A stretch of 45,762 bases of DNA from Caryophanales bacterium (GTDB taxonomy: Bacteria > Bacillota_I > Bacilli_A > RF39 > UBA660): NCBI GenBank assembly GCA_016290885.1, contig JAEEVN010000007.1:1-45762 (forward strand), in the 5' to 3' direction. A model generated the notes under the pieces. The model had not been told where the DNA came from. It did not search any database and saw only the letters and a program-made list of their open reading frames with translations. Shown piece after piece: positions 1 through 45,762 of the stretch (the first letter of the stretch is position 1; the number at the start of each line of letters is the position of its first letter). Position numbers and translations under genes: made by a program.

Positions 1-914
1 AAGGATGCTCTATCTCTTTTAGGTAGTCTTTTGTCTTTTAAGACTTCTCCAGCATGTTCTTTTATATATGTTAATATTTCTTTCCTACATTTTTTATTAT
101 CATTTTTAGATCTTGCTAATACTGATAATGTGCTTAAATAACCATGCATTCTTCTTCTAGCACATCCTTGTTTTAAGTCAGGATATTTCTTTTCAATGTA
201 ATCACACATTTCATTAGTAGATTGTATTAAACCCATTCTTGATTCATCAAAATCACTAGTTGTTATAGAGTTTTCTCTAATAACATAGTGATATATTACT
301 AATGAATTTAATACTATTAATTTAGCTCTATCCATTACTTTATATGTAGTAGCAGTATCTTCATATAATCTTCCTTCCGGGAATCTTATACCATCGAATA
401 ATTCTTTTTTAAATAATTTACCCCATGCTGATACATCAAAGTCTTCATGATACATTAACATATCAAAGCAATCATGTGGCGTATATTTTCTTAATTCTCC
501 AGATGCAGTACTAAATGATGTATTTGGATATGTAACCTTTTGTTTGCCCATTGATATATCTGCACCATATGCATGTAGATTATAGTATAAAAAATCAACA
601 TAATTTCTTACTACATAATCATCACTATCTACGAAAGATATATATTCACCCTGTGCAGCATCTAATCCTGCATTTCTAGCACTAGATACTCCACCATTCT
701 TTTTATGGATAACTTTTATTCTTTCGTCTTTACTTGCCCATTCATCACATATCATAGGACAATTATCTGGGGAACCATCATCTACTAATATTATTTCTAA
801 GTTTTTATATGTTTGATTCACTATTGAACCAACACATTTATCTAAACATTCTTCTGTATTATAAATTGGAATAATTACAGATACTAATGGTTCATTATTA
901 ACAACTTTTTCCAT
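1..914 (-). CDS. Family 2 glycosyltransferase, C-terminus beyond window
   Basis: Open frame of 304 codons starting at ATG 914 and running off the left edge. The N-terminus (EPLVSVIIPIYNTEECLDKC) is the classic GT-A family 2 start. It is followed by DDGS (about residues 45-48, nucleotide-sugar binding), a KKNGGVSSARNAGL segment and the metal-binding DSDD (about 96-99). The enzyme would transfer a sugar from a nucleotide donor to a growing glycan at the inner face of the membrane; the acceptor cannot be told. The start overlaps the end of the upstream DUF4422 gene by 17 bases, so the two are probably translationally coupled in a surface polysaccharide operon. The family is sure, the sugar specificity is unknown. 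Confidence 0.93.
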   Translation of the reverse strand, partial: MEKVVNNEPLVSVIIPIYNTEECLDKCVGSIVNQTYKNLEIILVDDGSPDNCPMICDEWASKDERIKVIHKKNGGVSSARNAGLDAAQGEYISFVDSDDYVVRNYVDFLYYNLHAYGADISMGKQKVTYPNTSFSTASGELRKYTPHDCFDMLMYHEDFDVSAWGKLFKKELFDGIRFPEGRLYEDTATTYKVMDRAKLIVLNSLVIYHYVIRENSITTSDFDESRMGLIQSTNEMCDYIEKKYPDLKQGCARRRMHGYLSTLSVLARSKNDNKKCRKEILTYIKEHAGEVLKDKRLPKRDRAS

Positions 915-1686
915 ATTTCTTACCTGTAAATTTAGCTATTAAAAAACCAAACCCTTTCTTAATCCAATTTATATGTTCAATTTCTACAAATGGAATTTCT
1001 TTAAACTTAATATTATTTGTATATAAATATACATCTAATAATCTTTCAGATATTCTTCCATAAAACCTTTTATGGAAATCATCGTATTTAGATACATCTA
1101 TTCTCTTTTCTAATTCAAATAATATATCAAATAACCATTCACAATAATCATCAAATATATCTTTCTTCATAATCATCATATTAAATGCATGCATAGAAGT
1201 TCTTTTATGTAATCTATCAAATTCTTTTAAATATCTAGGGTATTTCTTTTCTATAATCTTTCTTGTTTCATCTAGTGTTTCAATATGCATAGTATGTTTA
1301 TAATGATTATATAATGTTTCTATATAATATCTTCTCTTTGTAGGAAGAATAACATCATTCTTCTTTAATAATTCTTTCAATTCTTTTTTTGAAAGAATTG
1401 AAACTTTATTCTTTCTAAACATTCTAGTAAACCAATTAGATAAACTAAAATGTCTTCTATAGTGAGCAAGACCAATATAATCTGCTTTTAAATTTTTCCA
1501 AGCCCAGTATAATCCAGTTAATTCACAAAAAAAAGGATTCTTTTTACTAATATTATTACCTATATTATCTTTTTGATAGCCTAAATCCTTTTTACCTTCA
1601 GCTCCTACTTGAACTGGTAAGTATATATCATCACTAGGCATATTATATTCTTTATGCGTAGCTACTATTATTTTTATATTCTTCAT
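898..1686 (-). CDS. DUF4422 domain glycosyltransferase-like protein
   Basis: 262 residues. The N-terminus (KIIVATHKEY) followed by a LPVQVGAEGK-like stretch, NISKKNPFFCELTGLYWAWKN and YIGLAHYRRHF is the hallmark of DUF4422 proteins, which occur in capsule and exopolysaccharide clusters and are thought to be glycosyltransferases. A GTG lies three codons upstream, but the GAGGTG ribosome site is correctly spaced only for the ATG at 1686, so that start is preferred. It overlaps the following GT2 gene by 17 bases. It has its own promoter (1717-1744) directly after the terminator of the upstream sugar transferase gene. The reaction is not established for this family. Confidence 0.85.
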   Translation of the reverse strand: MKNIKIIVATHKEYNMPSDDIYLPVQVGAEGKKDLGYQKDNIGNNISKKNPFFCELTGLYWAWKNLKADYIGLAHYRRHFSLSNWFTRMFRKNKVSILSKKELKELLKKNDVILPTKRRYYIETLYNHYKHTMHIETLDETRKIIEKKYPRYLKEFDRLHKRTSMHAFNMMIMKKDIFDDYCEWLFDILFELEKRIDVSKYDDFHKRFYGRISERLLDVYLYTNNIKFKEIPFVEIEHINWIKKGFGFLIAKFTGKKYGKSC

Positions 1687-1716
1687 ATTGCTCACCTCAA
1701 TTATGTATATATAAAT

Positions 1717-1744
1717 ATTTTAACATATTTTGCTTGTTATCCAA
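1717..1744 (-). promoter_or_regulatory. Promoter of the DUF4422-GT2 operon
   Basis: On the minus strand the -35 box TTGGAT (1744-1739) is separated by 16 bases from the -10 box TAAAAT (1722-1717), with a TG extension just upstream of the -10. It lies between the preceding terminator and the DUF4422 ribosome site. Confidence 0.65.
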
Positions 1745-1766
1745 AGCAAAATAAGGTATTTTTTGC

Positions 1767-1792
1767 AAAAAAAAATTATTCTTACGAATAAT
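1767..1792 (-). terminator. Rho-independent terminator of the sugar transferase gene
   Basis: Seven-base-pair stem (ATTATTC/GAATAAT, 1775-1792) followed on the minus strand by eight T residues, 4 bases after the stop codon at 1796. Confidence 0.8.
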
Positions 1793-1795
1793 ATT

Positions 1796-2422
1796 TTATT
1801 TAGCACCTGTTAATTTAATAACTGTTGCAATTGTTTTAAATATACATTTAATATCTAACCATATAGAACAATTTTCTATATAGTAATATTCTAATTCTAA
1901 TCTTTTATCATAATCTATATCACTTCTACCATTACAACCCCACCATCCAGTTAATCCTGGTCTAATAGATTCATATAATTCATGATTGCCTTTATATTCA
2001 TCTAATTCGCCTTCTAATAGTGGTCTTGGCCCTATTAAAGACATATCTCCTATTAATATATTTATAAATTGTGGAAACTCATCTAAAGAAGTTTTTCTAA
2101 GTATTTTACCTATAAATGTTACTCTAGGATCTTTACTTAATTTTCTATACTTATTCCATTCTTTTTTATGTTTGGGATCCTTTAATACTTCTTTTAACTT
2201 TTCATCTGCATCCCAAACCATACTTCTATATTTAAATATATGTATTATTTTACCATTTTTACCTATTCTATCTTGTGTATAAAAGATAGATTTAAAATCC
2301 CCAGTTAACATATAAAATAACTTAATTATTAATGTTAATGGTATCATTAATATTACTCCAATTATAGAGCAAAATATATCAAAAGTTCTCTTAATAAATC
2401 TGTAAAAATATTTCTTTTTCAT
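1796..2422 (-). CDS. Undecaprenyl-phosphate sugar-phosphate transferase
   Basis: 208 residues of the bacterial sugar transferase family (PF02397; WcaJ/EpsL/CpsE type). These enzymes load the first sugar phosphate onto undecaprenyl phosphate and so start a capsule or exopolysaccharide repeat unit. Visible are the N-terminal basic and hydrophobic membrane helix (about residues 8-38), the RIGKNGKIIHIFKYRSM segment, the catalytic Asp-Glu in TSLDEFPQF, and the DMSLIGPRP and RPGLTGWWG motifs. It is the short form without the extra N-terminal membrane helices. RBS AGAGAGG precedes the ATG. It has its own promoter and terminator upstream of the two glycosyltransferase genes. Confidence 0.93.
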   Translation of the reverse strand: MKKKYFYRFIKRTFDIFCSIIGVILMIPLTLIIKLFYMLTGDFKSIFYTQDRIGKNGKIIHIFKYRSMVWDADEKLKEVLKDPKHKKEWNKYRKLSKDPRVTFIGKILRKTSLDEFPQFINILIGDMSLIGPRPLLEGELDEYKGNHELYESIRPGLTGWWGCNGRSDIDYDKRLELEYYYIENCSIWLDIKCIFKTIATVIKLTGAK

Positions 2423-2451
2423 AACTTTGCCTCTCTAATGTACGTATTCTA

Positions 2452-2480
2452 ATTATATAATTTTAAAAAATGATAGTCAA
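2452..2480 (-). promoter_or_regulatory. Promoter of the sugar transferase gene
   Basis: Minus-strand -35 TTGACT (2480-2475), 17-base spacer, -10 TATAAT (2457-2452). Near consensus and placed between the tRNA-Lys terminator and the gene. Confidence 0.8.
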
Positions 2481-2483
2481 GGC

Positions 2484-2513
2484 AAAAAAAAGATAAGTCT
2501 TAAAACTTATCTT
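2484..2513 (-). terminator. Terminator of the tRNA-Lys transcript
   Basis: Eight-pair stem (AAGATAAG/CTTATCTT, 2490-2513) with an eight-base loop and a T run on the minus strand. It lies about 12 bases beyond the tRNA 3' end. Confidence 0.8.
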
Positions 2514-2524
2514 TATCTACTAAT

Positions 2525-2600
2525 TGGTGTCCGCTTAGGGATTCGAACCCTAGACCCACTGATTAAGAGTCAGTTGCTCTACCAACTGAGCTAAGCAGAC
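2525..2600 (-). tRNA. tRNA-Lys (anticodon CTT)
   Basis: Minus-strand cloverleaf with acceptor GTCTGCT/AGCGGAC, D stem GCTC/GAGC, anticodon stem ACTGA/TCAGT with loop CTCTTAA (anticodon CTT, reads AAG), T arm TAGGG-TTCGAAT-CCCTA and an encoded CCA. All stems pair well (G.T wobble in the acceptor). It has its own promoter and terminator. Confidence 0.97.
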
Positions 2601-2615
2601 ACAAATTACTAGTTA

Positions 2616-2644
2616 ATTATAACACAAAATTATAAAAATGTTAC
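2616..2644 (-). promoter_or_regulatory. Promoter of tRNA-Lys
   Basis: Extended -10 TGTTATAAT (TATAAT at 2621-2616) with a weaker -35 GTAACA (2644-2639) at 17-base spacing. Transcription would start about ten bases before the mature tRNA 5' end. Confidence 0.65.
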
Positions 2645-3300
2645 ATTTTTTTTAATAAATTCATTATATCATTATGAATATCTTCTATGGATCTAAATTT
2701 AGTATTAGTAGAATCACCACATTCTACTATATTAAATCCTAGATAATTAGCCACAAAATTAGAATTATCATATACAGTTTTTAGATATTCTTCATCCTTT
2801 TCATGCATATCTTTTTTATTTTCTCTTTTATTTAATAATTCTTTTGTTAATTCATATGGTGCAGTTAAAAATATAACTATATCTGGTTTTTTAATACCTA
2901 GTTTATTATATTCATAGTCCTCTATGAAATCTATAAACTCTTTCTTCTTTTCTTCAGTTTCTAATAATGCAGATTGATATATCAAACTAGATGTAGTATA
3001 TCTATCTAATAATATAATATTTCCTTTATTATATTCTTTTTCTAGTTTTGTTTTCCAAGTAATTGCTCTATCTACTGCTAATAATGAATTAATGAAATAT
3101 GGACTAAGTTCATGCATAGTACCATATTCTCCATTTAAATAATTTGTAGCAAGTTTACCTTGTTCTTCACCATAACTAGGGAAATGATGAGTTATTACTG
3201 TATTATTTTTACTTAATTCTTTATATAGTAAATCTGCTTGTGTAGATTTACCTAATCCATCAGTTGCTCCCTCTATTACTATTAATTTACCTTTATCCAT
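2641..3300 (-). CDS. tmk: Thymidylate kinase (dTMP kinase) family protein
   Basis: 219 residues with a P-loop NTPase core of the dTMP kinase type: KLIVIEGATDGLGKSTQA (P-loop GATDGLGKST), ILLDRYTTSSLIYQ with the DRY/DRT-like motif, a KPDIVIFLTA strand and a basic lid region around KRENKKDMHEKDEEY. It would phosphorylate dTMP to dTDP for DNA synthesis. The chosen ATG at 3300 has GAGGTG six bases upstream; an in-frame ATG at 3318 lacks a ribosome site. The lid sequence is typical of the longer, eukaryote-like branch of the family, so some other deoxynucleoside monophosphate kinase activity cannot be excluded. Confidence 0.8.
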   Translation of the reverse strand: MDKGKLIVIEGATDGLGKSTQADLLYKELSKNNTVITHHFPSYGEEQGKLATNYLNGEYGTMHELSPYFINSLLAVDRAITWKTKLEKEYNKGNIILLDRYTTSSLIYQSALLETEEKKKEFIDFIEDYEYNKLGIKKPDIVIFLTAPYELTKELLNKRENKKDMHEKDEEYLKTVYDNSNFVANYLGFNIVECGDSTNTKFRSIEDIHNDIMNLLKKM

Positions 3301-3322
3301 ATTATTCACCTCTATCATAAAA

Positions 3323-3352
3323 ATTATATCAAAGTAAAAATTAAAAAATCAA
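3323..3352 (-). promoter_or_regulatory. Promoter of the dTMP kinase gene
   Basis: Minus-strand -35 TTGATT (3352-3347) and -10 TATAAT (3328-3323) with 18-base spacing. The -35 box lies inside the stem of the pheT terminator, a compact arrangement. Confidence 0.55.
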
Positions 3353-3372
3353 TCGAACAGATTGATTTTTTT
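3343..3372 (-). terminator. Terminator of the pheST operon
   Basis: Stem AATCAATC/GATTGATT (extended by A/T pairs) with a short loop GAACA and T tails on both strands, about 10 bases after the pheT stop. Confidence 0.85.
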
Positions 3373-3380
3373 ATTGTTTT

Positions 3381-5744
3381 TTAACTTCTAATACTAATAT
3401 TTAAATTAGATTGTACTTTATCAATTATATTATTAACTACTTCCATTACTTCTTCATCAGTTAAAGTTCTAGTAGGATCTTCAAATGTTAATGAATATGC
3501 AATTGATTTATTTTCTAAACCAATATTTTCTCCTTCATATAAATCAAATACTTCTATATTAGTTAATAATCTATTTGAAGATTTTTTAATTTCATTAACT
3601 ACTAATTCATTATCCATATCTTTTGGCATTATAAATGCTAAATCTTTTTTAATTGATGGCAATTTAGAAGCAGCTTTAAATTTAATTGGTTTAACACTTG
3701 TATCTAATTCTTCAATAGATATTTCAAGTACATATATTTCATCTTTATTAATACTTGGATGTATCTTACCAAAGAATCCTACTTTCTTTCTATCTAAATA
3801 TATATCTGCACTTATACCAGGATGAAGACTTTCTTCAGTAGATCTTACAAATGTATATCTATTTCTTAAACCTATGTAATCTAGTAAATTAGATATAATT
3901 CCTTTTAATACAAAGAAATCACTCTTTATTACTTTTCCTTGCCATAAACTAGATATATAGTTTCCATATAATGCTACTGCTAAATGATTTTCTTCTTTAA
4001 AATCATCATAGAATACTTTACTAGTTTCATATATATTAATATCTTTTAATCCTCTAGATTTATTATATTTGATTACATCAAGCATTGATGGAATCATAGT
4101 CTTTCTAAGAGCATTTCTATCATTACTCATTGGATTAGGTATAAGTATAGTTTCTCTATCTTTATAGAACATATTAGCAGTCTTTTCATCTACTAAAGAA
4201 TAAGTTCTAGTTTCATTTAAGCCTAAACTTCTCATTCTCTTACTAATATTTTTCTTAAATCCAAAACTATGTTCAAATTTACCTTCTCTAGTAGGTAATA
4301 TAGGAACTGTATTTTTTAGATTATGATAACCATATAATCTACCTATTTCTTCTGCTATATCATTAACATTTTCTTCTATATCTAATCTTCTTCTAGGTAT
4401 AGTAGCAATAAACTTATTATCTTTTAATTCATATTCAAAATCTAATTTATTTAATTCTGTTTCTATATCTTTATCAGTTAATTCTATACCAAGAAGTGAA
4501 TTAATTCTTTCTGTAGTAAATTCTATTTTCTTAATCTTTTTATCTTCATTATCATATTCTGCTTTACCACTTAGTACTTTACCAGATGCATATTTTTCAA
4601 GTAAATAGCATGCTCTATCAAGTGCAGCATCAGTATATTCAAAATCTAATCCTTTTTCATATCTAAGTGATGCTTCACTTCTTAAATTTAATCTTCTAGC
4701 AGTTTTTCTTATATTAGTAGGATTAAATATAGCACTTTCTATTAATACTGTTTTAGTATTATTATCTACATCAGTATTTAATCCACCCATAATACCAGCG
4801 ATTGCTACAGGTTTATTTCCATCTGTAATAACTATATCTTCACTTGTTAATGTTCTTTCTTGTTCATCAAGTGTTGTTATTACTTCATTATCACTCGCTT
4901 GTTTAACAACTATTTTATCTCCTAATTTATCTTTATCAAAGAAATGAAGTGGTTGTCCATATTCAAGCATTACATAGTTAGATATATCTACTATATTATT
5001 AATAGATCTCATACCACATGCATTTAATCTATTTTTAATAAATTCTGGAGATTCTCCTACTACTAAATCTGTAACCATTTTAGCTTTATAATAAGTACAG
5101 TTTTCTGTATCTACTTTTAAAGTAAAATGATTATTAATACTATCTTCTATTTCTTTATAATTTGCTTCAGGTAATTTAACCTTTTTACCTAAAATAGTAC
5201 CTATTTCATAAGCAAACCCTATATGATATCTACAGTCATTATTTTTATGTTTATGAACATCTAAATCATATAAAGTATCCCCTACACCAAGGTAAGTAAA
5301 TGCATCTTCTCCAACTGGTGCATTATCTGGAAGAACATGAATACCTTTATTATAGTTTTCTTCATTTTCTTCTTCTAAACCAAGTTCACATAAAGCACAA
5401 ATCATACCATTTGATTCTATACCTCTTATTGAACCTTTTTTAATTTCTGCTTTAGGTAATTTAGCCCCTGGTAAAGCAACTATTACTTTAATACCTGCTT
5501 TTACATTAGGAGCGCCACATACTATTTGTCTTATATCAGTTCCTACATCTACAGTACATACATGTAAATGATCTGAATCTGGATGATCAATACATGTCTT
5601 AACTTCACCTATTACTAAATTATCTATATTTGTTTTAACAACATGTTCAACATTAATACCGGCTTTAGTAACTTTATTAGCTAATTCTTCTAGGTTTTCA
5701 TCTTTTAAATCAATATAATCTTTTACCCAGTTCATACTAATCAT
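3381..5744 (-). CDS. pheT: Phenylalanine-tRNA ligase beta subunit
   Basis: 787 residues, the normal length for bacterial PheT. Domains in order: N-terminal tRNA-binding OB fold (about 40-150, VIGEVKTCIDHPDSDHLHVC and the QIVCGAPNVKAG loop), B3/B4 editing region (about 205-370), B5 domain (about 395-470, LLGIELTDKDIETELNKLDF), the catalytic-like core, and a C-terminal ferredoxin-fold anticodon-binding domain (about 695-787, SKLPSIKKDLAFIMPKDM). It forms the alpha2-beta2 PheRS with pheS, which ends 2 bases upstream. The first ATG (5744) has GAGGTGA six bases away and is preferred over the ATG three codons later. Confidence 0.98.
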   Translation of the reverse strand: MISMNWVKDYIDLKDENLEELANKVTKAGINVEHVVKTNIDNLVIGEVKTCIDHPDSDHLHVCTVDVGTDIRQIVCGAPNVKAGIKVIVALPGAKLPKAEIKKGSIRGIESNGMICALCELGLEEENEENYNKGIHVLPDNAPVGEDAFTYLGVGDTLYDLDVHKHKNNDCRYHIGFAYEIGTILGKKVKLPEANYKEIEDSINNHFTLKVDTENCTYYKAKMVTDLVVGESPEFIKNRLNACGMRSINNIVDISNYVMLEYGQPLHFFDKDKLGDKIVVKQASDNEVITTLDEQERTLTSEDIVITDGNKPVAIAGIMGGLNTDVDNNTKTVLIESAIFNPTNIRKTARRLNLRSEASLRYEKGLDFEYTDAALDRACYLLEKYASGKVLSGKAEYDNEDKKIKKIEFTTERINSLLGIELTDKDIETELNKLDFEYELKDNKFIATIPRRRLDIEENVNDIAEEIGRLYGYHNLKNTVPILPTREGKFEHSFGFKKNISKRMRSLGLNETRTYSLVDEKTANMFYKDRETILIPNPMSNDRNALRKTMIPSMLDVIKYNKSRGLKDINIYETSKVFYDDFKEENHLAVALYGNYISSLWQGKVIKSDFFVLKGIISNLLDYIGLRNRYTFVRSTEESLHPGISADIYLDRKKVGFFGKIHPSINKDEIYVLEISIEELDTSVKPIKFKAASKLPSIKKDLAFIMPKDMDNELVVNEIKKSSNRLLTNIEVFDLYEGENIGLENKSIAYSLTFEDPTRTLTDEEVMEVVNNIIDKVQSNLNISIRS

Positions 5745-5745
5745 G

Positions 5746-6792
5746 TTACTTCACCTCTTTTCTATCAAAATTCTTTGTTTCTCTTAAATCATTTTCATGA
5801 ATAGTTCTCATATCACTCATATTATATTTAAGCATACCTATTCTTTCTGCAGCCATACCAAATGCAAATCCTTGCCACTTATCTGGATCATAACCACACA
5901 TTCTAAGAACATTAGGATGAACCATTCCTCCACCAGAAATAGTTATCCATCCTTTAGGTTTACACATTGAACATCCAGAACCATCACAATATATACAACT
6001 CATATCCATTTCTACAGATGGTTCTGTAAATGGATAATAACTAGGTCTAAATCTAGCTTCTACATTTTCTCCAAAAGTATGTTTAACAAATGCATCAAAT
6101 GTACCTTTTAAATCACTTAAAGATATATTTTTATCTATAACTAAACCTTCTATTTGAGTAAATTCTTGTTCATGAGTAGCATTAATATCTTCTCTTCTAT
6201 AAGTTTTACCTGGACATATCATTCTAATTGGAGTTTCACCTTTTCCATCAAGCATAACTCTTACTTGTACTGGAGATGTTTGACTTCTAAGTAATATTTC
6301 TTCATCTTTTAAATAATATGTATCTTGAGCATCTCTAGCAGGATGATCTTTAGGTAAATTAAGCATTTCAAAATTATATTTATCAAGTTCTATTTCAGGT
6401 CCTTCATAAACATCATAACCTAAACTAGTAAAGAAATCTGTAGCATCATCAATTACTTTTTCTACGATTGATGGACTACCACTAGGTATATCCATACCAG
6501 GCATAGATATATCTACTTTTTCATTTTCTAATTTCTTATTTAATTCTTCTAATTCATATTTAGATTTTAAATCTTCAAACTTAGCAAATACATCATTTCT
6601 AAAATCTGTAATTAATTTACCATATTCTTTCTTTTCTTCTACTGATAAATCTCTAAGACCACTAGTAAGTTCTGATACAGGTCCACTTTTACTTAAATAT
6701 TTAATCTTTAAATCATTTAATTCACTTAGATTAGATACTTTACTTAATCCTTCATTAATTTCAATTTCTAAACTCTTTATTTTCTCTTTCAT
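5746..6792 (-). CDS. pheS: Phenylalanine-tRNA ligase alpha subunit
   Basis: 348 residues. N-terminal coiled-coil for tRNA binding (about 1-90), then the class II synthetase core: LLRSQTSPVQVR (motif 2 region), TYRREDINATHEQEFTQIEGL, the Cys-rich CIYCDGSGCSMCKPKGW segment, GGGMVHPNVL and FAFGMAAERIGMLKYNMSDMR (motif 3). It charges tRNA-Phe together with PheT. RBS AGGAGG precedes the ATG. The gene lies directly behind a T-box riboswitch, so expression should rise when uncharged tRNA-Phe accumulates. Confidence 0.98.
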   Translation of the reverse strand: MKEKIKSLEIEINEGLSKVSNLSELNDLKIKYLSKSGPVSELTSGLRDLSVEEKKEYGKLITDFRNDVFAKFEDLKSKYELEELNKKLENEKVDISMPGMDIPSGSPSIVEKVIDDATDFFTSLGYDVYEGPEIELDKYNFEMLNLPKDHPARDAQDTYYLKDEEILLRSQTSPVQVRVMLDGKGETPIRMICPGKTYRREDINATHEQEFTQIEGLVIDKNISLSDLKGTFDAFVKHTFGENVEARFRPSYYPFTEPSVEMDMSCIYCDGSGCSMCKPKGWITISGGGMVHPNVLRMCGYDPDKWQGFAFGMAAERIGMLKYNMSDMRTIHENDLRETKNFDRKEVK

Positions 6793-6804
6793 ATTTCCTC
6801 CTAA

Positions 6805-7014
6805 AAAGAAAAAAATTCTATGATGTAAGGACGAATTACCGTGGTACCACCTTACTTCATAGAATTTCTATGCACTTAATACTTAACGCGTATAACGCTA
6901 TATTTCTATAGAACTAGAAGAATGAATTCATATAAAGTTACTAGTTAATATCTCACCATCATTAACTCTCTTAATAGCACTTTTTATACTACTACTTTCT
7001 TCATCAACGTTTAT
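6805..7014 (-). promoter_or_regulatory. T-box riboswitch, Phe specifier, controlling pheST
   Basis: The minus-strand leader shows the T-box core TGGTACCACG (around 6840-6850) and a terminator stem (ATTCTATGA.../...TCATAGAAT) ending in seven T residues at 6815-6809. The stem I distal motif AGAGAGTTAATGATGGTGAGA is present. The specifier is read as TTC (6926-6924, Phe), followed by an A and then TTCTTC, which pairs with GAAGAA in the 5' strand of stem I. Uncharged tRNA-Phe should stabilise the antiterminator through the T-box. Confidence 0.95.
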
Positions 7015-7020
7015 AAAAGA

Positions 7021-7049
7021 ATTATAGCATAATTATATAATAAATACAA
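7021..7049 (-). promoter_or_regulatory. Promoter of the pheST T-box leader
   Basis: Minus-strand -35 TTGTAT (7049-7044), exact 17-base spacer and -10 TATAAT (7026-7021). The predicted start is about 7014, the 5' end of the leader. Confidence 0.8.
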
Positions 7050-7050
7050 T

Positions 7051-7080
7051 AAAAAAATAGTGTATTTACATACACTATTT
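7051..7080 (-). terminator. Terminator of the 7075-7875 gene
   Basis: Ten-pair stem AAATAGTGTA/TACACTATTT (7055-7080) with a minus-strand T run; the stop codon lies in the stem. Confidence 0.85.
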
Positions 7081-7875
7081 TGTTTCAGGTGTTAAGCTTA
7101 CACCTAAAGTTTTATTTTTCTTCTTAGTAAGTAATTCTTTATAATGAGCTGCATCTTGAATAGTTGGTCTTCTCCAAAGCCCTACCATAGTAGTATCAAC
7201 ATTTGGTAAAAGACATTCACGTTTATCCATTGGATCATATGCTTGAATTAATGGTGAACGTGATCCTATAATTACATCTATGCCTTGTTCTCTAAGTGCA
7301 TTTTTTCTTTCTTGTGCATTAGATATTTTAACATTTTCAAGGAAAACATTAAATTCATCATCTAAGAAGTCATAATTCTCTGCATCTATACTATTACCCT
7401 CATCATCTTCATCTGCGAAGGTTGTACCTGGATAATACATATAGAAAGCCTTACCATCATTTTCTATTTCTTCTATTCTTTCATTAGCTTCAGCATTTTC
7501 AAATTCTTCTTCAGATAAACCTAATAAAGATTTATATTTCTTTATTTCTTCAGGTGTAGATTTTTCCCAAATAGCTCTATATAGATCTAAATTATGATTG
7601 TAATGAACTTGCCCGCAAATTATACTTATTGGTGATGCTTTACCTAAGAATACATCACGGTCTTGTTCCTTAAATTCTTTTAATCTATCACTTGAAGCTT
7701 CTCTCCATCTCATACCAAGTTGCATTGCTAATTTATTAAAGTTTGAATCGAAAACAGCAAATTTTACATCTTCTGATTCTGTGGACTCAGAATTATATGT
7801 AACTGTTCTTAGTACATAATATTCCTTACCATCACATATATAAGTATCCATTGTTTCTTTAACAATTTTACCCAT
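7075..7875 (-). CDS. Uncharacterised acidic protein
   Basis: 266 residues, not recognised. The start ATG at 7875 has AAAGGGGTG at good spacing; an in-frame upstream ATG lacks one. The protein is soluble, with no signal peptide or membrane segment. It has an acidic Glu-rich middle (about 115-165) and an Asp-Glu rich segment (FADEDDEGNSIDAENYDFLDDEFN), and a C-terminal half with a IDVIIGSRSPLIQAYDPMD stretch. No catalytic motif is visible. It is monocistronic, with its own terminator and a promoter that shares its -35 region with the divergent methyltransferase gene. Function unknown. Confidence 0.8.
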   Translation of the reverse strand: MGKIVKETMDTYICDGKEYYVLRTVTYNSESTESEDVKFAVFDSNFNKLAMQLGMRWREASSDRLKEFKEQDRDVFLGKASPISIICGQVHYNHNLDLYRAIWEKSTPEEIKKYKSLLGLSEEEFENAEANERIEEIENDGKAFYMYYPGTTFADEDDEGNSIDAENYDFLDDEFNVFLENVKISNAQERKNALREQGIDVIIGSRSPLIQAYDPMDKRECLLPNVDTTMVGLWRRPTIQDAAHYKELLTKKKNKTLGVSLTPETK

Positions 7876-7904
7876 AAAAACACCCCTTTCAAGAATGTGC
7901 AAGT

Positions 7905-7933
7905 ATATTATCATATTATGACATTATTGTCAA
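7905..7933 (-). promoter_or_regulatory. Promoter of the 7075-7875 gene
   Basis: Minus-strand consensus -35 TTGACA (7933-7928), 17-base spacer, -10 TAATAT (7910-7905). The -35 overlaps that of the divergent methyltransferase promoter. Confidence 0.75.
7919..7932. promoter_or_regulatory. Dyad TGACA-TTAT-TGTCA across the shared -35 region
   Basis: A 14-base inverted repeat lies exactly over the overlapping -35 boxes of the two divergent promoters. It could be an operator, or simply the consequence of two consensus -35 boxes back to back. Protein binding is not shown by the sequence. Confidence 0.35.
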
Positions 7934-7954
7934 ATTTTCAAAAACAATTATAAT
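7927..7954 (+). promoter_or_regulatory. Promoter of the methyltransferase gene
   Basis: Plus-strand -35 TTGTCA (7927-7932), 16-base spacer, -10 TATAAT (7949-7954). The predicted start (about 7961) is at the first base of the AGGTGG ribosome site, giving an unusually short leader. Confidence 0.65.
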
Positions 7955-7971
7955 ATATCTAGGTGGTCAAA

Positions 7972-8742
7972 ATGAATGAAGAAAATCTAGTAATTTACTA
8001 TAATAAATTTAATGAAGATAAAAGATTAAATACTAAACATGGTAATATAGAATTTATAACTGCTTTAAATTATATAGATATGTATATTAAACCTAATGAT
8101 AAAATACTAGATATAGGCGCTGGTACTGGTAAATATTCTATATATTTATATAATAAAGGATATGATGTAACTGCTTTAGAACTTGTTAAACATAATCTAA
8201 GAGTATTACAAAAAAAAGAACCTAATATAAAAGCATTACAAGGTAATGCTTTAGATCTTAAATTTCCTGATAATTCATTTGATATAGTTCTTTTATTTGG
8301 GCCAATGTATCATTTAATATCTTTTGAAGATAAATTAAATGCTATTAAGGAAGCTAAAAGAGTATTAAAACCAAATGGTTTATTATTTATATCATATTGT
8401 GCAAATGAATATGCGGTTATTACGCACGGTTTTATAGAAAATAATATAAATGATTCAATTAAGAATAAACTCCTTGATAATGGCTTTAAAATTACCCCTA
8501 AAGATACTGATTTATATTCATTTGTAAGACTAGAAGATATAAATAAATTAAATGAATTATCTAATCTAAAAAGAATAAAAGTAATTAATCAAGATGGCCC
8601 TACTGAATATATTAAAAAAATAATAAATAAAATGGATGATGAAACATATAAAAACTATATTAATTATCATTTAAGCATATGTGAAAGACCTGAATTACTT
8701 GGAGCAGGAAGACATATATTAGATATAGTAACTAAAGAATAA
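7972..8742 (+). CDS. SAM-dependent class I methyltransferase
   Basis: 256 residues with a Rossmann-like methyltransferase fold: motif I ILDIGAGTGKYSIYL (SAM binding), acidic end of strand 2 in VTALELV, motif II region LDLKFPDNSFDIVLLFGPMYHL, and EAKRVLKPNGLLFISY typical of the UbiE/Methyltransf_11 type. The substrate cannot be inferred. Start is the ATG at 7972, with AGGTGG five bases upstream; the GTG at 7963 is inside that ribosome site. It is one of the few plus-strand genes here and is monocistronic, closed by a bidirectional terminator. Confidence 0.9.
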   Translation: MNEENLVIYYNKFNEDKRLNTKHGNIEFITALNYIDMYIKPNDKILDIGAGTGKYSIYLYNKGYDVTALELVKHNLRVLQKKEPNIKALQGNALDLKFPDNSFDIVLLFGPMYHLISFEDKLNAIKEAKRVLKPNGLLFISYCANEYAVITHGFIENNINDSIKNKLLDNGFKITPKDTDLYSFVRLEDINKLNELSNLKRIKVINQDGPTEYIKKIINKMDDETYKNYINYHLSICERPELLGAGRHILDIVTKE

Positions 8743-8768
8743 AAAAAGAGCTAATTTAGCTCTTTTTT
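8741..8768. terminator. Bidirectional terminator between convergent genes
   Basis: Stem GAGCTA/TAGCTC with a three-base loop, seven A residues on the left and six T on the right, so it works in both directions for the methyltransferase and the 8767-9216 gene. Confidence 0.9.
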
Positions 8769-9216
8769 ATTCTTCATCTTTTAATCCTTCTTTTATACCT
8801 TTAGTAATTTCTTTAGCAACAGTTCCTGCAGCTGGTGCCATCTTTTCTGCTGCTTTACTCATAGTAGGAGTCATTTCATCAATAGTTTCTTTTGCAACAG
8901 GCATAACTTGTTGAGTAGTATAAGCAGTTATTTCTCTTCTATGAGCAATGAATAATATCATTCCACCTATTCCTGCCATACCAAAACTAAATACGCTTAA
9001 GAAACCACCAACAGCAAATAATCCCATTCCTCCAAGTGCACTTCCTGCATTTTCAGTAACTACTGTACTACCAAATGTAATAGATCCAGCTACTATTAAT
9101 CCTATACTAAGTATAAATAATACTAAACCTACTATTAATAATATCTTACCTATTTTTTTTAATTTAGTAGTATATCTTTGATAATCTTCTTCATTTAAAT
9201 ATTTCTTTTCTTCCAT
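8767..9216 (-). CDS. Small membrane protein with amphipathic C-terminal tail
   Basis: 149 residues, family not recognised. Two membrane helices (about residues 22-45, KIGKILLIVGLVLFILSIGL, and 62-91, Gly-rich GGMGLFAVGGFLSV). These are followed by a long Ala/Lys/Glu-rich tail that looks like amphipathic helix (TMSKAAEKMAPAAGTVAKEI). There are no obvious catalytic residues. RBS AAGGAG precedes the ATG. The gene lies downstream of the structured RNA at 9232-9348 and probably shares its promoter, so that RNA may be a regulatory leader for this gene. Confidence 0.85.
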   Translation of the reverse strand: MEEKKYLNEEDYQRYTTKLKKIGKILLIVGLVLFILSIGLIVAGSITFGSTVVTENAGSALGGMGLFAVGGFLSVFSFGMAGIGGMILFIAHRREITAYTTQQVMPVAKETIDEMTPTMSKAAEKMAPAAGTVAKEITKGIKEGLKDEE

Positions 9217-9231
9217 ATTAATCTCCTTATT

Positions 9232-9348
9232 TTAAAAGAAGAGCAGTTCATAAGAACCACTCCCCTGCCTAAGGGATCGCGTACTTAACATACGCTTAGA
9301 ACATTCACACTTGCATGCTTTGGTTCGATACACCTTAAAGGTCTTCTG
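9232..9348 (-). ncRNA. Structured RNA of unassigned family (small RNA or 5' leader)
   Basis: No long open frame. The minus strand contains closing complements AGAAGA and TCTTCT at the ends, an inner pair CGAACC/GGTTC, and local hairpins ACCT-TTA-AGGT, GCGTA-TGTTAAG-TACGC, CCCT-TAGGC-AGGG and GTTC-TTAT-GAAC. It starts just downstream of a strong extended -10 promoter, ends in TTCTTTT, and stops about 15 bases before the start of the 8767-9216 gene. It is more G+C-rich than its surroundings, as structured RNAs are in A+T-rich genomes. A long hairpin with an internal bubble would resemble 6S RNA, but it is short for that. No known riboswitch core was recognised. Confidence 0.55.
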
Positions 9349-9353
9349 AAAAT

Positions 9354-9381
9354 ATTATAACATTTTTTTATAAAAATTCAA
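9354..9381 (-). promoter_or_regulatory. Promoter of the structured RNA and membrane protein gene
   Basis: Minus-strand -35 TTGAAT (9381-9376), 16-base spacer, -10 TATAAT (9359-9354) with a TG extension. The predicted start is near 9347, the first base of the structured RNA. Confidence 0.75.
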
Positions 9382-9390
9382 TAATATATG

Positions 9391-10071
9391 TTATTTTTTT
9401 CTCTCTTTTAAACTTGGATTATTTCCAAAACTTTTATATGGAATTTTTGTAATATATGTTCTATTAAAATGTGTAATCCTCCTTGAAAGACCGTCGGTTT
9501 TAGAATTATATTTCTTCCATATTAAATTGGCTACATAGTCAGCCATTTGTACGTCCCTATTATTTTTGGAATCCAAATATTTAACCTCAAAATCCAAATC
9601 CATTAATTCAAATTCCCATTGCAAGAATGTTTCTAGATCTTTTAAATTTTTAACTGCCACATTTCGATTATCAACTCTTAATTCAATGTCCGTGGTATGA
9701 AGCATCGGGATATCACATTTAAACAAATATTTTAAAAGATGCCTAACGAAAAAATTATAAGCTGCATTTTCTGAAGCTCCTATTTTTGTCAAATTATCCT
9801 TATCAATTATTATTGCTATCGGAATTACCCCTGGCAATTCATATAATGCATTCAAAAACAAGGCTTGCTGACTATTATTGATCCTCGTAGATTTTAATTC
9901 GCATTTTTGATCAATTTGTATGTTTTTTTGTTCTTTTACAATTTTTTCAACTCATTTGTGAGCTGATATTACTTTATGTAATTCGCATGTCATGTATCCC
10001 GCAATTACAAAATAACGCTCTTTCTTTAGGTGCATTGCACCTGATTCATCCAATACTATATATGCTTTCAT
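9391..10071 (-). pseudogene. DUF3800 domain protein interrupted by in-frame TGA at codon 40
   Basis: The frame opens at ATG 10071 behind GAGGTG and reads MKAYIVLDESGAMHLKKERY, the N-terminal DESG motif of DUF3800. A TGA at 9954-9952 follows residue 39 (SAHK-stop-VEKIVKEQ). The frame then continues without another stop to 9391, giving 226 residues if the TGA is read through. The later DUF3800 marks are intact: ELKSTRIN, IIIDKDNL, ELRVDNRN and QMADYVANLIWKKY. Two other Trp codons are TGG. With TGA as stop the product is a 39-residue fragment; no convincing internal restart is seen. Codon use (CGT, CGA, GAC, GGT) differs from the neighbours, suggesting acquisition. DUF3800 proteins have no settled function and are common in accessory regions. 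Confidence 0.8.
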
Positions 10072-10097
10072 TTCATCACCTCATGTAGTATATATCA

Positions 10098-10127
10098 ATT
10101 ATACCAAACATTTGTATTATATGCCAG
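10098..10127 (-). promoter_or_regulatory. Promoter of the DUF3800 gene
   Basis: Extended -10 TGGTATAAT (TATAAT at 10103-10098) with a weak -35 CTGGCA (10127-10122) at 18 bases. Confidence 0.55.
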
Positions 10128-10154
10128 TGTTTTCGTCATTTTTTTATATTTTTT

Positions 10155-10182
10155 TAACAAAAAAAAGAACTTTACAGTTCTT
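10155..10182 (-). terminator. Terminator of the tRNA-Arg transcript
   Basis: Seven-pair stem AAGAACT/AGTTCTT (10165-10182) followed by a long minus-strand T run, 10 bases beyond the tRNA 3' end. Confidence 0.85.
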
Positions 10183-10192
10183 ATTTTTAAAA

Positions 10193-10269
<77 letters not shown>

Positions 10270-10272
10270 AAA

Positions 10273-10298
10273 TATATGTCTTTTTCAAAAGACATATA
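10273..10298. other. Strong hairpin between efp and tRNA-Arg
   Basis: Eleven-pair stem TATATGTCTTT/AAAGACATATA with a four-base loop, directly upstream of the tRNA 5' end on the minus strand. No T run follows, so it is not a standard terminator. It may separate or process an efp-tRNA read-through transcript. Confidence 0.6.
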
Positions 10299-10335
10299 AA
10301 TTATAAATCATTTTTAATAATTATTCAAGTAGTTA

Positions 10336-10896
10336 TTACTTTCTTGATACATATTTTCCATCATCAGTAGAAACGATGATTTCATCACCATTATTAATAA
10401 ATAATGGAACTTTAACAGTCATACCATTTTCTAATTCTGCATCTTTTTGAGCATTATTAGTAGTATTTCCTTTAACTGCATCCATAGTATTAGTAACAAC
10501 ATAACTAATTTTAGCAGGTAAAGCTAAACCAATTAATTCATCATTGAAATATGAAAGTTCAACTTCAAGATTTTCTTTTAAGAATTTGCTTTCATTTTCA
10601 ATTTGCTTACCAGATAATTCTACTTGATCATATGTTTCCATATCCATGAATACATAACTATCTCCAGTAGAATATAGATATGTCATAGCTTTCTTAGATA
10701 CATTAGCTTTTTCTATTTTAATATTAGTATTCATAGTTTTTTCTAATGTAGTACCAGCTTTAATATTTTTTAATTTCATTTTCATGAATGCTGCACCTTT
10801 ACCAGGTTTAACATGTAAGAAATCTACTATTTGGTATAAAGTACCATCAATAATGACAGTCATACCATTCTTAATATCATTAATATCTATTAACAT
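10336..10896 (-). CDS. efp: Translation elongation factor P
   Basis: 186 residues, full length with three beta-barrel domains. The KPGKGAAF loop places the modifiable lysine at Lys33. The C-terminal signature region is VPLFINNGDEIIVSTDDGKY. EF-P binds stalled ribosomes and relieves pausing at proline runs. RBS AGGGGG precedes the ATG. It follows rpmG by 11 bases and is probably cotranscribed from the promoter at 11136-11163. No lysine-modifying enzyme is visible in this window. Confidence 0.97.
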   Translation of the reverse strand: MLIDINDIKNGMTVIIDGTLYQIVDFLHVKPGKGAAFMKMKLKNIKAGTTLEKTMNTNIKIEKANVSKKAMTYLYSTGDSYVFMDMETYDQVELSGKQIENESKFLKENLEVELSYFNDELIGLALPAKISYVVTNTMDAVKGNTTNNAQKDAELENGMTVKVPLFINNGDEIIVSTDDGKYVSRK

Positions 10897-10907
10897 TTAA
10901 ATTCCCC

Positions 10908-11102
10908 CTATTTCTTTTCTTTATGAACTGTATGTTTTTTACATACAGGACAATATTTATTTAATTCTAAACGATCAGTTGTTGTTTTAGTATTCTTTTG
11001 TACAAAATAGTTTTCATGAGATACTTTGCTGTTTGTTTTACATTCAGTACATTCTAAAGCAACATATCTTCTAGCGTCTTTATTTTTCTTGTTATCAGCC
11101 AT
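10908..11102 (-). CDS. rpmG: 50S ribosomal protein L33, zinc-binding form
   Basis: 64 residues. The L33 core runs from [13 protein letters not shown] to [16 protein letters not shown] with two CxxC pairs (Cys18/Cys21, Cys51/Cys54) that mark the zinc ribbon (C+) type. It carries a short basic N-terminal extension and is longer than the usual 49 residues. RBS GAGGAGG. First gene of an rpmG-efp unit. Confidence 0.95.
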
Positions 11103-11135
11103 TCTAGATTCCTCCTCTTTTTTTACTACTAATAG

Positions 11136-11163
11136 ATTATAACATATTATTTTAAAAAATCAA
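11136..11163 (-). promoter_or_regulatory. Promoter of rpmG-efp
   Basis: Minus-strand -35 TTGATT (11163-11158), 16-base spacer, extended -10 TGTTATAAT (TATAAT 11141-11136). Confidence 0.8.
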
Positions 11164-11176
11164 ACATTTATTTACA

Positions 11177-11205
11177 TAAAAAAAGAATAACATTTTGTTA
11201 TTCTT
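11177..11205 (-). terminator. Terminator of the lipoprotein gene
   Basis: Nine-pair stem AAGAATAAC/GTTATTCTT with minus-strand T run; the TAA stop at 11198 is part of the stem. Confidence 0.85.
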
Positions 11206-11710
11206 TCCATTTAAATGAATTAACTATTGTAGACCCCGCATTCTCTGTGTCTAAACCATCACCATTCCAAATAGTTTCATGTACTAAAACGTACTTTTTA
11301 TTACCTACTATATAACGTTGAACAATTCTCATTCCTTCTTTTTCAAGATTAAAAGTATACACTATATTTCCTGTATCAGTAGTACTTCCACTACTAGTTA
11401 AAGTATACCCATATTGATTAGCTTGCATCATTAATTGATATAATATTGCATCTTTAAATTCCATATGTTGATCCATAGAATAAGAATTAGTAAGACACTC
11501 TACAGATATATTATTTGGTGGATCTTTCTTATCATTTTTATTTGCAAAGAAATATTTGCTTGCAGTAGAATGATCATCTCTTTTTATCCAAGTATCAGGA
11601 ATTCTATAAGTTCCATAACCAGTCTTTATTTCATTTGGAGAGTTCTTTGGTATTAAAGAACATCCAGTAAATAATAAACAAATTGTTAATATAATTAATA
11701 TCTTTTTCAT
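11198..11710 (-). CDS. Putative lipoprotein of unknown function
   Basis: 170 residues. Residues 1-17 form a lipoprotein signal peptide with lipobox FTGC (Cys17), so the mature protein would be diacylglyceryl-anchored on the outer face of the membrane. The remaining part (YGTYRIPDTWIKRDD, then RIVQRYIVGNKKYVLVHETI, ending in IVNSFKWKE) resembles the alpha/beta layout of small PsbP/DUF1795-like stress lipoproteins, but this is only a shape resemblance. It follows the TMEM43 gene, separated by that gene's terminator. Confidence 0.85.
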   Translation of the reverse strand: MKKILIILTICLLFTGCSLIPKNSPNEIKTGYGTYRIPDTWIKRDDHSTASKYFFANKNDKKDPPNNISVECLTNSYSMDQHMEFKDAILYQLMMQANQYGYTLTSSGSTTDTGNIVYTFNLEKEGMRIVQRYIVGNKKYVLVHETIWNGDGLDTENAGSTIVNSFKWKE

Positions 11711-11725
11711 ATTACTCCTTTAAAG

Positions 11726-11751
11726 AAAAATAACTCATATGAGTTATTTTT
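11726..11751 (-). terminator. Terminator of the TMEM43-like gene (perfect palindrome)
   Basis: A 26-base perfect palindrome (arms AAAAATAACTCAT and complement) ending in T residues. It overlaps the last codons of the TMEM43-like gene and ends close to the lipoprotein ribosome site. Confidence 0.8.
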
Positions 11752-12880
11752 GTTCTACAGTTTTCTTTTTCTTTAAATATACTATTCCAGCAATTAAAGC
11801 TATTACTACAACTAGTAATATAATACTAAGTACTGGTCTTACTACGAACCATGCAATAGCTATTACTACTAATGAAATGATTAATCCAAGTAAGAACGAA
11901 ACTACTCCAATCATTGAATTAACAATATTTCCAAGGAATGGAATATATCCAATTAATGTAGTTATTGGTCCAAGAATTAAACCAATTCCCATGATTATTA
12001 ATATAGTTCCTAATGCTCTTTTGAACCATTTCATGAATTTGTTTCCTGCTTCAATATTATTAATCATTTCAGTACTATTTTTAGAGCCTTTATATAATTT
12101 AGCATATGTTTTATTATTTTTTGAAGTATAAGATTCAATAGTATCTCCTACTTGTTTACCTAATACTGAAACATCATCATATTCAGCTTTATTATAAGAA
12201 ATACGAATATCTCCTACTACTGGGCTAGATGGATTAACACTATTAGTAATATATTTGTTATATACTACATAACCTTCAGGTAATACTACATCTTCTGGTA
12301 TTGACATTTCTTTATCAGTTGAAAGCATAGATTTAAAATTATTATTTAATGTATATGCTCCTACTTTTAAACTTTCTTCAGTTTGGAATCTTTCTCCCTT
12401 ATATTTAATTTCGTCTTCTTTAAGATTTTGATGTCCACTTGCTGAATGGAAATCATCTGAGTCAATTATTTTTGAACTCCATTCTTTAGAATATGTATAA
12501 GTAGTTGTATCATCTTTAGCTTCAGAATCTTCAACCCATTGATATACTTCTACATTTCTAGAAAATGCTGGTGCTTTAACATTTACGTTGAATGCATCAT
12601 CTTTAAGAACTGCATCATTATAAGTTAATTTACCTTTAATAGCAACTAACTTTCCTTCATATTGACTATCTACGCTTTCACTAGATACATCCTTAATTTG
12701 ATTTCTTAGTTCTTTAACATCTTTAATGTTTTGAACATTATCTTGTTCATTCCCAGCTAATATTAAAATTCCCATGATAAGAATTATAATACCTGCAGGA
12801 ATACTAGCAATTGAATTGCCTATTTTTTTAAGAAAACCTTGTTTCTCGTTTTTAACAATAACAGTATTGTTATCTGCCAT
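11744..12880 (-). CDS. TMEM43 family membrane protein
   Basis: 378 residues matching the TMEM43 (LUMA) family, known from bacteria as well as animals. An N-terminal membrane helix (about 28-44, PAGIIILIMGILILAG) is followed by a large extracytoplasmic domain with the conserved FSRNVEVYQWVED motif and SKEWSSKIIDSDDF. Three or four membrane helices cluster at the C-terminus (about 290-372). The bacterial role is unknown. The ATG at 12880 has GAGGTG six bases away; the frame also opens three codons earlier without a site. It has its own promoter and terminator. Confidence 0.85.
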   Translation of the reverse strand: MADNNTVIVKNEKQGFLKKIGNSIASIPAGIIILIMGILILAGNEQDNVQNIKDVKELRNQIKDVSSESVDSQYEGKLVAIKGKLTYNDAVLKDDAFNVNVKAPAFSRNVEVYQWVEDSEAKDDTTTYTYSKEWSSKIIDSDDFHSASGHQNLKEDEIKYKGERFQTEESLKVGAYTLNNNFKSMLSTDKEMSIPEDVVLPEGYVVYNKYITNSVNPSSPVVGDIRISYNKAEYDDVSVLGKQVGDTIESYTSKNNKTYAKLYKGSKNSTEMINNIEAGNKFMKWFKRALGTILIIMGIGLILGPITTLIGYIPFLGNIVNSMIGVVSFLLGLIISLVVIAIAWFVVRPVLSIILLVVVIALIAGIVYLKKKKTVEQK

Positions 12881-12899
12881 ATTATTCACCTCTATCTTG

Positions 12900-12928
12900 A
12901 TTTTAACACATTAAAATAATATAAACAA
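12900..12928 (-). promoter_or_regulatory. Promoter of the TMEM43-like gene
   Basis: Minus-strand -35 TTGTTT (12928-12923), 17-base spacer, -10 TAAAAT (12905-12900). Confidence 0.65.
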
Positions 12929-12929
12929 T

Positions 12930-12957
12930 AAAAAAACTAACTTAATGTTAGTTTTTT
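12930..12957 (-). terminator. Terminator of the first VanY-type gene
   Basis: Stem AACTAAC/GTTAGTT flanked by A and T runs, just after the stop at 12962. Confidence 0.85.
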
Positions 12958-12961
12958 ACAA

Positions 12962-13588
12962 TTATTTTAGCCCTAATATTTTAGAATAGTAATCCTCATA
13001 TACTAATCCTTTTTTTACTACTTTAGTAGCATGTTCTTCTCCAATATATCTATAGTGCCATGGCTCAAATTTATAACCAGTAATTTCTTCAAATCCTTCT
13101 GGATATCTTAATATAAAACCATATTTATGAGCATTATCATGCATCCATTCAATTTCTCCAATATTAGATATATCTTCGTTATAATTACCTTTATAAAAGC
13201 ATGCTATATCCATTGCAAGTCCAGTTTGATGTTCTGAATAACCAGGTCTTGCAACATGTCTTGTTGTTAATAAATAAGCTTGTTTTTTTATTTCTTCTAA
13301 GGACTCTGATGGATATTTTTGAATTAAGTCTTTAGTATATTGCTCTAAAAAGTTTTCAAATACTCTTTGTTGGTGTGCACCACTTCTAAAACCACTATAA
13401 ACATAAATATCATAATCATTGCTCTTAGCGTCATTTCTTAAATCCATTGCATTTCGATATGCTTCTTCTCTTAAATACGCAATATAATTCATTTTTGCAT
13501 TTTGTTCTTTATTACATGCAACTAAATCTGTTGGCACATAATCAACACCTATACTATGAGTTTTATTTACTAATATTAAATTATCCAT
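12962..13588 (-). CDS. VanY-type D,D-carboxypeptidase without signal peptide (copy 1)
   Basis: 208 residues of the peptidase M15B/VanY family. Zinc site SxHxxGxAxD is YSEHQTGLAMD (His120, Asp127), and the second ligand and base are in FEPWHYRYIG (Glu175, His178); substrate-side motif YSGFRSG at 64-70. VanY enzymes trim the terminal D-Ala of peptidoglycan precursors. The protein starts MDNLILVNKTH with no signal peptide or membrane helix, so as annotated it would act in the cytoplasm, which is unusual for VanY and closer in location to VanX dipeptidases. A related gene lies at 43863. Confidence 0.9.
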   Translation of the reverse strand: MDNLILVNKTHSIGVDYVPTDLVACNKEQNAKMNYIAYLREEAYRNAMDLRNDAKSNDYDIYVYSGFRSGAHQQRVFENFLEQYTKDLIQKYPSESLEEIKKQAYLLTTRHVARPGYSEHQTGLAMDIACFYKGNYNEDISNIGEIEWMHDNAHKYGFILRYPEGFEEITGYKFEPWHYRYIGEEHATKVVKKGLVYEDYYSKILGLK

Positions 13589-13639
13589 ATTATCCTCTCA
13601 AAAATCTATTGTATTATATTTCATTTTATATATTTTGTC

Positions 13640-13666
13640 AAAAAAAAGAATAACATAGTTATTCTT
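13640..13666 (-). terminator. Terminator of the tRNA-Ile/tRNA-Glu operon
   Basis: Nine-pair stem AAGAATAAC/GTTATTCTT with a three-base loop and minus-strand T run, 10 bases after tRNA-Glu. Confidence 0.85.
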
Positions 13667-13675
13667 AATTTCAAA

Positions 13676-13752
13676 TGGTGACCTATACGGGATTCGAACC
13701 CATGAATGCCGCCGTGAAAGGGCGGTGTGTTAAGCCACTTCACCAATAGGCC
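13676..13752 (-). tRNA. tRNA-Glu (anticodon TTC)
   Basis: Minus-strand cloverleaf with acceptor GGCCTAT/ATAGGTC, anticodon stem CCGCC/GGCGG and loop CTTTCAC (anticodon TTC), T arm ATGGG-TTCGAAT-CCCGT, encoded CCA. Second gene of a two-tRNA transcript. Confidence 0.96.
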
Positions 13753-13767
13753 AAAATATATAATTAA

Positions 13768-13844
<77 letters not shown>

Positions 13845-13863
13845 AATTCATTAACGCTATTTA

Positions 13864-13892
13864 ATTTTACATTATTTTTTTATAAAAAGCAA
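13864..13892 (-). promoter_or_regulatory. Promoter of the tRNA-Ile/tRNA-Glu operon
   Basis: Minus-strand -35 TTGCTT (13892-13887), 17-base spacer, -10 TAAAAT (13869-13864), about 20 bases before tRNA-Ile. Confidence 0.7.
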
Positions 13893-13902
13893 TAACTTTT
13901 AT

Positions 13903-13953
13903 AAAAAAAGTGCAATTATTTTAAATCTGCATTTTTTGCTAAAATAATTGCAC
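13903..13953 (-). terminator. Long isolated terminator-like hairpin
   Basis: Perfect 14-pair stem (GTGCAATTATTTTA and complement, 13910-13953) with a 16-base loop and seven minus-strand T residues. The LCP gene already has its own terminator at 14035-14059, so this second one either insulates the tRNA promoter or ends a small transcript from the 13960-14030 region. Confidence 0.7.
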
Positions 13954-14034
13954 AATACATAAATAAAAGTATTATTAATAAAAATATAATACTAAGTATC
14001 AAAATAATCATAAAAATATAATAATTTTAGTATA

Positions 14035-14059
14035 TAAAAAAGCGATTATTCATCGCTTT
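14035..14059 (-). terminator. Terminator of the LCP gene
   Basis: Eight-pair stem AAAGCGAT/ATCGCTTT overlapping the last codons, followed by T residues on the minus strand. Confidence 0.8.
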
Positions 14060-15524
14060 CTAATTCTAAAATAGTACTTAATCTTTGTTTAGCTTCTGCT
14101 ACTGTACTCTCATCTGGAATCATAACATATAAAGCTTGATTTGGATAGCTATATGTATATTCACTTGTTCCAGAACCAGTTACGGAATATTGTTCTATAT
14201 CCCAACCAGACATATCATTAATTTGCATTTTAACTAGCTTAGATATATCTTCATTAGATAAATTTGTTTCAAATGTACCATTTAATGAATTTAATATATC
14301 ACTATAGCTTGTTATTAATGTCTTAGAAGAAGTTATTTTATTAAATATATGCTTTAAAACTTGTTGTTGGTTTTCTACTCTATGTCTATCCCCAGTTTCA
14401 TAAGCATATCTTTCTCTAGCAAATGCTAAAGCACATCTTCCGCTTACACCATAAGTTGCTCCTGGTTCAAAGTAACAACCACGGTCAGTCCAGCATGAGA
14501 ATCCATAGTTTTGATCATTAACTAAATCTACTCCACCAATTGCATCAACTAAGTTAACAACAAAGTTAAAATTTACTCTAACATAATAATTAATCTTTAT
14601 TCCAAATTCCTCTTCAAGAGTTGCAATAGTAGTATCAACACCACCAATTACTCCTGTATGTGTTAATTTATCTTTTGCTCCACCTGTACCAGGTATTGTT
14701 AAATAATAATCTCTTGGAATACTTAAAAGTAATATTTTATGTTTCTCTGGATTAACAACCATTAACATATTAACGTCTGATAATGATCTTGATGGTAAAT
14801 AATCACTTCTAGTATCAATACCATTTATTAACACTACAAATGGATCTTCAGTCACATCTATTCCATTCTTTTTGACATCTTTTTTAGTCTTTATATCAAT
14901 CTTTTCTAATATCTTAACTTTCTTTGAATAATCTTCGTTATTTTGTACCATAACATCATAGTTACCAGAGTTAACATATATTATCAATTCATTATCTAAT
15001 ACTACATTATTTAATAAATCATATATTGATGTTTCATACTCAATATCTACTTTAACTTTTTTAGTTAATCCTTTTTCAACGTCTTTCATATCCTTTTGGT
15101 CTTTATATGAATAAACAGTTTCACCTTTAATATCTTTTAGTTCATCATAATCTGATTCTTTATTTACTAATACATAGTAAGTATTAGTTTCAAATTTAAT
15201 ACCTAAATTCTTCTCCATAAAATTAACTGTATCTTTTATTTTTAATGAGCCAAAACTAAATATTACTAGATAAATAATCATTAATATCGATATGAATGAT
15301 AAAGATATTTTACCTACTCTTTTTCTCCATATCACGGCTCCAAATATAAACATTAATAAGAACATAATTGCCATAACTAGAAAATAATATTTAAATGGCA
15401 ACATATTCAATTTATTTAATTCATAACCAAAAAATACTGTTATTGCAATTGCTAATATCCATAAAAATCTAACTAGCAATTTAAATTTCATACTTACTTT
15501 TTTCTTCTTGCTTGTCTTCTTCAT
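14046..15524 (-). CDS. LytR-CpsA-Psr (LCP) family wall glycopolymer transferase
   Basis: 492 residues. The N-terminus has a basic cytoplasmic tip and three hydrophobic segments (about 12-30, 38-62, 72-95). The LCP catalytic domain (about 225-420) has VLINGIDTRSDYLPSRSLSDVNMLM, the polyprenyl-phosphate site ILLLSIPRDYYLTIPG, KLTHTGVIGG and the Arg-rich FARERYAYETGDRHRVENQQQV. LCP enzymes ligate polyprenyl-linked polymers such as teichoic acid or capsule to peptidoglycan, which fits the polysaccharide genes at the left of the window. A second domain precedes the LCP core (about 100-220). RBS AGGAG; it follows the DUF3048 gene by 8 bases. Confidence 0.94.
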   Translation of the reverse strand: MKKTSKKKKVSMKFKLLVRFLWILAIAITVFFGYELNKLNMLPFKYYFLVMAIMFLLMFIFGAVIWRKRVGKISLSFISILMIIYLVIFSFGSLKIKDTVNFMEKNLGIKFETNTYYVLVNKESDYDELKDIKGETVYSYKDQKDMKDVEKGLTKKVKVDIEYETSIYDLLNNVVLDNELIIYVNSGNYDVMVQNNEDYSKKVKILEKIDIKTKKDVKKNGIDVTEDPFVVLINGIDTRSDYLPSRSLSDVNMLMVVNPEKHKILLLSIPRDYYLTIPGTGGAKDKLTHTGVIGGVDTTIATLEEEFGIKINYYVRVNFNFVVNLVDAIGGVDLVNDQNYGFSCWTDRGCYFEPGATYGVSGRCALAFARERYAYETGDRHRVENQQQVLKHIFNKITSSKTLITSYSDILNSLNGTFETNLSNEDISKLVKMQINDMSGWDIEQYSVTGSGTSEYTYSYPNQALYVMIPDESTVAEAKQRLSTILELESDE

Positions 15525-15532
15525 AACTACTC

Positions 15533-16585
15533 CTACTCTATTACTAGAGGTCTATCATGAATCATTATTTCAATCCATGTTCTTCCATCAGAAACCTCTA
15601 TCTCTTTACCATCTAAATATGTATATTTAGTAGTTGCTTCTCTACTTGATTTACTCCATCTTATAGGTACTGCTATTCCATTAGTAATAAAATAGCCATC
15701 ACCTTCACTAACTAAATTAAGATTCCAATACTTATTATCACTCATAGGATAATAAGATATCTTTTCTACTATTATATTTTTAGTAGTAAATAATTCTCCT
15801 GTACTAAAATCAGTTGTATCAACATCATTAACATTTCTCTTATACATTTTAGTTTCACTATCATAATAGAAATTATTTTCTACACTACCATAATCTATAA
15901 ATACTCTATTAGCAGTCATAGAATCTTCTTTTGAAGATAAATCTACATCTTTAGCATTATATTTTAATGGAATAGTATGATCACTTTCCATACTATATCC
16001 CTTAGTATTTTTTGCATAATCATAAACTGTACTAGTATTCATATTAACTGTATGTTCATAATCAAGATCAAGTGGATTTTCTCTATACATACCACCTTCT
16101 CCTACTATACCTTGAACATAATCTATAATATTACTTCTTAATTCATCTTGAGCATAATGACTCCATCCATAAGAAGTAAATATAGCATCACTTTCATATG
16201 CTATATCCATCATATTGTGTCTAGCACTTCTAACTGTACCAAATTTAACATCCTCTTCACCCTTATATAATGCTATTAATCTAGATGTATATCCTTCTGT
16301 AGGTATTTCATATACTATATATGCTTTATTTAATCCTTGTTGTACTTTAATAGCAACTGGGGTATTGTTAATAGCTATAGCAAGTGGTCTTAATCTAGAA
16401 TTAACATCCACCACATCAATACCTTCAATTTTCTTTTCTTTCTTAGAAATAGGTTTATTATCTTTTGGTTTATCTTTTGAATGTAATCCAAATAATATAA
16501 AGATACCACCAATTAATAATAAAGCGAATATTATACTATATACTAAAATTTTTATTTTATTTATTTTCTTAGCACTCTTTTTCAT
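15533..16585 (-). CDS. DUF3048 (YerB-like) membrane-anchored protein
   Basis: 350 residues with one N-terminal membrane anchor (about 10-30, ILVYSIIFALLLIGGIFILFG) and an extracytoplasmic DUF3048 domain. The domain is recognised by RLRPLAIAINNTPVAIKVQQG, EIPTEGYTSRLIALYKG, GTVRSARHNMMDIAYE and SYGWSHYAQDEL, ending in the DGRTWIEIMIHDR region. Bacillus YerB is a lipoprotein of unknown function; here a membrane helix replaces the lipobox. Coupled to the LCP gene (8-base gap), suggesting a shared wall-surface role. Confidence 0.88.
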   Translation of the reverse strand: MKKSAKKINKIKILVYSIIFALLLIGGIFILFGLHSKDKPKDNKPISKKEKKIEGIDVVDVNSRLRPLAIAINNTPVAIKVQQGLNKAYIVYEIPTEGYTSRLIALYKGEEDVKFGTVRSARHNMMDIAYESDAIFTSYGWSHYAQDELRSNIIDYVQGIVGEGGMYRENPLDLDYEHTVNMNTSTVYDYAKNTKGYSMESDHTIPLKYNAKDVDLSSKEDSMTANRVFIDYGSVENNFYYDSETKMYKRNVNDVDTTDFSTGELFTTKNIIVEKISYYPMSDNKYWNLNLVSEGDGYFITNGIAVPIRWSKSSREATTKYTYLDGKEIEVSDGRTWIEIMIHDRPLVIE

Positions 16586-16603
16586 ATTTTTAACCTCTTA
16601 TTA

Positions 16604-16632
16604 ATTATAACATGCTAAAGAAAATAAATAAA
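16604..16632 (-). promoter_or_regulatory. Promoter of the DUF3048-LCP operon
   Basis: Extended -10 TGTTATAAT (TATAAT 16609-16604) with a weak -35 TTTATT (16632-16627) at 17 bases. Confidence 0.6.
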
Positions 16633-16721
16633 CCTTTAAATCCTCCTTTCAAAATCAACTATACACATATTTTTATTTATATCAAATCACAAAAATAAGA
16701 TTTTTGAAAAGAATTATATAT

Positions 16722-16756
16722 AAAAAAAGCAGATTAGAATATTCTAATCTACTTTT

Positions 16757-16757
<1 letters not shown>
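16722..16757 (-). terminator. Terminator of tgt
   Basis: Thirteen-pair stem around AGATTAGAAT/ATTCTAATCT with T run on the minus strand, overlapping the tgt stop codon. Confidence 0.9.
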
Positions 16758-17905
<1,148 letters not shown>

Positions 17906-17910
<5 letters not shown>

Positions 17911-19096
17911 TTATTAAATTAACAGTTTCTCTTGCAATCATTAATTCTTCTTCAGTTGGAACTATCCATACTTTTACTTTAGAAGAATTAGTTGAAATTT
18001 GTGTTTCTACTGCTTTAACAGCATTTCTTTCTTCATCAAGTTCTACACCCATGAATCCTAAATAAGAACAAATTTCTAATCTTTCATCTATTCCTCTTTC
18101 ACCTACACCACCAGCGAATGCTATAACATCTACACCATTCATAGCAGCAGCGAATTTAGCAATATAACCTGCAATATTATAACAATATTCAGTCATAGCA
18201 AGTCTTGCCATTTTATTACCTTCTTCAGCTTGTGAAAGAACATCTCTATTATCTGCAGAAACTCCTGATATACCAAGTACTCCTGATTCTTTATTAAGAA
18301 TTCTATTCATTTCTTCTGGAGATATTTCTTCTTTTTCCATTATATAAGTTACTACTGATGGATCAAGGTCTCCTGATCTAGATCCCATCATAATACCTCC
18401 TAGTGGAGTTAATCCCATTGAAGTATCTATACATTCTCCATTTAATACTGCAGATATTGAAGCTCCTTGTCCAATATGGCAAGTAATTATTTTTAATCCT
18501 TTAATATCTTCTCCAAGTAATTCAGCAGTTCTATGAGCTACATAGTTATGAGAAGTTCCATGAGCACCATATTTTCTTATTCCATATTTTTCATAATATT
18601 TATATGGTATTGGGAATAAATAATGTTCCTTTGGCATTGTTTGATGGAATGCAGTATCAAATACTACTACATTCTTTTTATGAGGTAATGCTTTTTGCAT
18701 AGCATATATACCTTGTAAATGTCCTGGATTATGAAGTGGTGCAAATTTAATTGCATCTTTAATACCTTCGATTACTTCATCATCTACTATTACTGATTTA
18801 GTAAATTTTTCTCCTCCATGAACTATTCTGTGTCCTATACCATCTATTTCATCTAATGAAGAAATAACACCATGTTCTTCATCAGTTAATTGTTTTAATA
18901 TTAAACCAATTGCTGCATCATGATCTTCAGCATATTCTTCAAAAGTATATTTTTCTTCCCCTACTTTGTGTGTTAAGAATGATCCTTCCATTCCTATTCT
19001 TTCATAATTTCCTTTTGCGATAACTTTCTCATTTTCCATATCAAGCAATTGATATTTAACAGAAGAACTACCACAGTTTATAACTAATATTTTCAT
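17906..19096 (-). CDS. ackA: Acetate kinase
   Basis: 396 residues from the ATG at 19096, which has AAGGAG at good spacing; the in-frame ATG six codons upstream overlaps that site. ASKHA-fold motifs: NCGSSSVKYQL (phosphate 1), RIVHGG, VFDTAFHQTMP, HIGQGASISAV (phosphate 2), GLTPLGGIMMGSRSGDLDP and FAGGVGERG (adenosine). It makes ATP and acetate from acetyl phosphate, indicating fermentative energy metabolism. No pta gene is adjacent. Confidence 0.97.
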
Positions 19097-19116
19097 AATT
19101 TTTCTCCTTTTCACGT

Positions 19117-19144
19117 ATTATACAATATTTTTATTTAAATTACA
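19117..19144 (-). promoter_or_regulatory. Probable promoter of ackA
   Basis: Minus-strand -10 TATAAT (19122-19117) with a poor -35 TGTAAT (19144-19139) at 16 bases, in the short gap after the penicillin-binding protein gene. Confidence 0.45.
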
Positions 19145-21259
19145 TTAATTATTTTTAATTTCTTCATATTTTTGATCTAGAATAATATCTATATTAATTA
19201 TATTCCCTTTTTCATCTTTATTATAATTATATAAAGATACATATCCATTACCCTGAATATTACATTTGAATCCTGTCATACTGCAATATTTTCTTACCTC
19301 TTTAGAAGATAATCCATATAAATCATTAGTAGAATATTTACCATTTGTTAAAAGTAATACTTTACCATTTATAATACCAGATTCTGGATATTGTTTAATT
19401 ATTTTTTGACCATCTCCTATAATTATATATCCTACCTGATTAACATCAAGTACATTTTTTACATCATCTACTTTTTTATTAATATAATTATCTACATCAT
19501 AAGTAGATTTTTTATTTTCTCTTACATTTGTTAAATTATAATAAGCTTCTAAATCTTTTATTAAAGATTTAACTGAATTTGATAATGGATAACTAGATGG
19601 ACAATCTTGGAATGCTATATAGAATATATATTTAGGATTATCCTTTGGATACATACCTGCGAACGATTTATAGTTTTTATAACTTGATTCATAATATGTT
19701 CCAGTATTTGGATTATATACTTCCGCAGTACCTGTTTTTCCTATAATACTATATCCATCTAAATGGTAATCAGATCCAGTACCTTCATAATTATTAACAA
19801 CAGTATCCATTAAATCTTTTATCTTATTAACTGTTGACATTGAAGCTACTTTAGTACCTTTTTGTTCTTTAGCTTGATATACTACCTTTTTAGTATTTGG
19901 ATCTACTATTTTTTCTACTATTGTAGGATTTAATACATATCCATCATTTGATATAGCAGTTAATGCTTTAATATGTTGAATTGGTGTAGTTGTAATACCT
20001 TGGCCAAATCCTGCAGTAGCAATTTCTACTTCATATTTAAAATCAAGATCCCCTTCAGTTTCACCATTTAATTCTATACCTGTTTTAGAACCAAAACCTA
20101 ATTTCTTTAAATATGCTTTTAATTCATCACCAGTTAAATACTTTTGCATTAAATTAGCAATACCTATATTAGAAGATTGCATATAACCATAATCATATGT
20201 AATAGTACCCCAACCATAAGTATTCCAGTCTTTAATTGTATACTCTCCTATATCCATTGTTCCTGATAAATATGTATCTTGTCCATTATAATTACCTTTT
20301 TCCATAGTAGCCATATAAGTATATGTCTTCATAGTAGAACCAGGTTCAAATGATATAGAAGTTAAAGGATTTAAGTAATTTTCTATATCTTTTATATTAG
20401 GATCAAAACTAGGTTTAGTTGCAGATGCTATTATCTTACCTGTTTTAGCTTCTGCTACTACAAATATTGCAGATGTTGCACCAGATGCTTCAAAATTAGA
20501 ATCAAGTGCTCTTTCTGCCATTAATTGAACATTACTGTCTATAGTTAAATAAACATCATATCCGTCTTCTTTTTCTATTCTAACTTCTGGTATATTAACA
20601 AGTCTATAACCATTTATATCTTGTTGATATGTAAGTGATCCATTAATACCATTTAATTTATCATTATACTTAGATTCAATACCCATTTCTCCAGTCATAT
20701 TACCATCTTCATCTTGTACTACATATCCAAGTATATATGATGCAAAATCTAGATTAGGATAATATCTTTTAGAACTTGCTATAAAATCTATACCAGGTAA
20801 TTTTAATTTTTCAATTGATTCTTTTTGAAGTTCAGTTAATCCCCTTCCACCAGGACCAAGTTCTACTTGATATAATCCATCTTGATCTAATAATTCATAT
20901 ATTCTTTCAGGAGTCATATTAATTAATGGTGATAATTTCTTAGCAGTTTCTTCTTTATCTACTACGTGTCTTGGTTTAGTACTATTTTTACTTCTAGATG
21001 AATCAAGATATGCAATTACTGTATATGAATCAACTGTTTCTGCAAGCACTTCATTATTCTTATCATATATAGATCCTCTTGAAGCATATAATATTTGTTT
21101 TGTAGTATTTCTGTTTTTAGCAAATTCTTTTAAATTAATACCATCTACTTTAGGAGATAAGTTTAAAAATATTATTCTGGCTATAATAACGCAAAATAAA
21201 AGAAATCCACCAATAAATACAAATTTATTCATATGTATCGTATTAATGGATTTCTTCAT
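19145..21259 (-). CDS. Class B penicillin-binding protein with PASTA domain, division type
   Basis: 704 residues. N-terminal membrane helix (about 12-33), dimerisation/pedestal domain beginning RGSIYDKNNEVLAET, then the transpeptidase domain with SxxK at Ser308-Lys311 (EPGSTMK), SxN at 362-364 (SSN) and KTG at 508-510. The C-terminus (about 575-704) holds one clear PASTA repeat (VDDVKNVLDVNQVGYIIIG) and a second PASTA-like repeat. It cross-links septal peptidoglycan (FtsI/Pbp2B type). Position after mraZ-rsmH-ftsL confirms the division role. RBS AAGGAG. Confidence 0.95.
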   Translation of the reverse strand: MKKSINTIHMNKFVFIGGFLLFCVIIARIIFLNLSPKVDGINLKEFAKNRNTTKQILYASRGSIYDKNNEVLAETVDSYTVIAYLDSSRSKNSTKPRHVVDKEETAKKLSPLINMTPERIYELLDQDGLYQVELGPGGRGLTELQKESIEKLKLPGIDFIASSKRYYPNLDFASYILGYVVQDEDGNMTGEMGIESKYNDKLNGINGSLTYQQDINGYRLVNIPEVRIEKEDGYDVYLTIDSNVQLMAERALDSNFEASGATSAIFVVAEAKTGKIIASATKPSFDPNIKDIENYLNPLTSISFEPGSTMKTYTYMATMEKGNYNGQDTYLSGTMDIGEYTIKDWNTYGWGTITYDYGYMQSSNIGIANLMQKYLTGDELKAYLKKLGFGSKTGIELNGETEGDLDFKYEVEIATAGFGQGITTTPIQHIKALTAISNDGYVLNPTIVEKIVDPNTKKVVYQAKEQKGTKVASMSTVNKIKDLMDTVVNNYEGTGSDYHLDGYSIIGKTGTAEVYNPNTGTYYESSYKNYKSFAGMYPKDNPKYIFYIAFQDCPSSYPLSNSVKSLIKDLEAYYNLTNVRENKKSTYDVDNYINKKVDDVKNVLDVNQVGYIIIGDGQKIIKQYPESGIINGKVLLLTNGKYSTNDLYGLSSKEVRKYCSMTGFKCNIQGNGYVSLYNYNKDEKGNIINIDIILDQKYEEIKNN

Positions 21260-21278
21260 AAAACATTCTCCTTTTAAA

Positions 21279-21563
21279 TTATTTTACTAATCTTATATTA
21301 TCATTATTATACGCTAAACCTATTTCGTTTGCAACTATATTGACATTTTCTAAAGATGCTAATTCATTTATTTTCATTGTTAAACTTTGATTAACTTCTT
21401 TTTGTTCTTTTATATCTCTAGATAATCTTTCTACTTCTATATTTATACTAGCTAAAGAGTTTTTCATAAAGAAGCTAATGCCCCATAAAAATAATAATAA
21501 AAAGGCACCAACTACTATAAATCTCTTTTCTCTATTTAATTTACCTATTTTATTCTTTTTCAT
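21279..21563 (-). CDS. ftsL: Cell division protein FtsL
   Basis: 94 residues, bitopic: basic N-terminus KKNKIGKLNREKR, one membrane helix (about 17-37, FIVVGAFLLLFLWGISFFM) and an extracellular heptad-rich coiled coil (IEVERLSRDIKEQKEVNQSL). Ends with the typical NIVANEIGLAY. The ATG at 21563 is chosen because GAGGAGG touches the earlier ATG at 21569 with no spacing. Identification rests on topology and the position between rsmH and the PBP gene. Confidence 0.9.
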   Translation of the reverse strand: MKKNKIGKLNREKRFIVVGAFLLLFLWGISFFMKNSLASINIEVERLSRDIKEQKEVNQSLTMKINELASLENVNIVANEIGLAYNNDNIRLVK

Positions 21564-21575
21564 AAACATCCTCCT

Positions 21576-22496
21576 CTATAACTTTTCAATAACTCTTAGA
21601 ATCGCACTTCTAGATCTATTATTTTCAGTTAACTCTTCTTTACTAGGTTTATATTTACCTATTAATTTTATTTTTGGTTTATATTCATCTGGTATAAAAG
21701 GTAATCCTTTATATAATTTATCTACTTCACTATATTCTTTGAATATGTTTTTACATATTCTATCCTCCAAGGAATGAAATGTAATAACACATAATCTTCC
21801 TCCGGTAGAAAGTAAATCAATTGAATCAGTAAGAGCTTTGGTAAATACATTTAATTCATCATTTACTTCTATTCTTATTGCTTGAAATACTTTTCTAGCA
21901 GGATGATGTTCTCTTCTATACCTTTCAGGAACATTATTTTGAATTATAGAAACCAGTTCCATAGTAGTTTCTATTGGTTTAATTTCTCTTGCTTTAATTA
22001 TTCCAGTTGCGATTGATTTTGAGTATTTTTCTTCTCCATATTCATAAAAGATTTTAGTTAAATCATTTAATGAATAATTATTAACTACATCATATGCAGT
22101 TAATTTAGATTCTCTATCCATTCTCATATCAAGTTTGGCATCATTATGGAAAGAAAAACCTCTTTCTGCTTCATCAAGTTGTGGGCTACTAACACCTAAA
22201 TCAAACAAAATACCATCTACTTTATCGATTCCTCTTTTATTTAATTCAGATTTTATATTTACGAAATTGCTTTTAATAATTTCGTAATTGTCATTGATTT
22301 GACCAAGAATCTCTTTACTATATTCGATAGCTTCCCCATCTTGGTCAAAGGCGAATAAACAACCCCTTGTTATTCGTTTCAATATTTGTGAACTATGTCC
22401 AGCATAACCTAGAGTACAGTCAACATATATTCCGTCTTCTTTAATATTTAAATTTTCTATTGATTCATTTAGTAATACGCTATAGTGTTTATTCAT
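21576..22496 (-). CDS. rsmH: 16S rRNA (cytosine-1402-N4)-methyltransferase
   Basis: 306 residues. Motifs: HYSVLLNESIENL, SAM-binding VDCTLGYAGHSSQIL, FDLGVSSPQLDEAERGFSF, the HHPARKVFQAIRIEVN segment, and VITFHSLEDRICK near the end. It methylates N4 of C1402 in the ribosomal decoding centre. Its start overlaps the mraZ end by 8 bases with an AAGGAT ribosome site inside mraZ. Confidence 0.97.
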   Translation of the reverse strand: MNKHYSVLLNESIENLNIKEDGIYVDCTLGYAGHSSQILKRITRGCLFAFDQDGEAIEYSKEILGQINDNYEIIKSNFVNIKSELNKRGIDKVDGILFDLGVSSPQLDEAERGFSFHNDAKLDMRMDRESKLTAYDVVNNYSLNDLTKIFYEYGEEKYSKSIATGIIKAREIKPIETTMELVSIIQNNVPERYRREHHPARKVFQAIRIEVNDELNVFTKALTDSIDLLSTGGRLCVITFHSLEDRICKNIFKEYSEVDKLYKGLPFIPDEYKPKIKLIGKYKPSKEELTENNRSRSAILRVIEKL

Positions 22497-22917
22497 TTGT
22501 AAATAATCCTTCAGCTACATCACTAAACTTATCAATATTATTATTAAAGAATTCTTCATATTTGTTTTCTGCCCAAATTTCTAATCTTTCATTAACTCCA
22601 AGTATTATTGCTTCTTTCGTTAATGAGCAATAACTAATTAAATTACTTGGAAGTAAGATTCTTCCATTTGGATCTAATTCACACTCAGTGGCCCCTGACA
22701 GAAACATTCTCATAAATGTACGGGCATCTTTATTTGTAAATGGAAGACTTCTTAATTTCTCAACAATCTTATTCCATTCGTCTAAAGAATATACAAATAA
22801 GCATTCTTCTAAACCACGAGTAACAACAAACTTCTTACCTAATTCTTCTCTAAATTTAGATGGAATTATAAGTCTGTTCTTTTCGTCTAAATTGTGATGA
22901 AATTCTCCCATGAACAT
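22489..22917 (-). CDS. mraZ: Transcriptional regulator MraZ
   Basis: 142 residues with two SpoVT/AbrB-like half-domains, marked by DEKNRLIIPSKFR and DPNGRILLPSNL. MraZ forms a ring-shaped oligomer and binds repeated boxes before its own gene. The ATG at 22917 giving MFMGEFHH matches the family start and has GGGGG six bases upstream; earlier in-frame codons are less likely. First gene of the division cluster mraZ-rsmH-ftsL-pbp. Three GTGG repeats just upstream indicate autoregulation. Confidence 0.95.
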   Translation of the reverse strand: MFMGEFHHNLDEKNRLIIPSKFREELGKKFVVTRGLEECLFVYSLDEWNKIVEKLRSLPFTNKDARTFMRMFLSGATECELDPNGRILLPSNLISYCSLTKEAIILGVNERLEIWAENKYEEFFNNNIDKFSDVAEGLFTNE

Positions 22918-22926
22918 ATACATCCC

Positions 22927-22950
22927 CCACAATCAACCACTTTCCTCCAC
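22927..22950 (-). promoter_or_regulatory. MraZ operator: three GTGG boxes at 10-base spacing
   Basis: On the minus strand GTGG occurs at 22950-22947, 22940-22937 and 22930-22927, an exact 10-base period, between the -10 box and the mraZ start. MraZ is known to bind short G-rich direct repeats one helical turn apart, so this is a likely autoregulatory site. Confidence 0.85.
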
Positions 22951-22961
22951 TGGTTACTTAA

Positions 22962-22990
22962 ATTATATTATATATAATATAAAAAGTCTA
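22962..22990 (-). promoter_or_regulatory. Promoter of the division cluster
   Basis: Minus-strand -35 TAGACT (22990-22985), 17-base spacer, -10 TATAAT (22967-22962), immediately upstream of the MraZ boxes. Confidence 0.65.
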
Positions 22991-23007
22991 TATTTTTAAT
23001 AAAAAAA

Positions 23008-23040
23008 ATAAAAAGTATACACTTTTTACATTTTTTTGTA
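23008..23040. other. Second hairpin behind fmt
   Basis: AAAAAGT-ATAC-ACTTTTT with A and T runs at the sides. It could be a backup terminator for fmt or act on either strand before the mraZ promoter. Confidence 0.45.
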
Positions 23041-23046
23041 AACAAA

Positions 23047-23077
23047 ATAAAAAACATGTAATTTTTTACATGTTTTT
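23047..23077 (-). terminator. Terminator of fmt
   Basis: Stem AAAAACATGTAA/TTACATGTTTTT with short A-rich loop and minus-strand T run, directly after the fmt stop. Confidence 0.85.
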
Positions 23078-24008
23078 AATCAAATTTCTTACCTATCAAA
23101 CTATTCTTATCTTGAATACCATTTAGATAATTTTTAACAAGTTCTCTAGTTTTACCTTCTACTTGAATATCTGTTAATATTATTTCAGAATCATTAGTTC
23201 TAACACCAATTCCATCATCATAAATATTAATTATTTCCCCAGGATTACCTTTAGTACTATTTCCTATTCTAGAACCAAATATTTTAACTCTTTTATTATC
23301 TAAGAAAGAATACCCTCCTGGTATATCAGAAAGACCTCTTATTTTATTAAATATATTTCTTGATGAATCATTAAAATTAATTTTTTCATCTTCTTTAGAT
23401 ATATTATAAGCATACGTAGCTTTACTATTATCTTGTTTAATTGGAGTTATTTCTCCGTTTATTAATCTAGGTATAAACTCTCTAATCATTTCTGATCCTA
23501 ATACACTTAGTTTATTAAACATAGAACTAGTATTATCTGTATCTAATATATCTATTTCTCTTTGATAAAGAATATCTCCTTCATCCATCTTTTCATTCAT
23601 ATACATAATAGTTATACCTGTTTTATCTTTACCATCCATAACAGCATGATGAATTGGAGCTCCTCCTCTATATTCTGGTAATAAAGATGCATGAATATTT
23701 ATACATCCATATTTAGGAAGATCTATTAATTCTTTTGGTATTATTTGACCATATGCACAAGTTACTATTAGATCTGGTTTAATATCTAATATTTCTTTAT
23801 AATCTTCTCTTATCTTAGTTGGTTGAAATACTTTAATGCCTTTTTCTAATGCAAATTCTTTTACTTTTGAAGGAGTTAATATCTTTTTTCTTCCAACTTC
23901 TTTATCTGGTTGTGTAACAACCATTTCTACATCATAATCTTTTATTATTTCTTTTAAAGGGCCTACACTAAATTCTGGTGTACCCATATATACTATTTTT
24001 AATTCCAT
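23076..24008 (-). CDS. fmt: Methionyl-tRNA formyltransferase
   Basis: 310 residues. N-terminal formyltransferase domain with VYMGTPEFSVGPL, NIHASLLPEYRGGAPIHHAV (catalytic Asn and His) and a MNEKMDEGDIL region with the catalytic Asp. The C-terminal OB-like domain begins near GGYSFLDNKRVKIF. It formylates initiator Met-tRNA with 10-formyl-THF. Last gene of a group after cdsA and rseP, 7 bases after rseP. Confidence 0.97.
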   Translation of the reverse strand: MELKIVYMGTPEFSVGPLKEIIKDYDVEMVVTQPDKEVGRKKILTPSKVKEFALEKGIKVFQPTKIREDYKEILDIKPDLIVTCAYGQIIPKELIDLPKYGCINIHASLLPEYRGGAPIHHAVMDGKDKTGITIMYMNEKMDEGDILYQREIDILDTDNTSSMFNKLSVLGSEMIREFIPRLINGEITPIKQDNSKATYAYNISKEDEKINFNDSSRNIFNKIRGLSDIPGGYSFLDNKRVKIFGSRIGNSTKGNPGEIINIYDDGIGVRTNDSEIILTDIQVEGKTRELVKNYLNGIQDKNSLIGKKFD

Positions 24009-24015
24009 AACCCAC

Positions 24016-25059
24016 CTAAAATAAATTTATTACATCTTTAACTGTTACAAGTAACATTAAAGCCATTAATAAAGCAAACCCAATTCCATTTATAATTGTC
24101 TTTACTTTCATAGAAATTTTCTTTCTAAATATTTTTTCAATAATTAATAAGAATGCTTGTCCACCATCAAATGCTGGGAATGGAAGTATATTCATAAATC
24201 CAACATTTATTGATAAATATGCAGTTAAATATAATAAAGAATAAACTGCTGCACTTCCTTTAGCAGCTTCTCCTACTACTTGATATATTCCTACAGGTCC
24301 AGATAATGAATTAAGTCCTAATTTACCTGTAAATAAACTAATTATAACTATTATTAAACTTTTAAATATAGAAACTATTTTAACACATGCATATTTAAGT
24401 GCATCAAGAATACCTTTACCTTGTTTATTTCTTATAGAAATACCATAATAATATTCTCCTGTTTCTTTATCTTTAATAGGTTTAATATTCTTATATGTTA
24501 CTTTAGTATTATCTTTCTTTTCAAGAGTAACATTTATCTTTTTACCTTCACCATTAATTACAATTGCAAGTTCTATATCATCAAAAGTTCTAATAGATAT
24601 ATTATTAATCTTAACTATCTTATCTCCTTTTCTAGCACCTGCTTTATATAATGGATAATCTTTTGGTAAATCGCTTAATGTATTTGAAGAAAATGATGTT
24701 CCATATACTAAACCTAAAATAAATATAATTATGAATCCTAATACAAAATTATTAAATACCCCTGCTAACATAACAGTCATTTTTTGTAAGAAACTTTTGT
24801 TATTTAATTTTTGATCATCTTTTATTTTTTTATCATCTTCATCTGTTTCTCCAGCCATCATTACATATCCACCAAGTGGTATTAATTTAATCATGTATTC
24901 TGTTTCATCATTTTTTCTTTTAAATGAAAATATCTTTGGACCAAAACCTAAAGAAAATTCATAAACATATATACCATGTTTTTTAGCCATTATAAAATGA
25001 CCTAATTCATGAATAAACACTATTAGCCCTAATATTAATATAAATAATATAAAAGTCAT
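24016..25059 (-). CDS. rseP: Intramembrane zinc metalloprotease RseP/RasP (site-2 protease)
   Basis: 347 residues, about four membrane helices. HExxH zinc motif HELGH at 17-21 in the first helix, GGYVMMAGE, a PDZ domain (about 120-205, YKAGARKGDKIVKINNISI), and the third zinc ligand region NILPFPAFDGGQ. It cleaves membrane-bound anti-sigma factors and leftover signal peptides; in Bacillus RasP also acts on FtsL, which is interesting given ftsL nearby. RBS AAGGAGG. Located between cdsA and fmt, the usual partner being cdsA. Confidence 0.95.
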   Translation of the reverse strand: MTFILFILILGLIVFIHELGHFIMAKKHGIYVYEFSLGFGPKIFSFKRKNDETEYMIKLIPLGGYVMMAGETDEDDKKIKDDQKLNNKSFLQKMTVMLAGVFNNFVLGFIIIFILGLVYGTSFSSNTLSDLPKDYPLYKAGARKGDKIVKINNISIRTFDDIELAIVINGEGKKINVTLEKKDNTKVTYKNIKPIKDKETGEYYYGISIRNKQGKGILDALKYACVKIVSIFKSLIIVIISLFTGKLGLNSLSGPVGIYQVVGEAAKGSAAVYSLLYLTAYLSINVGFMNILPFPAFDGGQAFLLIIEKIFRKKISMKVKTIINGIGFALLMALMLLVTVKDVINLF

Positions 25060-25068
25060 AAAACCTCC

Positions 25069-25845
25069 TTATAAAATCAATAATTTAATAACAATATAGA
25101 ATAAACTTATAAATGCTATACTATCAAATCTATCTAATAAACCTCCATGCCCTGGTATTAAATTGGAAAAGTCTTTAATTTCAAATTCTCTTTTAATTGC
25201 GCTAAATACTAAATCCCCAATTTGTCCTATTATAGATAGTGCAAAACTAATTAATATTATTATTCCAACATTTATACCCGGATTAATAATAAATAAATAG
25301 AATACTGAAGATATTGAAGTAGCAACTATAGTACCAATTAAACTACCTTCAATTGTTTTATTTGGAGATACTCTTTCAAGTAATTTATTCTTACCAAAGA
25401 ATCTTCCTCCTAAATATGCAAATGTATCAGTTAAAATAGAAATAGCAAGTAAATATACTAATTCCCATAAAGATCCTAATCTAACATTTATAACAGTATG
25501 ATATATAACTCCTATAAATACTATTATTCCAAGAATACTAGTTACACTAGTAAAATTATATTCATTCTTTTTAAATATTATTAATGGAATAAATAGAATC
25601 ATAATTACTAATGCTATCGCTTGTAATATAGAATCTAAACTTAAAGTAACTACTATTACTGATATATAAGAAAATATTTCCATTATTAAAGGAAGTTTAT
25701 TTTTAGTTTTATATAAAAGTAATAATTCTCTAAAAGATAATGCTGCTAGTAAAGCAACACCTATCTCAAAAGGTATATCTCCTAATATAACTAAAGGTAC
25801 TAAAACTACTACTAGTATTAAAGCCCCAATTAATTTTTTCTTCAT
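25069..25845 (-). CDS. cdsA: Phosphatidate cytidylyltransferase
   Basis: 258 residues, about eight membrane helices. The CDP-alcohol signature near the C-terminus reads KREFEIKDFSNLIPGHGGLLDRFDS, and TDTFAYLGGRFFGKNKL and SPNKTIEGSLIG lie before it. It converts phosphatidate and CTP to CDP-diacylglycerol, the precursor of membrane phospholipids. 9 bases before rseP. Confidence 0.95.
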   Translation of the reverse strand: MKKKLIGALILVVVLVPLVILGDIPFEIGVALLAALSFRELLLLYKTKNKLPLIMEIFSYISVIVVTLSLDSILQAIALVIMILFIPLIIFKKNEYNFTSVTSILGIIVFIGVIYHTVINVRLGSLWELVYLLAISILTDTFAYLGGRFFGKNKLLERVSPNKTIEGSLIGTIVATSISSVFYLFIINPGINVGIIILISFALSIIGQIGDLVFSAIKREFEIKDFSNLIPGHGGLLDRFDSIAFISLFYIVIKLLIL

Positions 25846-25879
25846 ATTATCACCTATTTAATTATATAATAATTTCATT

Positions 25880-25911
25880 AAAAAATAAACTACTTAAGCA
25901 GTTTATTTTTC
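25880..25911 (-). terminator. Terminator of the 25903-26388 gene
   Basis: Stem of about 15 pairs (AAAAATAAACTACTT and near-complement) with T run; it overlaps the last codons. Confidence 0.8.
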
Positions 25912-26388
25912 ACATTGATTACCATCCATATTTAACATTAATACTTTTCTATATTCTGTTTCACTAGGCAAATAATCCTCATCTTTTAATTTTTCTTCTA
26001 TATCTTCTGGTAAACGTTTTGATTCCTTTATTTCTTCTAAAAAACCATGTCTTGCTACTATTTCTTCTTCATTAATTATTCTAATGTCTTCATCAAAATC
26101 ATGAATATATTCCTCTAAAGGTTTATTAATATTATTTACAGTATGTATTATTTGATATATTGGAATAATAGACATAATCCTTGATGCAAATAAGTTTCTC
26201 TTAACAGATTCTTCTTCTCTATTCATTGCTATTCTTGGTCCAGTAGATAATTCTCTATATTTTAATTTTCTCTTACTTTCTTCAAACGCTTTTTTATATT
26301 TAGGAATATAATATAATCTATTGAACGTCAAAGATGCAATAGTAGTAGATACGTATATAAATAACATACTAACAACTAAATTATCCAT
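25903..26388 (-). CDS. Uncharacterised single-pass membrane protein
   Basis: 161 residues, not recognised. N-terminal membrane helix (about 4-22, LVVSMLFIYVSTTIASLTF) followed by a basic stretch and a probable second, weaker hydrophobic segment (about 70-86, FASRIMSIIPIYQIIHTV). The C-terminal half is acidic and helical, ending NMDGNQCEK. RBS GAGG near the ATG, own promoter at 26415-26443 and own terminator. Function unknown. Confidence 0.75.
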   Translation of the reverse strand: MDNLVVSMLFIYVSTTIASLTFNRLYYIPKYKKAFEESKRKLKYRELSTGPRIAMNREEESVKRNLFASRIMSIIPIYQIIHTVNNINKPLEEYIHDFDEDIRIINEEEIVARHGFLEEIKESKRLPEDIEEKLKDEDYLPSETEYRKVLMLNMDGNQCEK

Positions 26389-26414
26389 TTACCTCACCCT
26401 TGAAATTATTTAAT

Positions 26415-26443
26415 ATATTACCACATTATATAATAAAACACAA
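26415..26443 (-). promoter_or_regulatory. Promoter of the 25903-26388 gene
   Basis: Minus-strand -35 TTGTGT (26443-26438), 17-base spacer, -10 TAATAT (26420-26415), embedded right behind the upstream terminator. Confidence 0.6.
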
Positions 26444-26478
26444 AAAGCTTTATTCATCTAATGTTTGAATAAAGCTTT
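26442..26478 (-). terminator. Terminator of the pyk operon
   Basis: Thirteen-pair stem AAAGCTTTATTCA/TGAATAAAGCTTT with nine-base loop, overlapping the end of the 26450-26968 gene; the T run is short. Confidence 0.7.
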
Positions 26479-26968
26479 CTATTTCTCTTATTTTAGAATA
26501 ATTATTTGCTAATCTACTATATTTATAATTCCATAATTTAAGTTCTTCTTCATTAAAATTCTTATTATTCTCTCTAAAATCTTCTAGTTTCTTTTCTATA
26601 ATAGAAGATAAAGAACTAGATAATCTTTGTAAATCTATTTTATTTAAAGATGCTTTTTTTAAATCTTCTTTTATTTCTTCAACGCTTTTATCATCTATTT
26701 CTAAGAATATTAAATCATTATATACATCATTTTGATTTAATAATTTAAACTCTAAATTATTTTTTTGTTTAACATAATCTTCTTTAGTAATTAATCCTTG
26801 ACTATATTTAAAATCAAGTTCATTTTCATCACTTCTTATTTGAGTTTCTTTTATATCTCTTTCTGATGATAATATATAAAAAGGTTTAATAGAACCATCT
26901 TTATTATAAAGAATATCAAAAGTTTTAGAATTATTTAACAAACTTAAATCTTCTAATCTTTCGTTCAT
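26450..26968 (-). CDS. Uncharacterised helical protein coupled to pyk
   Basis: 172 residues, not recognised. It is soluble and highly charged, with long predicted helices (IKEDLKKASLNKIDLQRLSSSLSSI and the Glu/Lys-rich segment after it) and an N-terminal FDILYNKDGSIKPFYILSSERD. The start overlaps the pyk stop by one base (TAATG), so it is translationally coupled to pyruvate kinase. The context hints at a role linked to pyk but shows nothing specific. Confidence 0.75.
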   Translation of the reverse strand: MNERLEDLSLLNNSKTFDILYNKDGSIKPFYILSSERDIKETQIRSDENELDFKYSQGLITKEDYVKQKNNLEFKLLNQNDVYNDLIFLEIDDKSVEEIKEDLKKASLNKIDLQRLSSSLSSIIEKKLEDFRENNKNFNEEELKLWNYKYSRLANNYSKIREIESFIQTLDE

Positions 26969-28395
26969 TAATCCTCCTTCTTTATCTCTTCAATCTTTAA
27001 GAAATTAGTATATTTAACATTATGTAATGGGAAAGTTCCCACTATTACTATCTTATCTCCATTATTTAGTTCAAGAGCTTTCATACATGCTCTTTTAGAT
27101 ATATCTACTAGTTCATCAGTAGTATCTGCTGCTGCTACTGATAAAGGAATAATACCATAATTAATAGATAATCCTCTTACTATTTTTGAATTAGGAGAAA
27201 TAGCTACTAAAGGACAACTAGGTTTATAATTACTAATATCCTTAGCAGTAGTTCCACTTAATGTTGTACATACAATAGCACTAGCTTTAATAGCACATGC
27301 TGCTTCACATGCTGAATAAGATATTGCTTTACTAATATCTATATCTTTATTTTTAATTAATTCAGTTAATATCTTTTTATAATCTATATCCTTTTCTATA
27401 TCTTCAATTACTGATTTCATAAGTTTAACTGCTTCAAGTGGATAATTACCAATTGCAGTTTCTTCTCCAAGCATAAGAGCATCTACATTATCAAGTACTG
27501 CATTAGCTATATCAGATACTTCTGCTCTTGTTGGTTTAATACTACTTTTCATAGAAGATAACATCTCTGTAGATATAACACATATCTTTTCTTTTGATTT
27601 AACTTTTTTAGCTAATGCTTTTTGAAGACGAGGTAATTTTTCTATAGGCATTTCTATTCCTAAATCTCCTCTTGAAATAATTATTCCATCACTTACATTA
27701 AGTATTTTATCTATTTCATCAAGAGAATCTTTATTCTCTATCTTAGATATTATTTGAATATTATTATCATTTAAACTAATTAATAAATCATTAACATCAA
27801 GTACATCCATTTCTTCTCTAACATGAGATAATGCTAAATAATCTACTTGCATTTGTACTGCAAAAGTAATTACTTCTTTATCATAATTAGATAAGAAATT
27901 TATATTAAATTTAATATCAGGAATATTAATAGTAGATTCAGAAATAATATCTCCCTCATTTATAACTCTACATACTAAAGTATCTTCATCTTTATTAATT
28001 ACTACTAATTTAACATTAGCATTATTTAAATAAATAGTATTACCTACTGAAGTATGTTCAATTACTGCTTTTTCATTAACTGATACCATTTCACTATTAC
28101 CAATAATACTAGAATTTATTATTCTTATAACACTATCTTTTTCTAGATGTATAACTGGTTTTTCTAAACCACCTATTCTAAGTTCAGGTCCTCTAGTATC
28201 AAGCATAATACCTATTTCTTTACTAATTTCTAAAGATATTTTTCTAACATCTAGAATTACTTCTCTAGCGAATTCTAAAGATGCATATGCCATATTAATT
28301 CTAAAAACTGAAACCCCTGACAAAGCCATCTGTTTAAGTATATTATAATCAGATGAACTTGGCCCAATAGTCGCAACTATTTTTGTTTTATTCAT
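26968..28395 (-). CDS. pyk: Pyruvate kinase
   Basis: 475 residues, without the extra C-terminal PEP-utiliser domain of Bacillus Pyk. Core motifs: KIVATIGPSSSD, RINMAYAS, DTRGPELR, the active-site lysine in IISKIENKDSLDEID, RGDLGIEMPIEKLP, PTRAEVSDIANAVLD and MLGEETAIG (MLSGETA in most enzymes, so the loop Ser is replaced). The Asn-to-Ala change in RINMAYAS (RxNxSHG in most) is also unusual. It makes pyruvate and ATP at the end of glycolysis. Divergence at conserved loops suggests altered kinetics, not loss. Confidence 0.94.
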   Translation of the reverse strand: MNKTKIVATIGPSSSDYNILKQMALSGVSVFRINMAYASLEFAREVILDVRKISLEISKEIGIMLDTRGPELRIGGLEKPVIHLEKDSVIRIINSSIIGNSEMVSVNEKAVIEHTSVGNTIYLNNANVKLVVINKDEDTLVCRVINEGDIISESTINIPDIKFNINFLSNYDKEVITFAVQMQVDYLALSHVREEMDVLDVNDLLISLNDNNIQIISKIENKDSLDEIDKILNVSDGIIISRGDLGIEMPIEKLPRLQKALAKKVKSKEKICVISTEMLSSMKSSIKPTRAEVSDIANAVLDNVDALMLGEETAIGNYPLEAVKLMKSVIEDIEKDIDYKKILTELIKNKDIDISKAISYSACEAACAIKASAIVCTTLSGTTAKDISNYKPSCPLVAISPNSKIVRGLSINYGIIPLSVAAADTTDELVDISKRACMKALELNNGDKIVIVGTFPLHNVKYTNFLKIEEIKKED

Positions 28396-28411
28396 AGTAT
28401 CACCTAGTATA

Positions 28412-28440
28412 ATTATAACACAAAAAAAATTAGTCTTAAA
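28412..28440 (-). promoter_or_regulatory. Promoter of pyk
   Basis: Extended -10 TGTTATAAT (TATAAT 28417-28412); weak -35 TTTAAG (28440-28435) at 17 bases inside the preceding terminator. Confidence 0.5.
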
Positions 28441-28450
28441 GACTAATTTT
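28422..28450 (-). terminator. Terminator of the 28443-29063 gene
   Basis: Ten-pair stem AAAATTAGTC/GACTAATTTT with five-base loop and minus-strand T run. Confidence 0.85.
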
Positions 28451-29063
28451 GAGTTTCTTCTGGTGGCATAGTATATATATACTTTCTAGGGAATAGTTTA
28501 GCATTTTTCTCAGCTTCATTTTCTTGATATTTTTTGCTTTCCTCAGAATATGCTCTTTCAGATGTACCACAGTACTCACATACTCTTTTAGAAAATTTAC
28601 CCCAACAAGTTCCTTCTATATCCCCATCTAAAGAAAATTGTGGTCTTACTCCTTCAGTTTTTTTCCAATCAGAATAATCATGATCATATCTACAAATCTC
28701 TTTCCTAGTTGCATATTCTATGCTGCTATACGCATCGATGAATTTTGAAAAAATTCTAAACTTAAGTTCATCATCTTCTCCAAACATAGTTTCAAGTAGT
28801 GCGCCTAAAGCTGCACTTGTTTTATTAAATTCCCTATCTCTATATTTTTGTGCATTTTCTTCAGAAATTACATCACTTGGGCCAGAGAAAACCCCTCTTT
28901 TATATGCAGCTGCTTTTCTATCAACGTAGTCATGTGCTAATTCTCCCCAAATTAAAGATTTTAAAAAAGCTTGTTTTTCTTCAGGAGTTAAATTTGCAAA
29001 ATCTGATTCTATTTTCTCAACTTTATTAATATCAAATTCTCCATTATTTAGTATTTTTTCCAT
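28443..29063 (-). CDS. Uncharacterised protein with a CxxC motif
   Basis: 206 residues, not recognised. Start ATG at 29063 with GGAGG at good spacing (an earlier in-frame ATG overlaps it). Soluble and helical at the N-terminus (KVEKIESDFANLTPEEKQAFLKS). It has Cys in EICRYDHDYSDWKK and a CEYCG pair near residue 165, which together with the His and Cys around it could bind zinc. Monocistronic with its own promoter and terminator, between dnaE and pyk. Function unknown. Confidence 0.75.
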   Translation of the reverse strand: MEKILNNGEFDINKVEKIESDFANLTPEEKQAFLKSLIWGELAHDYVDRKAAAYKRGVFSGPSDVISEENAQKYRDREFNKTSAALGALLETMFGEDDELKFRIFSKFIDAYSSIEYATRKEICRYDHDYSDWKKTEGVRPQFSLDGDIEGTCWGKFSKRVCEYCGTSERAYSEESKKYQENEAEKNAKLFPRKYIYTMPPEETQN

Positions 29064-29084
29064 AATGTCCTCCAATAATTATTT

Positions 29085-29112
29085 ATTATACTTATATTAT
29101 TTGTAAAATCAA
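29085..29112 (-). promoter_or_regulatory. Promoter of the 28443-29063 gene
   Basis: Minus-strand -35 TTGATT (29112-29107), 16-base spacer, -10 TATAAT (29090-29085), the same layout as the rpmG and dnaE promoters. Confidence 0.75.
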
Positions 29113-29142
29113 TAAAATGTAGAGATTATTTCTCTACATTTT
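29110..29142 (-). terminator. Terminator of dnaE
   Basis: Twelve-pair stem AAAATGTAGAGA/TCTCTACATTTT with five-base loop; the following T run is broken (TTTATTGATTTT). Confidence 0.7.
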
Positions 29143-31981
29143 GTATACTCTTAACTATTAACTGATAAGAACTATTTCTTTTTTCTACATTACATAAAAA
29201 TTTATATACTTCTCCTCTAGTTATATTATAAAAATTTTCATATACTTTAGGGAATACAACTAATTCAATAGAATTATATTCATCTGATCCTGTTAAGAAT
29301 AACATCTTATCATTATTCTTAGTATTTATCTCTCTCTTTTTATCTACTAACAAATATATAGTAATAGTCTTATTAAAATAATTCTTAATATTATTAGTAG
29401 TAATATTATTATCTCTATATTTTTGTACAGGATGCATAGATAAATAGAAACCAAAACTATCATATTCCATATTAATTAATTCATCTTTTGTATATTCTTC
29501 TTTTATATCAATATCAGGTTTATCTACTAAAGATGAATCTAAATCTTTAACTAGTTCTGCATAATTAATAATAGAATCTAAATTATCTATTAAAGTCTTT
29601 CTATTATTAAATGAATCAAAACATCCAGATAATATTAGAGTAGTTAATACTTTTTTATTAACACCTTTACTATAAGTTCTAGTAATAAAATCAATAAAAT
29701 CTTTATAATCTCCATTATTTCTTTCTTCAATAATAGTATTAGATATAGTAGAACCTATATTCTTAATAGATGCTAGTGGAAATCTAATACCATTATCTTC
29801 TAATGTATATTCTTTGTTACTCTTATTAATATCAGGCATTAATATATTAATATTATTTAATTTACATTCATCAATATATTCTTTAGTTTTTATTTCATTA
29901 CCTATTACATTAGAAAGTAAATATTTCATGAAATAAGATGGATAATGTGCTTTTAAATAAGCCATTTGATATGATATTAATGAATAAGATACTGAATGTG
30001 ATTTATTAAATCCATATGATGCGAATTTAAGTATATAATCAAATGTCTTTTCTGCATCTTCTTTAGAATAATTGTTTTTAATAGACCCTTCAATAAACTT
30101 ATCTTGATAAGATTTCATTAATTCAATCTTTTTCTTAGACATAGCTCTTCTTAAATTATCTGCTTCAGATAAAGTAAATCCTGCCATCTTCTCTGCTATC
30201 TTCATTATTTGTTCTTGATAAATAATTATTCCATATGTACTACCTAATATTTCTTTTACTGAATCAGAAACATAAGTAACTTTTTCTTTACCTTCTTTTC
30301 TCTTTATATAACTATCTATATTTTGCATTGGACCTGGTCTAAATAATGCTAGTATAACTGCTAAATCATCAAAGTTATCTACTCTAAACTTTCTAAGTAC
30401 ATTCTTTATACCAGAACTTTCAAATTGGAATATTCCATCAGTATTAACTTTTCTAAATACATCTAAAGTCTTTTCATCATTTAAAGGTATAGTATTTATA
30501 TTAATATCTTTTATTTCATTACATAAATTACTAATTAATATTAAATTATCTAGTGATAAGAAATCCATCTTAAGAAGCCCAAGTTCCTCGATATAATTCA
30601 TTGTATAACCTGATACTAAAGTACCATTATTATCATATAAAGGAATATATCTATCTAAATCTTTATTTGATATTATTACTCCTGCAGCATGAACAGATGT
30701 TAATCTTTTTAAACCTTCAAGTTTTAAAGAAATCATACATACTTTACTTAAAAGAGGATCTTTCTCTATCATATTCTTAATATTTATATTATCAAGATTC
30801 TCTTTTAAAGACATATTAGAATCAATATATTTAATAAAGGAATCCATCTTATCTTCTAAATTAAATATTCTACCTACATCTCTTAGAACCATCTTAGATT
30901 TCATTGTGCCATAAGTAATTATATTACATACTCTTTTTCTACCATACTTAGATATTACGTAATTAACTACTTCTTCTTTTCGGTTAGAATCAAAATCTAT
31001 ATCTATATCTGGCATAGTTATTCTATCTTTATTTAAAAATCTTTCAAATAATAAATCATATTTAATTGGATCTATATCTGTTATTCCAAGAGAATAACTG
31101 ACAAGTGATCCTGCGGCAGAACCTCTACCAGGTCCTACTAATATATTATTCTTTTTAGCAAATTTAACATAATCCCATACTACTAAGAAATAATCATTAA
31201 ATCCCATATTATTAATAACATCTAATTCCATCATTAATCTATCTGCATATTTAATTGGAACTTTATTATTAAATCTTTTCATTAAGCCTTTTTTACATAA
31301 TTTTTCTAAATAACTTTTAGAGTCTTCATTTATAAAATCATATTTAGGTAATAAATCATTTTTTTCTATATTAAAATTACATAAATTATTTATTTCATTA
31401 TAATTATCTAATATAGATTTATCTAACTCTACTCCTTTATAATAATCTTCTTCTATAGAGATATCTTCACTAATAGATTTACCTTGTTTTATTAATTCTA
31501 AGTATTTTAAATATTCTAAATCTTCTTTATTAAGACATCTTACTATATTTAAATATATATTTTTAAAAGAATAATCTATTTCATCAGATTCATTAAATGC
31601 TAAATATGTATCTGGTAAATTAAATTCATTATATAAATCTTTTGATCTATATGGTAAAACCATAATTAAATTAGAGGAATTATTTTTAATATTATCTATA
31701 GTAATAGGATTACTAGATATATAACATAGATTTTGGTATCCTTCATAGTTTTTAGCATATAAATATATAGTTTTATCTTCAATAGTAATTTCTAAACCTG
31801 GAATTAATTTTATGTTATTTTTCTTAAGTTCATTATAGTATTCCATTACATAAGAAAGATTATCATCTACTATACCTATAGTAGTGATATTCTTCTTCTT
31901 TAAAAAATCTATTGAATCATTTGTTTTAAGTAAAGAGGCAAGAATAGAATAATCTGTTTTAAAAAACATTGGTATATACAT
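29126..31981 (-). CDS. dnaE: DNA polymerase III alpha subunit (DnaE type), short form
   Basis: 951 residues, shorter than the usual 1,050 or more. The PHP domain is present by layout (residues 1-80) but its metal motif is lost: MYIPMFFKTDYSIL replaces the HxHxxYS start and IVDDNLSYV the DHGN motif. The polymerase core is intact: GPGRGSAAGSLVSY, the catalytic MPDIDIDFDSNRKEEV, NGIIYQEQIM-like YGIIIYQEQIMKIA, and FASYGFNKSHSVSYSLISY. A helix-hairpin-helix region and an OB fold end the protein. It acts with PolC-type replicases to extend primers in Firmicutes. RBS GGGAGG. Confidence 0.95.
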   Translation of the reverse strand: MYIPMFFKTDYSILASLLKTNDSIDFLKKKNITTIGIVDDNLSYVMEYYNELKKNNIKLIPGLEITIEDKTIYLYAKNYEGYQNLCYISSNPITIDNIKNNSSNLIMVLPYRSKDLYNEFNLPDTYLAFNESDEIDYSFKNIYLNIVRCLNKEDLEYLKYLELIKQGKSISEDISIEEDYYKGVELDKSILDNYNEINNLCNFNIEKNDLLPKYDFINEDSKSYLEKLCKKGLMKRFNNKVPIKYADRLMMELDVINNMGFNDYFLVVWDYVKFAKKNNILVGPGRGSAAGSLVSYSLGITDIDPIKYDLLFERFLNKDRITMPDIDIDFDSNRKEEVVNYVISKYGRKRVCNIITYGTMKSKMVLRDVGRIFNLEDKMDSFIKYIDSNMSLKENLDNINIKNMIEKDPLLSKVCMISLKLEGLKRLTSVHAAGVIISNKDLDRYIPLYDNNGTLVSGYTMNYIEELGLLKMDFLSLDNLILISNLCNEIKDININTIPLNDEKTLDVFRKVNTDGIFQFESSGIKNVLRKFRVDNFDDLAVILALFRPGPMQNIDSYIKRKEGKEKVTYVSDSVKEILGSTYGIIIYQEQIMKIAEKMAGFTLSEADNLRRAMSKKKIELMKSYQDKFIEGSIKNNYSKEDAEKTFDYILKFASYGFNKSHSVSYSLISYQMAYLKAHYPSYFMKYLLSNVIGNEIKTKEYIDECKLNNINILMPDINKSNKEYTLEDNGIRFPLASIKNIGSTISNTIIEERNNGDYKDFIDFITRTYSKGVNKKVLTTLILSGCFDSFNNRKTLIDNLDSIINYAELVKDLDSSLVDKPDIDIKEEYTKDELINMEYDSFGFYLSMHPVQKYRDNNITTNNIKNYFNKTITIYLLVDKKREINTKNNDKMLFLTGSDEYNSIELVVFPKVYENFYNITRGEVYKFLCNVEKRNSSYQLIVKSIQNVEK

Positions 31982-32004
31982 AATTTTTACCTCCCTTTAA
32001 GTTA

Positions 32005-32032
32005 ATTATACTATAAAATAAAGGGAAATCAA
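32005..32032 (-). promoter_or_regulatory. Promoter of dnaE
   Basis: Minus-strand -35 TTGATT (32032-32027), 16-base spacer, -10 TATAAT (32010-32005). Its -35 directly abuts that of the rpmB promoter. Confidence 0.75.
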
Positions 32033-32061
32033 TTGACTAATTTAAAATAATATGATAAAGT
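32033..32061 (+). promoter_or_regulatory. Promoter of rpmB
   Basis: Plus-strand -35 TTGACT (32033-32038), 17-base spacer, -10 TAAAGT (32056-32061), back to back with the dnaE promoter. Confidence 0.7.
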
Positions 32062-32090
32062 TAATTAAGTGAAATTTTAAGGAGGGAATT

Positions 32091-32273
32091 ATGGCTAATA
32101 AATTAACTGCAAAGACAAAGAATTTTGCAAACAATAAATCTCATGCAAATAATAAAACTAAAAGAGTTCAAAATTTAAATTATCAAAAAGTAACAATTAA
32201 TGGTATAACTATTAAAACTACTACAAGAGAAGCAAGAACTATTAAGAAAGCAGATAGAAAGTCAGAAAAATAA
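32091..32273 (+). CDS. rpmB: 50S ribosomal protein L28
   Basis: 60 residues. The L28 signature NNKSHANNKTKRVQNLNYQK followed by VTINGITIKTTTREARTIKK is clear. Cys residues are absent, so this is the zinc-free (C-) form, unlike the zinc-binding L33 in the same window. RBS AAGGAGGG. Monocistronic on the plus strand, with a terminator directly after the stop. Confidence 0.94.
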   Translation: MANKLTAKTKNFANNKSHANNKTKRVQNLNYQKVTINGITIKTTTREARTIKKADRKSEK

Positions 32274-32302
32274 AAACCAACTAAATAGTTGGTTTTATTT
32301 TT
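32273..32302. terminator. Bidirectional terminator between rpmB and the 32295-32924 gene
   Basis: Eight-pair stem AACCAACT/AGTTGGTT with A run before and T-rich run after; serves both convergent genes. Confidence 0.85.
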
Positions 32303-32924
32303 GCACTAAAATTTCTTCTAGACTCTTTGCATTTCTTCTGTTTAAGCCTTCTTTTCCAAAATTTATATATGAATCTACATATTTAGGTTTAACATATATA
32401 TTTTCATCATCAGTATTAAATAATTCACAAAAATCATATCCATTCCATGAACCATCTTTAGCAACTAAATCTTTTGGGAAGCTTAAAACAAATTTGCCTT
32501 TTGTAGTGCTTTTTATCATATTCATAAGATCTAATATATTATCTGTAAATTTTAATTTACCTTCACCAGCTAATGTTTCACCACTTAGCTGTGAATGATG
32601 AATTGGTATACCACTAGTCAAAGTTCTTCTTATTAAATCGCTTTGTAATCCATCAGAATTATTTTCATATATTGCAAGTACTCTATTACTATCATTTGCT
32701 AATTCTTCTAGTTTTAGTCCTGTTCCTCTTAAAACAGGATATAAATCATCACATTTTTTAGCATCATTATATAAAGTTATCATATTGAAAGCAGATTTTT
32801 CACTTTCAAAATGTTCTTTAAAATATTTTGATGTAAAAACAGAGTATAAACCTTGAGCATTTAATTTTTTTATTTGCTCTTTCATTTTGTTTAACAAATG
32901 TTTTTTTACCATATTTTTAACCAT
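32295..32924 (-). CDS. Uncharacterised protein downstream of thrS
   Basis: 209 residues, not recognised. The ATG at 32924 has AGGGTGG five bases upstream. The N-terminus is basic and helical (VKKHLLNKMKEQIKKL); the rest looks like a mixed alpha/beta domain (RVLAIYENNSDGLQSDLIRR, IPIHHSQLSGETLAGEGKL, GKFVLSFPKDLVAKDG). HHSQLSGE is reminiscent of metal or nucleotide sites but no family is assigned. The 24-base gap after thrS suggests it is the third gene of the Thr T-box operon. Confidence 0.75.
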   Translation of the reverse strand: MVKNMVKKHLLNKMKEQIKKLNAQGLYSVFTSKYFKEHFESEKSAFNMITLYNDAKKCDDLYPVLRGTGLKLEELANDSNRVLAIYENNSDGLQSDLIRRTLTSGIPIHHSQLSGETLAGEGKLKFTDNILDLMNMIKSTTKGKFVLSFPKDLVAKDGSWNGYDFCELFNTDDENIYVKPKYVDSYINFGKEGLNRRNAKSLEEILVQK

Positions 32925-32948
32925 TTTAACCACCCTTTAAAATTAGTA

Positions 32949-34706
32949 TTATTTCTTTTCAGAAACTTCTTTTTTTACTAATTCAATAAATTCTTCTTGT
33001 GATAAAGTTGTAGTTTCTTCAGAACCATATCTTCTAAATGAAATAGTCTTATTATCTCTTTCTTTATCTCCAATTACTAATGTTAATGGAATCTTTCTCA
33101 TAACAGATTCTCTTAATCTATAACCTAGTTTCTCTTCTCTATCATCTAGTTCTACTCTTATACCATTGTTAAATAATAATTTTTTTAATTCTTTAGAATA
33201 TTCTAAATGATATTCATTTTTAACTGGAATTATATTAACTTGTACTGGAGCAAGCCATAATGGAAGTATACCTTTAGTTTCTTCAAGTAAGAATGACATA
33301 AATCTTTCAGAAGAACCAAGAATAGCTCTATGAATTACAACTGGTCTTACTTTATTACCATTTTCATCAACATAAGTTAAATCAAATCTTTCTGCTAATG
33401 AGAAGTCTAATTGACAAGTTGGAATAGTTAAATCATGTCCTAAAGCTGTTTTAATTTGAATATCTATCTTTGGTCCATAGAAAGCAGCTTCTCCTTCAGC
33501 TTCATAATATTCAAGTTTTAATTCATCCATTATTTGTTTTAATTGAGTTTCTGCAGTTTCCCACATTTCATCATTATCTATATATTTTTCTTTTTCTTTG
33601 CTTCTCTTTGATAATCTAAATTTAAATGAATCTTTAGAGAAACCAAAGTCATTTATATAGACATCAAAAATAAGATTAATAACTTTACCTACTTCTTCAG
33701 CTATTTGATCTGGTCTAACAAATAAATGTGCATCATTTTGACATATTTGTCTAACTCTTTCAAGTCCTAATACTGCACCAGATGCTTCATATCTAAATAC
33801 ATTAGCAAGTTCACCTATTCTTACAGGCAAATCTCTATATGAATGGAATTCATTTTTAAATATTAAAGCATGATGTGGACAGTTCATTGGTCTTAGAACT
33901 AATTCTTCATTATCCATATGCATTATTGGGAACATATCTTCTTTATAATGATCCCAGTGTCCACTTATTTTATACATTTCAGTAGTTGCAAGTACTGGTG
34001 AATATACATGTTTATATCCTTGTTTTATTTCTTTATCTTGAATATATCTTTCAAGAATTCTTCTTATAGTTGCACCATTAGGTGTAAATAATGGAAGACC
34101 TGCTCCTACTAATTGATGTGTAAAGAATAAATTTTGATCTTTACCTATTTTTCTATGATCTCTTTCTTTAGCTTCTTCAAGTTCCTTTAAATGTTCTTCT
34201 AATTCTTCCGGTGTTGGTAAACATACTCCATATATTCTTTGAAGCATTTTATTATTAGAATCACCTTTCCAGTATGCACCAGAGAATTTAAGTAATTTAA
34301 AATTCTTACATTCTTTTAATGTATCAACATGTCCACCTCTACAAAGATCAGTAAAATCTCCTTGAGTATAACAAGATATTACTTCTCCTTCAGGCATATT
34401 ATTAATTAAATCAATTTTATATGGATCATCTTTAAACATTTCTAATGCTTCTTCTTTTGATATTTCATGTCTAACTATTCTTTTTCCATCCTTAGCTAAT
34501 TTTTTCATTTCTTTTTCTATAGCTTCGATATCTTCTTCAGTAATAACTTTATCTCCTAGATCTATATCATAATAGAATCCTTCATCTATTACTGGTCCTA
34601 CCCAGAACTTAGCTTCTGGATATAAATGTTTTACAGCTTGTGCCATCATATGTGCACAGCTATGATTTAAATTGTGTAAACTTTCTTCTTCTTTAAAATT
34701 TCTCAT
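32949..34706 (-). CDS. thrS: Threonine-tRNA ligase lacking the TGS domain
   Basis: 585 residues. The N-terminal TGS domain (about 60 residues) of standard ThrRS is missing: the protein starts MRNFKEEESLHNLNHSCAH. The editing domain keeps HxxxH (His15, His19) and DLCRGGHV. The class II core has RPMNCPHH (zinc Cys and His), FRYEASGAVLGLERVRQI, FYGPKIDIQI and IHRAILGSSERF (zinc His), then the C-terminal anticodon-binding domain. It charges tRNA-Thr and deacylates mischarged Ser-tRNA. RBS AGGAGG-like next to the MBL gene end, 1-base gap. Upstream of the ATG there is no room for TGS, because the MBL gene ends at 34708. Confidence 0.97.
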   Translation of the reverse strand: MRNFKEEESLHNLNHSCAHMMAQAVKHLYPEAKFWVGPVIDEGFYYDIDLGDKVITEEDIEAIEKEMKKLAKDGKRIVRHEISKEEALEMFKDDPYKIDLINNMPEGEVISCYTQGDFTDLCRGGHVDTLKECKNFKLLKFSGAYWKGDSNNKMLQRIYGVCLPTPEELEEHLKELEEAKERDHRKIGKDQNLFFTHQLVGAGLPLFTPNGATIRRILERYIQDKEIKQGYKHVYSPVLATTEMYKISGHWDHYKEDMFPIMHMDNEELVLRPMNCPHHALIFKNEFHSYRDLPVRIGELANVFRYEASGAVLGLERVRQICQNDAHLFVRPDQIAEEVGKVINLIFDVYINDFGFSKDSFKFRLSKRSKEKEKYIDNDEMWETAETQLKQIMDELKLEYYEAEGEAAFYGPKIDIQIKTALGHDLTIPTCQLDFSLAERFDLTYVDENGNKVRPVVIHRAILGSSERFMSFLLEETKGILPLWLAPVQVNIIPVKNEYHLEYSKELKKLLFNNGIRVELDDREEKLGYRLRESVMRKIPLTLVIGDKERDNKTISFRRYGSEETTTLSQEEFIELVKKEVSEKK

Positions 34707-34707
34707 A

Positions 34708-35313
34708 TTATCCTCCTATTTTAATTTCTACTTCTATATTATTGTTTATTTTTTCTTTAAATTCTTTCCCTAAAGTAATATCTCCTATTATTGAACCATA
34801 ATGAATTGGTATTACTTTTTTAGGTTTTATTTTATTTATATAATCTACTGCTTCTAAATAATCCATTGTAAATTTTCCTCCAATAGGAACAAAACATACA
34901 TCTGGTCTTATCTCTAAAGCCTCACTCGTGACATCAGTATCTCCCATTATATAATAAGTTAATCCTTCTAATTCTATTAGATATCCAACATATTCTTTTT
35001 CTCTTGGATGAAATGGTTTCTCTAAATTATATGATGGTATAGTTTTAAATTTTATGTTATCTATTTCATATTCTTTATTTGGTTCTACTACTAAATTATT
35101 TGGTTTATCTTTTAAACACATTGGAAGAATAATTTTAGTATTATCTTTTTTAATATTATTAATTGATTCTTCATCATAATGATCATAATGATCATGAGTT
35201 ATAAAGATATAATCTGCATCATGATATTCATCTTTAATTAGATATGGATCAAAATATATTGTCTTTTCTCCTACCATCTTAATAGCAGCTTGTGTAATCA
35301 CATCTATTTTCAT
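34708..35313 (-). CDS. MBL-fold metallo-hydrolase heading the thrS operon
   Basis: 201 residues. Metallo-beta-lactamase fold of the short UPF0173/YtkL-like type: IFITHDHYDHYD (HxHxDH metal motif, about 38-46), IMGDTDVT (Asp ligand) and IPIHYG (last His). The substrate is unknown. It is the first gene behind the Thr T-box and ends 1 base before thrS, so it is induced with thrS when threonyl-tRNA is short. A role in aminoacyl-tRNA or threonine metabolism is possible but only inferred from context. Confidence 0.88.
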   Translation of the reverse strand: MKIDVITQAAIKMVGEKTIYFDPYLIKDEYHDADYIFITHDHYDHYDEESINNIKKDNTKIILPMCLKDKPNNLVVEPNKEYEIDNIKFKTIPSYNLEKPFHPREKEYVGYLIELEGLTYYIMGDTDVTSEALEIRPDVCFVPIGGKFTMDYLEAVDYINKIKPKKVIPIHYGSIIGDITLGKEFKEKINNNIEVEIKIGG

Positions 35314-35329
35314 AAATCCTCCTTATAAA

Positions 35330-35523
35330 CAAAAAAAGGATAGTACCAAGGAGTGCATAAGCACGGTACCATCCTATCATTATCTTAATTAATATAACGG
35401 CTTTTAACCGGGAATTATTATTCCTCTTAGAAAGTAGTAACTATTTAATGTATCTGTTAATATTCCACCATCATTAACTCTCTATAAGACCTTATTAAAT
35501 AATCTCGTCTTTCCTCATCGATT
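35330..35523 (-). promoter_or_regulatory. T-box riboswitch, Thr specifier, controlling MBL-thrS operon
   Basis: The minus-strand leader has the core ATGGTACCGTG, a terminator stem AGGATGGTACC/GGTACTATCCT enclosing GTGC-TTAT-GCAC, and seven T residues. The stem I distal motif AGAGAGTTAATGATGGTGGAA is clear. The specifier reads ACT (35438-35436, Thr), followed by A and CTTTC that pairs with GAAAG of stem I, the same layout as in the Phe T-box at 6805-7014. Confidence 0.95.
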
Positions 35524-35529
35524 TCAATA

Positions 35530-35558
35530 ATAATAACATATTTTTTTGTTATTGTAAA
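35530..35558 (-). promoter_or_regulatory. Promoter of the Thr T-box leader
   Basis: Minus-strand -35 TTTACA (35558-35553), 17-base spacer, -10 TATTAT (35535-35530) with TG extension. Confidence 0.7.
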
Positions 35559-35565
35559 GATTTGT

Positions 35566-36468
35566 TTATTTTCTTTGATTTTTACTTATTAATTTTAACT
35601 CATCAGTCAAGTATTTAATTCTTTCAATTATTCTTTTTGCTTTTAATTTATCAATTGAATTCTTCCCTTCACTTAAACTGATTTCTAATTCATCTAAAGA
35701 TAAATTTGAAGTAAAGAATGTTGGTAAATTATTGTCCATTCTATATTGAAGTATAGGGCCTAATATTTCATCTCTAGACCAAGCCGTAACATTTTCTGCT
35801 CCTATATCATCAAGAAGTAATAAATCACTTTTTCTTGCATAATCATATTGTTCTTCAAAATCATTATCAAAAGATGATTTTAAAGTTCTAAGGAACTCAG
35901 GATAATATATCATAGCAGCATTATATCCATCTTTTACAAGTTCATTTAAACATGCAGATATAATATATGATTTACCTGATCCAAAATTACCACTTAGATA
36001 TAATCCTTTATGAGTATTACCTTTCTTATATTCTTTAATAAAATTAGTAACCCATTTTATTAAATCCATTCTATTTTTATCATCAGTATATATTTCACTC
36101 ATCTTAGCATTTCTAATTTGTTTAGAAACTTCAAACTTATATCCTTTTTTTACATACTCTACTTCATCTAATTCTTCTTTTTTAGTTTTAGAAGCTTTAT
36201 AAGTAAAGTTTAATGCTCCGTCTTGAAGATAAGGAGTAAATATAAAACCTGGTATTTCATTTATTAAACATCTATCATCTTTTTCAGAATTTTTTAATTC
36301 TTCTGCTGCTTGCATAAGTTTAGATGTATATTTCATTAATTCTTTATCTTCTAATTTAAGAGAAGATACTATTCTTTTAAAATATTCATCTTTTAATGCT
36401 TCTTTATAAGATTCTTCTAATAGATTATTATTAATTTTAATATTTTTAACATTTTTAATATCTTTCAT
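35566..36468 (-). CDS. dnaI: Primosomal protein DnaI (helicase loader)
   Basis: 300 residues. N-terminal helicase-binding region (about 1-120) and C-terminal AAA+ domain with Walker A GNFGSGKS (about 164-171), Walker B LLLLDDIGAE, and sensor 1 FFTSNLS. It loads the replicative helicase at the origin together with DnaB/DnaD. It lies 8 bases after the dnaB-like gene. No clear terminator is seen between it and the Thr T-box promoter. Confidence 0.95.
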   Translation of the reverse strand: MKDIKNVKNIKINNNLLEESYKEALKDEYFKRIVSSLKLEDKELMKYTSKLMQAAEELKNSEKDDRCLINEIPGFIFTPYLQDGALNFTYKASKTKKEELDEVEYVKKGYKFEVSKQIRNAKMSEIYTDDKNRMDLIKWVTNFIKEYKKGNTHKGLYLSGNFGSGKSYIISACLNELVKDGYNAAMIYYPEFLRTLKSSFDNDFEEQYDYARKSDLLLLDDIGAENVTAWSRDEILGPILQYRMDNNLPTFFTSNLSLDELEISLSEGKNSIDKLKAKRIIERIKYLTDELKLISKNQRK

Positions 36469-36476
36469 AAAACCCT

Positions 36477-37760
36477 CTATTTAAATTCACTTAGAAGATT
36501 CTTCATTTCATCTTCATCTTCTACAGTTATATCTTGTTTTTCTATTTCTTTACCAAACCATTCTGGTACTATAGTTTCTTTCTTATTATATGTTTTTGTT
36601 TGATTAGATTTTTTCTTAGATTCTTTTAATGCTTGATTCATAGCTTCTTCTGCAGTTTCTATATTAAGTCTCTTCCATTGACCTGCAATTGTTTCTATAA
36701 AATTCTTATTTAATTTATTGTTATTAACCATTAATGCATAATCAAGAAGTACATTAATAACTGCTGGTTGTAACTCTAAATCTATTCTAAGACTTTCAAT
36801 TAGTTTTACATCTCTTTCTGTTGGTTTAGCACCATTATTCTTACTCTTTAAGAAATTATATGGTGATGTTGTTTCAAATGTATAAATAAGTTTAGCTCTT
36901 TTTGAGTCTTTACCTATAGGACTTCTTAAGTATTCAGGTTGATTTTGATATATTAAAGAAGGTAATTTACCATTATTTTGATATTGATAATAGTTTCTAG
37001 CATTCTTTCTTAGAATAGTCTTATCTATCATATTTTTAGAATTTAAAGAACTAAGTATTATATTCTTTAATTCATCAAGAGATAAATTATATATCCATGA
37101 TAAATCATTTAATATTTTTCTTATATCTTTAGTAAATGTTTTATCATTAATAGTTTCTTTAGGCATAGAACTAATTAAATAATCAAAATCTATTCTATCT
37201 TCTAAAGATATGCCTAAAGAATTACTTGCTTTAACATTTAGAATATTATTTTCAAAAGTAGTACTTGGAGTACTAGAAAATACCTCAGTAAATTCTTTAG
37301 TAATATCTTCATAATCATTTATATTAATTTTTGGTATTTTAAAATAATTAGTTATTCTTTGATATTCAGTTTTACCCACTGCATTATATAAAACTATATT
37401 TAGTATTGGATGAGAAAAGAATTCGTTTGGAGATATTGGAGAGAATAATTCATATACATAATTATTAGAATCTTCTCTTTCTTTAAAAAATGTTTTAAGT
37501 AATCCAATAGCTTCTAACTTTTCTCTTGCACTTACAATTCTATCAAGAGGCATACTCATAGATGTCATTAAATGATGATGGTTTTCTTCCATACTCATAA
37601 ATTCATTCTTATCTAAATCCATCCATAAAGTAAAGAATAAATTAATAGAATCAGATCCAATTATTGGTTGATAAAGCATAGTTAAAATTTTTCTATCATT
37701 TTCAGTCAATATTGTTTTATTTATTACAGTATACGTATCTGCTGGTAAAATATTAACCAT
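36477..37760 (-). CDS. dnaB: Replication initiation and membrane attachment protein, DnaB/DnaD family
   Basis: 427 residues from ATG 37760 with GAGGTG upstream. The N-terminal winged-helix region (NILPADTYTVINKTILTENDRKILTMLYQPIIG) is typical of Bacillus DnaB. The C-terminal DDBH2-like domain includes LQPAVINVLLDYALMVNNNKLNKNFIETIAGQWKR. It helps load the helicase via DnaI, its 3' neighbour; the DnaB-DnaI pair is conserved in Firmicutes. This is the Gram-positive primosome DnaB, not the E. coli helicase. Confidence 0.93.
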   Translation of the reverse strand: MVNILPADTYTVINKTILTENDRKILTMLYQPIIGSDSINLFFTLWMDLDKNEFMSMEENHHHLMTSMSMPLDRIVSAREKLEAIGLLKTFFKEREDSNNYVYELFSPISPNEFFSHPILNIVLYNAVGKTEYQRITNYFKIPKININDYEDITKEFTEVFSSTPSTTFENNILNVKASNSLGISLEDRIDFDYLISSMPKETINDKTFTKDIRKILNDLSWIYNLSLDELKNIILSSLNSKNMIDKTILRKNARNYYQYQNNGKLPSLIYQNQPEYLRSPIGKDSKRAKLIYTFETTSPYNFLKSKNNGAKPTERDVKLIESLRIDLELQPAVINVLLDYALMVNNNKLNKNFIETIAGQWKRLNIETAEEAMNQALKESKKKSNQTKTYNKKETIVPEWFGKEIEKQDITVEDEDEMKNLLSEFK

Positions 37761-37779
37761 ACTTATCACCTCTAGTATC

Positions 37780-37808
37780 ATTATAAATTATTTATAAATT
37801 GACTTCAA
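37780..37808 (-). promoter_or_regulatory. Promoter of dnaB-dnaI
   Basis: Minus-strand -35 TTGAAG (37808-37803), 17-base spacer, -10 TATAAT (37785-37780). Confidence 0.75.
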
Positions 37809-37819
37809 CAAAAAAGTAC

Positions 37820-37846
37820 AAAAAAATAGAGTAAAAACTCTATTTT
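37820..37846 (-). terminator. Terminator of yneF
   Basis: Ten-pair stem AAAATAGAGT/ACTCTATTTT with four-base loop and minus-strand T run. Confidence 0.85.
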
Positions 37847-38049
37847 ATATTGTTCATTGCCTTCATCATTTGATTAACTTGTTTTTGAGTTGGTGTTCTA
37901 CCCATTTGACTCATCATAACTTTAATCATTTGTTCATTTATAGGTGGATTTTTCTTTAAATATCTTTGCATAAAGAATTTAGCTAGAAAGAATCCAATTA
38001 CTGCTCCTGCTAATAGACCAAGGCCCACCATTAATAAATCGTGTAACAT
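37840..38049 (-). CDS. yneF: YneF family (UPF0154) small membrane protein
   Basis: 69 residues. One N-terminal membrane helix (about 5-25, [20 protein letters not shown]) followed by [30 protein letters not shown], the UPF0154 signature. The ATG at 38049 fits the GGAGGG spacing better than the ATG two codons earlier, which touches it. Function unknown. As in Bacillus, it is next to a tkt homologue and near lexA. Confidence 0.93.
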
Positions 38050-38068
38050 TAACATCCCTCCATAATTA

Positions 38069-38097
38069 ATTATAATAAAAAAGTTTACTTAAGTAAA
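38069..38097 (-). promoter_or_regulatory. Probable promoter of yneF
   Basis: Minus-strand -35 TTTACT (38097-38092), 17-base spacer, -10 TATAAT (38074-38069), overlapping the preceding terminator. Confidence 0.55.
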
Positions 38098-38099
38098 CT
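38077..38099 (-). terminator. Terminator of the transketolase-like gene
   Basis: Palindrome GTTTACTTAAGTAAAC followed by six T on the minus strand; the stop codon lies within it. Confidence 0.8.
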
Positions 38100-40076
38100 C
38101 TTTATTTTTGTAATCATAGTATTTAAATCTAAATTCATATATTTAAGTACATCATCTTTAGAAGCACAAATACCAAATTTATTAATCGTAAATAAATAAT
38201 TTGAACTAGGTACAAATTTTTCAAATCCAAAACTACTACCATATTCTATTACGAATATAGGTACATTTTTTGGGAATAATTCTTGTTTATAAGATTCAGG
38301 TTGTAGATTATATAATTCCATACATGGCATACTTACAACTCTAGAATCTATACCATCTTGTAATAATTTAGCTTGTATTGATTTAGCTACTTGTACTTCT
38401 GCTCCTGTTGCAAGTAATACAAGTGATGCTATTGCTTTTTCTTTTCCTGCTATGTAAGCACCTTTTAAAACTCCTTCTTTAGAAGTTCCTTGTTCTGCTT
38501 TTATTTCAGTCTTTGGAAGTGATATAACTGCAGGTACTTTATTAGATAATATTATATTCCATGTTCCTATAACTTCTTTTTTATCAGCAGGTCTAAACAC
38601 ATACAAATTAGGTATTGATCTTAACATAGCTAATTCGCTTATAGGTTGATTAACTGGTCCATCATTACCTACTGTAACTGAATCATGTGTAAATATATAT
38701 GTTACTGGTAAATTCATTAATGCACTCATCTTAATAGATGGTATAAGCTTACTAGAATAAGCCATATGTGTTGATGCAAATGGTCTAAATCCTGATATAG
38801 CAAGACCATTCATAGCACTACCCATTAATGCATTTCTTCCACCAAACATTATATTCTTTCCTAATAAATTATTTGGTAATAAATCTCCCATATTATCTAA
38901 ATATGTTTTAGTAGAGCTAGATAAATTAGCACTGCCTCCAATAAAATTACTTACATTATTAGATATAATATTCATTATTTTATGATTACTATCTCTTAAT
39001 AATTCTTTATTTTCATAATCAATAGGAATATCTATTGCAGCTAAATTGAAATCTACATTATTTACAGGAATATTACTTAATTCTTTTAATTGTTCTTCAG
39101 AAAGAATTGATTTATATTCATTAAATGTTTTCTTCCATTCATCATATATTTTATTTCCTCTAGCAACGACTTGATCTCTCATATATGAAGCTGGTTCTTT
39201 TAATATTGTAAATGGTATTGTTCCTGCTCCTGTTTTCTTTTTATATTCATCTAAATCTGCTTTTGGAATAGGATCAGTAAATACTAAATTAGTTCCTTGG
39301 TTATTTAAACCATCTCCTAAAATAGATTTAACCATTATTATTGTAGGATGATTAATATCTTGTTTTGCTTTTTTTATAGCATTAGATATCTCTGATACTG
39401 AATTACCATTCTTTACAGTAACAGTACTCCATCCTAATGCAGAGAATCTAGATAATGTATTATCATAGAAACTATTTTTAATAGGGCCATCTCTTGTTAT
39501 TCCAGTAGAATCCCAAAGTACTATTAATTTTCCAAGTCCATAACTACCTGCAAAAGATGCTGCTTCATAATTAAGCCCATCCATTATTTCTTCATCATCT
39601 ATAAGTACATAAGTATAATAATCTATTAATTTAGGAAGTTTAGTTTTATCAAAAAGACCTTTTGATTTATAATTATATCTTTCTTCATATATTTTTTCTG
39701 CTAATGCAATACCTGTAGCAGATGCAAATCCTTCAGAAGGAAAACCTGTTGATATATCAATACCAGGTGTACCTATTGTTGCAGTTGCAGGAAGTTTACT
39801 ATTTAATTTTCTATATGATTTTAAATCATCTATCATAAGCGGATATCCGCATAAAAACATTGTTGCATATAATACTTCTGCAGCATTTCCTGAACTAAGA
39901 ACAAACCTATCTCTGTTAATCCAATCACTAGTAGATGGATTAATATTTAAATATTTAGTAAATAATGTATATAGAATTGGTGCAGATGACATACTAATAC
40001 CAGGATGTCCTGCTCCTGTATTAGTAATCATATCAAGTGCTAAATTTCTAATAACATTAATAGCTTTTTGATCCAT
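38085..40076 (-). CDS. Transketolase homologue with degenerate active site
   Basis: 663 residues, full transketolase length and domain order (PP, Pyr, C-terminal), in the same place as Bacillus tkt (lexA side, before yneF). AGHPG (His24) is kept. Comparison with the known E. coli enzyme shows losses at most active-site positions: the His of SxGHGS is Asn64; the His of PGHPE is gone (KLPATATIG); the ThDP motif GDG reads DDE (160-162) and its partner Asn is Thr191; the His in the GTHxxHG loop is absent ([11 protein letters not shown]); SADL is SANL (Asn384); the catalytic Glu of VREHAM is Asn415 (GGRNALM); the His of DGPTHQP is Asn476. The frame is intact, with RBS AGGGAG. Normal ThDP chemistry looks unlikely; it may be a pseudoenzyme or have another role. 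Confidence 0.9.
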
Positions 40077-40108
40077 AATATATCTCCCTATATTCTTTTA
40101 TATATTAC

Positions 40109-40117
40109 ATTATACCA
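40109..40117 (-). promoter_or_regulatory. Extended -10 promoter of the transketolase-like gene
   Basis: TGGTATAAT on the minus strand (TATAAT 40114-40109); no convincing -35 box. Confidence 0.5.
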
Positions 40118-40143
40118 AAAAATATAAAATAAATAAATACAAA

Positions 40144-40167
40144 ATAAAAAAACTATATAAATAGTTT
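40144..40167 (-). terminator. Terminator of the 49-residue SOS-type gene
   Basis: Seven-pair stem AAACTAT/ATAGTTT with four-base loop and T run on the minus strand, right after the stop at 40169. Confidence 0.75.
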
Positions 40168-40168
40168 C

Positions 40169-40318
40169 TTATTCATAGCTAGATACAGTACTATAATTAG
40201 TTGCTACCGAGGTATTAGCAATAGATTCCTTTTCTATTTCATTAACTCTAAGTACTAGTGTTAATACAAAGATAACCCCAATTAAATAAACTAAAACTAA
40301 TTCTAATTTTCTTTTCAT
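40169..40318 (-). CDS. 49-residue membrane peptide, YneA-like by position, SOS-controlled
   Basis: Short frame from ATG 40318 to TAA 40169, preceded by GAGGTGAGAGGT. The peptide has a basic tip (MKRKLEL), one membrane helix (about 7-25, VLVYLIGVIFVLTLVLRV) and a Ser/Thr-rich outer tail ending STVSSYE. It faces lexA, has its own terminator, and its promoter carries a LexA box in the spacer. In Bacillus the gene divergent from lexA, upstream of tkt and yneF, is yneA, an SOS-induced division inhibitor with the same topology (one helix plus outer domain). The LysM domain of YneA is absent here. Function is inferred from position, topology and the LexA box. Confidence 0.75.
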   Translation of the reverse strand: MKRKLELVLVYLIGVIFVLTLVLRVNEIEKESIANTSVATNYSTVSSYE

Positions 40319-40338
40319 ACCTCTCACCTCTTGATTAC

Positions 40339-40368
40339 ATTTTAATACCGAACAAGTGTACGTGTCAA
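40339..40368 (-). promoter_or_regulatory. LexA-controlled promoter of the 49-residue gene
   Basis: Minus-strand -35 TTGACA (40368-40363), 18-base spacer, -10 TAAAAT (40344-40339). The LexA box fills the spacer. Confidence 0.75.
40349..40362. promoter_or_regulatory. LexA (SOS) box CGAACAAGTGTACG
   Basis: Matches the Firmicute consensus CGAAC-N4-GTTCG with one mismatch in the right arm. It lies between the -35 and -10 boxes of the minus-strand promoter and about 35 bases upstream of the lexA -35 box. Confidence 0.8.
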
Positions 40369-40397
40369 TTAATTTAATTAAATTTCATACATTTGTT

Positions 40398-40426
40398 TGA
40401 CATAGTGTAAAATATGTGTTATTATT
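40398..40426 (+). promoter_or_regulatory. Promoter of lexA
   Basis: Consensus -35 TTGACA (40398-40403), 17-base spacer, -10 TATTAT (40421-40426). No second clear LexA box overlaps it. Confidence 0.8.
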
Positions 40427-40448
40427 TATATAGTAAAGGAGGAATAAA

Positions 40449-41060
40449 ATGGAAACATTAACTAAGAAACAAGAACTAGTATTAGATTTTCTAAAGAAAA
40501 GTATTGCAAAGAATGGATACCCACCTACTGTAAGAGAAATATGTAAGGCTCTTGGTTTATCATCCCCTGCGACTGTACAAAGTCATTTAAATGCATTAGA
40601 AGAAAAGAAATATATTAAAAAAGGTGATTCAAAAAATAGAGCTATCGAATTATTAGTAGAAAATGAATTTGAAGAAAAAGAAGTAATTGATGTTCCACTA
40701 CTTGGAACTGTAACTGCAGGTACTCCAATTGAAGCAATTGAAATGCCTGATGAATTCTTTACATTACCTGCATATTTAATTCCAAATAAAAAAGAAGTAT
40801 TTACTTTAAAAGTAGATGGTACTTCTATGATCAATGTAGGAATTAATAGTGGAGATATAGTTATTGTTCAAAGACAAGAAACTGCTAATAATGGAGATAT
40901 TGTTGTAGCAATGACTGATGAACATGAAGTTACACTTAAAACATATTATAAAGAAGATGGATATTTTAGATTACAACCTGAAAATGACACTATGGCTCCA
41001 ATTATATTAGATAGAGTTTATATAGTTGGTAAAGCTATAGGATTATATAGAAAATTATAA
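40449..41060 (+). CDS. lexA: LexA repressor
   Basis: 203 residues. N-terminal winged helix (about 1-65, PPTVREICKALGLSSPATVQSHLNAL is the recognition region), cleavage site Ala90-Gly91 (VTAGTP), and S24 peptidase-like dyad Ser126 (DGTSMINVG) and Lys164 (VTLKTYY). It represses SOS genes and self-cleaves when stimulated by RecA filaments. RBS AAAGGAGG. Divergent from the 49-residue membrane peptide. Confidence 0.98.
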   Translation: METLTKKQELVLDFLKKSIAKNGYPPTVREICKALGLSSPATVQSHLNALEEKKYIKKGDSKNRAIELLVENEFEEKEVIDVPLLGTVTAGTPIEAIEMPDEFFTLPAYLIPNKKEVFTLKVDGTSMINVGINSGDIVIVQRQETANNGDIVVAMTDEHEVTLKTYYKEDGYFRLQPENDTMAPIILDRVYIVGKAIGLYRKL

Positions 41061-41087
41061 AAAGAACTACATTGTAGTTCTTTTTTA
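41059..41087. terminator. Bidirectional terminator between lexA and galE
   Basis: Stem AAGAACTACA-TGTAGTTCTT-like pairing around 41062-41082 with A and T runs at the ends; serves both convergent genes. Confidence 0.85.
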
Positions 41088-42086
41088 ATTATTATTTTTT
41101 TCATAATTCCATGCATCTCTGCACATGTCTTCAATAGTCTTAGTTGCTACAAAGCCAAGTTCTTCTTTAGCTTTAGTAGGATTAGAATAGCATTCTGCTA
41201 TATCTCCCTCTCTTCTTGGTGCTATTTTATAATTAATCTTAATCCCATTTGCTTTTTCAAAAGCATTAATAATATCTAATACACTATATCCTACGCCTGT
41301 ACCTAAATTATAGATAAATAATCCTTTATCTTTAGATATTTTTTCTATTGCTTTAATATGTCCTTTAGCTAAATCTACAACATGAATATAATCTCTTACA
41401 CCAGTTCCATCTTTAGTAGGATAATCATTACCAAATACACTTAAACATTCTAATTTACCATTAGCAACCTTAGATATATATGGCATTAAATTAGCAGGTA
41501 TACCATTTGGTTCTTCTCCAATCAATCCTGATTCATGAGCTCCAATCGGATTAAAATATCTAAGTATTACTATATTCCATGTGTTATCTGATTTATATAA
41601 ATCTTTTAATATTTGCTCTACAAATAATTTAGATGTTCCATAAGGATTAGTAGTACCTCCAGTTTCACATTCTTCTGTTATAGGAACTTCTTTAGGAGTT
41701 CCATAAACAGTTGCACTAGATGAGAAAACTATATTCTTACAATTAAACTTTTTCATAACATCAAGTAAAACTAATACTGTAGAAACATTATTAGTATAAT
41801 ACTCTACTGGTTTTTCTACTGATTCTCCTACTGCTTTATATGCAGCAAAATCTATAACAGCATCTATTTTATTTTCAGTAAATATTTTTTCTAAAATAGA
41901 TCTATCTATCATATTTCCTTCATAAAATTTTACTTCTTTTCCAGTTATATTTTTAATCTTATCTAATACTTCAATCTTACTATTTGATAAGTTATCAAGT
42001 ACTACTACTTCATATCCTTCATTTAGTAATTCTACGCATGTATGAGAACCAATATAACCAGTTCCTCCAGTTACTAATATTTTCAT
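41085..42086 (-). CDS. galE: UDP-glucose 4-epimerase
   Basis: 333 residues, extended short-chain dehydrogenase. NAD motif GGTGYIGSH at the N-terminus, [17 protein letters not shown] (catalytic Ser/Thr), YGTSK (Tyr and Lys), RYFNPIGAH, and [12 protein letters not shown]. It interconverts UDP-glucose and UDP-galactose, providing sugar donors for the surface polysaccharides encoded at the left of the window. Its ATG overlaps the TGA stop of the preceding gene (ATGA). Confidence 0.97.
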
Positions 42087-42715
42087 TTTAACACCTCTAT
42101 TTCTTTTAATTCTGCTATAGTTAAATCTACTGCAGTTTTAATAAATTTATTTATATTAGTCATATTAAATACTAATTCTTTTGTAGTTTTTGATTCTTCA
42201 ATTATTTCTAATGTTTTATCCATAATTACATCCAATCTATCCATTGGAATTTCTTTTATTATATTTTCAAAAGTTTCTCCTCTTACATAGAATGGTTTAA
42301 GATCTAATTTATATTCTTTAATTAATTGTTCATTAAGATTTGTATAATCATTATAAATATACATATCTAGCATATGTTCTGTACAATTTACAACAGTACC
42401 ATCTAATTTAGTAATATAATCAGTACCAGAAAACTCTGTTACAAAATATTTAAACCATAGATAATCTGTATATAAATGAATAAAATATCCAAGAACAAAA
42501 TCATCATCTAGATTATTTTTATATCTAGATAAAAATCTCTCTATATTAGGTATATCTGTATCCTCATTATCTAAAAAATGACTATATAGTTTTGTTTCTC
42601 CAATAGATTTAGATATATCTGGTGCTACTGAACCAATTAATATCTTGTTATTATTTCTTTTTAGTTTTTTATTTATTTCATTTGCTACTGCTAAATGTAT
42701 AACTGATGATGCCAT
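42083..42715 (-). CDS. Zinc-dependent phospholipase C-like (PF00882 type) protein
   Basis: 210 residues, no signal peptide. N-terminus [16 protein letters not shown], then [23 protein letters not shown] and [15 protein letters not shown] give the spaced His/Asp pattern of the zinc-dependent phospholipase C fold as found in many small Firmicute hydrolase-like proteins. Substrate unknown; the lack of a signal peptide argues against a secreted phospholipase. It ends in TGA overlapping the galE start, and its own start directly follows the NIF3-like gene, forming a three-gene unit. Confidence 0.75.
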
Positions 42716-42716
42716 A

Positions 42717-43055
42717 TTATAAACTATCCTCCTCGATCAATGGGATAATATCTATTGCAGGTTCTTCATATGGATGAACTTTCCTAAGTTCAGAAATAAC
42801 ATATTTTGCTTTTTCTATTTCACAGATTACTTCTAATCTATCCTCATTTACTACTTCTAATTTATTTTTTTCTCCTATATAAGGATTGGCACCATCATTT
42901 GGAATAAATGTACCTACTTGTTTAATAACATTAGTACAATAACTATAATTCCCTATTATACCTGCACCTGCTTTGCACATTGCATCTCTTACTTCATCCG
43001 TATTCTCTACTGGTACAGTTACAACAATTTTTACTTTCTTTATACTTATATTCAT
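42717..43055 (-). CDS. Stand-alone NIF3/YqfO middle-domain-like protein
   Basis: 112 residues. KVKIVVTVPVENTDEVRDAMCKAGAGIIGNYSYC, the GTFIPNDGANPYIG segment and VISELRKVHPYEEPAIDIIPL match the PII/CutA-like insertion domain found inside long NIF3 (YqfO) proteins. Here it occurs alone, without the two metal-binding NIF3 domains. A function as a small regulatory or metal-sensing trimer is possible but unproven. RBS AGGAGA. First gene of a unit with the phospholipase-like gene and galE. Confidence 0.85.
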   Translation of the reverse strand: MNISIKKVKIVVTVPVENTDEVRDAMCKAGAGIIGNYSYCTNVIKQVGTFIPNDGANPYIGEKNKLEVVNEDRLEVICEIEKAKYVISELRKVHPYEEPAIDIIPLIEEDSL

Positions 43056-43085
43056 ATCTTATCTCCTATAATAATTATAGCATAT

Positions 43086-43784
43086 TTACCATAAAGTAAT
43101 GCCTTCATTTTTCTTATAATACTTTGCTATCAAGGTACTAAATTTCCTATCCAATTGATAAAGTTTAGTTATATATAATTTTTGTTTTAATCCCTTTGTT
43201 TCTTCTATTTTTTCAATAGTCGCATTTCTTTCTTCATATAATTTCATTAATTCTTTTACTTGATTTTCATTAAGTCTATTTTCCCTTAGACCAAATTCAT
43301 ATGCTTTTTTTGTTGCTGCGTTATAAAATTCTTTTGTGAAAGATGCTCTTTTTCTATCTATTGCATCTTTATTATTCTTTTTACCTGTTAAAAAGCTAGT
43401 ATTTACTCTTCCAAAAAAATCATCTATATCTTCGCCAGTATAGCGAATAACAACATCATCAAAAAATACATTTTGATCATTAATAACATCAGTATCTAAA
43501 TAAGATTGCCAATCTTCATCTTTTTTAAACCCTATATATGGTAAAAAACTGTATATAACTGTTTCAACTTTATTCTTACCAACAAGTACTGTGAAATGTG
43601 ATCCTTTACAACACCCTATTGTATGTAATCCTTGATTAATTATAGTAGTTAAACATTCTTCAAGTGCTTGAGAACCCTCTGAAAATTCATTTATAAGCAT
43701 AGCCATTTCTTCTTTAGATTTTTGTGTTATATCTATAGAACTCTTCATAGCTGACGAATTGTTATCAGTATATTTAATATCCAT
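43086..43784 (-). CDS. Uncharacterised soluble protein
   Basis: 232 residues, not recognised. A LHTIGCCKGSH motif (about 52-62) with paired Cys and a His could bind metal. Charged helices follow (RKRASFTKEFYNAATKKAYEF, and the QKLYITKLYQLDRKFSTL segment). No signal peptide or membrane helix. GAGGTG ribosome site, clear promoter at 43803-43831. The Cys-Cys motif is the only functional hint. Confidence 0.78.
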   Translation of the reverse strand: MDIKYTDNNSSAMKSSIDITQKSKEEMAMLINEFSEGSQALEECLTTIINQGLHTIGCCKGSHFTVLVGKNKVETVIYSFLPYIGFKKDEDWQSYLDTDVINDQNVFFDDVVIRYTGEDIDDFFGRVNTSFLTGKKNNKDAIDRKRASFTKEFYNAATKKAYEFGLRENRLNENQVKELMKLYEERNATIEKIEETKGLKQKLYITKLYQLDRKFSTLIAKYYKKNEGITLW

Positions 43785-43802
43785 ATTAACACCTCTATTA
43801 TA

Positions 43803-43831
43803 ATTATATCATTCTATTAAAATATTGTCTC
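43803..43831 (-). promoter_or_regulatory. Promoter of the 43086-43784 gene
   Basis: Minus-strand -35 GAGACA (43831-43826), 17-base spacer, -10 TATAAT (43808-43803). Confidence 0.6.
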
Positions 43832-43832
43832 T

Positions 43833-43864
43833 AAAAAAAGAATTATCATTACGATAATTCTTTT
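43833..43864 (-). terminator. Terminator of the second VanY-type gene
   Basis: Twelve-pair stem AAAAGAATTATC/GATAATTCTTTT with five-base loop and T run on the minus strand. Confidence 0.85.
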
Positions 43865-44459
43865 AAAGTTTAAATCCTTTTTTAGATTTTAACTGTACTA
43901 CTTCTTCTAATGCTAATCCTGTTTCATGTATTTCTTTTGCTAAATCTAAGCCAACAAATCTAAAATGCCATGGTTCATACACATATCCTGTAACTTGTTC
44001 TTTACCTTTTGGATATCTTAATATAAAACCATATTTGTAGCTATTTTCAATTAATTCTTTTATTTCTGGTTCTTCTCCAGTAATATCATCAGTATATTCA
44101 CCATCAACAATCATTGCAACATCAATAGCAAGTCCTGTATGATGTTCTGATGATCTTGGAGGAGCAACATAAGTATAAGCTTTTTCTCCATCTTGAGCAT
44201 AATAATATTTTAACAATCTCTCTTGTCTTTCTACTGATCTATAACCACTATCAGGTATTATCTTATTATTATGTAGACTATTAAAATCACCAACCATTTT
44301 ATTAAACCAAAGTGCTGCTGTTTCTTCTAATAGTATCTCATTAGTTTCACCCTCAAATGATATAGTTGGATGAGTATTTATCCCAACAGCTATTAATTTC
44401 TTTGGTAATTCATCATCTGTAATTAGTCTTTCTTTATTAATTATAATTCCATAATCCAT
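43863..44459 (-). CDS. VanY-type D,D-carboxypeptidase without signal peptide (copy 2)
   Basis: 198 residues, paralogue of the 12962 gene. Motifs: DSGYRSVERQ (70-79), SEHHTGLAIDV (His106, Asp113) and YEPWHFRFVG (Glu162, His165), followed by the same KYGFILRYP context. The N-terminus MDYGIIINKERLI has no export signal. The first 60 residues differ strongly from copy 1, so it is an old duplication or a separate acquisition. Probably a metallo-D,D-peptidase acting on D-Ala-D-Ala containing substrates; cellular location is unclear. RBS GAGGTGA. Confidence 0.88.
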   Translation of the reverse strand: MDYGIIINKERLITDDELPKKLIAVGINTHPTISFEGETNEILLEETAALWFNKMVGDFNSLHNNKIIPDSGYRSVERQERLLKYYYAQDGEKAYTYVAPPRSSEHHTGLAIDVAMIVDGEYTDDITGEEPEIKELIENSYKYGFILRYPKGKEQVTGYVYEPWHFRFVGLDLAKEIHETGLALEEVVQLKSKKGFKL

Positions 44460-44507
44460 GAAATCACCTCTCGGAAGTATTATATCATATTTTCTATATC
44501 AAATCAT

Positions 44508-45762
44508 TTAAAAGTTCATCCCTGTAGAACTCTTTCCTATAATATCATTTGTCTTAGAATAAACATTCATGTCCCATAGTTTTCCATTGATATAATATGA
44601 TTCTATTCGTATACCATTTAATTCTGCTACTTTTTCATGTAATCTTATGGATGGATTATTAAATTCAAAAACAGAACTAGTAACACTCGCAACACCAATC
44701 GAGAAAAGTTCATCATAAAATCCATTAATTACAGCTGTGCCTAACCCTCTATGTTGTAATTTTGGATCAATTCCAATTTCAACTTCTACGCTTTTGCCAT
44801 TAGCATTACTTTTTAAAACATTTATATATCCAGAATAATTATTACTTTCATCTAAAACAACATAACTATAATCCATTAATGTTTCAGATAACCCATAAAT
44901 TCCAGTATCTTTTTGTAAAAAGAATTTATCTACTCCAAGAGGTTTTGTAAATCCATCTCTATTTTGCATTGCTTTTATATGGCCTTGCAAAACCTTATTA
45001 AAATCTATACCTTCTTCTTCAAAAGTTTTAGGAGATACTAATCTAAAACCATTTCCTAAGTCTACTTTTTTTGATAATTCTTTTTTATCAGTATCTAATA
45101 CTGAAAGAGGAATTGCTTTGTTATCAGGAATTAGAATACCATGTTCTTTTTTCATATTTGGAATATGTTGAAACATTAAATTTGATTCAATATTATTAGA
45201 ACTAATTGTTGAGAATGGAGTTTGACCATAATAATTCATATTAGTATTATTTAATATTTCTAGCATGTTTTTATTACTACCATTAACTGATAATTTTATA
45301 TTATGTATATTAGAGTTATGAGCATAATTGATATAATCATCTATTATATATCCTGACAATTCTTTTGATATATCATCGCCTAATCCTTTGTCTAAAAATA
45401 TATTTAAATCCGCTCTTTTATTTGACCAAAATAAATTACTTAAACCAATAATTCCGATAGTTCTATCCTTATTCTTTATAGTAAATGGTAACTGTAACTC
45501 TGGAATCATGTAATCTTGTGAAAATCTTTCTAAATCTTCTCCTGATACTCCTGGCATTAGAAATTTATTTGAGATTATAATATTACTTCTAGGAACAATT
45601 TCTTTTTTCTCTACTTCTGCTTGCTTATTAGTAATATATATAAGTTCTTCTATTTCTGTTATGCTTAATGAATCAGACATATATTTTTTGAATTCATTTA
45701 ATATTTCAGCTTTATCGTCTTTTGATAAATCATTATTTATTTCAAATCTTATAGACGAATTA
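44508..45762 (-). CDS. Tandem GNAT-fold acetyltransferase-like protein, N-terminus beyond window
   Basis: The frame is open from 44508 through the right edge. An ATG at 45680 has no ribosome site, and the 27 codons before it (SIRFEINNDLSKDDKAEIL...) read as normal protein, so the gene very likely starts outside the window. The C-terminal GNAT domain (about the last 170 residues) has VEIGIDPKLQHRGLGTAVIN, the acetyl-CoA loop HRGLGT, and FEFNNPSIRLHEKVAEL. The first half (KDRTIGIIGLSNLFWSNKRADLNI) looks like a second, degenerate GNAT fold. The acetyl acceptor is unknown. Confidence 0.82.
   Translation of the reverse strand, partial: NSSIRFEINNDLSKDDKAEILNEFKKYMSDSLSITEIEELIYITNKQAEVEKKEIVPRSNIIISNKFLMPGVSGEDLERFSQDYMIPELQLPFTIKNKDRTIGIIGLSNLFWSNKRADLNIFLDKGLGDDISKELSGYIIDDYINYAHNSNIHNIKLSVNGSNKNMLEILNNTNMNYYGQTPFSTISSNNIESNLMFQHIPNMKKEHGILIPDNKAIPLSVLDTDKKELSKKVDLGNGFRLVSPKTFEEEGIDFNKVLQGHIKAMQNRDGFTKPLGVDKFFLQKDTGIYGLSETLMDYSYVVLDESNNYSGYINVLKSNANGKSVEVEIGIDPKLQHRGLGTAVINGFYDELFSIGVASVTSSVFEFNNPSIRLHEKVAELNGIRIESYYINGKLWDMNVYSKTNDIIGKSSTGMNF

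Follow-up and report, generated by a model that had tools for sequence, protein, structure and literature searches.

A single-helix membrane peptide encoded divergently from lexA, a candidate SOS division inhibitor in a family of Bacilli

The short frame divergent from lexA in the analysed window (45,762 nucleotides, part of a 1.11 Mb genome in 52 contigs) is a conserved gene with a LexA box in its promoter, and by analogy with YneA and SosA its product is probably an SOS-induced inhibitor of cell division that works as they do, reduced to a single helix with some 20 residues of outer tail. An effect on division is most likely, judging from the locus, the topology of the peptide and the presence of the proposed target.

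The peptide gene and its conservation at the lexA locus

The features of the locus are collected in Table 1. The original prediction described a frame with a good ribosome-binding site, a LexA box in the spacer of its promoter and a terminator of its own, and all three elements were recovered, with a hairpin and T run kept at the terminator position by relatives in the genus. The consensus terminator scan, which demands three G-C pairs, did not list this hairpin. The LexA box is placed directly after the -35 element and the -10 element ends about 20 nucleotides before the ATG; an in-frame GTG at 40327 would, as an alternative start, make the peptide 52 residues long. The predicted gene order lexA, peptide, transketolase homologue, yneF also holds, the neighbours having been identified by profile, with LexA matching TIGR00498 at 218 bits against a cut-off of 111 and also matching PF00717 and PF01726.

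Table 1. Coordinates of the features discussed, numbered along the window
Feature	Position	Strand	Basis
ORF of the 49-residue single-pass membrane peptide MKRKLELVLVYLIGVIFVLTLVLRVNEIEKESIANTSVATNYSTVSSYE	40169..40318	-	ATG start, conservation, dN/dS, AF2 helix
Ribosome-binding site AGAGGTGAG	40323..40331	-	Read from sequence; relatives keep GAGGTGAG
Peptide promoter, TTGACA 40368-40363, 18-nt spacer, TAAAAT 40344-40339	40339..40368	-	11/12 consensus matches
LexA (SOS) box CGTACACTTGTTCG, within the spacer between TTGACA and TAAAAT	40349..40362	-	11/12 to family consensus CGAACANNTGTTCG
Second LexA box CATACATTTGTTTG, overlapping the lexA -35	40386..40399	+	Sequence
lexA promoter, TTGACA 40397-40402, TATTAT 40420-40425	40397..40425	+	Sequence
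GC-poor hairpin then T tract, probably terminating the peptide gene	40141..40168	-	z -2.75; relatives in the genus have comparable hairpins
lexA repressor gene	40449..41060	+	TIGR00498, PF00717, PF01726
Homologue of transketolase that has lost its catalytic residues; lies downstream of the peptide gene	38085..40076	-	Profile and residue comparison
yneF (UPF0154)	37840..38055	-	Profile
Class B penicillin-binding protein, close to rsmH and a candidate for the septal transpeptidase that partners the proposed target	19145..21259	-	PF00905, 1.3e-68

Conservation beside lexA was surveyed in the family, a large one of uncultured bacteria that probably corresponds to UBA660 in GTDB (order RF39, class Bacilli). 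From each genus one genome was taken (145 searched, 132 with a LexA match), and with the genomes of the window's own genus added the readable lexA loci numbered 118, 12 of them from that genus and 106 from the rest of the family. Each of the 12 genus genomes has the peptide at the lexA locus, together with its box, promoter, ribosome-binding site and helix. Searching with a profile built from these copies recovers it at that locus in every genome (E 1e-15 to 3e-22), the other matches of the profile being far weaker and inside larger frames, and it is therefore a conserved gene and not merely an open frame. The peptide is single-copy. At the family loci an automatic caller was applied first, and the seven box-bearing loci without a call were then read by eye, a second LexA box being accepted at 9 or more of 12 matches to the consensus CGAACANNTGTTCG. 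The caller placed the peptide at 93 loci, all with the second box, and the box at 7 of the 25 others (Fisher p 6e-16, a statistic that ignores relatedness), and reading by eye found four real peptides (L071, L085, L097 and L120) and one broken copy among the seven. Both steps together give the peptide at 97 of the 118 loci, with the second box at 97 of these 97 against a candidate box at 3 of the 21 loci without a peptide. A further 17 family loci comprise 10 with the peptide, one with a copy of 24 residues and 6 without. Some genera manage without the peptide, which is missing from about 18% of loci.

The peptide sequence evolves fast, with 22-63% identity within the genus. Values of dN/dS, taken for close pairs only and saturated beyond them, are 0 to 0.33 in the closest pairs, the 0.33 being that of the window peptide against its nearest relative. 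Short frames are common in AT-rich DNA, and the frame could have been a chance one or else the leader peptide of the transketolase gene. That reading is vanishingly improbable, the chance frame being excluded and the leader already refuted by the conservation: 97 of 118 loci share the promoter, box, ribosome-binding site and helix, dN/dS is low in close pairs, and a hairpin follows the stop codon. The peptide is also retained where the next gene differs, and it is therefore not the leader of one operon.

The transketolase homologue itself is full-length with its catalytic and cofactor residues gone (GHGS to GNAA, PGH to PAT, GDG-type to DDE, VHG to VFT, REH to RNA and GPTHQP to GPVNQP), and relatives in other genera retain most of these residues. 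Its dN/dS to L180 is 0.18, so that the homologue seems to be kept by selection as a non-enzyme.

Control by LexA

The proposal that the peptide is under SOS control is supported by sequence, with LexA presumably binding the box that lies in the promoter and is kept at every peptide locus. The window contains a single copy of the 20-mer made up of the -35 element and the box, shuffled sequences contain none with up to 3 mismatches allowed, and TTGACA or TTGACG abuts the box at 84 of 93 family loci. The box is judged real because of its position and conservation, not because of its rarity. The number of LexA boxes was rejected as evidence in itself: at 2 mismatches the window holds 14 against 10.9 expected, and genome-wide the one-mismatch matches are fewer than those of a reversed-pattern control. 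Perfect RAACANNTGTTY matches in the genome of the window were likewise set aside, only the one at recA lying upstream of a gene and the rest lying inside frames or at contig ends. The tighter pattern CRWACANNTGTWYG gives 2-7 sites per genus genome versus 0-1 for its reversed control, a few of them inside frames and probably due to chance. Across the genus, LexA-box sites precede lexA, the peptide gene, recA (about 66-71 nucleotides upstream), two kinds of Y-family polymerase (22-34 nucleotides before the start) and, in one genome, ruvA. The two polymerases with LexA boxes are different proteins, each carried by different species of the genus (L221, L223, L228 and L248 versus L241, L243, L245 and L251). 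Our literature search found no work on SOS in RF39 or UBA660.

Architecture and comparison with known SOS division inhibitors

Every protein library searched missed the peptide, in line with its description as unannotated: it has no match in Pfam, NCBIfam or PHROGs, PDB sequences gave nothing meaningful, and no sequence relation to a characterised family was detectable in these sets. The topology ascribed to it, that of YneA, was borne out by hydropathy, the charge rule and the AF2 helix, which agree on one N-terminal transmembrane helix and an outer C-terminus, and no LysM domain is present in its 49 residues, with no Pfam or NCBIfam match. The called set has a median length of 47 residues (range 34-58), a mean net charge of +1.7 on the N-side and -0.9 on the C-side of the single transmembrane helix, which gives an N-in/C-out orientation by the charge rule, and a 17-residue helix core devoid of charge in 83 of 93 copies. 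For the window peptide, AF2 predicts a single helix over residues 2-43, confident for residues 1-30 and uncertain beyond. An aromatic residue stands at +5 from a lysine at the helix start (K-x4-aromatic) in 55% of copies. Most copies keep an outer tail of about 20 residues after the helix. It includes a recurring charged juxtamembrane stretch that commonly resembles R-V-E-x-L-E (46 of 93 copies fit a loose version of this motif), and it often ends with a beta-branched pair, then N and K.

TisB and DinQ of E. coli are likewise small, LexA-controlled and built of one helix (PMC8145889, PMC3567139), and the peptide could in principle be an SOS-induced membrane toxin of their kind, depolarising the membrane and leaving cells dormant with the divisome not blocked. 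Several features make this unlikely. The uncharged helix core and the clear difference in charge between the helix ends are as expected for a common single-pass protein anchored in the membrane. At the level of sequence, the promoter scan gave no strong promoter antisense to the frame, and the short distance from the -10 element to the ATG suggests little room for a long structured leader. The peptide is, moreover, found family-wide at one chromosomal site, a locus other than that of TisB and DinQ and the one occupied by known division inhibitors.

Among these, YneA, SosA, ChiZ and DivS adjoin lexA (PMC6851548), and YneA, SosA and others at the same position have one transmembrane helix and an outer C-terminus and block division (PMC6851548; PMC13396833). 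The peptide resembles YneA of Bacillus subtilis in being divergent from lexA, between lexA and tkt/yneF, in having a LexA box site in its promoter and in its one helix with N-in/C-out orientation, whereas it has neither a LysM domain nor room for one. The lysine with an aromatic five residues on at the helix start recalls K5 and F10, both of which are required for YneA, a likeness that is a lead only. YneA binds FtsW TM7 via its helix and needs LysM to inhibit, the helix alone reaching midcell in B. subtilis without inhibition (PMC13396833). With SosA of Staphylococcus aureus the peptide shares its divergence from lexA, the LexA box, one helix, an outer C-terminus, the absence of LysM, residues conserved immediately beyond the membrane and a degree of far C-terminal conservation; the comparison is one of layout. 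In SosA the residues that matter are Y40/E41 and D44/H45. SosA has 77 residues, in contrast to 49 here (family median 47), about two thirds the length. Although it has no LysM, SosA requires membrane-proximal outer residues, and removal of its last 10 residues makes it stronger (PMC6851548). SidA of Caulobacter, an SOS protein of only 29 residues that acts on FtsW, has one helix and no domain for wall binding (PMC4211646), and its size is matched by the copies at L085, L097 and L172 (24-28 residues); it comes from another phylum, however, and the window peptide with its outer tail is more than a helix. YneA, SosA and SidA are all predicted to lie at FtsW TM7 (PMC13396833, PMC6851548).

For the window copy, the suggested action by the helix alone is doubtful, since most copies keep the tail and both YneA and SosA need more than a helix, but it survives for the near helix-only copies at L085, L097 and L172, all of which lie behind LexA-box promoters. 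That a near-bare helix of 24-50 residues runs the DNA-damage division checkpoint throughout this family of bacteria with reduced genomes, shutting the septal SEDS polymerase by helix-helix contact, is a tentative idea that we are inclined to doubt; if true, a large outer domain such as LysM would be dispensable for stopping FtsW. The genome that carries L172 (G135) has no SEDS match, and this copy may be decaying or the genome may be incomplete.

Short peptides were also seen outside the family. In another family of the class (L148-L150) a membrane peptide of about 57 residues without LysM is divergent from lexA with LexA boxes, and by eye a ynzC-like frame is next, an order of lexA, peptide and ynzC that recalls the Bacillus locus. 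Short peptides without LysM and with LexA boxes occupy the yneA position in Aquibacillus (about 30 residues) and Shouchella (59 residues) (loci L199, L200 and L201), where a yneB-like recombinase follows. Small forms without LysM may be common in Bacilli.

Proposed mechanism and significance

In the proposed mechanism, LexA on the spacer box would keep the peptide gene off. LexA is cleaved in a RecA-driven reaction after DNA damage, as is general for the SOS response, and this would free the peptide promoter. The peptide would be inserted N-in/C-out, as predicted by the charge rule, and its helix may dock on the septal wall polymerase FtsW, where the juxtamembrane outer stretch would stop septal wall synthesis by FtsW/PBP2B and division would wait for repair. 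An outer protease of the S41/CtpA type probably removes the peptide by way of its C-terminal tail. The regulatory links of this mechanism rest on sequence and the remaining steps on analogy.

The genome of the window encodes FtsZ, two transpeptidase penicillin-binding proteins (the one in the window has rsmH as a neighbour and a PASTA region, recognised by eye), one S41 protease that has a hydrophobic segment at its N-terminus, and one SEDS protein (L254) that scores 261 bits for FtsW versus 246 for RodA. Its assignment to FtsW rather than RodA is only a lean, because the score is below both curated cut-offs. SEDS proteins are found in 143 of 145 family genomes, and most RF39 are predicted to be walled (PMC10868615). 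CtpA, of the same type as the S41 protease here, helps to remove YneA (PMC6051672). A single SEDS protein is present in the two genomes of the genus that were checked, most of the family shows three matches, and RodA seems to have been lost. Two frames of the VanY-like D-Ala-D-Ala carboxypeptidase type were recognised by eye in the window, although the genome is a reduced one, at 12962-13588 and 43863-44459, both on the minus strand.

Larger membrane proteins are often modulated by small partners that cross the membrane once; the sequence of the peptide does not in itself name such a partner, and it evolves fast within the genus. The peptide could be an SOS-induced regulator of another envelope target (transporter, protease or membrane enzyme) that leaves division without any direct effect from it. 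We know of no SOS gene of other envelope function next to lexA, and we hold this reading to be quite improbable, as the lexA-adjacent position is common to YneA, SosA, ChiZ and DivS, all of them division inhibitors (PMC6851548).

Division inhibitors induced by SOS are a kind of system already known, and the family-wide peptide set is new to the libraries searched and the literature found. Only a handful of cultured bacteria have yielded such inhibitors, whose rapid evolution defeats homology detection; here, the locus and the LexA box led to about 100 natural versions within a single family, the smallest of them nearly helix-only. The set provides test material for the recent proposal that such inhibitors act on FtsW TM7 (PMC13396833). 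If the peptide is indeed a division inhibitor, a division checkpoint would be one of the few SOS functions that a genome of about 1.1 Mb retains.
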